A DNA stretch of 64,000 bases, taken from the NCBI RefSeq assembly GCF_016808095.1, contig NC_068976.1, positions 18,756,371-18,820,370 of the forward strand, in the 5' to 3' direction. This stretch comes from Vigna angularis. Lineage: Eukaryota > Streptophyta > Magnoliopsida > Fabales > Fabaceae. The first letter of the stretch is position 1. The number at the start of each line of letters is the position of its first letter. The notes below the pieces were generated by a model, which was not told the DNA's origin, made no database searches, and saw only the letters and a program-made list of their open reading frames with translations. A program made the translations under genes and the position numbers. Positions 1-64,000 of the stretch are shown here, one piece after another.

Positions 1-886
1 ACGCAAAACACATAATATTTTATCAATGTAGAAATATGTGTATATTAAATCTCCTCGACAATTATGATAGAACCAAGTTTCATGTCTTGGTCTTTTGTCC
101 TTCCTTCAATAATCTCCACGCTTTGACTTTCCGTTGGATGCTGCATGGTTCCTCGCGTCTTTCCACATCTTCCATCAGAGATTGTACAGTCAAGTCTTCA
201 AAGCATTGAAAAAGCATGGCTTCTTCCCCTATATCCTTTTCCGAGCATGCAGCTTCATAGTGTCAATTCTTATAGAAGAAGATAAAAAGATGTCCTTAAT
301 GCTATATTTATTTTATTAATCTAAAGCCTAATTTATTGACAGTACATTATTAAGAGATAAATATTATTGTACTTCTATTATATAAAAAGTAATAAATAAA
401 TAAATAACTCTTTCGAAATAACTCACATTATAGTTTATTTACCAAGTCCTTCTTTAAATTCATAAATAAATATCAGTTTAAAAATTACCTTTCCAACCAG
501 ACTATAAATTTTTACCTGCCCCATGAATTGATTTGACAGCTAAAACAAAGGTATTTGAAAGAATTTACTATCTGATATTTACTTTTTGCAATCTATTGAT
601 GAAAAAGAAAATAAGTTCACAACAGTATTGTTGTGTCCATTTAGAACGAACCCTTGTACAAAAGAAATGTGAGAGGTTAATTCTTATGGGAAGTTGGAAT
701 CAAATAGTATTAGATAAAATACAATTAAATGATGACAATTTTATAAATATAATCATAATAATTTATACGGTTTTTTTAGTGAATATTATATAGTTATTTA
801 TTCTGTTTTTTCTTTGGAACTTATAATTTTGTTTGTTATTATATATAGTTTTACTTTCTCATAAATAAGATACATTGATAGAGTAT
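1..886. other. AT-rich intergenic DNA
   Basis: Apart from the possible minus-strand coding fragment near the left edge, this stretch is low-complexity AT-rich sequence. Short open frames occur, but their composition is that of AT-rich noise. No RNA gene or promoter is recognisable. Confidence 0.6.
83..262 (-). pseudogene. Possible C-terminal exon or gene fragment, unrecognised
   Basis: On the minus strand a 60-codon stop-free stretch ends at a TGA at 80-82. Its translation is rich in charged residues and, unlike the surrounding AT-rich DNA, looks protein-like: it contains LTVQSLMEDVERREEP and later KVKAWRLLKEGQK. No in-frame ATG starts it cleanly. If real, it would be the last exon of a gene or a decayed fragment, with upstream exons to the right. 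I saw no such exons between 300 and 890. I do not recognise the family, and a chance open frame remains possible. Confidence 0.25.
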
Positions 887-894
887 CATAAAAG
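887..894. repeat. Target-site duplication of the hAT element, left copy
   Basis: The sequence CATAAAAG is repeated exactly at 2551-2558, immediately outside the right terminus. Confidence 0.8.
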
Positions 895-1148
895 TAGGGT
901 TGGGCATGATTAACTAAAATATACTAAACTATGGATTATTTATACTATTTTGCACTATAAAAATTAAACTACTTTTTATAAAAATTGAATTATACTTATT
1001 TGTAGTTCAGTTCAAAAAATCTGAACTTCTTTTATTAACAGTTTAGTTAATTACTTCAAACTATGTACTTTATTTTACTTTTCCTTGTTTAATTGTTTTG
1101 TTCTTCTTCTATTTCCAGCAACACAAACATAAGAAATAAAGGCATGGG

Positions 1149-1174
1149 TATATATATATATATATATATATATA
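1149..1174. repeat. (TA)n microsatellite
   Basis: Thirteen uninterrupted TA units lie inside the hAT element, just upstream of the nested CACTA element. Confidence 0.9.
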
Positions 1175-1212
1175 ATAATTATTAAAATAAAATGATATTA
1201 TTAAATTTATAC

Positions 1213-1660
1213 CACTACAAAAAATATTAATATTACCGACGGATTTTTACCGACGGTGTTTTTATGGGACATTACCGACGGTGTTTTTATGGGACATTAC
1301 CGACGGATTTACTGAAGGCTTTCGACCGTCGGTAAGTGACATGCGCATTACCGACGGATTTACCGAAAGCTTTTGGCCGTGGGTAAAAAGAGCGGGATTT
1401 TTCCCGCCCATTATTTTTGCGGATGACATTACCGACGGTAAAAAGGCCAAAAGCCTTCGGTAACTACCGAAGGATTTACCGACGGCAAAAGCCTTCGGTA
1501 ATTACCGACGGCCAAAAATCCTTCGATAAAGTTTACCGACAACGTTTTTACCGACGGTATTTTGGCCGTCGGTAATCCGTCGGTAAATGCTAATTACCGA
1601 CGGATTTTATACATTACCGACGAATTATGACCGTCGGTAATTTCAATCATTCTTGTAGTG
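1213..1660. mobile_element. CACTA (En/Spm-type) miniature element
   Basis: This 448-bp element begins CACTACAAAAAA and ends TTCTTGTAGTG, the classical CACTA terminus in inverted orientation. It is flanked by a 3-bp duplication TAC (1210-1212 and 1661-1663), the size expected for this superfamily. The interior is packed with the 9-mer TACCGACGG: I count ten exact copies forward and four as the complement CCGTCGGTA, plus degenerate copies such as ACCGAAGG. In En/Spm elements such subterminal motifs are binding sites for the transposon-encoded DNA-binding protein. There is no coding capacity; the short open frames across it are made of the repeat. It lies within the hAT element at 895-2550. Confidence 0.85.
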
Positions 1661-2558
1661 TACTAAAATTTTATTATATTGTAATTATATTTCAAAAACT
1701 GGTAATTATTTTTATAACTTAATAAAATTAACTATAATTACAAAAATAAAAAGATAAAAGTACTTATGTAAATAATTATAAAATATAATATTATATATAT
1801 ATATATATATGAGAATTCAGAAAAAAGTGAGAAGAGAAGAAAGATGAGAGTTTTTATATTAAACTAGATAATTGTCAAAATAAAAATATTTCGAATAACG
1901 CAAAACAGAGATAAACAGAGATATTTTTTAGAGATTAAGTTTTTAATCTATATAAAATAATATATAAACAAATTTATATTATTAAATTAAACTATATTTA
2001 ATATGAGAATCAAATTTTAGACATTTTATATCTTTAAATTAATAATAAATAGTAATGATAAATAATTGTAGTTATTAATTTAATTTTAATAATATGATAA
2101 AATAGTACCAATAATATTTCATTAATTTTTTAAAATTTTTTATTATAATTATTTACTAATTCTAATTATATAGATTTATAATTTAATTTTTTTTAAATGC
2201 TGTGATGTTATTCAATATTAATTTATTTGTTTGTAATTATTAAAAAAAAATCAAATTGAACTAATTCTTTTAACTCTATCGATGATTAGCCATTGACAGT
2301 TGTACTAGTACAAAACCACATTTATTTATTAGAAAGCAGAAGGAATGAGATAGTGAAGGAAAGAGGTTGCAGGCATAACTATGTTTCCTTTAAGTTTAAA
2401 ATAGTACAGTACAGTTTAAAAGAAAAAAAAGTAGTTTAGTTCAGTTTAATTGAACTTATTTTTAGTTCAATTCAATTTAAACAAATTAGTTTTTGGTTTA
2501 ATATAGTTTTTAAGAGTATAATGCAGTACAATTCATTTTGCCCACCCTTACATAAAAG

Positions 2559-3525
2559 TCTACCTCAATTAGTTTTGTAAGATTATTATGCTAAATGTAT
2601 AGGAATAACACATTATAACATATATATATATATATAATATATATATATAAGTGAGATGGTATTTTTAATTTAGTAGTTGTTTTTGTAAAGATAAATTAAA
2701 CTTATTTATAATAATTGGTCAATTCCATGATACTTTTGTGAGTCATATTCCATGATAATTTAGGATTGTTCGTTTGATGGAAGAATATAATGGTTTTTAG
2801 GTGGGGGTGTAGGGAAGGAAACGGGGTGGGAGATGTGTGTATAATATGGGCCTCATCCCCATATTATACCTATATGCGCGTCCATTTCCACTCATCTACT
2901 ATTTCAAATATTAATTAATAATTTATTTATGAAAAAAAAATTATAATAAATTAAACATAATATTATCAAATACTAGATATTAAAAAATATATATTTATAT
3001 TTAAATATTAAAAAAATTATAATTATATAAAATATTAAATAATAAATATAAATAAAAATATGATAGATACAAAAATTATATATATATATATATATATATA
3101 TTCGTTTTTTACTTAATTTAAAATAATTAAATATTACTCATACTTATATATAATCAATATTAAAATTCTATCAAAATTAATACAAGTTTGAATCATATTT
3201 ACATAGATAAGTTCCTTTATCATTTATAAATGATAAACTTTTTACATTATTTTATTTAATTACTTTATAACTGAATAATATTATTTTAATAACTTTTTTA
3301 CATTATTTAATTGTATATATATCATTTTTATATATTTATTTTATTAAAACGAGTAAAGAATCTCTTATTTTTTTTATGATAACAAAAAATATTAAAAGTA
3401 TTATTATTATAATTCTGAAATAAATATAAATAATTTTATAATTTTATTATAGATTATTTTTATTGTTGAATGTAATTTTTTACAATAAAAAATTATTTTA
3501 GTTTTAGAAAATGATTAAATAAAAA
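2559..3525. other. AT-rich intergenic DNA with TA microsatellites
   Basis: No gene is visible. The stretch contains interrupted TA runs at about 2619-2650 and an uninterrupted run at 3078-3101. It separates the hAT element from the large solo LTR. Confidence 0.7.
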
Positions 3526-3530
3526 AATAT

Positions 3531-5844
3531 TGTAAGAGCCTGAAAAATATAGAACTATTGGGCCTTATGTTTAGGCAGTCAGGCCCGTAAAAACTAAGGA
3601 CACCATGACCTTATAAGAGACTTTTCCAAATATGAGTTCATTAGTCAACTTTTCCTTCTCTCTCTAACATCTATTCTTCTTCTTCTTGCTATGCCTTCTC
3701 TTTACCCTTTCACAAATTTCAAGTGTTGCATTATCAAGTAGGTGGTATTCTTTCGTTCACGGAGTTGAGAGCTTCCCATCCATCCGATTAGTTTCCGTTT
3801 TGGACGGATAAGACATTCTTTTTTGTCTCTCCATCTCTTTTGAACATAGGGCATGCAACTTTACTGGTTGCATGCCGCTGGTAGTTTTCCCCTTTAGATT
3901 CTCCGCCTATTCTAACTCTAAGAGTTGTTTCTGTCTCCACTTTAGTGGGTTGTAGGGTCTTGCTGTGTGCTGGCTGTGTAAGGCGCTGTTGAGGTCTTGT
4001 TGCTGTTGTGAGCTGTGTTGTGAGAACCCTAAGGTAAGGGGAGCTAGTTGTTTATTTTAAATCTATTTTATAAATGTGTATACATGTTGAATGCCGAACT
4101 GGTATGCTGTTTGGAGTAGTATGTTTCGTTTTTGAGTATGTTGTATTATATGTGTTGATATGTGAAAACTATGAACTGTGCTATGATGTTATGAACTGAG
4201 TAGATGAGTTTAATTTACTATAATTGATCAGGTTGGGAGTGATTTGGGGTGTGAAGTCTGTTACAACATTGTTTAAAAAAAAAGCATAGTGAATTGGTAG
4301 TGGTTTAAGTTATTTTGGAGGAAGTGGGATAGGGAATTTGAGGGTTAAGGGTTTAGGGCTCTTATAGTCTGTTGGGACAATATAGGAGGTTAATTGTGAC
4401 TTGTTAGAGTCATCAAACTGGTCAAAACAGGTGCAAAAGGGTTGGATTGAAACTGGGTCCATAAATTGTATCAATTGATGTTTTAAAAGATACAACTTGA
4501 TCTTAATCACTTTAGATTAGTAATGGGAAGGGTTAGGATCATCTAGGCAGGTGTAATTGAGCTTAATACATGAATTGGAGGTCTTAGAAGTTGGCCAAGA
4601 GGCCTAGAAATTGTAAGGGTTGGTGTGAGTGTGTGATTCTACAGAATTTGCGTTCTGCAGATAATGCAGAGTCGCTATGCGAGCTGTCTCGCATAGCAAG
4701 ACCCTGTAGAGGGTGCTCATTGTCTGAGTCATTCACTGTGCGAGCTGGTGTGTTGTGCGAATGATCAGAGGGTGTTGCTCTCTATTTATGAATTCGCCTG
4801 GTGAATCTTGTCGCTATGCGACTGGTGGTGGTCTGGAACCACTGTCCATTTAATTCGAAAGGCGAGTGGGGCGCATAGCGAGAGTTTTAGGGGGGTTGGT
4901 CTCTGGCTGGACTCTCGCATAGCGACCTGGGTGCGCTATGCGAGAGACCCAAAGTCTGATATTTATTCAGACTTAATTCACAAGGCGAGCTGGGCGGGTG
5001 CGCTATGTGAATAGCGCCAGTCTCGCCTTGCAAAGGTGGTGCACGGTGTGACGAGTACTAGGTCTGGTTCTCTAAATTTTCTCTTGTGCTGCGTTTGGTT
5101 AATGTGCTCTTTGGTTGTTGGTGAAGCATTCTTTTGCATTTATAGTGTTGTATTGTGATATTCAAACAAGTATGTGGATTGTAGCAAAAAGTGTATGGTT
5201 ATAAAGTGGTGGAAAGACGATCCAAGTTGTAAACCAAGTTCCATCTGTGTAGAATCTCTTGGTGAGATTCTTAGTGTTTAGAATCAGAGTAGGAGCTCAG
5301 TCTTGGGGGTTATCCTGAAACTCCAATGGTCTTTCTTCTCATGTAGAGGGGATTGAACCATGTGGTGAGGAGTAACAGGAAGTCTTAGTCTTGGGGGCTT
5401 CCAGTATGCCTCAAGGCCCGGAACAGGCTAACCTCGTGAGTGTGGTAGGGTGGGGGAACCCAAGTTTCATAAGCCACCACGAGTGCAAAACCCGTCATAG
5501 CTTGACTATCATTCTAAAGTCTGGACGAGTCAAGTCTAGTATTCAACATGTTAGGATGCATGTTTATCTTGCTTGATTGAAGTTAACTCTTGCTTGCATA
5601 TTGTCATATAGTATGTTTTTTTTTATATGTATATAATTAGCTCACCCTTGCTTGTTTGTGTTCGTGCTTATGTTTGTGTATGTTTCCTCTTGTGATGATT
5701 ATCCATTTGAGTACTTTATGTTTTGACTTCTTAGCATTTTAATGACTGTAATCTTAAATATTCGGATGTTTCTAACTGCTTTCTATTATTATAATCTGAT
5801 GACGTTTTTATTATATATGCACACCGTATATTTTGGATGTCACA
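3531..5844. mobile_element. Solo LTR of a large LTR retrotransposon (2.3 kb)
   Basis: The sequence starts TGTAAGAGCC, ends GGATGTCACA (the canonical TG...CA) and is flanked by an exact 5-bp duplication AATAT (3526-3530 and 5845-5849). No internal region, polymerase domain or second LTR is present, so it is best read as a solo LTR left by recombination between two LTRs. Its base composition is clearly more GC-rich than the flanks. LTRs of this size are common in plant Ty3/gypsy lineages, but the lineage cannot be assigned without the internal region. The strand is uncertain because both ends satisfy TG...CA. Between about 4670 and 5030 it carries several perfect hairpins built on the word CGCATAGCG and its complement. 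Confidence 0.75.
4674..5030. repeat. Hairpin array built on CGCATAGCG / CGCTATGCG
   Basis: Three perfect hairpins are visible. The first has a 10-bp stem at 4674-4683 pairing with 4688-4697, with a 4-nt loop. The second has a 13-bp stem at 4912-4924 pairing with 4934-4946, with a 9-nt loop. The third is nested: an outer 9-bp stem at 4981-4989 pairing with 5022-5030 encloses an inner 7-bp stem at 5000-5006 pairing with 5011-5017. Further unpaired or degenerate copies of the same word lie near 4740, 4812 and 4872. All are inside the solo LTR. Confidence 0.8.
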
Positions 5845-5849
5845 AATAT

Positions 5850-8400
5850 AAAATCAGAAAAACAATTAAATTTTAAAAAATCACTTAAAATGAATAATGA
5901 CAAATCAGAAAAAAAAAATTAAAAATCACTATTTAAGAACAAAAAAAATGTGTACATTAAGATAATAAGGAATTCTCTTTATATATTTATATATTAGTAT
6001 AAATAATACCTTGAAAAGTATATATTCTCTGATGGTCAGCTGTCAAGCTATCAAGTCACGTGAATCCTAATTAGTGATAAATAGACAACTATTCATTCTT
6101 TAATCATCCATTTAACAATTAAAAATAATCATATTTTATTTTTAAATTTTATTTATATTTATTATTATCATATAAATGTAATATTTTATCATTAAGCTAA
6201 GTTTTCACTTTAAAAGTGTGATTTGGCTGATCTAAAGGCTAATAACAGTTATAGAAAAGATCAGATAATCAAATTTATATCTACAGCTCAAATTTATTTG
6301 AAATTATAATAAACAAACTGTTTTGATTTATTAAAAATTCAATCAAAAAATATGATCCATTTAATAAAATTTCCATCATTTTTATCCATTTCTAATCTTT
6401 TACCAACAATTATTCAATTCACTCCTAAAACTAATATTTCCAAGAATAAAATTATATTTCAAAAGTAAGTTTATAAAGAAGTCTATAAACTTTCTTTTGA
6501 AAAAAAAAATTAAGGAGATAAGTTAAAAAATTATTTAATTTTAAAAAGTTAATTTGATTAGTTAATCATAGATGATTTTTTTTTCCTTTTAAGATTCAAT
6601 ATATGACTATAAAATAATGTATTCATTTCTTAACAGAACTTCGTGAAAGTGTCACAGGCGGTCCAAATGCGATGAACATGGAGTTTCATTGAAGGAAAAG
6701 CTTCAATTAATACACTATGGTCATTCACGAGATGCATACCTTAAAGAAATTATGGACCCAAAAAGAAATTGCAGAGTAAAGTGTCACTAATATTTTTTAT
6801 AAATTAAAAAATATTAAATATAAGATGTAAAATTAACGAAAACTATGATTCCTAAGTAGAAAATACGAAGGCAACCTAAGTAATGCATGGTTTTTTCTAA
6901 TTAGGATATGGGTTGAATGATAGTAGTAATACTGTAAAAGAAAAGTTGGGATAATAAAAAGTTAGGATTAATTATATGTTTTCTCTTTTAACTTTTAGTA
7001 TAAATTAGAATTAGTTTTTTTCTAATTTTAGTTTAATTTAATCTTTTAATTTGGTTAACTCTAAATACTCCAAATAGAAGAACCGAGTTCACTCACTGTC
7101 ATTCCAAATCAACTCGCTCAAACCTTGGGATATAATATTTCCTTTTAATTTGGTTTTAGTTAGTATATGTTTTTAATTTTGTAAACTCAAGATACACAAG
7201 TACTCAATTAATTTATTTATTTATTTAAAATAATCTGCGTATTTTTCATCTGATTTCCCAAATGGGACTTTAACTTATTAAATTTAACTGATTTAATAGA
7301 TCTTCCAAACATATCATTAAAATGGCACTGACATCCCAAAAACAAATAATAAAACTAAATAAAAACAAAATGAAGTATTGAACATACTTGAAAGATTTTT
7401 GTAGGAATTTGGATGCCACATAATTTGTATATTATAACAATGCCACGAAAATGAAACCAAATAGCCTCATGTATCCGCGTAATTAGCAATTGTCGACTAT
7501 AGTGTGTAAAAGTGTTCAGGTAACATTCCACATGAAAAATACCATTATATTTTAATCTTTCATAGGTAATTTCTTTATGTTGTTTATCTTTCATTTACAT
7601 TAATTATCAAAATTCTTTAATATATTTTACTTTAATTTATCTTCAACTGTTCTTTACTTCATGGTATTTATTCTAGACTGTTTATATTTCAAAAACACTA
7701 CAGTTTCAATATTTGCAATTTTAATTTCTATAATACTCTTAAATTTTATTTACCATGTTACCTAGAGTTTGTTTTTATCATTTTATTCACCAAATATGTA
7801 AAAAAAATAAACATTTTTTTTTATAATTTATTTACATATTTTAATGAATCATAAATATAGGTTCAACTTTTACAACAATGCATGAGCACCAAAATCGATC
7901 ATTTGATTTAAATAAATAAAGAAAAAATTATAATCAAATTTGATTTTTAGTCAAGATATTTACCTTATTTTTTTGACGGAATACTAGAAGTAGTAGAGTT
8001 TATCGGGTTTACGGAAGTAGTAGAATGTAGTGATTGAAGAAAAGAAAAAATCATAAGAAATTGACAACAAAAACTACAAAATAGCGCAGATTTAGAGAGA
8101 AAGGAGACAAATGCATGGGGATGAGATTTGAAGTGTCTCTCTGTGAGCCAAGTTTCATCCTCAACGGTGCACGTTCAACCTGCCAGCCTGTCACTTTCTT
8201 CTCCCTCAAATCAAAAGAACGGTTCAAATTCCTCGTTTCTTTTCCTAAAACTAAAAACCTCTTCAGTCTCACCTTATAATTCGTTCTACTACATTGCATG
8301 TTTATCCTATGATCTTGTTCTTTTTCCTTATTTTCTTCACAATGACACATTTTTAATATTAAATTAAAAAATATCAATCAAATTTGTCATAATATCTCCT
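5850..8400. other. Intergenic DNA upstream of the AGPase gene
   Basis: This is AT-rich sequence without a recognisable gene. Around 6960-7200 there are stretches resembling worn ends of legume repeats of the type GGATTAATTATATGTTTT. The part nearest 8400 presumably includes the promoter of the AGPase small-subunit gene. Confidence 0.5.
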
Positions 8401-8406
8401 CTTCCA

Positions 8407-8412
8407 TATAAG
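8407..8412 (+). promoter_or_regulatory. Probable TATA box of the AGPase small-subunit gene
   Basis: TATAAG lies about 100 bp upstream of the start codon and is followed by a CT-rich leader (CTCTCTCACTCTCTC type) typical of plant 5' untranslated regions. The assignment rests on position and sequence only. Confidence 0.5.
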
Positions 8413-8510
8413 GGACTCACTCACCTATTCTCAACCACACACTCTCTCACTCTCTCTGGTGTTTCTTTCTTTCAACACACACTCACAAAGAGAGACTCAC
8501 ACAGAGAGTG

Positions 8511-11322
8511 ATGGCATCTATGGCTGCTATAGGTTCTCTGAATGTACCATGTGCTGCTTCTGCCTCCTCTTCAAGTGGGGGAAGGAAAACCGTTCCACGC
8601 AGCCTTTCATTCTCCGCATCACAACTTTCTGGAGATAAGATTTCCACCGATTCAGTTTCGGTTGCTCCAAGAAGAGTTCGTAATCCAGTTATTGTGTCTC
8701 CCAAGGCGGTTTCTGATTCCCAAAACTCCCAGACCTGTCTTGATCCCGATGCTAGCAGAGTAAGTTTACCTCTTTCTTTACTACTTAGTTTTTTTTTTTT
8801 CTTTCACTGTTACAGCTTGGAATTAGTGTATATGTGAAAATCGACTATCTTGTGTTTGTTTGGGTGACGGGGAGAGAGTGTCTTTTGGATCAAGTTGAAA
8901 AAATGAATTTTTAGGATCATGGTAGTTGATCTTGATCCTTTGGTGGTTGAATTGGATGTGGGTTGGTTCTGATTATGATTATGATTGCAAGTAAAAGTGT
9001 TTGGCTGATGATAATGTTTGTAGAGTGTGCTTGGCATTATACTTGGAGGTGGTGCTGGGACTCGTCTTTACCCACTGACCAAGAAGAGGGCAAAGCCAGC
9101 TGTTCCTCTTGGAGGAAACTATAGGCTGATTGATATCCCTGTTAGCAATTGCTTGAATAGCAATGTGTCCAAGATCTATGTTCTCACTCAATTCAATTCT
9201 GCGTCCCTGAATCGACACCTTTCTCGTGCTTATGCAAGCAACATGGGAGGCTACAAAAATGAGGGTTTTGTTGAGGTTCTTGCTGCTCAGCAGAGTCCTG
9301 AGAATCCTAATTGGTTCCAGGTAATAACACTGTCTTAGTGCCTCAACTCTAGTTTTTTGCATTTCCTTTTATGACCTTAACTATCCCTTGATTTAATTCT
9401 TTAACAAACTTGATGCGATCATTGCAGGGTACTGCAGATGCTGTGAGGCAGTATTTATGGCTTTTTGAAGAGCACAATGTTTTGGAGTTTTTGGTTCTGG
9501 CTGGTGATCATTTGTATCGAATGGATTATGAGAAATTTATCCAAGCGCACAGGGAGAGTGATGCTGATATCACTGTCGCTGCCTTGCCGATGGATGAAAA
9601 GCGTGCCACTGCATTTGGTCTGATGAAGATCGATGAAGAGGGGCGTATAATTGAATTCGCCGAAAAGCCCAAAGGAGAACAGTTGAAAGCTATGAAGGTA
9701 AGCCCGTAAAAAATAACACACTGTCATGTGTTGTATTTACCTGGAAATGTTCTGGAAATCAATGCCAGAACATTGCTTACTAAGGCATCTGACATTTTTT
9801 TTCCCTACTAGGTTGATACTACTATTTTGGGTCTTGATGACGAGAGAGCAAAGGAAATGCCTTTCATTGCTAGCATGGGTATATATGTTGTTAGCAAAAA
9901 TGTGATGTTAGACCTGCTCCGTGAGAAGTTTCCTGGTGCAAATGACTTTGGGAGTGAAGTGATTCCTGGTGCAACTTCGATTGGATTGAGAGTATGTGTT
10001 CCTTCCATCTGTTTAATATTAAGAAGACTCTTATGCTATTTTCATGCATTTATTGATAATACTGCACGACATGTTTGTGTATTCACAGGTGCAAGCTTAC
10101 TTGTACGATGGCTACTGGGAAGACATTGGTACAATTGAGGCTTTCTATAATGCAAATCTGGGAATCACCAAAAAGCCTGTGCCTGACTTCAGGTGAACTA
10201 TATAGGCCATTTAATATTGAGAAATGTATCTCAATGATAGTGTACTGTGGTTATGTTGATGTGTTTATGCTTTTTTGTATATTGATTGCATGCAGCTTCT
10301 ATGATCGTTCGTCTCCAATTTACACCCAACCACGATATTTGCCTCCATCTAAGATGCTTGATGCTGATGTCACTGATAGTGTTATCGGTGAAGGATGTGT
10401 GATTAAGGTAAGTCTTTTAGAACCTTCACACTATACTTTATATCTTCCATGTTTGAGATTTGTATAATTCTTACAAAGATGTCAAATATAACATGACTGA
10501 TTTTTTAAAGAAAAGTAACCTTGTATTCCATATTTTGTTCCATAGAACTGCAAAATTCACCACTCTGTGGTGGGGTTGAGATCTTGCATATCAGAAGGAG
10601 CAATTATTGAAGAGACGCTATTAATGGGGGCAGATTATTATGAGGTAATATAATGTGGTAAAGTAGCGTTGACACATACACATAGTATTTCCAAGTTTAC
10701 TAGTGAAGGTTTGACGTATGAAAGTGCTTGAAACACTTATTTATTGTAAGTTTGTAATGGAAAAATTGGTTTTCTGATTGTTGTATACCAGACTGATGCT
10801 GATAAGAGGTTTCTGGCTGCTAAAGGCAGTGTTCCAATCGGTATTGGCAAGAACACTCATATCAGAAAGGCAATTATCGACAAGAATGCTCGAATTGGAG
10901 ACAATGTGAAGGTGAGGGTAGTAGCTTAGGTGATTTGGATATTGTTTCTAAATTGAAAATGAACTTTGGTCTAAATAACCTCCAAAATATAAAAAACACT
11001 GACAAAACTATAGCTGTTTTATATATTAACAGTTACAAATAATTGATTTTGGCCAATAGTGTATTTATTTATAACCTGTGTGATTCTCTTTTTAATTAAT
11101 GATCATGTCAGACTCTTAATTAAATATGTAATCTGAGTCATTAATCTTAACTGATGATTGTGGTTAAATATTCTCATTTCTCACTTTTGGTTCCAATGGA
11201 TATAGATTTTAAACGCTGACAATATCCAAGAAGCTGCAAGGGAAACAGATGGGTATTTCATTAAAAGTGGGATTGTGACAGTAATCAAGGATGCTTTAAT
11301 TCCTAGTGGAACTGTCATCTAA
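8511..11322 (+). CDS. APS1: ADP-glucose pyrophosphorylase small (catalytic) subunit, chloroplastic
   Basis: This enzyme makes ADP-glucose and pyrophosphate from glucose-1-phosphate and ATP, the committed step of starch synthesis in plastids. It acts as a heterotetramer with large subunits. Nine coding exons join in frame: 8511-8759, 9024-9320, 9428-9697, 9812-9991, 10089-10192, 10296-10407, 10546-10644, 10792-10911 and 11206-11322. All introns are GT-AG, and the product is 515 residues, the usual length. Residues 1 to about 65 are Ser-rich and look like a transit peptide. Cys76 in QTCLDP matches the cysteine known to form the redox-sensitive bond between small subunits. [20 protein letters not shown] (91-110) is the nucleotide-binding signature. 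The C-terminus has the left-handed beta-helix and ends IPSGTVI. The ATG at 8511 was chosen because it begins the transit peptide. The symbol follows Arabidopsis APS1/ADG1; paralogue identity is not proven. Confidence 0.96.
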
Positions 11323-11541
11323 ATCCACCCAAAATCAGATGTTGTTCTGTTCCAAATGCAAATGGTGTCTGATGAGCTCGTTGTCACCGCCGGAGAGTTT
11401 ATCAAGCTCTGCTTTCCACGCCTAGTGCAGGCTTTCTTTCTGTTTCATCATAGTGTATCTTTAGGCAGTAGCTTGTAAATAATAGCGGAAGATGATGACG
11501 TGTTTTGAGCAATAACTCTGTAAAGTTTATTTAATCAATTC

Positions 11542-11547
11542 AATAAA
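11542..11547 (+). promoter_or_regulatory. Poly(A) signal of the AGPase small-subunit gene
   Basis: AATAAA lies 220 bp downstream of the stop codon in a T-rich 3' flank, a fitting place for the near-upstream polyadenylation element. Confidence 0.55.
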
Positions 11548-11599
11548 TGTGTCAGTATTTCGTGCTAACTACGGGAGAAACCTCAGACACCGTGCCCAG

Positions 11600-14500
11600 A
11601 TTGTTACAGATAAAAAAAATAATTAGTTTAATATTAGGTAATTTAGCTTTTAAAAAATAAAAGTTAATTTATGTCTTGTATATGATCCTAGAAACGCCTT
11701 CTTCAAATAGCCGAATGGCAGTTGATCATAAAAACTTTTGATTTTAATCAAGTTTTTTATTTTTATTATGTAAGTGAATTCACTCCTACTTTATTGTTTG
11801 TAATTATTTTATTGGCTTTTGATAATCACTTTCTTAAAAAATCAATTTTTTTTATTGAGGAGATGATTTAAATAAATCATTTTTTATATAATAAACACCT
11901 TATTGAAAGATTGTAAATGTCCTATCTTTTGAATGTTCCATCACATAATTATAAATTTTTTTTCTCATTAATGGTTAATTTTTTATTTTTTTTACTTTTA
12001 GAATTCTCATTTTTGTAATAATGTTTCTGTTTTAAATAATAAATTTATCGATTTATCGATTTTTTACAAGGTGTTTAACTTTTTCATATAGACTTAAATT
12101 TATGGATATTTTTTTTTATAAAGTGTTCAGTTAGAAGTTTAACATCTTCTTTCACAGTGGTACATTTTTTAAATAAAATATATGATCCTTGGTAATGATC
12201 TTATTATACTCAAAATGTAAGTGAACAAATTTGAACATGCCATGGAATGAAATCAAACATAAAAACTTACAATCTAATTGATTTGAGATCATATTTGCTC
12301 ACTCCTACAGTTGCGTAGAACTACTTATTAGCAAGAATAGCTTTATTATTTGATATAACTGAAGAAAAAAAAATACTACAAAATGAGTAACATAATTTAA
12401 AATGTCATGGTAGAAGCTATACTTTAAATTAGATTGTGAGAAAAATATTTAAACTTACCACCTACCATATGATAATAAATTAACAATTGATAAAAACATC
12501 AACAAAGTTTCCCATAACAAACTATTCAACTCTATGCCATCCCATGTGAATTTACATAAAGAGAAATTATGTTAGGAGTGCAGAAATATTCATTAGACTA
12601 ATAAATTAATGATATATTTTATCATTTAACTGTCATCATTTAAAGTTATTTTTTTTATAACGTGTACATATTTTATCATTTTTTACTATTAGTTGTTTTC
12701 ATTCTTTAAAATAGATCATACAAATAACATATCATAAAAAATTTGTCAAAAACTAAAAAAATATGCCATTTTTTTTAAACTATCACTAGATAGAAATTTG
12801 ATTGATCGGTAAAGTATTTGAAAATTAAGATGATTGATATTAAAAGATGTGAAAAAAAAATATTTGATAAAATTTATAAATAATTATAATTAGTAGTAAA
12901 ATGTGTTTAATAAATATTTTATCAACATTATTTTTCATTTTAGACATTTCAAAGTCCTTAAAATTTCATATCATAACATTTTTTTTAAGTAGAGTGGAAA
13001 TAAATATTTTCCAAATTCAGACATAAGCCGGCCGAACTTAACCTGTTTGAAAATATTCGGCCCATTTCAGCGATCCAGTATTCCCTAGCAAGAATCATTA
13101 GCCATTTTATTTGTAAGAGAACACAGTTTTCTGAAACTAATGGGATGAACCAAAATGCACAAACGAATAACAAATGGAAATTATTTATATATTCCATTAT
13201 ACATAGATAGAACATTTAATAATATAATGAAATAATTTAATTAAATAATTTAATTTTGATAAATACAAAATGATTTATTTATTTAATAAAATAAATAATT
13301 AAATTATTACTCTTTCTTTTTAAATTATTACATACTTTTATATTTTAAAATAAATATCACAGTTTTTTAATATCATTATTACAAAGTTACATGTACTTTT
13401 GAAATTACATTATTTTAATATAATAAAAATGTAAATATAAAAAGGAAGGACATATATTAACCAGTTTTAACTATTTTACCAAATTATTTTTGGATAAATT
13501 AAACCATTTCTTCAAGTCAGAATTTTAACTTACAATATATTGATATTTATATAAAGAATAGTTAGAAAATATAATTTGTTTTGTTCTCAACTCAATTCTA
13601 TATTCTAATCATAGTGATATTAATACATTTTTGTGATATTAATACATTTTTGTGATAGTAAATTGACATTAAACATTGCACCATAATTATAATGTGTTTT
13701 AGAAAAGAAAATTCAAAAATAATCACACACATAAATAGTATATATATATTTAGAGAGAGAGAGAGAGAAACATATTTCTTAAAAGATATATAAGTTTAGG
13801 AAGCAACATATTTGTACCATTCAATTAATATGTAAATAAGATGATAATTGAATACATGGTATAAGTATAACCTTCTCCAAAGTTCAATCTCATGACATCT
13901 CACAATTTTGTTTCTCTAATAATATAGCATTTACGTTAAAAAAAAAAAACTGATTGAGTTTTATAAAATTTGTGGAACATCTTATTTATGAGAATAATCT
14001 TTTATGTATATATGTTTGTTGAGAAAAGTAGGCTTTGATATCAAAGTTGTCCTTTTCTTTTTCAATTTCAAATTAATGTTTTATAGATTAAATAAAAAAT
14101 GTTAAAATGATTATAATATATTATTTTGTAATTAAGTAATCCAAATATCAAATTTATCACTAAACAAATGATAAAGTTGATCATTTTATCACTTAGAGTG
14201 AAAGATTCTACGATAATAAAAGTTTTGTTAATGTGAAATGAAATTAGTTTTTTTTTCTTGAATTAATTATATTAATTTAGTTATATTTATTGATATATTA
14301 TAAAAAATTTAAAAATGTGAATTGTATTAATTCATTTAACAGATCATATTAACACAAATCATATGTATCTAATATTTCATATGGTATAACACCCTCTTAT
14401 GATTTTTTTTTCTAAAGTATAATATATGATATTGATATATCTAAATGTGTCTAGAATACAATTCTATAACAACATAATAACATTCACCATTCCCCAAATA

Positions 14501-16589
14501 TTACTAGAATGTTTAGTCATAATGGATTGCACGAAGAACTACACTATTATGTGTCACACCACTGCAAAAGAAAAAAAAAAGACATGGTGATCAATGTCGG
14601 AGTGTAGCAGTGACAACCTTATTCACTGAGAAGGAGTGGCATCTGATAAACAAGAAAAAAAAGATCTTAGGACCAAAAATTAGTTACTTTAAACTTACAA
14701 TGAAAATCAAAGAAATTGAAACAGTTTCTTCTCTATTGATTTTTTACTTCATCAATAATTTTGAACAAAAACTGTATACTTTCGTTTAGTTATTTTCTTT
14801 TCTTTCATTTAATTTCATTATCTGAAATTTTCTGCATACATGTTTTTGTTTTGTCCATTTTACTGTATAAGACAAGTTCAATTAAGGAAGAGATGTGAAT
14901 AAGAACAGGTGTTGGTGGTACTACTAAGCAATGCAATTCTCACCTTAAATAAATATATATATATATATATATATATAAAAAGCAGGAAAATAATTGTTTA
15001 TTGAAAATTGAATTAAAAGTATAAAATTGATTTAAAATTAAAAATATCGAAAAGGAAAGATAATATATTTTGAGGTTGAGTGACCGCACTAAACCTTTTT
15101 CCTTTGACCATTTCTACTTTGACTTCAGCTTTTCTCTGTGAATGGACTGCAATATGATATCTGTGTTGGTCTGTAGTCTGTTCTGATTTTGAATGTTCAT
15201 AGTGCATGTAAACATTGTACTTGATGTACCTTAACCTGTAACATGAATTCAATTCAATAGTATCAACAATTTATGTAACTGTCATTTTTGCTCTTCCTAA
15301 CAACAAACCAGTACTATAAATTTCCCTCCCAATTAATACTTTCTTCTTAAGTACAAAGATTATAACTTTTTAAACCCAACAGTACAATCATCTCTTTTTC
15401 TTTTCTACTTCATAATCAAATATTAATATTTCTTTTTATTATCAACAATTTTACTTTAATGAAATTCATCAATATAATTAATGAAACATAGTTTAATCCT
15501 GTCTAATATTTTTAAATTATTTTATTCTTGAAAAAACAAAAAAGTAGTGCTTTGTTTCCGTGTACCATGTAGAAGTTGTAGTGCTTACTCTATTTTATGC
15601 CATGTGATATATATTTATATATATATATATTAAAGTCTTGGGTATGCTACTATCACTACATTGACTAATAAACTGATGACAAAATAAAAGAGTGTTGTTC
15701 ACGTAACTTAGAGAAAATCATAGTACAACAATATTCTAGTTTTAGCTAGGCTATTACCACTAAATGACAAAAACTTATCATTGTGCGTAGAACTGATGAA
15801 AATGACTATGTGGTTATGAAAACATTTGATACTTTACATTCATATACAAGGGTGAAATAAATCTTAAAATTTTCATTTACAGATAATACTTTAAAAGTGG
15901 TTTTGTCATGTAGCCTTTTTGTAAGTTAAAGGTTTCTCCTGTGTAGACACAATAAAGATAAGTGTCTCGGGTAGAACTTTTTGTCCATGCTTAATACACA
16001 AATGCATGAACCTGTTATGATAAGATATAGTTTTATTCCTTATATTTAAACATAAAAGTAAGATTAGTTATTCAAAGGTCTGATATATTTATATTTTTGA
16101 ATTTTAAAAATAATAAATATATTTATTTTAATTTAATGATATTGTTTTTTAAATGATATAAATAATTTAAACTTTAATTTAAAATGTAATTTGATATGTG
16201 AATCTATAATAAACTTTATAAGATTGAAATAAATTTAAAATTTATTTTTTAATATGATATCATAATAAATTTGAGTGATTTTTAGGTTTATTGTTATATT
16301 TACTATTAAATTATTATCAAATTATCTATTAATCTTTAATTTTATACAAGAGTTTCATATTCATTGAACATAAAATAAATATAAGTATAAGTCTTATCTT
16401 AAAAATCGATTTTAAAATTGATTTAAACTTACTTTTAACATATATCTATTTGCTCTTAAAATTTCAACACTAAAATGTATAAAAGACATAAATGAAGTTT
16501 AAAAAATAAAAAATATATTTGACCTATTTTAAAGCATTAAATAAAGAAAAACTTTGGTTATTAAAATGAGAATTGATTCTTGAGAAGAT
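11600..16589. other. AT-rich intergenic DNA
   Basis: Nothing gene-like is visible. Small repeats include a 19-bp unit duplicated in tandem near 13613-13652 (GTGATATTAATACATTTTT), a GA run near 13754-13768 and a TA run at 14953-14976. Short open frames on both strands have AT-noise composition. Confidence 0.6.
14953..14976. repeat. (AT)n microsatellite
   Basis: An uninterrupted AT run of about twelve units in intergenic DNA. Confidence 0.9.
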
Positions 16590-16599
16590 GATGATATGA

Positions 16600-16800
16600 A
16601 GAAGGGAGAGAAAAAGAGACAGAAGCTGACAGCTCTACTACTGCTCTCTAGTGCCTAGTCTCTCCTTCTGCTGTTGTTGCAGCTGCTTTTGCCTGCCTTC
16701 TTCTGCCATAGGCATAGCTGCTTGCCAGCCACCCAGTTCTGCTTTCCTTTCTGCTATCCATGGCTTCCATTGCCTCACCATGGCACTCCCTTCAAGACAT
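16600..16800. repeat. CT/GC-richer segment sharing a 28-bp block with 34860-34887
   Basis: Positions 16639-16666 match 34860-34887 at 27 of 28 bases (TACTGCTCTCTAGTGCCTAG with one G/C difference, then TCTCTCCT). Weaker similarity extends on both sides: GACAGAAGCTGACAG against GACAGATGATGATAG upstream, and a CATAGCTGCT-like stretch downstream. The segment stands out from its AT-rich surroundings. It may be a relic of a duplicated transcript leader or a dispersed repeat. Its function is unknown. Confidence 0.4.
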
Positions 16801-17767
16801 CTATGTATTACATGTTATGTTTCTTTTTCTCTCTCTTTAATGTTTTAAATTTCCATGGAAACAAACAACAACAAGAAAGAAGAGTGGTGTTGTTCTGTTT
16901 GCCCACGTGATTAAGAATTTAAGACCAGAATCTTGCATGCCTGCGTTTTTTTGGACTTAAATGTTCCTCTTCTTCTGATCACCATTCTCTCTTCTTCATC
17001 TTTACCATTTGCCTCTCACCTCTTCCACCACCACTCACACCTCCAACACCCACCAACCATCTCAGCATTTAATTTATTCATACAGGAGACAGCTCAATGT
17101 TTCCTCTACATTAAATACTCTTTTCTTTTATTTAATAATTATATTCTAATCACTTTTTCTTTTCGTATCTCCTACAATATATCTATATACATATACATAA
17201 AAGAAATCTCTTCATTTATGAATGCTTTCTATTTATAATATAATATAAACAACACATCTCTATGCACTTCTAGTCTACTTTTAGATCAATTGTCTTAAAA
17301 TTCAATTTTGATATATTTCTAATTTTACTTTCACTAAAAGTGATTATTATTTCTATTAAGCACAAAGGTTAAACTATATTTTATATTAAAAAAATCAAAT
17401 TTTGAGACATCTTAAAACAATGTTTTAGTTTGTGTGTTCTTTTTATTTATTTTTATTAGCAATAAAAAAATTATAAACAGTGTAAAATAATTGGTTTTAT
17501 TCATTTTTTAACAAATATTGTTAATCACATTATTAGAAAATTATTACTAACGGTTATTTTTTTCTAAAACAACTACAAAGTACATATATTAGAGGAATTA
17601 ATAAAAGTAGATAAAAAAGTTAATGTTTTATAAAAGTTAATATCAATTCCTTTTAAATGATATTTTATATTAAAAATCTGAGACAATGACAAAATAGAAA
17701 GAAAATGTCATCCCAAATATAAAATTTTAAAGTTCAAACTCTAACTAAGAGGTCTACAGTTCAATCT

Positions 17768-18482
17768 TGTACCGTAGGATACCTGAATCCACTAAACGGT
17801 CGACAAATAACCCAATCGACCGTCCACTGGGCTTTCTTATGTTCGTATCACTTACAGTTTGATGTCGACTACTTGGTGATCGACACATAACCCAATTGAC
17901 CATTTTCTGGGTCTTCTTATGTTCGACGTCGACCACTTGGTGATCGACACAGTGATGTCATGACAAAATGCTCGCACGACAGTTCGCATAGTTACATCAG
18001 TACATAAGGCGCTCGACATATAATGAGCGATATCTTCAACTTAAAAGGTGTAACGATTAGAAGTTACCAATTACGAATATCGGTCAATGCCATAAATCAC
18101 GGGAATAAACTGACCCAGTATCAGACACGATCTAGCGGTTATAACTTCCAGATAGTAAACTCCGGTAACCATCCGGACTTTCAGGTAAACGGTTTATTTT
18201 ACTGTTTTAAATATGAATATCACACCAGAAAAAAAGGTACGTTTTTCCCTTTAGAGAAATTAAGAGAGATAAATTATTATTCTTCTTGATCACTTTGAAC
18301 TGAAAAGATTGGGGACATCCCTTTTCTGACTTGAGCATCGGAGTGCCTTTGCAGGTACCCAGTCCATTTTTCCTCTCAGAGAGCATAACACAGGAAGAGA
18401 AATACAACAGTAACGGCATCACAGGAAAGAGCAGTTGAGATTTGCTAGGTTCGTTTCTCGGTTCCATATCCATACTGAAACA
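17768..18482 (+). mobile_element. Solo LTR, Ty3/gypsy-like (715 bp)
   Basis: The sequence starts TGTACCGTAGG, ends CATACTGAAACA and is flanked by the exact 5-bp duplication AATCT (17763-17767 and 18483-18487). Near its end it contains CTTGAGCATCGGAGTGCCTT followed by TGCAGGTACCC, a word familiar from the U5 part of plant Ty3/gypsy LTRs, which also fixes the orientation. The first 190 bp hold two diverged copies of a segment containing CGACACATAACCCAAT-type sequence and TTCTTATGTTCG. No internal region is attached, so this is a solo LTR. Confidence 0.75.
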
Positions 18483-19787
18483 AATCTTATGACAAGTGAA
18501 GATAATTTTGACTGTTAGTATGTAGTATATATTTAATGGTCTGTGTTTCTTTCTCCATGTAATCAACATAAGATTATTATTTATTAATATGTAAATTTAA
18601 ATTAATTAATTAATTAAATAGTAGCTTTTTTAATATTTTTTAATCATAAGCAATTAAAAAAACATATTAGATTCCTTTTCTTTATCTCCTGTACATCTTA
18701 ATCTATTCTATAATAAAAAAAATATTATCAGCATTACAATTTTTTTTTTACAAAAGCTTAATCAAATTATTTCTATGTAATGTTAATACAATTACAAGTA
18801 AACTAACAAATGGTAACTAACATCATACATAATAGTAAAGAGAATTATTAACTAGTAACGTGTAACCTCATTAGTTTATTTGGTTTAGAATATTGTGACA
18901 TTTTGAAATATTTATGTCTTTCAACGTAAAATTGTAATCTTATTTAATCATTACATAATAAAAATAAATTATCATTAGTGATATAAGAGATGAGCTTAAA
19001 ATATGCATTTTTTTCTGTTTGACTTGCATGGTTTTTATATAGATTACAAAATAAAGTATATTTTTATAATTAAAATAAGATAATAAAATAAATTAACAAA
19101 GTGGAATGAGTTTATCAACATATTAGATAGTGATTTGGAGGCATATAATGAAATTAGATGGAGATTGTGAAGTTGTTTAAACACAAAGAAGCAAATATAT
19201 GATGATTCACATTTATAGGTTCCACTTATGTTTGAACAATTATGCACACTTCCTTATAACACAAAACATCCTCTTTCCTTTATGTTTGTGAGACTTAGTT
19301 TTGCTCACTTTTCCTAATCATTTGTTCATTTATTTTATGAAGTATTGGGTAGGAGACATGCCTACATACAGTTGCACAGAAATACAGTTACTATTGTTTT
19401 ATTTACTCAGTGTGTCTTTTTATATTTGAATCGGTAATATTTAATTTTGTAGTCCTTAATCAAGTTTATTGTTAATTTCTTTTTATGTTTCTTTTGTCAT
19501 AAAAGAGATATTTTTATATTTTAATAATTACACAATTTTTATTTTATCTCATGTTTTTTTTAAATATGTGATAACTAGTATGTTTATTTGAAAAGAGATT
19601 ATTCTCATTGACTCTATACAATTAAGATTTAGTTGCACAACATTTATCGTCTCACAACAAATCAAAAATAAGTTAAAAATTTGAAACATCCCATCAGATA
19701 GAAGACAAGTTTGTTAAGTTTAAATAGTTTTATTATTATTTATTTTACAATAAAATTTATTTTTAATATGTATAAAATACAATAAAA

Positions 19788-19790
<3 letters not shown>

Positions 19791-19840
<50 letters not shown>
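19791..19840. repeat. (TA)25 microsatellite
   Basis: Fifty bases of uninterrupted TA dinucleotides, among the longest TA runs in the window. Confidence 0.95.
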
Positions 19841-19846
<6 letters not shown>

Positions 19847-22800
19847 TTTCAAAAACATATTTAAGAATACAAACTTCACTATGCTGAAAAAAAAATAAGA
19901 TAATTATGATATAAGTTTAATTTGAAGTTATATAAAAAAAATCAACTCTAAAATATCATATTCATTCTAAAAACTCAAAAAGTAATACAACAGTAGTCTA
20001 TTATTTTCATTTTATAATTTTATAATGAAGGTTCTGATTTTGAAAACATGTCTTGTCATATATTATAAGTGAAATTAAAATTTAATACCAAACTTATTCT
20101 CATAACTTCTTTTTGTATTCCAACAAATCCAATTCAGTACTTTATTTACATTACTTAAGTAGACCACATACATTATCGTAACTTAAGCATGCAATTTGTT
20201 AGACTAAAGATGAAATATAAAATTAATTTAATTATCATTTTTAAATTACTATTACTATATAGTCTTATGTGCACTTATGTCGTCTTATAAAATTAAGGGT
20301 TTTTATGATTCCAGTTGGATCAAATTATGACAAACCCATTTTTCAACCCAATAAAATATTAGTAAGTTTATATTTATCTTTTTATTAGTAGACACAACTC
20401 AACTATAAGATTAGGTCAACTGTTTAAAATTAATACCGTATAAATACTAAAACAATGAGAGTAAAACAAAAATGAAATAATTAATTTTCGTTATCTTACC
20501 TCCTACTTTATCTTTCTTTCATTTTGATATATATTTTTTTTCTAAGACTTTCATATGTTTGAATCTTATATGTCTTAAATTATGGTCACGCGTCTCAAGA
20601 ATTGTTCCAATTAAACAGTTTTTTTAGAACTTCTAGGTGTTCAATGTCTTTATTATTTAATTCTTTTCTTAAACAAAAAAAAAATTCTAAGTACAAGAAA
20701 TTTAATGATATGTCAATTATGGAAGAAAGTAGATATTAAACAAATATTTATGATGTAATAAAAATTGTTTAACTTCATTAGTTATCTAAGTCATTAAACT
20801 AAACTGAATTGTTATTGCATAAGTTGAGTTTTGAACTACTAAATTGAATAATATAGATATGATTATACTTTAAATTCACCCTTAGTCTATATTTAAGGTG
20901 TTAAATGTTTGATAAAATATGTTTAATGTAGGCTTTTCATAAAAAAAAAACCAGTAGATAATTTTAAAAAATATCCTTAAAGATATATATATATATATAT
21001 ATATATTCGTGGAGGTGGTAATTCATACATATGTGTGCATAGACATAGGTGAATAAGGAAATTATTTAATTATGAATTTCTTGTAGTGTTTTTCTTTTGA
21101 CTTACATTTGATTATGAATTTCTACTGTTGATGTTTTGGATACATGAATAAGCTTAGATGCATACTTTAGAAGTGCGTTTGATAAGGTGCAGAAACTGAA
21201 TTTCACCGTTATGTATTGTATATGAATTTTACCTTTATGAAATAATCTACTATGATTTTTTTAATACATAAATAAACTCATATGTAATTTTTTTATTGAA
21301 GGGACTCTTTATTAACTTTATTTTATTGCCAATTTTTATTTCAATCTTTTTTTTTCTATTTATCTTTTCTCAAAATAAAATACAAATGGAGTGTACAGGA
21401 AAAGAATATTAGTTAGGAAATAAATGGACAATTTGGTTGGAATTTGGATATAAGAACTGAATCATTAATCAATAATGAAAATTAATTTTAAAAAAATATT
21501 GGAAATAGTTAATTTGTTTATTATGTTTGGGAGAGTTGGTTCCAGGTTGGATCTCCCATGACTATGGAAGGTGGTCTCAGCATCACGAGATGCATTTCTG
21601 ATTCGGTGGTCAAAACTCCAGTGATCATATTTTGATTCTTTTCAAATCAAACAACGATTTGATGGCCACATAAAAAGATAAACACTTTTTACACATCACT
21701 GCACTCGACTCTATCCAATATCGTACTTTCCTTTCCACCCAATAATAAACTTTTCATGCACAAAATAAACAAATAATGCTTTTTTTACTTTCCACACCCG
21801 TGATTCCAGATCTAATGCTCTCTTTCTAATTATATTTCTCTTTCTAATTATATTTCTCTTTCATTCAAAATAATTAAACCTTTACTTTTTAACATTCACC
21901 AATACCTCAGATAATCAAAAGTATTTTAACTAAATTAATATCAATAATCACGATAAATATTAATGATTATATCTATATGCATATATCTATGATAATTATC
22001 TTGAAAATATTTGCACTTTCACGTGAAAATATAACCAGTTTTCTAAAATAATCAAGAGAAGAAAAACATGAAATCTTAACTTTGATACAAAACTTTCATA
22101 TTGGATTGTGATTGTTTATTTCTTATCAACCTCATAAAACATGCAATACCTTTACATGAAAAAACATACAAAACTTTTAAAGTTTACCTCCGTAGTTAAT
22201 AGTTGATTATAATAGATCTAGGTTTTCATGATATCATTTTGAATATAACATATAAAATTATTATATTATTTTATTTTTTCTTTGTATCAAATTACTGCTA
22301 AAGAAATTTGTTAATCACATCAATTCAATAAAATTAAGGAAATTTGTTAATATATTAATCCAATAAAACTAGTTCATAATCAATTCAATTTCCGTTATTC
22401 TCATGTTGAACATTAATCTTATCATTTATATGTCTTACTTGTAGTTTTAATGAATCATCATCATGTCTACATTCATATTCATCAATATAATAATCTGGCT
22501 TATACATTTGTATACATACACACAACAACATTTTAAAGTATCTATATGAATTATAAATAGATATATGTGAATTAAGGGAATAAATCCCACTTAAGTGACA
22601 TTTTTTTTTTCAGAATAGATCACGAATTCTTGTTCATGCTCTCTCGAGAATAGTTCAATCTACTCTTTGCTTGAACCTAGAAAACTAATGTTTAAATGTC
22701 CAATTTTTATTTTTATTTTTTAAAAATTAACATTTGTTATTGATGTTGAGATGCATACCATCACTTGATTTATTACATAAACTCATAATCCTGTATAAAT

Positions 22801-25800
22801 CACTTAAAAAGTATAATAAGTGATAAAAGTTACACACATAATACTTATCTAACATTTGCTTTTATATTTATAAAATTGTAGTTTTTATTAGCGCCACTTA
22901 TATGATTATTAATAACAATAGTAATATATTTATTTTCCATTTTTACTAAAATATTTTTTTCATCTTTCCATCTTCTTTTGTTTTTTTCTCCTTTAAATGA
23001 AATAAAATTGTAGAATAAAAAAGAAAAACACAGGTAGGATAAAATAAATTGTTAATGATGTTTGTATAATAAAAGAAAGTCTTAGAAAAAAAAAACTAGC
23101 TAGAAAATCGATTTCCAATTGCACCAGTATAACTTATAAGTTCAATTCGATTATTAAAACAAAAACAAATGTATAACAAAATAAAAGGTTAATATTTATA
23201 CAATGAAATAAAATCTTAGAATATAAAAGAAACATACTAGTTTGAGGATTCAATTTCTAATTGAACCACTGTAATCACTGAGTTCAATTAGATTACGGTA
23301 AGTAATATCTATATATTTTTCTACTGTGAGTTTTTTTTTATATAAAATATTTTATTATGCATGTTATTTATACTTATCAATTCTAAAATTAGAGTATTTA
23401 ATAAATAAAACATTACAGCGACATTTTATTCCATTAGACATCGACTACATAAATCATACAACATCCTTCACATTCCTTTAAAACCAAATATATTTTCATA
23501 ATAATATTTGTAGACAATAACATGCTTCTTTTGAATGAAAAAATAAATAAAGATAATAAATACAAAGTATTAAAAAAATTTCTCATTTGGTGTAAAAAAA
23601 AAGAAAGAGACAAAAATAATGTGCACAATTTTAGTATTAAATCCCACTAATATTAATATTTATACAGTTTTAGTACAGATACTGGTATGCTACTGTACGT
23701 ATAGTGTATGTATGCTTTACCTGAAGATTTATGTAGGATCTAAAGCTGCTTGAATGGTAACTTTCTGACGTACTTTCTCTGTTACTTTCACTATTTTCCA
23801 TTGTGTACCTTTTGTTTTTGGGGTTTTATTCTTTTCAATTCGATACTCTCAATAGTAATCAACAAATATATCAACCGGATAACCTAAAAAATGTTACACT
23901 GTCTCGCCAACCAGGTTATATAGGATAAGATTACCTTTTCTTTTTTTAGCCACCTTCAATTTTATAACATTTTTTATTCAATTAAACATTATGTAAAAAC
24001 TAAACTAGTTTTATTTAGAAAATATATATTCTCGTCAACAGGAATAAAATATTAAAAAAATGTGGATTAGATATGGAGGTAACATTTTAAAAAAAAAGTC
24101 TTAAAATTGATGTAAAAATGTAAAACTGACAAAAAATAGTATTAAAATCTCATAGAATGACTTCATTTTTCATCCTCTCGTTCTCAACCTGCATGCAATC
24201 CTTCTTTTCTTTATGTTTTTGTTCTACCTTTATACCTTATAATTTTTTTTTAAACTTGATTAACTCTGAAGTAACGGAAGAACTCATAAATAATTTCAAT
24301 TAAATGGTTTACCTCAAAGCTAATAAGTGCTGGATGTTCTTATTAGCTAGAAGTTTCGTAAGACAAAGGTATAAGATAAGAGAGATTATCTAGGCATGTG
24401 TATGAAGGGGGAAGGGAAGGATGAAAATATTGTTTGGACTTCAATTTACACTACTACAATTCTTTTAATTATCCATAAAATTTTCTTATAAATTTGTTAG
24501 TAAAATAAATTTTGTTGACCATGACTGATTAAATTTTTCAGTACATTGAAATTTGAATTGTTGATGAAATTATTGGTTAATAAATATTTGTTGGTGAAAT
24601 TTGTAAGATTTAATTAGTGATTTAATTTATTGGTTTAGTTCATTTTGGTCTATTTATTATTTTTGGGTTAATAATTTTGAGGCTTGAATCAATGCAAAAT
24701 AAAATATTCTTTTTTCTAACTTTAAATACAAGTATAAGTAAAATAACGTTTCAAAGTCTAATGACATATAAAATTTATTAACTTAACTATATTTAATACT
24801 ATTCTTGTAAAATTATTGTGACTTTGTAATATAAAGTGGTTTCGACAAACGAATACAAAAATAATTGATATATATCTACGAAAAATTCAATTACGATAAT
24901 GTTAAAGAAGATTCGCTATTGTATGCAAATGAGATCCTATTATTAGATTCTTCCAATTTGCCAATACATAGGGACAAAGGTGAGCATAAAACATTGAATC
25001 AAGTATCTCATTTTGGAAAAGTTATTTTTTAGACCATTGGATTTTTTTTTATAGACTCAATATCAATGTCTCTACAATTCAGTTAAAAAAAATTACGAAA
25101 ACATTATGTTTTATACGTGTTTTTGTTACATCAGAGAAACTAAACAAAACGATTTTTTTATGGATTAATAAAGTAATTTTAAAAAATACACTAATTTAGG
25201 CACATTTATCTGATTCATAAATTTTACTTATTATTAAATATTATATAATAACGAAAAATTTTATAAAAATTAGGTTATTCGGATTTATCTTCAGGTTGAT
25301 ATTTTCATTACATCCAAAGAAAGATAGCCAGAAAAAAATTCCTTGAATTAGCTAGCAATTTATATTCTTTTTCTCATGTTATATCGAAGAAGGATGTGAA
25401 ATTGATTACAATGACTATAACAAATTTTTATTTTTTTTTTATGTGCATTTTCTTATGTGATCCATGAAATTTTTTCACTGACCTTAAACTAATTAAAGAA
25501 CGTAAATTTTTTGCAGTTGGGAATGGAAGTTAGAAATAATATTTCTCCTTGAATAGAAAATGGAAGGGGACAAAGAGCAGAGGATAAAGATGTTATTCTA
25601 TTCAAAAGTTTCAAAGAATAAAAGGTAAAGGTGATAGGATTAGAATCTTGACTTCACGAAGATTTTGTAATGATGTAAAAGGGAAGAGACTGGGTCCAAT
25701 AACGGACTTGAATAAGTAAAAAGGTCCAACACTTTTTTCATTCTAAAGGTTATATAGTAACATTCAATTGAAACCTTATCTGATGAACACAAGTAAATAA

Positions 25801-27506
25801 GGTACAGAAAAAATTAGGAGCATTACCATAAATTTGGAAACCTTTGTTTAAGAAAACTCAAAGGGTCGTTTTCTCGATCGAACAAAGATAAAGGTTGTTG
25901 ATCTTTTGGCTGTTGTGCATGTGCTTGCAAGATGAACAGGTGAAAAGAAATGGAAGAATGATTGGAAAATATAACTTTTTGTTTTGTGGGTATAGATTGT
26001 ATAGTGTAGAGAGTGGATTATGAAGGGTCATAATAGTGGCACAAAAATGAGGGACAGTGAATTCACGCTCACTTTTGTTTTTGCGCTTATTGCTCTGACC
26101 ATCAAAGATTTTCTCTGCTTCGAAACATTCAGGGAAAAAGGCAATGTTCACTGGAGACTAGTGTCTCCTTTCCCTCAATGATCACAATACAATGCATTGG
26201 ATTCAATCAGATTTATGCTTTATTTGGCACACATATACATATATATGTATAAGTAGAATGAAAGAGGAATGAAAGAGGACAGACTAATCACTTTTGAAAT
26301 ATATATTACTTTGATATAGAATCTTAAAATTTAATATATGTAAATAATTTTTATTTTCTTTTTATATTATTTGACTTTCTTATTTCTATTAATATTACAA
26401 TTAATATTGTTAAAAAAACCTAATGTAAAAAACTTGTCACTCCGACAAACTAGCCTGACCAGTTTGATAGTTGTAATTGAATCTATTTTGAGTATAGGTT
26501 CAATGATTTTGAATAAGCATAAGAGTTATTTATAACCAAAAGAATGTTGAAGTAATAATTTATACTTTCACCTCTAAGTATCTGTTTTATGATTTAGATG
26601 GTGATATTGACGAAGATGAAAGAGTGGTGGAAGAAAGTTCTTCTAATCTGTACCTAATAACCTTGAAAAGGGGAATGATCAACATTAAACTTAAAAATTA
26701 AGGTGATTGTTAATTTTAAATAATAATAAATTGAGATTTATTAAGTCTCTCCTTTTTTCTATCTCTAAATAATATTAATACCTATAAATTTATTATTCTT
26801 TAAACAATATTAACATTAATTTAACATAAAATCACATAATTTTTTTGTTCTAAAAAATATAGACCTTATTAAGAATAAAAAAAATATAAATAAACATTAA
26901 ATCATTACAACTAAAATTATACTAAATCTCATAGAAACATGCAAAAGTTTAATCCAATGTCATTCTAACACATGATTGAATTTCAATTATATCCTGTTAA
27001 TCTACTTTAAACTCAGCCCAAGGCTAAAAAAGGACGACATTTTTTAGTTTAAGGAGTAAAAACGAGTAATCTCAACCTGTTTCTTCTACACTAAACAAAA
27101 CAAATAAAAATAACCTATTTACATATACCAGTCATCAAACTTATCCAAACATCTCATTTAAAATAAATTTAGTTGCAGACAAAATATGACACGATAATTA
27201 TTTTATGATTTAGAAAAGTAAAGTGTGGTTGTGTTATGAGCAGGCAAAAGAAAAACAAATAATAGTGGAACAGTTCAATTCAATTATTATTTAAATCTAC
27301 ATGGATAAAACAAAACCACCTCCATACTCTCTCTCACATGATAATTTAATCATAAAGTATTTGAAAATGAATTAATCTAGACAGTCGCCAAGTCTAGTTT
27401 AAAAACAATAAAATTGACCAATGAAAAAGTGTCCTTAAAAGTAATAAATAAATTAATTTCAGCAATCGAAAAATCCACTTCAGACAAAGTAGAAGAAGAG
27501 GAAAAT

Positions 27507-27514
<8 letters not shown>

Positions 27515-27554
<40 letters not shown>
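27515..27554. repeat. (AT)n microsatellite upstream of SAP
   Basis: An AT run of about twenty units is preceded by a short AC run and followed by a TATG-type run and an AG-rich stretch. It lies about 520 bp upstream of the SAP start codon. Confidence 0.9.
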
Positions 27555-27562
<8 letters not shown>

Positions 27563-28075
27563 ATATATAAAGATAGAGAGAAGAAGAGAGGAGGACCACC
27601 ACCACGTAGCATTTTAAGTATGTTTGAAAACACCTGAAGACAATGGTACCAGTGGAGTTGCCATAGCTGGATTGAAACCCAGCCCAAAGCAGTCCCTGCA
27701 TTGCAGCACGGGAACATCTCCAGAAAACACAAATAAATATCATTAATGTAAAAAGGACCAGCTAGGGGAAGGAGATAGTGTAAATAATATATTACATTTA
27801 TTTGGAATAATTGTTTTATTTATGGTAGAAAGAAAAGAAAAGAAAGAAAAAGGCAATAACAAAGGGGTGTGTGTGTGTGTGAGAGGTTTGGTTTAAAAGT
27901 GAGATAAACGGAAGCTAAAGGGAAACACAGACACATATGATATAACCAAGAATTCCCAGACATCTCCTTTTGGGTCCCTCACTTTGTGTCCTTATCTTCT
28001 ACCTTTTTGTCCTTGGTCCTTTCCGGTCTGGTCCTCCTTCCCCACTTTTATAGCCACCACCCACTTCACTCACTC

Positions 28076-29357
28076 ATGTCTTCTACTACTTCTTCTTCTT
28101 CCTCGTCATCATCGTCATCATCAACTTCAGCCCCATATGATGTTGTTGCTGCTCCTGATATCCCTGGCCCTAGTACGAGGAGAACCGCTCAATTTGAAGG
28201 TCCTTCCTCCTCTCGTCAACGTCCTATGAATGAGGTCTTGCCTGAGCCTTTTCTTGAAGCTTTGGCCAACCAAGTCGCCATTGATGCTGCTAACTACAAT
28301 GGACGTCTTGCTGCTGCTCAGGCCCTTGCATATTTTTTTCGGGTATTTTGTTTTTTTGTTTTTTGTTTTACCTTTTTTCCTTCATCTCCATCTTCATCTT
28401 CCTCTTTACCCCTCGTTTCGCTTTTGCTATAAAAAACATGCAATCATTGTTCACATTGCCTGTGTTTGCTTTGCTAAATCTGACCAAGGATTCTCAATTT
28501 GCTTAAAATGAAGATTTGTAGAATCTTCAGCATGTGTAACTGATAGCTTTTTCAGTTCCGTAACTGGACAAAATATTGGTCAAGTCAAACATGAATCTAG
28601 CATTGCAACCTGCAGACGCTGATTCTTTTTTATTTTCAATAAATATCAACACCATGGACTAACTTAATTATACTATATGTAATATTATTATTTTCATTAT
28701 ATCAACATCCCTCTTTTTATGTTTATGCGGCAGACTTTTTTTCCTGTGTTTAAACTTTAGAGGCAAAGATTCAGCCGAATGGATAAGGAGACATGAGTTC
28801 CGATTTAGGTTTTAAGTTTTAGATGCTTCAAGCATCCGAGAAGAAACTGTTCCTTGAAAGCACTTTACGTGTGTCTTTTTCAAACCAAATATGTGTGTCC
28901 CTTTCAAAAAAGGGTGTATTTTTCTCCTTTGCAATGTTTGTTCTCTCTTCCCCTTCAAAAATGTCTAGTTTTGGACCTCCTTTTCACAAACCAATCAAAA
29001 TGCTCACACTGCCTTCGATTTGCCGTTTCCCTTTCTCGGCATGAATCCTTTTTGACTGAGCTTTTTCCTGCTATCTAGGCTAGAAGATCCATTGCATGCC
29101 TTTTTTTATCTCAAAATATGTAGATACCAGTTTTTTTCTTTTGTTTGAAAAGAAGTTGCTTTCTTAAACAATAACACAAGGATGGAAGCATAAATAGTTA
29201 TTAATGTCTCATACCCAGCGTCCTTGCAAGTGTACCATTTCCATATATAGTCTGTTGCATATATATTTCGGAAGCACACCATTTCTTTTTCTTTATTTAT
29301 TATCGAGATCAGTGAGAGAAGGTAACTGTCCACAGCATTAAAATAATTAATCTTTTT

Positions 29358-29398
<41 letters not shown>

Positions 29399-32254
29399 TT
29401 TTTTTTTTGTGTGTTCAAAGAACAACCTTTCCCGGTGTGCTTCGAAGCAATGGAAAACTGGAATCAGATTTCGTGTTACATTTATGCCTACCGTGAAAAT
29501 AATAACAATTTTCCTTTACTTGCATTCATAAAACTAGAGAAGAGTTACTTTTATCAGTTAGAGTACCCTTCTACTCTATTGGAAACAACCAGTTGCATGA
29601 TTTTTGGTTGCAGGATAAGCCTTGCACCTTCTCAAATCTCAATTAGGGTTTGAATTTTTTAATAATCGGTGATTAGTGGTTGGTTTAATATTTTATTTTA
29701 TAATCTAAAAATGGGGTCAAAAAAGCAGCTATTGCATAACGCCAAAAGGCACATGGAGCCCTATTCTTGTCGTGACGACACTCTATTCCTTTTGTTTCTA
29801 TCTGGGAAGTTCACACCTATTATAATTTTAGTTTTCTTTCCCAATAAATAAAATAGTATCATATGCTGTACTATATACGTTATGATAATTACACACACAC
29901 ACAACAAAGTTGGGACTTGGGAGATGGGGCATGCATATTGTTTAGTTGTACTTATAAACTATGACCCCTATATATAAAGGTGGATCTATTTGGATAAATA
30001 TATGTACGAACGCCTGTTATATAAACAGAGTTTCATAATTAAAAACAAATGAAGCTATGAAAGTTTGTTTTTTTCTTTTTAAAGTGTTTGCTGTGAACCC
30101 TTGTTTATGTGATGTTTTCTTTAACTGCTAAACAACAATAGTTTGTCCAAGAATTTGTTACTCAAGTTTTTACCTGGGTAGGATTGGACTGGTCTTTGTG
30201 GGCGTGAATAGAACTAGAGATTCGGTGTTTGGAACAAGACAGGCACTTGGGCATACCTTTCTTGGAAATGAAAGTGAAATGTTTGTGGGAAAGCACGCTT
30301 TTCATACCATGTTTACATTTTACACACACATGCCTACACGAACAGGAACTAAGATATTGACTAGTTTCGTTATCTAGCCGTGTACCTGCAATGGACCACA
30401 TAATAACACTGTATCTTCTTCTTTTCGCTTGCTACTTCCCCACTCTTTTTTCTCTCTAGGGCATGTTAATTAGCCTTACCCTTTTGAACTGCGTGATATA
30501 TATCTTATGGTGGTGGATGATGGCGAAGTATGTATGAAATGTAGGTGGCAGTGTATGTATGGATATTTCATACCATACGTAAAGTGTGCTATATGGCAGA
30601 GGCATGATTATATAAGATTCTGAAGTATCTAACTGAAAATAAGTACACTGACATGATAATAATGAAAATTAAATGGGTGTAATGTTGTTAATTTGAAGCT
30701 GATAATGTGGTCTTTCTCTAGTCCCGAGTATCTGTTTTTCTGCTACGCGATGTCATTGCTATGGTTTGCTTGGTTCCTGACGCGAATGATGGTTACCTCT
30801 CTGCTCCCTCCCAGCTAGCTGAGCTGAGTTTTAGCTTAGCTTAGCATAGCTACCTGCTTCTGCCATCTTCAATGTTTCTCTCTCCAGTCTTTCATCCATT
30901 GATACCTACTTATAGTTAACGAAAAGCAGGTAGATATTATGAAAAAAAGAATTTCTTGGCTTTCTATTTTTGTGGAAGAGTTCTAGGGACTTGCTCAAAT
31001 TATCAATGCAGCTTTCGTGAAACGGAAAGCTATTTTAACTTAGAGCTAGGTTGGTTGGTTCATATGGAGTTGGGTTGACAACGGTGATGATGATTGAAAA
31101 TTTGTGCATTGGCCATGCAGGTTTGTTCCACGTGGCGGGAGGTGTCGCGCTCGGATCTGCTGTGGGAGCACCTCACGAGGCGCATCTGGCGAAGGACGTT
31201 CCGAGTGAGGGACACGTGGCACACCGAGTACATCAACTGGCATCGGACGGCTACGAACTTCGAGACTGGAAGGCTGTCGTTTATGACTCCGCGCTTTGAT
31301 CCTTCGGAGCATCGCCGGGGCTTGATCTGCCGCTGCCTCTCCCTTTCCGACACCCGCCTCGCGTGCGGCTTCGTAGACGGCACCGTGCGGGTCTTCGACC
31401 TCGAAACCTACGACCACGTCAGCACCTACCTGTCCGACCACGGCCACCTCTTCGGGCCCTACTCGCGCTCTGTCTCGGGAATCATTATCACCGACTCCGA
31501 CATCACCTTCGCCAGGCTGGACGGGGACATCTATGTGGACGCTATCAACGTGCATGGGCAGAGCCAAGCGCGGCGGGTCGTGTCGGGGTTCGTGATGAAC
31601 AGCGGGGTCTTGGTCGGGTTCGCGGGAACGCGGCGGCGGTGGGTGGGTCTGTTCGCGGGGATAGCGGAAGGTGCGTTCCAGGTTTGGAACGCGGAGAGCG
31701 GGGAGCGCCTGTTCCTTGGGGGGTCGTTAACGGATCCGGAAACGGTTATGGGGTGGCACATGCTGACGGAGTTGGTTGACCCGGTGGGGCGGGTGCGCGT
31801 GACGGAGGATGAGTTCGTGGTGGCATGCACTGGTTTGAGGCTGATCTGTTTCAACGCGTGGAACCCGGAGGTTCTTCTGCGGGACGAGATGTCGGCGTCG
31901 GGGTTCGTGGTGAGTTCGATGGACGTGAGTTCGGAGGCGTTTGTGGTGGTGGAGCGTGGTGGGGTGGGAACGGTTTGGCGCGTGGGGACGATGGAGTTGA
32001 TGAGCCGGTTTGTGTTGAGGAGTTCGTGGGTTCGTGGGTTGTGGGGTTGCATGAACCTTGGGTACGTGGTAACCTATTCTCCTAACCCTACGCCATTCTT
32101 GAGGGTTTGGAACATTGAGCAAGAAGAAGGACGGCTGTGTGTGAGAGTGTTCCTGCGAGCAGGAGAGGTGAATAGCATGGTGGGTGATGACAGACACGTG
32201 GCTATCTCTTCCAACAACATTAACCTATTGGATTTTGGTGTACAGAATCCTTAG
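28076..32254 (+). CDS. SAP: STERILE APETALA-like F-box protein
   Basis: Arabidopsis SAP and its Medicago relatives MINI ORGAN1/SMALL LEAF AND BUSHY1 are F-box subunits of SCF ubiquitin ligases. They promote organ growth by marking the PEAPOD/BIG SEEDS repressors for degradation. Two coding exons, 28076-28342 and 31121-32254, join in phase 0 with GT-AG ends to give 466 residues, against about 446 in Arabidopsis. Residues 2-18 are almost all serine. The F-box-like domain (about 54-112, from VLPEPFLEALANQVAI to VSRSDLLWEHL) is split by the intron directly after Arg89. The rest forms a WD40-like propeller: examples are ACGFVDGTVRVFD, GGSLTDPETVMGWH near the middle and VGDDRHVAISS near the end. 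The ATG at 28076 was chosen because the protein then begins MSSTT as in the family; an in-frame ATG 30 codons upstream would add a hydrophobic segment unlike SAP. Exon 2 is very GC-rich for this window. Confidence 0.94.
28343..31120 (+). other. Single intron of SAP
   Basis: This 2,778-bp intron has donor CGG|GTATTT and acceptor CATGCAG|GTTTG and interrupts the F-box. It contains a long TA run at 29360-29397 and a less AT-rich stretch at about 30720-30900. I saw no other gene inside it. An apparent extension of exon 2 upstream to an ATG at 31094 is intronic. Confidence 0.85.
29360..29397. repeat. (TA)n microsatellite in the SAP intron
   Basis: An uninterrupted TA run of about nineteen units, followed by a T-rich stretch. 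Confidence 0.9.
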
Positions 32255-32591
32255 CCCTAGACTTAGACTTAGGTTTAGGTTTTTAGGATGCAGGAGTGTA
32301 CTCTGATGCTATGTCCTCCCATTCATTCTAACTTTCGATTCCTTTTTGTACCTATTTCTTAAAATTCACCTCCATTGTTACTCTTTCTTTTCTTCCAATG
32401 CATCTGCATATTTCATTGTTTAGTGAGTACAAAGACAAGCATGGGAATCCACCATGCATGTGCTCATTTGGATATTGGTTTTTATTCAGCTGTTTTTTGT
32501 TTTTCATCTTAATATTATTTTTCTCTCATATTATTTGCCTCCTTCAGAATTTGCTGTCTGTGTTTTGTGGCAGTAGATTGTATTTATTGGT

Positions 32592-32597
32592 AATAAA
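32592..32597 (+). promoter_or_regulatory. Probable poly(A) signal of SAP
   Basis: AATAAA sits 338 bp past the stop codon between TTGTATTTATT motifs, which fits a plant polyadenylation region. An earlier site cannot be excluded. Confidence 0.4.
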
Positions 32598-33038
32598 TTG
32601 TATTTATTAATGTTTACTTAATGCTTCTATAAATCAAGATCATTTTTTTAAATATGATAATTTTTGCGTTTAAGATAGTTATTTCATCATAATTGATGTT
32701 TGAAAGCTTGTGCATTACTTTCAAGAGGTTATTATTGACTCTCTACTATGAATTTTCTGACTAATTAAACATATTTTTTTTTGTTCAATTCCTTAAAATT
32801 AATCCCTCTAGTAGTTATAGAAAAGAAATTATGGTTTAGTTTATAGCTTTTTATAGTTTCTATGGCTACTAAAATTGATGGTCCTTTTTATCTATTATAT
32901 TATTATCATTATTTCAACAATTTAACGTAATTAATTAATTAAATTATTTTTATAATTTTATGGGTTTTTAGTTTTTAAATTATAATTTAAATTAAATTTG
33001 TATATTTTCGAAATTTTGATAGATCTTAAAGTTTAAAA

Positions 33039-33217
33039 ATTGATTGAATATAATGATTTTACTTTAATTATATTAATTATTTTTAACATATTAAATGTGT
33101 TTTTTCTAATAGATATTGAAATTAAATTGTTTCAAACAATTTAAATAATAATATGAAATGTATTTAATATGTTAAAAAAATTAATATAATTAAATTAAAA
33201 GTATTATATCCATCTAT
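33039..33217. repeat. Foldback (MITE-like) inverted repeat
   Basis: A left arm at about 33039-33103 and a right arm at about 33156-33217 are imperfect reverse complements. Both contain the core TTAACATATTAAAT and the stretch TTAATTATATTAATT with small differences. The loop is about 50 bp. Similarity appears to extend weakly outward to about 32950 and 33300, so the full element may be larger. Confidence 0.5.
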
Positions 33218-34849
33218 TTTTAAAATTTATAAACAAAAATATATTAAAATTTTGGACAAAATTTTATTTTACATTTAGGAACTAAAAATTATATTTAATC
33301 ATTGTTCAATATCTAATCTAACTTATAACTGGATTATGATGTAATGAATTTAAAGTCTTCCAAGATGTTTAATATCTATTGATGTTTTGTTTATTGCTCA
33401 AATGGATGTAATTCCATTCATAAACTTAACTTGATTACTAATTTAAATAAATCACTATAAATTTTTAAAATTTAATTAAATTTAAAGATAAATTTTGTTC
33501 CTAGGCATCCCATTTGATCACACCACTCCATATACATGTTCACAAATAATTAAAAAAACTTACACGAGAAATATCTTCAAATAAAATAATTTATGTATTT
33601 TTTATAAATGCAGTATTTAGATAGTATATGAAAACCAGACTTCAATATTTTATATTAAAGTCATTAGTCTCATTTAAATTCATTTAAATTCTCTGTTTAA
33701 TAAATGAAGAAAGCAGCAACTTCCTCTTTTTCTCTGTGCTTGTGCTTGTGCATGGGAGGGAAGGGATGACCTGCAGAGAAAACTCTTTCACATTCTCTTA
33801 GATTGTATACTGCAACTGTTTATTTTATTCTATTTTTTGTTTTTAACATAGCAGTGTCACTGTGTTTCTTCTTTCCACAACCATGCATGTTATATTTCTA
33901 CAAGTAACTGACATTTTAAAACTGATCATAAAGTCAATCTTTATACACTTTAGCAGCAAATGGTTCAGTTCATGAGTTTTTCTTCAATCTAAACCTAACT
34001 CATTTTTAACACATAGTCTAAGTGTTACATAGTTTATATATCATGATTGGAGGAAAAAGGCTATTGAAATGACATAAGATAGCATCATATACATTCTTTA
34101 AAAGCAAAATGATTAATTAAGATGTTGGACAAAGGAGGATATTTGGTTAACAGTTACAGTCATTCAGTATAAATTTCAAGCACTTGATAATACTTCAGAT
34201 TTCATGCAAAACAACAACATTTCATGCATAATTGTAAAGCAGTACCCTTTTTTGTTGAGGAATTTGTCCATGTACCAAAACAAAAAGTATAAAAATATAT
34301 GTATTCCAAATGCAGTAAAAGAACCAAATCAATATCTAAATTTAAAGCTTGATATTTAAAAAAAACTTGGTCTACTGTTTAACACATCATGATCACGTAT
34401 ACAAAGCACACCTTATATTATGGTTAAAATCCTGAGTCGTTGGTCATAAGCATGTTTCTGTTGATTCATTACAGACACTATTCACTACGTATGTGTAAAT
34501 AAATGCAAAGATGCTCCAAGTGCAAGTGTGCAGAGAAGAAAATATATGAGTTGTAGTTATGGAAAAGTAACTAAAAAGGAGAAGGAGAATTTTTTATTAG
34601 ACATTTTGAATATGGATAATGATACTTTAACAACATTTTTTTGACAATATTTTAACATTATTTACATGTCATTCTATAATTGATCTATATTAATGTTTAT
34701 GATTATTATTATTGATTGAAAAACAATTTTGAATTAATCATACAATGACACATAAATAATATTAAAATATTATTAAAAAAATGTTCTGAAATTATCGTTA
34801 ATATATGATAAAAATGAATGAAGGACAAAGTGAGATAGACAGATGATGA

Positions 34850-35000
34850 TAGAGTCTAGTACTGCTCTCTAGTCCCTAGTCTCTCCTGCTTCTATGTTTG
34901 ACGATGCTTTTCTTCTGTTGTCTGTTCTTCTGTCTGTTTCTGATACCATAGCTAGCTGCTGCTGTATGCTACTGCTGCTGCATCCATCGCTCAGCTTGGT
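34850..35000. repeat. Second copy of the 28-bp block shared with 16639-16666
   Basis: Positions 34860-34887 carry the shared block. Downstream there are CTG-rich words such as GCTAGCTGCTGCTG. Like the first copy it stands out as less AT-rich. No open frame or stable hairpin accounts for it. Confidence 0.4.
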
Positions 35001-37222
35001 AGCTAGGTAGACCTGTTGAATTCTCATATTTATATATTATTGTAAATTAATTTGTAATTTGCTGAAAGTTGGCAGCACCTTCGATGTTGTGTCTGTGGAC
35101 ATCATTAAATTTAAGCCTTAAAGAGTCTACGCGCATGGCCTAGATGGATTGAGAATGGAATGAAACTATTCTGACCATGTCTTTCCAACTTGTTCATATC
35201 AGTATCAAATAAATTATGTCGTATTGACTCTTGTATCAGTACCACTTGATCAATGAATCAATGAGTCACTTTTATGACTCATGCATGCTGCCATTCAAAT
35301 AAATTTTTTCTTGGAATTTTAAGATGGTTTTTGAATGCTTTTGTCGGTTTTCTGTTAGGTCCATTCAAATCCAGCTTAAAAAGTAAATTCAGATTCACGT
35401 GTTTATGTTACTTCCTTCTAAGGATGATTGGATGTTAAAATGGTGCCTCAAAACTAATCTCTAGAAAAGCAACACTTCTGTTGTATCTTAAAACCTGATG
35501 TTATTTCAGAGCTAACTTTATAAATCTTTGAATTAACCTAAAAATATTGATAAATAAAAGGGCGGAGTATTCAAGAAACCAAAGAGACTTGACCAAACTA
35601 TATGAATGATCCTTTTTACTGTTTTGTTTGTTCAGATAAAAGCTATATGAATGATTCTAATAAGTTGATATAATATAATTTTTTAACTTATAAAAAAATT
35701 ATTATTTTATAAATTATAATGGAAGTATATAGACATATAATATAAAATAAAAAATATTTACATAATTTCAAACATAAAATAAAAAATATTTATATAATTT
35801 CATACTGTCAATAACCATTTGTTTATAATAAAAAGGATAGGAATTAAGAGATTACTTTATCTTACATTCAAACATGCTTTGTTAATTTATTTTACTTTAA
35901 TATTGATTTCTTCTATTTGTTATATACTTGAATTAGAATTTGTAATAAAAAGGGAAAGTTTTGGTAAAGATATAGTTAAGAAAAAAAAAAGGAAAAAATG
36001 GATCAGATCTTTACAATTATATAACTTTTGTACATGTAAGGTGTATGAATAAATCAATTAGGAATTAAAATGATGATTTATAAATTACTCCTTAACCGAC
36101 ATGTTTGAGATGAAAACATCTACAAATGCAAATTAGTTTAATAAGTCACAGTTAAAAAATACCTCTACATAGAAATCCAATTTATCTAGCATGTCAAATA
36201 AATAGTCCAATTGATTTAAAAAACTTTTTTATTTAACCACAATAGTTGATCAACTAATTTTTTTTGTGTTATACAAATTAATATAAATTAAATGGTAATA
36301 TACAAATTTAATTTAGAAGACTTGATTGATCTAAAGCTAATTGTACACAGCTGATTGTAATCTTACAATATAAATGTTACAATAACACAAGTACAGCCAT
36401 AGGAGCCTGAGATTTGTTAAAGAATTTTTTTGCCATACAAAAATTAGTGGACATAACACAGTACAGTAGCACTTATATTACAAACATCTAATGGCATAAT
36501 TCTCTACAACAATTGCAGTCTCTTCAATGCTTGCTGAACGATTCAAAATTTAAAGCAATGTCTAAAAAGTGTTGCCTTTTACATGCTGACAATCATTCAC
36601 CTAAAACATTCCAACAGTCAATAAAAACACATGGATTCTTAAAAACTACTATAAACCAAGATAACAATTTCACTGAGTAGTTATTTCAATCCAATCAAAT
36701 AACATTTTATTCATAAAATTAACTGAATTACTGAAATAAATTAAAAAAACTTATTCTAATAAGTTTTTCTGTAAATATTATAAAAATTATCAACTAGCAT
36801 AATAAATAAATAAAAAATTAAACACCCTAGTTACTATGTTAATTCAGAAGAAGGTTGTTTGATCTTAATGTAATATTTCTTGTGAGTGCTATCTTGTGCA
36901 CTATTTGCTAGCCCACTAAACTAAGCCTATTTCACTGTTGAAATCATCTCATGCTTGATCGTAATAATGGAAATTAAGCTCAAATGATTTCTTCAATTAA
37001 TTTCTCTTGCACCTAAAATCTCACTGTCAGATTGTACCTTCAAGTGACCAGTAACGTACATATACACGCAAAATGCCACATATAAATATACAGAACCAAT
37101 CTTTGTACCAGGAAATAAAAGACACCGTTAAGGGAAACAATCCAATTGATCACAGAACAATGATGATAAGAGAGGCTCAGGCTAGCAAAAGACATGAAAC
37201 ACAGCTGCAAAGGAAACAAAAA

Positions 37223-40200
37223 TTAGATAAATAAAACCCAATTCAAAAACCAATTACCAATAAATTCTCCTCTAGCATTCCATGGGCGATTTTCGAAGGA
37301 CTTCCCAACAATATTGCCTTTTTTATTTAACATCCCCTCTTGAGTGCAGTAGTGTGGAAAATAATCATAGAATGTTTTGCTTCCTAGTTCATCAACTCCA
37401 TTAAAGAGAAATTTTCTCAACAAATCCTAGGATAAAACCAGAAGTAAGCATCTGTAGTACTAAATTGTAAGAAATTAAACCACCAAGGATTTGACCTACC
37501 TTGGCAAGTGTATCCCCAATCAACTTCTTCAACACACCTTGTCCTGGATCCTACTTCCAAAATATGTCCAGGAATCAGGTCCATTGTAAATTTAAATTTG
37601 AAATTGAATATTTATTCTAAATTTAAGACCCCATTGGATTGACTGTCCATTGTTGATAATTCAAACTTCAAACTACATTTCAAACTTATATGTCAAAATT
37701 TGAAAGTAGAAACAAATTTCAACATTGCTCAATAAACAACAAGGTAGCTAGCTCTCTTGAACATATCACAAGCATAATCCTCTTCAGTATTATCATCATC
37801 TAAATTAACTGAGGCTAAATGAGTGTAAAACCTTGGTGAATTAGTAAACCCCAAAACCAACTATACCTAGGAGAAATATGTGTCATTGTGGATAGATCAC
37901 TAATCATATTTATGATTGGCTGTCCAAAAATATTAGAAAATGTGAACTACCTTTTCAACTCTCCATGTCAAATATCTGTGTTGTGCTTCGAGATTGAGTA
38001 CAACCTGAGATTTATCTGTCTCTTTAACTGATTTGCATATCAATTCCAACCATACCTGTCAGGGTCCCAGGGTCCCAGTCATCAACATAAAAGAAATTAC
38101 ACTTGTACAAGGCCAACTATATTAAATATATTATATTTTGTAAAATTGAAATGGTCAATGATAAAGTTTAATATGGCGCTAGGGTTATTACCTTGTAATA
38201 ATCCCTAAATGCAGAATACAGAATATCGTATTTTTGCGGGTTTGAGGTAAACTTTGTCCAGATGACAATTGGTGAAAAAAAATTTATAGACTCACTTGTG
38301 AGCTTCCCTCCCCATGGAAAAAGCTGCATGAAGTCTGTGTTAAGTCAACACGCTAGCTCCTTTAAGAAAGAATTCTATAATTTACAGAACATAGATGCAT
38401 CGATGAAAGAAAAGGAAAAGTCAAAAACAGAGAATTTGTAGTAAGAGTATATATAGTTTTAAAACAATGCATCACTCATGTGGCAAATCAGATCAATAAG
38501 TAGTTCTTATTAACAAAATTTTGCACATTGTTATGCTGCATTTGAGTGATTAACTGTTTCAAAACTGAAAATACTTCTACCAATAACTTTAATAATTTGC
38601 CCTAAATATTTGCATTTACCTGTGTATATTTAAGGCCAAGAGGAATTAAGCTTTTAAAGTACTTATCCTTGTACTCATGCCGATTGATGATATCATGCAA
38701 GGGGTTAAGGTCCCTGACATAATTAATTCAAGGTTAGTGCCCTGCATTATAGAATGTTTGTACCTATTAATAGTACAGTTGGAAATCTTTATCAAAGTAC
38801 CAGCGTCATATAGGTGAACATATACTATATTTCTAAGACAGTTAACGTGTAAATAATATTGAGGAGAACCAAGCACTACACAGACTGTCACAATGATTTT
38901 TCACATATTTGCTTTATGTTGTTCCTAGGTAAAGCATTGTCTTTGATCATTATGTAAAGCACAAGCACTGGCAATATGACTAGAGACACCTACATTGAGG
39001 AAGGAAAATGCAACCTTAGAAGGAAAATAGTACATTATCTAAATGGATGGGCACTATAGAATTCTTCTACAGTTGAGTAGGTGGTAAATTCTAGTAGATG
39101 TGCAGCTCACACACAATCCTTTTGTATTTACTGACCAATATGACAAATTTCTCATTTATTACAATGGCTGCACCAAATAGTAGTTCTTTATAAGATGGAT
39201 CACTGCGAGTCACTACCAATTATCCAAAAGCCTCTATAACTTTCGATTATAAAACTACAATACAGAAGAAATGAAAGCAAAGGCCAATATGCATAAAACG
39301 AGGATGATTTTGGTACATCTAATATAACTTAATTTCAAATAGTGAATCAAATACACGATCCTCTACATAGAATATGACATGACATCTTGTGACAGATATA
39401 GCCAGATTTATTGAACTAAGGTTTCAGGGTTCTTTACTTACAAGCCCTCATTCTAAAGAGAATAACAATTATAAAACAAGCACTGTAACTCTGCAAGAAA
39501 AGATCTGTGACCTTCACTGTGCAGCTGGTTAGGATTACTTAAGATTAAAAACAGAGAAATATATTTTGAAGGGCTTAAGAGACCCCTCTCATAATCTTCT
39601 GTTTATAATGAAAAACTTATTCAAGAATACATGAAAGATTAAGGAACTGTACTAGACACCTAAGTGCCGAACTAGGTACTATTGGTATAGCTAATAGATT
39701 GTCTAACACACTACACCCACTTAGGCTTAATGATGATACATAGATGTAATTATTCTAACAGGACTAAACTTCATCTTATTCAAGATTCATAGAAAAAAAG
39801 TGGCAAAACCAAAGGGCTAGAGTAAAACAACTACAATTTTCTGGCTTAAAGTAACATTCAGATGTGAATAATTAGAAATATACCATAAAAGATGCATGAA
39901 CCTGTTATAAAAAGGAATGAAGCATCCTCTTCAAGTTATCGAAGAAAGTTAACACTAAATGAAATATGGCATTTTCTTTTAACAAGTTCAATCAAATACC
40001 TATTCCTGAGACTACTTGATAAACCTAGTTTGGTGAGTATTAGTAAGCAGTAAAACATATGCATTAACCACACCCAAATGATGATATAAAAGTTTTCTGT
40101 TATGTACCACATGGATAAGAGGCTATTTTATGCATTAAAAAACTGAATGATTCTCAACACAATTTCACAATGCAAAGCAGACAAAGATAGGTTTTCATTA

Positions 40201-43200
40201 TTAGTTCTAAACTCTTCTTTGATGAAAAAATTATGCATTACAATGCATAAATTTCCAAAGCTGAAATGCAGCTTATGAGTAAGTTAAAAAGTTGAAAACA
40301 CGGTCCACATTGTGGACTTTTCCACAACTAAAAGTAAAATGGAAAATGGAGAACATCCTTTATATAAGTGGAATACAACAGTGGAAGAAGATGCTAACTC
40401 ACAATACGACAATGTTTGTTTTAGCAGAGGTGAAAAAGTTGGCACAAAATATGGGGACATCATATTCTGCTTCAGGAAAGACAGTAAAATCAAAAACCTG
40501 CATAAGTTCAAGAAAAAAAGAGAGAGGCAGTGAGCATATTGTAAAACAATTTCCAGACAGGACAAAATACAGAACACTTCAGCAATTCATATGTCTTTTT
40601 TTCTTGTATCATTGAAAACAGGTTTGCACTAGGCTGAAGTTCAAGTTCACATGAAGATGGAAAAAAGTTTGGACTAGGATGAAATCCAACACATTGAAGT
40701 CAAATGAGGAGGATCCAGAGATATATAATAACACAATTCAGAAAATAAATGCCCACCTCTGTTTTCCCAATGAAGAAATTACTACTTTAAAATAACAGCA
40801 ACACGATTAGGAATGGGATTGTTACTATAGTAATTCATCTAGCAAGAAATTCAAAAAACAAGAACAGACATTAACTTTGAAGTCTGATTAGTAAAGAGGA
40901 TATATTGTGAAGTGACATCCGCAAGTTCTGAAATGATTAGTTACGTCACAGACATTTTAAATTAAAATAATGGACAAGGGATTGTCAGTTTTGTGGAAAC
41001 TATGGTATTTCAAGAATCGAGACTGGCAGAAATAAGTTCATAAAAGATCAAATTTTGAAATTGTTATGGCTAAAATAAATTACCAGGTACTACAAAGGCA
41101 TATTTTTTTAGGACAGTAGTAGAAACCAACCATACATCAATTTGTATTAGAATAACATAGTGCAGGGAGAAACTGATTTCATTATGAATGAGGGATTACA
41201 AAATTGAATTTACTGCAGTAAGCTAAGCTTATGTATAGCTACAGAGATGAGCTAATTATGCTAGTAAACCAACTAACTATAATAAAAGAGCTAATTGTAG
41301 TAGGGATAACAAACTGTAACTAATGGAGTTGAGTTAAGATAACAAACTATAACAAACTGAGAGTATGTTACATAGATCTTAGCAATGAAAGAGATACAAT
41401 ATAGTACTGAATATATACCCCACTACACCCACGCAAACTCAGGAAGGGTGGTGAGAACGAGAATCTAGAACTTTGAGCTTTAACCAGAGTCAGGAATCGA
41501 TTAGGAGAGAAGATTTTGGTTAGAACATCAACAACTTGACATGAATGATCTAGATTTTGCTAGGTAACAACCTTTTCTCAAACAAAGAAACTATTTGTTT
41601 CCATATGCTTGGTGCATGAATGAAGAGAATTGTGGGCTAAGGCTATAGAGCTCATGTTATCACAAAGTGTGTGGAATTCCAAGTTAAGATCATAAAGTTT
41701 GAATCAAAACAATTTCAGTTGTGGTGTATGCCATATTGCAATACTCTGCTTCTGTTCTGGAGAGAGCTTTCATGTTGGTATGCAAGTGGAAGTATGCATG
41801 AACCTTGTTCCAAAGCTAAAACAATGACTTGCACCAGAAAACATGAGTGAGCATTTCTCTAGACATGGAAGATTGGAGCCACAAGAGGAGAAGTTGATTT
41901 TTTGACACCAAGAAGATAATTATTTGAGTCAAGCTTTTCAGAGATTGAGTGAGAAAAGTTAGTTGTCACCATTGTTGGACAAGGAGAAGAAAACTAGGGT
42001 TAGAGGCATGGATTGTTTCATGCTTAACAAAGAGAGGGAAACTGATTTCACTATGAATGAGGGACTACAAATTTGATTTTACTATAGTAAGCTTCAGCTT
42101 TTTATAACTATACAAAGATGAACTAGTTATCCTAGTAAACTAACTATAGTAGATAAGCTAATTGTAGTAAGGACAACAAACTGTTACTAACAGAATTTAG
42201 TTAAGCTAACAAACATAATAAATTGACATTCGACAGGGATTGAAAAAACACCTGCATTGTTTCTGTCTCAATGATCAAACTTCGTAAAAGCCTAATTTTG
42301 GTAGCTTCAAATGATAGCATACTAAGCATTCCTTTACCATCCTTAGAATTCATGGAACTGAACTTTTCCTAGCAAAAAAACATACACAAAATGTACGGTG
42401 AAGATCTGTGGACACAAATAATGGTGGAGAACAAAGCAGAGGAATGCAGAACAACAAGGGACAAAAGCCACAACTGGGATTTTGGAAAATTTTTTAGTTC
42501 GGTTAAACTAAATTTAATACCAAAAGAAAAATATAATATGAAATGGAAAATTAAATAACAAAAGAACAAAAAAACAAGAGTTAATGACTTCTTCATTATT
42601 TAATTATCAGAAGTGCAAAGTTGATGATTGGAACAATGGACCACATCCTCAAAAACTCCTTTTCATTTAAATTTTCCTTCAAAATTAAATGGAAGATGTT
42701 TTCTAGATATTATTGACCAAATCAAAGTGATTGTTTACTTTATTTATGTACAGTGCTTACAAAATCAATGAGTGTGTTTGAAACTTGTTGTAGATGTTGG
42801 CAAACACGTTCATGTATTGTTGGGTTTATCAGTTACCAATTAAGAAATCTGCAGCACTTGCAATCTATCACTGTCAAACATGGAATTGTGTACTGAGTTC
42901 TGCAATAAAAAGAAATTTAATACAGTAAATTTATTGAAGTCGAGCAGTTTTAAAGGTTTCAATTTTTACTGTTAAAAGTTAACGCTCTCCTATTCTATAA
43001 AGCAGTTTTCAGCATCATAACCATTGGGAAGGCAATGAAGAGTTCACACGACAACCTAATAAAAACCTAATCAAGCATGAATGATCCCAAAAAAAAAATC
43101 CTAGAGATTAGAAAATAAGAGGGGGGATAATGTTAGACAATTAAAGGTTTACGTGAGAAGGGGTAAAAAAAAAAGGGATGAAATAAGTAGTGGGAGACGG

Positions 43201-46200
43201 TGGTTAGTTGGTTAGAAGAGAGAGGGAATATAAATAACAAACAGATTAAGGAGAGGGGGCATCGAATATTATTTGGGAATTGAGACTGGACCATTGTGGC
43301 CAGTGGAGGAAGGGAGGCTTCCTTGGGGGAGAGATAGACAACTGTATTCATCTTTTCTACACATTACAGAGGAAATAGAAATATAGATACATGCATATTT
43401 CTTTATACTGTTGAGTGTGTGTTTTTTCTTGCTACTGTTCGGCTCCTTATATAAAGGAACCTAACAGATTTGGTCCGACCTGCCGGATCAGTTTCGGAGA
43501 GGAGAAGAAGGAGAGGTAGCGAAGAAGCATGGAGGGGCGAATGGGGGCGATGGAGGCGACAATGGAGGAACTGAAGGCAGAGGTGAGGGCGATGACTCTC
43601 GCTTTTCAACGAACCTCAGGTAGACGTTCCAGGAACCATGATCGGAGCTCCGCAGGGAGCCGCGACTCCGTCAATGCTGACTGTGAACGACGATCACCAG
43701 AGAGTTCGGAGGAGGAGTCGGAAGAGGATGGAGGAGATGTGCAACGAAGTTGGATGAAACGTGTGGAACTTCCAACGTTCGAAGGAACGGACCCCATGGG
43801 CTGGATAGCGAAGGCCGAAAAATTCTTTGATATCCAGAACGTGACAGAGAGGGAGAAAATGAAGCTGGTATATATCTGTATGGAAGGAGGCGCTAGTTAT
43901 TGGTTCCGTTTTTGGCGGAAGAAGACTAGACATCCAACTTGGAGCATGTTCACTGCCGCTCTAACACGGAGGTTTGGAGGCTTAAACAGGGGCTCTGTTT
44001 ATGAAAAATTGGCTGCCGTGCGACAAAGGGGAAATGTCGACGAATATATACAGGAGTTTGAAGTATTGGTGGCGCAAGCAGCCGGAGTGAATGAGGAACA
44101 ACTTTTGGGATACTTCTTCGCTGGGCTACAAGAAGGATTAAGAAATCTGGTGAGGCCGCATGACCCACGCGATCTGTTGACGGCAATGGAGCGAGCACGC
44201 GACGTCGAGCAAGCGGGTTCGGTATCGCGAGGTAATAGCGGAACGAGAGGAAAAGGAGGGGTGACCTGGGGAAAGTATTCCTCGAGCTCAGGTACTGTCG
44301 CGAGGACGGAGACCTATCGCGGCACGTCAGAGGGATCGGTAAACGTCGGCGGGGTCGGCGGTGGATCGGGAACGAAGAAGGAAGGCGTTTCTAGCAATGT
44401 AACCGCCCGAGCTGGTAGTAGCGGAGGAGGGAATACTCAAGGAAGAGGAGTAAGAATGTTGCCTTATCCCGAATATATAAAAAGGCGTGAAGAAGGGCGT
44501 TGTTTCCAGTGCGGTGGCCCATACAGCCCGGGCCATCGGTGTGCTGAAAGGAGTATGAGAATGATGATTTTGGCGGAAGAAGGTGAAGAAGAAGGAGTCG
44601 AAGAGAAGATCGAAATGGTCGAAATGGAGGAACCGGTGATGGAACACACGGCGATGGAATTGTCAGGGTTGTCTGCCGGAGGACTCACCCAATCAAATAC
44701 CATGAAGATGCAAGGATGGATGAAGGGGAGGAGAAGTCTGGTGTTAGTAGACAGCGGAGCTAGTCATAGCTTTATATCCACCAGATTGGTGAAAGAATTG
44801 GGTCTGGAAAGCATTGACACCCATCCCTATAAAGTGTGCTTAGGTGATGGACAAAAGAAAATAACCAGTGGATATTGCACAGGGGTTACTGTGAAATTGG
44901 ATGGGCTGGAAGTTAGAGATAAATTATATTTATTTGAGTTAGGCGGTGTGGATGTGATATTAGGAATCACTTGGTTAGCTTCCCTAGGAGAAATTAAAGT
45001 GGATTGGGGACACCTAATTATGAAGGTGGAGGTTGAAGGGAAAGTAGTGGAGATAAAAGGAGATCCCACTTTAACACGTCGAATGGTGACACCCGAAGTC
45101 CTCTTAAAAGAAAAGGAGATAGAAGTCATGACTCTCGTGTGGAGCTTAAGTCAAGCAGAAGCGGTGGAGGGAGATGGGAAAACCGGGAGATGGACACCGA
45201 CTCAAGAGGCAGGGCTGAAGCAGATTTTGTCAGACTTCGAAGGAGTATTTCGAGAACCTCAGGGGCTGCCACCTGAGAGGAAAGTTGATCATCGAATACC
45301 CTTGAAGGAAGGAACAGAGCCCATAAGTGTCAGGCCATACCGCTACCCACACCTCATGAAAACAGAGATAGAGAGACAAGTTGAGGAAATGTTGAAGCTC
45401 GGTGTGATTCGTCCCAGCAATAGTCCATATTCAAGCCCAGTAATATTAGTGAAAAAAAAAGATGGGAGCTGGAGATTTTGTGTAGATTACAGGGCACTGA
45501 ATAGAGTCACAGTGGCGGATAAATACCCAATACCAGTTATAGAAGAATTGCTGGATGAGCTTCAAGGGGCAAGGTATTTTTCTAAAGTTGATTTAAGGGC
45601 TGGATATCATCAGATCAGGATGAAAAATGAAGATATTCCTAAGACAGCCTTTAGAACGCATCAAGGGCACTACGAGTTTCTCGTTATGCCTTTTGGGTTG
45701 ACAAACGCCCCTGCCACGTTCCAAGATATGATGAATTCTGTCCTCAGGCCATTTTTGAGGAGGTGCGTGTTAGTTTTTTTTGATGATATACTAATATACA
45801 GTAAATCTTGGGATGAACATATGCAACATTTACAGCAAGTTCTGGAGGTGTTAGCACAGCAGAAATTATTTGCTAATAGAAACAAATGCGAATTTGGGAG
45901 AGAACAAATTCGTTATTTGGGGCATAAAATTTCAAAGGCGGGAGTTGAGATGGATGAGGAGAAGGTTTCTGCGGTGACAGCATGGCCCGAACCAAAGAGT
46001 ATCAGAGAGTTGAGAGGGTTCTTAGGTCTGACTGGATACTACAGGAGATTCATCAGAGCTTATGGGAAGATCGCTCAACCTCTCACCAACCTGCTTAAGA
46101 AAGGGAAGTTTGACTGGTCTCTTGCAGGGGCAGAGGCAATGCAGAAACTCAAAACAGCAGTCACCACGGCTCCAGTATTAGCTTTACCGGATTTCTCTCA

Positions 46201-49180
46201 AGCCTTTCAGGTGGAGTGCGATGCGTCGGGCACAGGTTTAGGAGCAGTTTTGTCTCAAAATAGAAAACCAATAGCTTATTTTAGCAAAGCTCTTTCCGAA
46301 GTGTCACTCACCAAATCTGTTTATGAGAAAGAATTGATGGCTTTGGTGTTAGCCATCCAACACTGGCGACCCTACCTTTTGGGCCAAAGGTTCGTTGTTT
46401 ATACTGACCAGAGGAGCTTGAGATATTTGTTGGAGCAACGTATTACTACTCAAAATCAGCAGAATTGGTTGGCTAAATTACTAGGGTATGAATTTGATAT
46501 TGTTTATAGGACTGGGGCATCCAATAAGGTGGCGGATGGGCTCTCAAGAAAAGGGGAGGAATTGGAGGAGGGAGAAAAAGTACTGCACATGATATCTAGG
46601 CCCTATTGGTCCAATTTCCAGGAAATTATGGAAGAGGTTGAGAAGGATGCAACTCTAAAGAAAGTGATGGACGATATAAGTGCAGATCCGAATTCACATC
46701 CGGCGTATACCCTGGAACATGGGAGATTACATTACAAGGGACGGTTGGTTTTGTCAGCACAATCTTCCTGGATACCAAAATTATTAACAGAATTCCATAA
46801 CACGGTCACAGGAGGGCATTCAGGAGTCTATAGAACATATAGAAGGGTGGCACAATCCCTGTATTGGACAGGAATGAAGAAGACAATCACCGACTATGTG
46901 GCTGGCTGCCTAGTATGCCAACAGCATAAGTACTTGGCATCGTCACCCAAAGGTCTCTTGCAACCTTTACCCATTCCTAAAGCAGTATGGGAGGACATCA
47001 GTATGGATTTTGTGGTAAAATTACCTAAATCGCAAGGATTTGACACTATACTTGTGGTGGTGGACAGACTCAGCAAATATGGGCATTTTATTCCCATTAA
47101 GCATCCGTATACAGCAAGGTCTATAGCTGCAGTATTTGTGAAAGAGGTGATTAGATTACATGGTATACCTATGACCATTGTTAGTGACAGGGACTCAACA
47201 TTTTTGAGCATCTTTTGGCAGGAGATATTTAAATTGCAAGGCACACAGCTTAAGATGAGTACTGCCTACCATCCAGAGACAGATGGACAAACGGAAGTAT
47301 TAAACAGGGTACTCGAAACATACTTACGCTGTTTTAGCTCAGAACAACCCAAAAGTTGGAGTTTGGTGTTACCTTGGGCAGAATATTGGTACAATACCAG
47401 TTATCAAGGGGCATCTAAGTGCACACCCTTTGAAACTGTTTATGGCAGACTTCCTCCCACACTCACACGATTCATCCTTGGGGAAACAATGGTAGAAGCA
47501 GTAGCCCAAGACTTGCAGACACGTGATGAGGCTTTACAGCAACTGAAATATCATCTGGCCAGGGCCCAAGACCAGATGACACACTTTGCCAATAAGAAGA
47601 GGGTGGAGGCCAAAATCAAGGTAGGGGATTGGGTATTTTTAAAAATCAGACCTCATAGGCAAACATCTATGCCAACAAGACTCCATCCAAAGCTGTCTGC
47701 ACGATATTATGGTCCTTTCCGCGTGGAGCAGCAAATAGGCCCAGTCGCCTTTCAGCTACAACTACCAGAAACAGCAAAAATACATCCTATTTTCCATGTG
47801 TCCCAGTTGAAGTTAGCTATTGGAACACATTCAGTTGAAGGCACCCTCCCAACTGAATTGCAGGATGACAACCCACGCTATACCCCAGTGAAGGTGTTAC
47901 AGCGAAGGAACCAACAAAATCAGGGAAAGGAGATACCCCAAGTTCTCATACAGTGGCAGGAGAATGATATTGAAGGTGCTACTTGGGAGGAGGAGCACTA
48001 TATCAAACAGCAGTTTCCTAACTTCAACCTTGAGGACAAGGTTGATAATGAGGGGGAGGGTAATGTTAGACAATTAAAGGTTTACGTGAGAAGGGGTAAA
48101 AAAAAAAGGGATGAAATAAGTAGTGGGAGACGGTGGTTAGTTGGTTAGAAGAGAGAGGGAATATAAATAACAAACAGATTAAGGAGAGGGGGCATCGAAT
48201 ATTATTTGGGAATTGAGACTGGACCATTGTGGCCAGTGGAGGAAGGGAGGCTTCCTTGGGGGAGAGATAGACAACTGTATTCATCTTTTCTACACATTAC
48301 AGAGGAAATAGAAATATAGATACATGCATATTTCTTTATACTGTTGAGTGTGTGTTTTTTCTTGCTACTGTTCGGCTCCTTATATAAAGGAACCTAACAG
48401 ATAATCAAACAAGAATTCATATAAAATAAAAGATGGGCTAAAATTACAAATCACCACATCCTGAAGCATGCTCATTAACCCTATTTCAGCTGCACAATGC
48501 CATCCAATGTATGGTAACAGCATTTTGAGCCACAACCCACAGAACTTGTTTTAATAGAGCACTTCACTAAAATTCTTTGTCTTCTTCACCCTTATATTGG
48601 TTATGTTATGTACAAATGCATCACTAAGGCAGCATTTCGTATATGTTCAAAACAGAATGGAATGTTCAGTGCTCCTTGATTACACACATTTCATTGAATC
48701 AAAATGTCATTTCTTTGCTTCAACTCACAGTCCTGTTAAAGTGAATCCATATGCAATGTTTTATCCACTCCAACACATCTAACAAACCGTTCCTAAATTC
48801 GGTTTCAAGTTTACTGCAACTGGACAATTAGAAAAACCTATCTATTTCCACCTCAACTAAAAGTTTAATAAACACTACAAACTACAAAATCCACACTAAC
48901 CCTAACAAACCATTCTAATTTCAACACCATCTCCACACACCAAAAAAAAAATAAAGAAAAAAAAAACCTGCAAAGGTGAAGAGTTCAAGTGAGAGTGGCG
49001 TCTGGTTTCATCCAAAGCAAACTCAACAAACTTGTGATAAGATACCGAAAAACTTTGTATGCAAGTACTTCTCCTTCTCCCCCAGTCACGTGTGAAAGTG
49101 GTTACGGTTTTTAATGGAGGAAGAAGCGAACGTTGCAGGGAAAAGGTTGAAGATGGTGAACAACCAATGCTAAATTCCAT
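37223..49180 (-). CDS. HY2: Phytochromobilin synthase (phytochromobilin:ferredoxin oxidoreductase)
   Basis: This plastid ferredoxin-dependent bilin reductase converts biliverdin IX-alpha to phytochromobilin, the chromophore of plant phytochromes. Eight coding exons read on the minus strand: 49180-48968, 42368-42252, 40497-40403, 38713-38620, 38323-38192, 38055-37951, 37550-37500 and 37426-37223. All boundaries are GT-AG and the joined frame gives 336 residues (Arabidopsis about 329). Residues 1 to about 45 form a Ser/Arg-rich transit peptide. Family blocks follow: KIRLLRSL and ETETMQVFDF across exons 2-3, PIFCANFFTS, LDLNPLHD (142-149, with a conserved acidic residue), PWGGKLTSES, FFSPIVIW, EAQHRYLTWR, FLFNGVDELGSKTF and RPWNARGEFIG. 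An in-frame TGA directly precedes the ATG, which fixes the start. The last ten residues extend past the family's usual FIG end. Intron 1 (6.6 kb) holds a whole retrotransposon and intron 2 a decayed copia relic. Intron 3 (1,689 bp) holds nothing recognisable. Confidence 0.95.
41161..42228 (-). mobile_element. Decayed Ty1/copia retrotransposon relic in HY2 intron 2
   Basis: Two diverged direct copies of an LTR-like sequence lie at about 41161-41343 and 42033-42211. They share words such as AACTGATTTCA, ATGAATGAGGGA, CTAATTGTAGTA and AGTTAAG. Between them, on the minus strand, are remains of the copia RNase H end. No target duplication could be established. The element is shortened and full of indels and stops. 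It is oriented like HY2, and its edge lies only 23 bp from the HY2 exon 2 splice donor. Confidence 0.65.
41490..41770 (-). pseudogene. Ty1/copia RNase H remnant
   Basis: On the minus strand, broken frames read RTEAEYCNMAYTTTEIV, then LGIPHTLCDNMSSIALAHN, then TKHMETNSFFVREKV and a stop, then DVLTKIFSPNRF. These match, in order, the RNase H end of plant copia polyproteins (SAEAEYRAL..., CDN.SAI.LA.N, TKHIEID.HFVREKV, LADIFTK). Frame changes and stops show it is dead. Confidence 0.7.
43126..43130. repeat. Target-site duplication GATAA, left copy
   Basis: The sequence directly before the 5' LTR, GATAA, recurs exactly at 48400-48404 directly after the 3' LTR. Confidence 0.9.
43131..43466 (+). 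repeat. 5' LTR of the chromovirus
   Basis: The LTR begins TGTTAGACAATTAAAGG and ends GGAACCTAACA. A TATAAATAA box at 43229-43237 is the likely promoter element, placing the RNA start roughly near 43260. A second TATATAAA lies too close to the LTR end to serve a normal U3-R-U5 layout. It is identical to 48064-48399. Confidence 0.93.
43468..43490 (+). other. Probable primer-binding site region
   Basis: A few bases after the 5' LTR comes TGGTCCGACCTGCC. A primer-binding site is expected here and normally begins TGG, the complement of a tRNA CCA end. I could not assign the matching tRNA. Confidence 0.35.
43529..48148 (+). CDS. Gag-pol polyprotein of the chromovirus
   Basis: One open frame of 1,539 codons encodes all the proteins of the retroelement. 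In order: a gag domain (about 85-210); a CCHC-type zinc knuckle (325-338, CFQCGGPYSPGHRC); an aspartic protease with active-site DSG at 408-410; reverse transcriptase with catalytic Asp688 in FSKVDLRAGY and the Asp752-Asp753 pair in VFFDDIL; RNase H with Asp898, Glu935 and Asp960; integrase with His1090/His1097 and Cys1127/Cys1130 in its zinc domain and a D-D-35-E triad at Asp1160, Asp1220 and Glu1256; and a chromodomain-like C-terminus (about 1454-1500). Every catalytic residue is present and no stop or frameshift interrupts it, so it may still be functional. The last 27 residues are encoded within the 3' LTR. The start is the first ATG after the 5' LTR, 62 bases downstream. Confidence 0.95.
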   Translation: MEGRMGAMEATMEELKAEVRAMTLAFQRTSGRRSRNHDRSSAGSRDSVNADCERRSPESSEEESEEDGGDVQRSWMKRVELPTFEGTDPMGWIAKAEKFFDIQNVTEREKMKLVYICMEGGASYWFRFWRKKTRHPTWSMFTAALTRRFGGLNRGSVYEKLAAVRQRGNVDEYIQEFEVLVAQAAGVNEEQLLGYFFAGLQEGLRNLVRPHDPRDLLTAMERARDVEQAGSVSRGNSGTRGKGGVTWGKYSSSSGTVARTETYRGTSEGSVNVGGVGGGSGTKKEGVSSNVTARAGSSGGGNTQGRGVRMLPYPEYIKRREEGRCFQCGGPYSPGHRCAERSMRMMILAEEGEEEGVEEKIEMVEMEEPVMEHTAMELSGLSAGGLTQSNTMKMQGWMKGRRSLVLVDSGASHSFISTRLVKELGLESIDTHPYKVCLGDGQKKITSGYCTGVTVKLDGLEVRDKLYLFELGGVDVILGITWLASLGEIKVDWGHLIMKVEVEGKVVEIKGDPTLTRRMVTPEVLLKEKEIEVMTLVWSLSQAEAVEGDGKTGRWTPTQEAGLKQILSDFEGVFREPQGLPPERKVDHRIPLKEGTEPISVRPYRYPHLMKTEIERQVEEMLKLGVIRPSNSPYSSPVILVKKKDGSWRFCVDYRALNRVTVADKYPIPVIEELLDELQGARYFSKVDLRAGYHQIRMKNEDIPKTAFRTHQGHYEFLVMPFGLTNAPATFQDMMNSVLRPFLRRCVLVFFDDILIYSKSWDEHMQHLQQVLEVLAQQKLFANRNKCEFGREQIRYLGHKISKAGVEMDEEKVSAVTAWPEPKSIRELRGFLGLTGYYRRFIRAYGKIAQPLTNLLKKGKFDWSLAGAEAMQKLKTAVTTAPVLALPDFSQAFQVECDASGTGLGAVLSQNRKPIAYFSKALSEVSLTKSVYEKELMALVLAIQHWRPYLLGQRFVVYTDQRSLRYLLEQRITTQNQQNWLAKLLGYEFDIVYRTGASNKVADGLSRKGEELEEGEKVLHMISRPYWSNFQEIMEEVEKDATLKKVMDDISADPNSHPAYTLEHGRLHYKGRLVLSAQSSWIPKLLTEFHNTVTGGHSGVYRTYRRVAQSLYWTGMKKTITDYVAGCLVCQQHKYLASSPKGLLQPLPIPKAVWEDISMDFVVKLPKSQGFDTILVVVDRLSKYGHFIPIKHPYTARSIAAVFVKEVIRLHGIPMTIVSDRDSTFLSIFWQEIFKLQGTQLKMSTAYHPETDGQTEVLNRVLETYLRCFSSEQPKSWSLVLPWAEYWYNTSYQGASKCTPFETVYGRLPPTLTRFILGETMVEAVAQDLQTRDEALQQLKYHLARAQDQMTHFANKKRVEAKIKVGDWVFLKIRPHRQTSMPTRLHPKLSARYYGPFRVEQQIGPVAFQLQLPETAKIHPIFHVSQLKLAIGTHSVEGTLPTELQDDNPRYTPVKVLQRRNQQNQGKEIPQVLIQWQENDIEGATWEEEHYIKQQFPNFNLEDKVDNEGEGNVRQLKVYVRRGKKKRDEISSGRRWLVG
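48050..48060 (+). other. Polypurine tract
   Basis: GAGGGGGAGGG lies three bases before the 3' LTR, where plus-strand DNA synthesis would be primed. It is also translated, as the gag-pol frame runs straight through it. Confidence 0.75.
48064..48399 (+). repeat. 3' LTR of the chromovirus
   Basis: Identical to the 5' LTR, including the run of ten A residues. Its first 85 bases also encode the end of the gag-pol frame, whose stop lies at 48146-48148. Confidence 0.93.
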
Positions 49181-49278
49181 TCAAATTAAGCTTCTTTTGC
49201 ACTCAATCACTCAACTCTTTAGTTCACTACTTCTGCATCCTCAATCTACGGTTACAGTCTGCAACTCCAACTGAGCCA

Positions 49279-49284
49279 CACGTG
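49279..49284. promoter_or_regulatory. G-box upstream of HY2
   Basis: A perfect CACGTG palindrome lies about 100 bp upstream of the HY2 start codon. G-boxes are bound by light-signalling bZIP and bHLH factors such as HY5 and PIFs. A role here is inferred from position alone. A second CACGTG lies inside exon 1. Confidence 0.4.
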
Positions 49285-51717
49285 CTGCTCAGCAACTTCC
49301 ATTATAGTTTTAGCAACCCACATCCTGTGGGCCCACGGTCCACACTTATTTACAGCCTGTGGGCCTCCTCGTATGGCCCAAATAATAATGCCTCCAAAGT
49401 CCATTACACTCATGTCTCTCCCTCTGTCTCTTCTCTTAGACACAGTACAATTTCATTTACCTAATAAGAAAACAAATTATGTATCTATTTCATCCTATAA
49501 ATATATTAAATTGATCCAATAAAGTTTATTATTTTTTATTTATTTTGGAACAATCTAAAATATATTGTTGAAAAAATATTCATATATTAAAGATAAAAGA
49601 TAATCATAATGAGCTTGATATTATGATTTTTATTTACCGTAATTATCATAAGTATTATTTAAATGATATTACAATACAAATAAAACTGTCAATTTAACTC
49701 ATGGTCTATGAAATGGGTCAGTCCTAATTTGTTATTGAAAAAAGTTTCATTTTTAAAAACCTTTTAAGTGAGGATAAAAAGTAGCCCCAATCTCCAAAAC
49801 CCTCTCTTAAGTAGCATATAGTTAAGGTTAAAATATGTCAGTTCCATTAAATAAATTTATGTTTAGTTTAATTTTCAAACTTGTTTATTTTTCACAAATT
49901 CATAATTTAGTTACTCAAAAATCAAATTTATTAAAATATAATTTCAGAAAGTTAATTGTTTTATGGGGGTAATGAATTATGTATTTTACAAAAATACTGT
50001 TACTTTTTTATTCTTAGAAAACTTGTATAGATGTTTCTGGCAATAATTTTGGCCAATCAAATGTAATTTGATATTTTTAGAAATTATAATACTTATATTT
50101 ACAATAAATTAGGATTAATTATATTTTTTGTATTTAAAATGAACATTGTTCTTTAAAAAAAAGTTCATGGGTTAATCCTGATTTATGTAAATATTTTGAT
50201 CATGTCGGCTTTTTTTATAAAAAAAATTTTAATTCTGTGAATTTTTCTGATATTAACTTAAGTAAGTCAGGACAAAACTATGTTAAGAGATTATATTGAC
50301 AGGTTTATCCACAACTATATTAATCCTACAAATATAATTTGGTATTGTCAAGGGAATACTTACTTAATTTCATACACATAACTATTTTAGTGATTTGAGT
50401 TTCAAATAATTTCTTTTTAGTTGAATGTTATTGTGTTCTAATGTTACACGCCAAAAACTTTAAGCATTTAGATTTCACTACCTCGCTAAAGTATCATATG
50501 TTCAAAATTGGATAAAAAAAACTATAATAATTACTAACTATGAGTGAGTTATCAATTAAGAGTTTTCATTTGTTTGTGGTAAGAATTTGACAGCGAAATT
50601 TGAAAGTCAGATTAAAACTAATTAATTTATTACTGAATTTATTTACTATTTTTAACTGACGTGAAATCTTTTATATAATAAACATTTTATATGAGATTAG
50701 ATGTTTATATTTAACGGATGAGCTCATAGATGAAATTAATTTAGAATAAACTTTGATATTTTATTAAAAGATTATTTTAAATTTAATTAATCTCTACAAG
50801 TTAAAAATTATTTTACTTTTATATTATAAATTAAACATGTTTTTAGTTGAGGTCTAATTTTCCTTCATTTACTTATATATAGCAAAGTTTCAAGTTGTAC
50901 AATGATTTTGTAGATTGATAATTACCACTTTATTTAAAATATCAACATACGTATAGACATTTTCTCAAAACTAAATAATGTTTGTGTGTAAATCAAAATA
51001 AGACCAAAATATTCATATATTCACAGGGTTAACCCATGAGATCAATTCTAAAAAATGAAATAAATATTTTGGAAATTAAATATCTTAAATTCAAATCCTA
51101 TTTTAACTATAAATATTAATTATTTTCAAATTTGTTGATTAATATTTTTAGTTACTATGTAAGTTAAGTTTATAATTAAAGAAATCAATATTATGTAAAT
51201 AGATGATCACATATCATACTAATGATATAAGCTTATATATATAAAATAGAAAACTATAGTTTAGTTTAGGGTAAACGTTATTTTTTAATAAATTTATAAG
51301 TAAATCAGTTATATTTTGAAAATAAAACTTCAAATAGTGGTTATGCTTTATTTTTTAGTTTTTGTAATGAACTATTATTTTAATGTTACAGTAACTCAAA
51401 ATTACTTAAATTCTAACTTTAAATTTACTTAAACATTAATCATAAATAACTTTACATAATAATTTTAAGAATTTAAACTTTTTTCAACCAATTAAAAGGA
51501 TTTATTTGCGAGCTGAGATTGATGAGTTATAAATTAAGTTCACAGTTCTACATGTAATCAATTATAAAAAAAAACATTACAAAGATAAAAGAGTAAGAAT
51601 ATAAATAAATTCAAATTATATCAATTAAACTATACTCCTTCTATATTTAATTTTAAACAATATTTATGCAATTAAATATAAAATTATTAAATGACTAGTA
51701 TTTTTGTTATATATTTA
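49285..51717. other. AT-rich intergenic DNA upstream of HY2
   Basis: The first 200 bp are less AT-rich and include CACACGTGC and CCTGTGGGCC-type words, fitting the HY2 promoter. Beyond about 49460 the sequence is AT-rich. Worn repeat ends resembling GGTTAAATATGT occur near 49826 and 50131. No gene is seen. Confidence 0.55.
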
Positions 51718-52246
51718 TTAGAGCTGTCAAAACGGGTCACCCGACCCGGCCCACCACGAGTTGGTCACTTAGTGAGCCAACCCAACCCGACTCACTTATT
51801 AACGAACTAGAAAAATTCGAACCCGGTTCGACCCACACGGGTTAGTGGGTAAACAGGTTGGCTACTTAATTATAATTTTTTTTAAATAAAAAAAATTACA
51901 AACTTTCTATAATACAAATCTAAACAAATTTCACTTCCAAATTTCACTTCTGGGTGTTTAATTAATTTTGAAAATAAGAAACTAAAATAATTTTTTCAAG
52001 CAAAAACAAAATAATAAATCTTTTTTTATAAAATTAAAATTAAATTTTAATAAAATAAAATTAGGTAGGTGGGTTGATGCGTCAACCCGGCCCACCACGG
52101 GTTCAACCTGCATGAACCGAGTTTAAACGAGTCGGATTGAAATATGACCCGCATAAAAAAAATACAATTTTTTCTAACTCAATCCGGCTCAAACCCGTGG
52201 TGAGCCGGGTTAGTTCGCGGGTTGTGACCCATTTTGACAGCTCTAA
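51718..52246. mobile_element. hAT-type MITE
   Basis: The element has long terminal inverted repeats. The left end reads TTAGAGCTGTCAAAACGGGT and the right end, reverse-complemented, reads TTAGAGCTGTCAAAATGGGT. Further in, CCGACCCGGCCCACCACG on the left is mirrored by GTGGTGAGCCGGGTT on the right. The GAGCTGTCAAAA terminus is a common plant hAT-MITE end. Candidate 8-bp flanks TATATTTA and ATTATTTA agree at only six positions and are AT-rich, so the duplication is weak evidence. There is no transposase frame. Confidence 0.7.
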
Positions 52247-52254
52247 ATTATTTA

Positions 52255-55200
52255 TTAGATAGTTGAATTTTTTTTTAATGTATGAACTTATTACTCTTTT
52301 CAACTAATAACAAAATAAAAATGTAGTTATATTAAGTTGTTTGATGGATTCCAACGAGTACAACTCACTCACTGTTAAGTATTATTTATAACCTTAAAAA
52401 ATTGAACTTAATTTAATCATGTTGATGAGTTGGGTTTTATATATTATTGATGAGGTCGATTTCATTATTGATGTGAGAATCTTACCACGAATAATATTAA
52501 GTACTTTTGTAAACCTTTTGAGTCTTAAGATTTATTCTAATCTAAATACGTTCTCTGGTCCAATTTACCTGAGTACTTATGCCTCTATGTAATTCTTATT
52601 TGTTTTACACTTTATTTATCAAACTGATACAGAATAGTTTAAAACACAAGGATAATAATACTGTTAGAAGAAAGTAATTAGAGTGGCGATTTGCAAGATT
52701 TTTTCGTATATTACTACTACTACTAATTATTATATATAATAGTATAACCTAAAGGCCAGAATTTGAAGTGATATTTATAAAAGATTAAAATAAAAAATAA
52801 CAAGAAAGATAGCATAAAATCTAAAATAAGTTTGTCTTAAAGAGAAAATAAATTTTCATTCAAGTGTACGATAATTAATTCAAGAGCCAAAATGTTTTCC
52901 ATATACACTCATGAACCATAGAGTATATTAAAGCCTTTCTATAATGGTCGTTGTTTTCCAAAAGAAGAAAACTTAAATATTACCTTAAATAATTTTTTTT
53001 CAGGCTACATTAACTGAATTAGTCGTTTTATTTCCAAATTATTAAATATTGATAAATGAGTTTGTAGTTAGAAGATTAATACAAACATAAAAAATAATAT
53101 TTTACTAAATATATACTTTTTAATAATTTTTTTCATAAGATGCATTTTGAAAACACAGTCTTTTTAAAGAGTCATATAGTGAAACGGAAACACGCATAAA
53201 TGCATAGACAATGATATCCTAATTCAGATTTTTTTATAAATGTGTGAATTTAGTTCTTTTAACTAAATTTTGTTAACTTTATTTGATGTTTTAAATGCAT
53301 TTATCAGTTAATATTGAAGCAAAAATGTGTCAAATGGTATAAACAACTCAAATGCTATCATAAAACGCTTGAAACATCAAATAAACTTAATAAAATTTAG
53401 TTCAAAAGACTAAATTCACACATTTTTAAAGTTTGGAGACTAAATTAGACCAAAGTTTTGAAAATGGACTAATTCTAAATTTTAATAAAAGTTAAGGGAT
53501 CAAAAACATATTTAACCCTATTTTGATATAATACATGTATATTTTTTTCATTGAATTTATAAAGTAAATATAATAATAAAAAAATAATGAATTAGTGAAA
53601 AAAATGATAAAATTAATAAAAAAATGATACCTGTATTATATCAAAATACTTAAAAAAATGTATTTTCCTATGTATAGTTGGGCTAACCTAGCTCCTAGCA
53701 TCAAGCCTTACCTACACAATTTTTATTCAGCAAGTAATGTCATGGCACTGCACCTTGGTGCAGATTTTATTCACACAACAAGTTATTTAAGCACTTTCCA
53801 CCACCTTCAACATTGATGCTTAAAGTTAAAACTGGCACAAAACCTGCACAGTGTGCAATGAGCAGATGCAATGCAGAACGAGTAGCTTTTATAGAGCTTG
53901 GAAATGCTAAGTTTAACTGTGGAACTCTGTTATTACTTTATGGTTAACAAAGTTTAATTTTGGATCCAGCAATAGTAACTTCTTCCCCTGTGCTTGTTAT
54001 TAGTTGTTGGCATGCTGTGAACCACATAGTCATTTGTTTTTATGCCTAACATCACTGTTTTGAAGATGCCTTGTCAGAAAGACATGTAATGTGAGATTTG
54101 TGAAGTTATAGGAATTTAGTGTGAAGATTGAGGAAGTTTCTTGCTCTGATCTCCTTGATATAAGGAATAATGAGCAATAAATTAGGGTTTGAAGAAAAGA
54201 CACAAGAAGAAAAACACAAGCCATGTTAGCTAAACTTTGAAAATAAACATGAGATTCCACAGTTACCCACTTGTAGCTAAGAGAGTAGTTAGCAGATAGC
54301 GTTGATTTAGAACCTCCCTCTCCCTGGCTGTCATTGCATTGTTTGCTTTCCCTCTCTATCTTTCTGTTTACCTTTTACTTCCTTGTTTGTTTCTTTTGTG
54401 GATGTTGTTTAAAGCTTTTATCACAACATACTTGTGCTAATTTGGAGATCACAAATCATTGTTCTGTCAAAACACTTTAATTAATTATGTAACCTGCGAT
54501 GATGTTACTGTTCATGCGCCATTAATTAATCACCACAACACCTTTTCTTTTCGACAGAGAGAAAAAAATATGAGACTAGTACACCCAATTGGATGTACTT
54601 TTTCTTCAGCGAATTGGGCATGATATCCAGTGGCGATCTTTGCTTTTTTGTCTTTTACCAGGTTTGTGTACTTTCTTTCTGAAGTTACTAAACGAGTGTT
54701 TTTGACATTCTATGATATAATAATTTCTGGTAATTCTGGACACTCATAAATGCTCTTGGCATTTAGTAAGAATTAGAGTAAAAAAGAGGAACGACTTACT
54801 TTTTTTTTTTTTTTTCTAAAAGTTGCATTAGTAAAAATAATCTATCTTGCTTGATGGAAAAAAAATCAAAAATCTTACTGCAAACTCGAGTATGTTTCTT
54901 AATTTTCGCTCTCTACATTTTTCTTTAAATATTAGCGACCGTGGATGTTCTGAGTTTTCTAGGTTATTGGTAAGATACAAGTAAAAGACATTTCAGCGCT
55001 AAAGTTACATTGTAATAAATCTTATTTATAAAAATCTCACATACTTTACTTGAGTTGCATATTTATATTATCTGCAGTGGATTTACCTTTACTTGGATCT
55101 AATGAAAGCTGAATCACATTTAAATGGTTTTATTAGTAGTATGTATAGTGAGTTTTTACTTTTACTTGAGTCTAATGAAGTTTAATCACCTTTAATTGGT

Positions 55201-58200
55201 TTTATTAGTAAGTTAATTATGTTTAGCTGTTTAATCCTTTAGTATGTGTCAATATTCAAACATTTATTTGGACATTAAGATATAGTCAAAATTGTTTTGT
55301 GTATTTGCTTTTGATCCTTGTTGAGAGGTTCTCAATCTAACCATGATGTGTTCTTAGACTATACTCATATTGATGTGTATACTGTATATAAGATGTTTTT
55401 TAATTAAGAATTAAATATATTTTTAGTTTTTAAATTTAAACGTAAAATTAAAATTTGTTTACATCTCAAATTTTAATACATTTTAATTTAAAAACTTTAA
55501 AAATAAATGAATATAGTTATTTAAACCAATGTTAAATCTCTTTTAAATGTAAAATAATATTTCAGGTTCACATATAAGCTGTGAAATAATATAAACAACT
55601 TAAATGTGGATTTAAAACTTTATTTGATAAGTTAAAAAATTTAAAACTGTTAAATTAGAAAGACAATGTATATTTATTTTTAAAGTCCGAAAACAATATT
55701 GTATCAAAATTTATAATGCAATCACAAAAATATATAATCCTTCAATTACTTAACAATATAAAAACTATCCCTCTATGTATAATTCGTTAAATTATATAGG
55801 AATGATACTTAAATTTAATGAGACGAGCTGCACTTCACTATGACAGCACCACCTCTGTTTTTGTTTTCTCTAACCAAACAAACAAGATCGGCCGGATTAA
55901 AAAATGACGCGACTATACAATTTTGACCCTTTTCTTTATACTTTTTGATAAGCATCTCATGATTTCTCTTTACCACCACCATGAAAGTTATTCCATGATT
56001 GGATATTGAATCATCTACAACAACAATAACTTTGAGGATCAAAAAACAGTGGATATAAGTGGAAAAATGAAATTGTGCATAAAGAGATTATCACAGATGA
56101 TTGGGTATATATACATGTTGACGTATAGATACATAGTATAACTTAAGTAGCTAGTTGACTAATGAGTATGTGGGCACAAGTTTACAAGAAGAAAGTACAA
56201 AGGATAGTTGTTGGGGGGAGAAAGAAGAGAGGTGAAAAAAAAATGGTGAAAAATTTGTTGGTTGCAAAGTTTAAAGCCATCTCCTTGTTGTAGTTTTGCA
56301 GTTATCGAGTTGCTAAGAGCAAGAATAGGGAACAGTGCCTCCCTCGAGTGTGTCCAACGAACAAGTCCAATTCAATAAAAACAACCTCTTATGACACACT
56401 CTCTCTAAATTGCAGTGTGGTGGGAACCACTTTCTCTCTACACAAACCCTAATTAATAAATCAAATGTCAATTTCACGCCCCCTAACAAGATGATATTAT
56501 ATTTTATGCTTTCTGTCTCAAAGGACTTGGTGCTTTGCTTTTGTGGGAGAAAATCCAACCCCATCAGACATTTCAATACTCATTGCCTCACACCATCATC
56601 TCAAACAAAAACCCCTCTCACCTTTTTCTTTGTTGCTATTCAAATTCACATCATTTTTTCCTCCTATTTCCTGTACCCTCTCTTTTCTATTCCTGTGTCT
56701 CCCAAGGAAATTACTTTAGTCACTGCTTCCTTTCAAATTTGGTGAAGCATCATTCACCCTCTTTCCTTTCATCACCAAAACTTTTTCCTACTTCTGCTTC
56801 CCCAAATGCACTGTCACTCTTCATATATGCATGCCAACTTGATTGCAAGGGAAAATCAAACTCCTTCATCTTCTTGTCTTCAACTCAACACAGCATCTTT
56901 CTCAGTTTCTTCCGGTCCACATTGATTAATCAAAATATAATTAATGATTCTTAGGTCATAATAATTTAATAAAGAAATGGAAATCATGGTATCAATTTTT
57001 ATATCATGTCTGATAGTCTATATCGAGGTTGATGTTCACCGATACACTGTCAATTAGACTGGAGTCTAACTTCTTAAGAAATTGATGTAACTTTTAACTC
57101 AAAATCTCAAAGATAATGAGTTAATGAATTTTAACCTTTTAATTTTATATATTTATTTAATATGAAACTTAACATCGTTACGAACGAAATATTAGGAAAA
57201 GGTGATAGACAGACTAAGATTATTATACTTTAAAAACTACATTAGTCTATCGGTTTTATTTTATAGTTAAACTAAGTGAATGAAACATTTGGTCGAATAA
57301 GTTCAGGGCATAAGTCAAAATGAAAAAGATAATTTAACCAAATCTTGAAAACTGATGGAATCCAAAGTTTTACTTGGAGCGTTGGAAAGGGAAATTATGT
57401 TTCAAAAATATATATACAGAGATCTGATGCTATCTATATGATAATAGGCAAGGAGAGTCAACTCTGGCTTGATGTTGTACTTAGTTTTGTATAGTTTAAA
57501 ATGTAAAGTTTTCAACCTTATCAGCGCACTTGCCAGCTGTTAATGCATACTGGTATCATACACATGCATTGCAGTGTCTTGTCCCATTTTGCAGTCGTGT
57601 ATTTGCTAATAATAGTAACAAATAATTACATTTGTGTATTACTTTTTGCCACATTTTCAACTCATGAAGAAGAAGAAAACTGTAATTCAACACTTTCCTA
57701 CCGCACCAAGTAATATAAGAAAGATGGTACGAAGTTACCGTATAATAACAACCTTTCGTCTTTAATCCGAACAATTTTGATACAACATTTATATGATTTT
57801 TCGAACTCGAAATTATTAAAAGTTTAATATTGACTAAAGATAAAACGAATTTAAACTATATAAATAAATATAAATATCATCTTTTAAACTAATTTTTTTA
57901 AAATTAAATTAAATTTAAAATCTTGTATTTAACTTGATATTAGAGACAAGTTAAAGCCTATGTTTTTGTTAACAAAAACAGCTTATCAGTCATTGTATAT
58001 GTATACGGAGACACTCATTATTTGTAGCATGAAATGAAAGACAGTGAATAATAGTAAGATAGAGGCAAGGAAGTTATAGAAGGGATGTAGTGCATAGGTA
58101 CCCCATATCTAGAGTTGTAGGGTGAAGAAATAGATCATAGATTGGTGACGAAACAGGGATGGCTCCATAGAGTGGTGGGAAGTCTAAAATTCAGACTTGA

Positions 58201-58970
58201 GTACTTGACTTGAACATGTCATAAAAAGTTTAAAGAAAAATGAAAAATGGTCCAAAGTCTGGTCCAGAAAAAACCAGAAAACGTCTGCGTAGAGTGTGTG
58301 ACTATTCAAGCAACGGCAGCAGGAAGCATACGAAAATTTCAAAGGGAGAGAGAACTCTTTTTCTACACTCTATCTCTCTGATCCCCAACGGTTCTCAAGC
58401 GATACAAGGTATTTAGAGAGAATGCAAACAACAACAAAAACAACAAACACCAAATCTGCTCACCCCGAAACCTATATAGAAAACCAACAACAGGAAAAAA
58501 GCACCGTATCGGTTCCAGTTCTCTGCTTTGGACCTTTCTTTTGGCCCCTTCTCTCCCTCGATACTCACAACAACACAACCTCTTCTCTCTCTCTCTACAT
58601 GCACACAACAACTCCAACCACAACCACAGCAACAAACGACTCTCCAACGTAGTAACAAATGAAAACGGTCTCACCCTTCACAACTTCACGTTTATTCATT
58701 CATTACTTCCCCAAAGTCAAAATACATCTCTCTTTTCACATCCAAAACCCCACCTATTCCCCCACATACTTTTATTTTATCATTTTGCTTATTGCCATTT
58801 ATTAACACTTTTTTTTTTCCATGACTAATGTCTCGCTACATCGTTTTTATTTGCAAAATTTACGAGTCTAGTATTATTCGAAGAAATCCAACGTTTGTGT
58901 CCCACACCAACATTGCTTCACCTTTCACATGCCACACTTTCTTCTTAAACCCACCACTTCCTCTTCCACT
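52255..58970. other. Intergenic DNA between the hAT MITE and SNE
   Basis: No gene could be supported in about 6.7 kb. A foldback repeat lies at 53226-53434. Less AT-rich stretches at about 53690-53900, 56310-56900 and 58290-58640 contain short open frames on both strands, but none resembles a known family. The last stretch probably belongs to the promoter of the SNE gene. Confidence 0.5.
53226..53434. repeat. Foldback inverted repeat
   Basis: The left arm (about 53226-53296) and right arm (about 53367-53434) are imperfect reverse complements sharing TGTGTGAATTTAGT, AACTAAATTTT and TTATTTGATGTTT, with a loop of about 70 bp. Further right the sequence ends in ATCAAAAACATATTTAACCC, resembling a common legume repeat terminus. 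The matching left terminus is missing, so the element is probably truncated. Confidence 0.5.
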
Positions 58971-58985
58971 AGCTAGCTAGATAAA

Positions 58986-59060
58986 TCTCTCTCTTTCTCT
59001 TTCTCGCTTTCTCGCTTTCTCTTTCTCTATCTATCTATTTCTTTTTCTCTTCTCTTCTCC
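58986..59060 (+). promoter_or_regulatory. CT-rich leader of SNE
   Basis: A near-continuous pyrimidine tract (CTCTCTTTCTCTTTCTCG type) ends about 40 bp before the start codon. Such tracts are common in plant 5' untranslated regions and core promoters. The transcription start is not identifiable. Confidence 0.45.
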
Positions 59061-59096
59061 CTGTGCTTGTGTGCCATTAATTGATTTTGTGTGTGA

Positions 59097-59564
59097 ATGG
59101 TGCTGGGAAGAATGGTGCAGGAGCAGCACCGGGGAGAGCGAGAGAAACGGCCTAAGTTCTTCATAAACGACAACATAGACATTCTTCGGGAAATCCTGAA
59201 ACGACTCGACGGACCCTCGCTGGGTGTGGCGGCGTGCGTGTGTCGTCTGTGGTGCAGCCTCACGCGCAACGACGACTCTCTCTGGGAGCATCTCTGCTTC
59301 CGCCACGTCTCCACGGCGTCGGTGCGCGCGGTGGTGGTGGCCTTGGGCGGCTACAAGCGTCTCTACATGGTGTGCGTGCGACCGGTGCTGAGTCGACTCG
59401 GAGAGTCGGAGCGAGTTAGGAAGCGAGTGTGGACTCGGCATGAGGTGCAGCTCTCGCTCTCGCTCTTCTGCATTGACAGCTACGAGAGGCTCGGAAGTGG
59501 AAGGATCGCCAGCGACGCATCCGCATCGTCCCTCATGTTCCTCTGCAACACCATCAACGTCTGA
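59097..59564 (+). CDS. SNE: SNEEZY (SLEEPY2)-like F-box protein, gibberellin signalling
   Basis: Arabidopsis SNEEZY is a close relative of SLEEPY1. Such F-box proteins carry DELLA repressors to SCF ubiquitin ligase so that gibberellin can act. The single intronless frame gives 155 residues, matching the family's small size (about 157 in Arabidopsis). Residues 22-70 hold the F-box, with family words INDNIDILREILKRLDG, LGVAACVCRLW and DDSLWEHLCFRHVS. The remainder matches the SNE C-terminal part: VVVALGGYKRLYMVCVRPVL, WTRHEVQLSLSLFCI and SYERL. The ATG at 59097 is chosen because it gives the longest frame. A second ATG five codons later is also possible, and neither alters the F-box. The coding region is much more GC-rich than its flanks. 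A CT-rich leader (about 58986-59060) precedes it. Confidence 0.92.
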   Translation: MVLGRMVQEQHRGEREKRPKFFINDNIDILREILKRLDGPSLGVAACVCRLWCSLTRNDDSLWEHLCFRHVSTASVRAVVVALGGYKRLYMVCVRPVLSRLGESERVRKRVWTRHEVQLSLSLFCIDSYERLGSGRIASDASASSLMFLCNTINV

Positions 59565-59681
59565 TCTCATCTCATTTTTGCGCCTTCGGTATTATTATAC
59601 ACCAAATTAAAAAATATCACTAATTTCTTTGTTTATTCTATCTCTTAATTTCCTCATATCATAGTTGAATTAGGACATATC

Positions 59682-59687
59682 AATAAA
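59682..59687 (+). promoter_or_regulatory. Poly(A) signal of SNE
   Basis: AATAAA lies 118 bp after the stop codon and is followed by an A-rich run. Confidence 0.5.
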
Positions 59688-59699
59688 AAAAAATGCTTG

Positions 59700-61934
59700 T
59701 AATAAGCGTGGATTATTCCTCCTTTCATATCTTTTATTTATTCATATGCAGCTTATCATTTCAAACTCACTCCATTTATTTTCATTACAACCTTCTTGCT
59801 TCCTTAATTCATATTATTATTATTATTATAATTAATTATTTTCGGTGGAAAAAACCTTTTAATGTCGGAACTACATTAAAGTTCAATTTAATGTTTGATT
59901 ACACCGCGACATTAGGTAGCTTAAGCCCGTTTTAGAAGTGATTATGGTACGCCACAAAGCCCAGAAATAATTGACTTTTACACAATAAAATGCCTTTTCC
60001 ACAAACAAAGGAGTAATGTTATTTTTGTACAAGATTTTACAAAAACTATAAGCTTTTCACTTTTTTTAATCTCTCTTTCATTACACATTTGTTTCTTCTT
60101 GTTTTCATTTTGTCTCACTCTGGTGTATTGTTGTGAGAATTTGTTCCCAAGATATTAATTAATAACTAATATGAGTTTCACAATCTATGATGACATTTGA
60201 AATATATAAAACTATTATAAAGGTATGAATATAGTTCGTTTGGGTTTTCATAGCATGATTTGTTCACTATAACATTAGACTATTTAAAGTGTTAGTATGA
60301 ATTTTATAAGAGTTTAACATAATTTTGAAGTATAATGCTTAAAAGCTTGTTATATAGTAACTCTTTTTGATATATATAAACAAACATATAAACGCACTAA
60401 AGTGGGTTAAGGAATGTAATTATGAGTTACTAAGAGTATAGTCTCGAGACATTTTCGTAGAAAAGGTACATCATAATCAACACATTAATATTGTATAATT
60501 CTTATTTACGTATATATAAATTTACTTTTTAAGTCAATCTTTTTTTTAAATAGCGTAAATCCGACTCTCTTTTTAGTTAAAAAAATATGTTTCCGGGTTA
60601 TTTATTAAATAAGTCTAAGTCAAATTAAAGTAAACTATCTAAATGTCCAATAATTCCTAAAAAAGAATTGAATTACTTTAAAGTTAAGATTCAATTAAAA
60701 AACTTGTACGAATTTAATTCTTTTAAAATAAGATGTACATCAAACGCAAAGTATAAGATTACAATTGACAAAGCATAAACACATATTTTATCCAAAAAAA
60801 CAAGTAATCAGAATTTTATTTGAAAACTAACTAATCTCTTTTTTCATTGGATTAATCCATTTAGAACAAAGTGGTATTTCTAGTCACCATTTTCAAATCA
60901 GAGCTTAAACAGCTGTCATGTTTTTTTATCATTCTCAAACTGGTACGGAATCCGACATAAAAGTTTAATGTTTGACGGATAAATCATGGAAAAAACAACG
61001 CGATATCATATTAGATGTTAAAGAAAAACAGATATAAATACGAAATAACCATATAATTAATTAAATACAACACATACTCTTATCACCATTAATTCTTCCA
61101 TTCAAATTTCCCTCACTCTGGAATACTATTTTCGAATGTTCTCTTGGTTTATTTGATGAAATTATACGTTTTATCATTAACATTTATAATCTATCAATCA
61201 AGTGAAACAGGAACAAAATTGTAAATATAATAAGATTTTATATATAATAAGGAGAATTTTAAAATAAAGTATAAGATTTATTGAAGGTGAAAAATGATTT
61301 ACTGAATGTGAATAAAAAATTGCCTGAGTTGAGAGCAGAGTATAAGATAATTTTTTACAGTGTGACAGTGAGTGAGTAGTGTTGAAGAATACGAAAAAGA
61401 AAAACAAAGTGTCCTTCTTACATTGATTGAGACAGAGCAAGCAAAATCAACACAGTGGACAAACAAACATGTGACTGTGATCATTGACTCAAAGTGTGCA
61501 TCCAATCCAACCACTTCAATTTTTGGCACAACCAGATTTTTCAAGATTCAACTGTTGTCCCATTGATTCTGTACTCAACATCATTTCATTAATGTTATTT
61601 TTGGTCCATGCTTACATTAATTTCCTTCTAACTTTCGGCGACCAATGTCATTGGGCCTTCCACGTTAGCCCAAATCCATCTCTGTTTAAGTCCAACTTAT
61701 TTCACATCGACAACGTTAAATCAATGTCAGAACAACTCAACCTAAAACATACAAAACTCAAGTTCAAGCTCGTAAATCCAACTGAAATACAATGCCTCAA
61801 AATGTTCTATCCAAAAACAAAAAGAAAGAAAGATAAAAATAGATACATTAACTTATCACGGCATAATTACGTATTTAGTGTTAATGAATTAAATTGTGTA
61901 GTTAAAGTCTACCATAGTGGCAATCAAGTTTGAA

Positions 61935-61982
<48 letters not shown>

Positions 61983-62450
61983 TACTTAAATCACGCGTCA
62001 CCAGGCTGGTGGGTTGTTTTAAATCATTTTTCTATAATATTTTTTATTAAGTTTTCATTTTATTTGATGAAAAAAATGGTATTTTTAAAAAATAAAATGA
62101 CCAATGAGGAGCATTCACGAGATGTCCTATGCCCGTCACTGGTAATTCTCCAAATCATCATCCAACCTCGCACCAACTATAGAACACACTCTCTAACTTC
62201 TAACTTCCGCAAAATATATAAATTTTTTAATAATTTAGGCTGCAATAAAACATATAAAAAATGTGAAATAAAGGAAAATAATACTATTAGATTTTTCTAA
62301 AAAAGGGGAAAATAAAGTAATAAATATGTCATGCAGTCATTAGTGATTACGCACCTACGGTGCACGTTAGCTTGTTCCAACCACCTCAGTAATAACAGCG
62401 TTTACTTGCTCAGAAAATTATCATCATTTTATTTATAATAATTCCTATTT
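59700..62450. other. Intergenic DNA between SNE and the DnaJ gene
   Basis: AT-rich sequence. Open frames around 61370-61930 and 61917-62300 are short, overlap each other and resemble no family. The long TA run at 61938-61979 lies between them. I see no RNA gene. Confidence 0.5.
61938..61979. repeat. (AT)n microsatellite
   Basis: About twenty uninterrupted AT units. Confidence 0.9.
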
Positions 62451-62454
62451 TATT

Positions 62455-63366
62455 TGCAACTTTCTCTTTCTGATCGGCGATTGTCGGAAGCTCCTATTCA
62501 TCGCCGCCACCTTGCGCCGAATCGGACCCACTTCGGATCCGAGAGCCACCCGAGCCCTTTCTTCCCGATTTTTGTTTCTGTGGCAAAGGCTTCGCCTTTA
62601 CCATTTACCACACACCACTGTGTCCATACAAATCGGGTTCTGTGTTTTCCTGTTTTTAGCGCAGCAAGCGAGATTCACACTCAATTTTGCTCTAATTTCA
62701 AACTACACGTGGCGATCTGGCTCTTCTTCAACACCCCATTACCGCTCCAATCTGAGTTAGTTTTTTTGTTGTTATTATTATTTAAATTATTGTGTTTTTT
62801 TTTTGCATCTGGGGTTTTGGTTTTAAATAAATTATGAGTAATGATTTTGGGGGGTTTTTGGTTTAGGTTTTCGATCTCTTCGAAAGTTGTAGGTTTTTGT
62901 CAAATTTAGTTGAATTGGGTGCTGATTGAAAGATGGGTCATCTCTCCCTCTCTCCCGTTTGATTAATGTTATTGATTTTGAAATTGAAAGATTTAGGAAG
63001 TTTAGTCGTTTATGAATTGTATATGGAAAATTGAAAATTGTGTTTCAATTCATTAAATGTCACGATCTCTTTCTCTTACTCCAAAATTTGGGCGTACTGG
63101 ATGGGCTGTGCTTGTTTCCTCTTGTCAGTTCTATATTAATGTTGGTGTTCATGTTTGTTTATTTTACTAAAATGTTTGAGTTGGTGTTATTTGGATCTTA
63201 GATGGAAGTGATTTTAGTTTTAAAATTAAAAATACTTACTTATTCTTTTTGTTCCAAAACTGTTAGCAGACATGGAAACGAGGTTATATGTGATATTGGA
63301 AAAGATGTTGGGCGGGTCTTAGTTTCTGTTTCAAGAGTTCAGTTGTGAAGTGAGTTTTGTTCCTAC
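62455..63366 (+). other. Probable 5' leader of the DnaJ gene, with an intron
   Basis: A less AT-rich, C-rich stretch at about 62455-62755 looks like a first untranslated exon. A T-rich stretch follows and ends in GTTAGCAG at 63262-63269, a good splice acceptor. A donor could be the GT at 62756. From 63270 to the ATG at 63367 the sequence looks like the second part of the leader. It contains a 16-codon upstream open frame (63272-63322). The exon-intron layout is inferred. Confidence 0.4.
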
Positions 63367-64000
63367 ATGGAAGCGAACAAGGAGGAAGCACTTAAAGCGG
63401 TAGAGATTGCTGAAAAGCGATTTGCTGTGAGGGACTTTGCAGGTGCAAAAAACTATGCTGTAAAGGCTAGAACACTTTGTCCAGGATTGGAGGGTATATC
63501 TCAAATGGTGGCCACATTTGAAGTTTACATCGCCTCTGAGGTCAAACATAATGGTGAGCTAGATTACTATTCGATTCTTGGATTAAAACCTTTTGCAGAT
63601 AAGGAGGCTGTGAAGAAACAATACAAGAAGTTGGCGGTGTTGCTTCACCCAGATAAGAACAAGTGTGTGGGAGCTGACGAGGCATTTAAGCTTGTTTCCG
63701 AGGCTTGGACTTGGCTATCAGATAGTGCTATGCGCAGTTCTTATGATCTCAAGAGAAATGCGCTGTTGGGTGGGACTAACCAGATGAATCTGTCTCCTGC
63801 CCATGCTACAGGGGCTGCAGGTTATAACAAATGTTCCAATTTGTCAACCCCTCGCGGTGGGCTTGACACCTTTTGGACAATCTGCACCTCTTGTAAGGTT
63901 CAGTACGAGTATCTGCGCAAGTACGTGAATAAAAGACTGTCTTGTAAGAACTGCCGTGGCACTTTCGTGGCTGTCGAAACTGGGGCGGCCCCGGCAAATG
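63367..64000 (+). CDS. Plant DnaJ-domain (J-domain class C) protein, 5' part
   Basis: The frame is open from the ATG at 63367 to the right edge (211 codons) and continues outside. Residues 1-56 match the conserved N-terminal helix block of a plant-specific J-protein family (EEALKAVEIAEKRFAVRDF, then CPGLEGISQMVATFEVY). The J-domain follows at about 66-130 (DYYSILGL...), with the HPD signature in LHPDKNKC, which stimulates the ATPase of Hsp70. Next come ICTSCKVQYEYLRKYV and LSCKNCRGTF, a paired CxxC zinc-ribbon-like motif typical of this family. Its full-length members usually carry a long C-terminal region (DUF3444). Individual functions in this family are poorly known. Confidence 0.9.
   Translation, partial: MEANKEEALKAVEIAEKRFAVRDFAGAKNYAVKARTLCPGLEGISQMVATFEVYIASEVKHNGELDYYSILGLKPFADKEAVKKQYKKLAVLLHPDKNKCVGADEAFKLVSEAWTWLSDSAMRSSYDLKRNALLGGTNQMNLSPAHATGAAGYNKCSNLSTPRGGLDTFWTICTSCKVQYEYLRKYVNKRLSCKNCRGTFVAVETGAAPAN

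What the first reader, a model, noticed from the sequence alone, without database searches (positions are those of the whole stretch)
43126..48404. Very young, apparently intact chromovirus inside intron 1 of HY2
The two 336-bp LTRs read as identical, the target duplication is perfect, and the 1,539-codon gag-pol frame keeps every catalytic residue. An insertion this fresh may be polymorphic within the species and possibly still mobile. It lengthens HY2 intron 1 from about 1.3 to 6.6 kb and lies antisense to HY2, so its LTR promoter would drive transcription against the gene. This could alter phytochrome chromophore supply through splicing or small-RNA effects.
Basis: partly seen in the sequence, partly recalled or inferred. 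Interest (0 to 1): 0.75.

Follow-up and report, generated by a model that had tools for sequence, protein, structure and literature searches.

The report
Young retrotransposon in adzuki-bean HY2 intron
A recently inserted, apparently intact jumping element sits backwards in the first intron of an adzuki-bean light-sensing gene; this is an ordinary kind of event in bean genomes, with one less usual detail (its copying-start site matches a tyrosine tRNA) and no evidence yet that it changes the gene.

Summary
An LTR retrotransposon lies at 43131-48399 (+), 5,269 bp, with two LTRs identical over 336/336 bp, a perfect 5-bp target duplication (GATAA) and one open 1,539-codon gag-pol frame. It sits antisense in intron 1 of HY2, which is 6,599 bp with it and 1,325 bp without it.

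It belongs to a small family. Of 13 copies compared, 3 have identical LTRs and 3 keep a full-length frame. dN/dS against the other full-frame close copy is 0.07-0.12. LTR identity only bounds the age at roughly 0.3-0.7 My.

New here: the primer-binding site matches 18 nt of the host tRNA-Tyr(GTA) 3' end exactly. Beet Reina elements use tRNA-Met. Otherwise the anatomy is Reina-like, but no tree was run.

Polymorphism and any effect on HY2 are untested. The annotated exon-2-skipping isoform also occurs in mungbean and soybean, so the element need not explain it. In those two species intronic LTR elements go with higher or unchanged expression. Ordinary event; low interest.

The parts
43126..43130 (.). 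target-site duplication GATAA, left copy
43131..43466 (+). 5' LTR, 336 bp, TG...CA, TATA-like TATAAA at 43229, A10 run at 43165-43174
43471..43488 (+). primer-binding site, 18 nt exactly complementary to the 3' end (with CCA) of host tRNA-Tyr(GTA)
43529..48148 (+). single gag-pol open frame, 1,539 aa: gag, PR, RT, RNase H, integrase, weak chromodomain; last 85 nt lie in the 3' LTR
47879..48022 (+). chromodomain-like stretch at the integrase C-terminus, upstream of the polypurine tract
48050..48060 (+). polypurine tract GAGGGGGAGGG, inside the ORF
48064..48399 (+). 3' LTR, identical to the 5' LTR; a promoter in it would point at HY2 exon 1, 569 bp away, on the antisense strand
48400..48404 (.). 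target-site duplication GATAA, right copy
42369..48967 (-). HY2 intron 1 with the insertion (6,599 bp; 1,325 bp without element and one TSD)
48968..49180 (-). HY2 exon 1 coding part, 213 bp
42252..42368 (-). HY2 exon 2, 117 bp, skipped in one annotated isoform

Best explanation
A Reina-like chromovirus (Ty3/gypsy LTR retrotransposon) of a small, recently active adzuki-bean family inserted into HY2 intron 1 within about the last few hundred thousand years. Shown: the LTRs, TSD, open frame, the tRNA-Tyr(GTA) match of the primer-binding site, mostly low dN/dS against close copies, and two other copies with identical LTRs. Inferred: it moves by the usual cycle, with LTR transcription, tRNA-Tyr-primed reverse transcription and integrase insertion with a 5-bp stagger. 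Inferred: the host splices it out with intron 1, and HY2 is little affected.
For: Identical LTRs and perfect TSD; both LTRs share an A10 run where the 12 other compared copies have runs of 4-8. Domain order gag-RT-RH-INT. Of 13 copies compared, 3 have 0 LTR differences (window, L010, L014) and 3 have a full-length frame (window, L014, L022). dN/dS of the window copy against L014 is 0.12, 0.07 and 0.11 in three pieces. PBS: 18-nt exact match to tRNA-Tyr(GTA); 11 of 13 copies show the same 18 nt, L012 has one substitution, and L016 has one in the 14 nt that the call printed. Size, LTR length and chromodomain upstream of the PPT match beet Reina elements Bingo1-7, and an ORF running into the 3' LTR matches five of those seven (PMC3605345, sections 5 and 7). 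An annotated V. angularis HY2 protein from a contig of exactly this length (37,163,307) joins exon 1 to exon 3 across the insertion.
Against: The chromodomain falls below Pfam's cut-off. Clade placement rests on anatomy, with no tree against named references. The window copy has no near-identical donor among the copies read: nearest LTR 2.1% away. LTR identity could be kept by gene conversion. dN/dS is higher in some pairs, up to 0.45 for RT-RH against L011, where the DNA alignment has two gaps; against the subfamily (L022, L025) dS is saturated in 4 of 6 pieces and gave no ratio. No RNA evidence was seen, and the read support of the annotated isoform could not be checked.
Confidence: 0.85

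Rival explanations
1. The element is older than it looks: LTR-LTR gene conversion erased differences.
For: No near-identical sibling among the copies read; the nearest LTR is 2.1% away.
Against: The frame is fully open; the A10 run is the same length in both LTRs but unlike the other 12 compared copies; in the same family L012 (7/333), L015 (10/329) and L016 (9/308) do show LTR differences, together with broken frames.
Confidence: 0.07
2. The insertion alters HY2: antisense RNA from the 3' LTR over exon 1, intronic heterochromatin, or premature polyadenylation lowers phytochromobilin supply.
For: The 3' LTR end is 569 bp from exon 1 and points antisense; two AATAAA motifs on the HY2-sense strand of the element; HY2 matched a single locus.
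Against: The exon-2-skipping isoform is shared with mungbean and soybean; intronic LTR elements in mungbean and soybean go with higher or unchanged expression (PMC10373317, passages). No transcript data here.
Confidence: 0.1
3. Assembly artefact: a misplaced or collapsed copy.
For: Identical LTRs can collapse in short-read assemblies (general knowledge).
Against: Perfect TSD; the LTRs differ from those of the other copies read, including the A10 run. No empty site from another genome was available for comparison.
Confidence: 0.02

Closest known systems
Reina-clade chromoviruses, e.g. Bingo1-7 of Beta vulgaris (PMC3605345)
   Same: 5.3-5.8 kb length, 0.3-0.5 kb LTRs, 5-bp TSD, single gag-pol frame, chromodomain upstream of the PPT; ORF runs into the 3' LTR in Bingo1-4 and 7 (not 5 and 6)
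   Different: PBS fits tRNA-Tyr(GTA), not initiator tRNA-Met; PBS starts 4 nt after the LTR instead of up to 3
CRM-clade centromeric chromoviruses
   Same: ORF extends into the 3' LTR
   Different: here the chromodomain lies upstream of the PPT, not downstream (rule), and is a weak Pfam Chromo match
Sibling copies in the same genome (L009-L016; subfamily L022-L025)
   Same: same layout and, in 10 of these 12, the same 18-nt PBS; internal pieces 95-99% identical (L009-L016, where present) or 72-78% (L022-L025)
   Different: 10 of these 12 lack a full-length open frame; the window copy has an A10 run and a C-terminal tail that reads on from it

Membership tests
Ty3/gypsy LTR retrotransposon | LTRs with TG..CA, 5-bp TSD, PBS, PPT | tested here: met
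Ty3/gypsy LTR retrotransposon | integrase downstream of RT/RNase H in the polyprotein | tested here: met
chromovirus | chromodomain at the integrase C-terminus | tested here: inconclusive
   Pfam Chromo E 3.2e-4, 21.0 bits, below cut-off 25.1; right place; PDB chromodomain matches only at E 0.17 or worse; several listed relatives carry precomputed PF00385
Reina clade | element about 5.2-5.8 kb with LTRs of about 0.3-0.5 kb | tested here: met
   5,269 bp, LTR 336 bp against Table 1 of PMC3605345
Reina clade | chromodomain upstream of the PPT (CRM: downstream) | tested here: met
   chromodomain match ends at 48022, PPT at 48050; rule. Shared with Tekay and Galadriel, so it excludes CRM only
Reina clade | group II chromodomain (first and usually third cage aromatic lost) | tested here: inconclusive
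   W kept and third position N; a Y stands near the first position; rule from passages of PMC3350952
Reina clade | tRNA-Met primer (usual in chromoviruses, not defining) | tested here: not met
   PBS fits tRNA-Tyr(GTA), 18 nt; usual primer
Reina clade | RT/INT phylogeny with named Reina references | not tested
   no named reference sequences were at hand
HY2 / phytochromobilin synthase (host gene) | Fe_bilin_red domain and similarity to the solved phytochromobilin synthase | tested here: met
   exons 1-3: PF05996 58.4 bits over a 31 cut-off; 6kmd E 1.1e-33

The most novel reading that the evidence does not exclude
The insertion is polymorphic in adzuki bean, and antisense transcription from its 3' LTR, or silencing spread from it, tunes the single HY2 gene, giving a natural light-sensing allele.
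Probability: 0.06. Interest if true: 0.6.

Novelty: new member of a known kind. Interest (0 to 1): 0.27.

Why it matters
It is a clean, young insertion in a photoreceptor-chromophore gene found at one locus, usable as a presence/absence marker in adzuki. The tRNA-Tyr primer-binding site, shared by two subfamilies only 72-78% identical, suggests an old primer switch within Reina-like elements, which the usual tRNA-Met description of chromoviruses does not cover.

Tried and rejected
Self-priming (Tf1/Sushi type) was tested by looking in the LTR for a stretch complementary to the first 40 nt after it: none of 7 nt or more. The idea that the exon-2-skipping HY2 isoform is caused by the element was rejected because V. 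radiata P0007 and Glycine P0024, P0026 and P0027 lack the same exon. CRM membership was rejected on chromodomain position. ARAGORN without introns called none of the 10 fetched tRNA loci tRNA-Tyr (4 empty, 1 Leu, 5 undetermined); with introns allowed 9 of 10 are. A tree against named clade references was not run. Two genome searches did not complete: an internal piece of the element, to find more copies, and the primer-site pattern, to count such elements (and later). Insertion-site preference of siblings was not tested. Papers: searches (15 of 37 listed) gave no title or abstract start that pairs a tRNA-Tyr 3'-end PBS with a plant Ty3 element; passages of PMC10886601 describe tRNA-Tyr anticodon-loop priming in fungal elements. 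Supplements could not be read, so this does not show it is unpublished.

Full report
What is there. The element spans 43131-48399 on the + strand (5,269 bp). Its LTRs (43131-43466 and 48064-48399) are identical over 336 of 336 bases and it is bounded by a perfect GATAA duplication. One frame, 43529-48148, encodes 1,539 aa and runs 85 nt into the 3' LTR. Three pieces of it match Pfam gag, RT, RNase H, integrase zinc-binding, core and SH3 domains. The C-terminal piece adds a chromodomain below the curated cut-off (21.0 against 25.1 bits). By eye the frame shows the protease DSGA, RT FFDD, the RNase H acidic residues, the integrase HHCC and D,D35E motifs (motif names recalled).

Host gene and species. 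HY2 lies on the minus strand. Exon 1 is 49180-48968 and exon 2 is 42368-42252; intron 1 (42369-48967) is 6,599 bp, or 1,325 bp without the element and one duplication. Exons 1-3 match phytochromobilin synthase 6kmd (E 1.1e-33). I read eight exons by eye and joined them to 327 aa. By score the first hit is a Phaseolus vulgaris protein (93% identical over 66%) and the second is P0003, Vigna angularis; aligned, P0003 is 100% identical over the shared columns and lacks exon 2. Its contig length, 37,163,307, equals that of the window's contig C7. HY2 matches fall only at this locus (6 of 6 matches; 2 of 2).

Family and age. The LTR search listed 41 places in the genome, with 40 of 227 first-look candidates scored, so counts are lower bounds. 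I fetched 17 regions. With the window copy, 13 copies had both LTRs resolved. L017-L020 had a single LTR: L017 and L018 are solo LTRs with a perfect 5-bp duplication, L019 has an imperfect one, and L020 is a 5' LTR followed by the PBS. L021 was dropped because no duplication was found. Eight further listed places of the distant group were not fetched. In L022-L025 the LTR start was set by looking for the duplication, so that feature is there by construction. LTR differences per copy: window 0/336, L009 2/331, L010 0/330, L011 3/330, L012 7/333, L013 1/312, L014 0/332, L015 10/329, L016 9/308, L022 1/350, L023 8/348, L024 6/347, L025 4/348 (substitutions; small gaps not counted). A full-length frame is open in 3 of 13 (window, L014, L022). 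With 0 of 336 differences the 95% upper age is 343 ky at 1.3e-8 and 637-731 ky at 7e-9 to 6.1e-9 per site per year (1.3e-8 is the rate used in PMC10373317; the slower rates are recalled). That bounds the age but does not show polymorphism. The window LTR is 2.1% from its nearest relative among the copies read, L009, so no recent donor was found there. The 12 other compared copies have A-runs of 4-8 where the window copy has 10 in both LTRs; the last residues of its frame differ from those of L009, L010 and L014 from that point on, so the exact length of 1,539 seems private to this copy.

Selection. Between the window copy and L014, dN/dS is 0.12, 0.07 and 0.11 for gag-PR, RT-RH and INT pieces; against L010 0.19, 0.11 and 0.14; against L011 0.21, 0.45 and 0.12; against L013 0.20, 0.16 and 0.18. 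Against the subfamily copies L022 and L025 only gag-PR gave a ratio (0.06 and 0.11); the other pieces are saturated. The lineage appears to have replicated with working proteins. In L014, L010 and L011, dS is about twice as high in gag-PR as in INT; L013 does not show this.

Primer. Four bases after the 5' LTR the element reads TGGTCCGACCTGCCGGAT. A pattern built on the tRNA-Tyr 3' end found 13 places in the genome, all with the same matched sequence. Of the 10 loci fetched, ARAGORN without introns called none tRNA-Tyr; with introns allowed it tRNA-Tyr(GTA) and 1 tRNA-Asn. The PBS is complementary to the last 18 nt including CCA. The same 18 nt stand in 11 of the 13 resolved copies; L012 has one substitution and L016 one in the 14 nt printed. 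No self-priming complement of 7 nt or more was found. Beet chromoviruses use tRNA-Met (PMC3605345 section 5), and a survey reports tRNA-Met in most chromoviruses (PMC6317226, passages).

Clade. Length, LTR length and chromodomain upstream of the PPT fit Reina as described for beet; the ORF runs into the 3' LTR as in Bingo1-4 and 7, not 5 and 6. Group II status of the chromodomain is unclear: W kept, third aromatic replaced by N, a Y near the first position (rule in passages of PMC3350952). The protein search scored 7,939 candidates (a capped set) and 7,934 passed; the 120 listed are mainly flowering-plant or unnamed records, with one green alga, and the best hit is a V. angularis protein (84% over 90%) whose C-terminal stretch resembles the L022 subfamily. 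No tree with named clade references was run.

Effect on HY2. Nothing here shows one. The 3' LTR points antisense at exon 1 from 569 bp and the element carries two AATAAA motifs on the HY2 strand, so interference is possible. Against it, the skipped-exon-2 isoform is also annotated in mungbean and soybean, and intronic LTR elements in those species go with higher or unchanged expression (PMC10373317, passages). That paper's abstract also says that more than half of the intact LTR elements inserted within the last 0.5 My in the legumes it studied, which makes this insertion ordinary.

Noticed in passing
window 43471-43488; L009-L016, L022-L025: Primer-binding site matches tRNA-Tyr(GTA) and is shared by two subfamilies only 72-78% identical internally.
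   Followed up: partly
window 43165-43174 and the matching place in the 3' LTR: A10 run in both LTRs where the 12 other compared copies have 4-8; the last gag-pol residues differ from that point on.
   Followed up: yes
L010, L011, L014 against the window copy: Synonymous divergence is about twice as high in gag-PR as in integrase, as if the copies were mosaics; L013 does not show it.
   Followed up: no
window 42252-42368 (HY2 exon 2): In-frame 117-bp exon missing from annotated isoforms of V. angularis, V. radiata and Glycine.
   Followed up: partly
window 31094-32254 (+): Open frame of 386 aa without a stop, probably a host gene; open frames also on the other strand.
   Followed up: no
window 59097-59564 (+): Open frame of 155 aa that looks by eye like the start of an F-box gene.
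   Followed up: no
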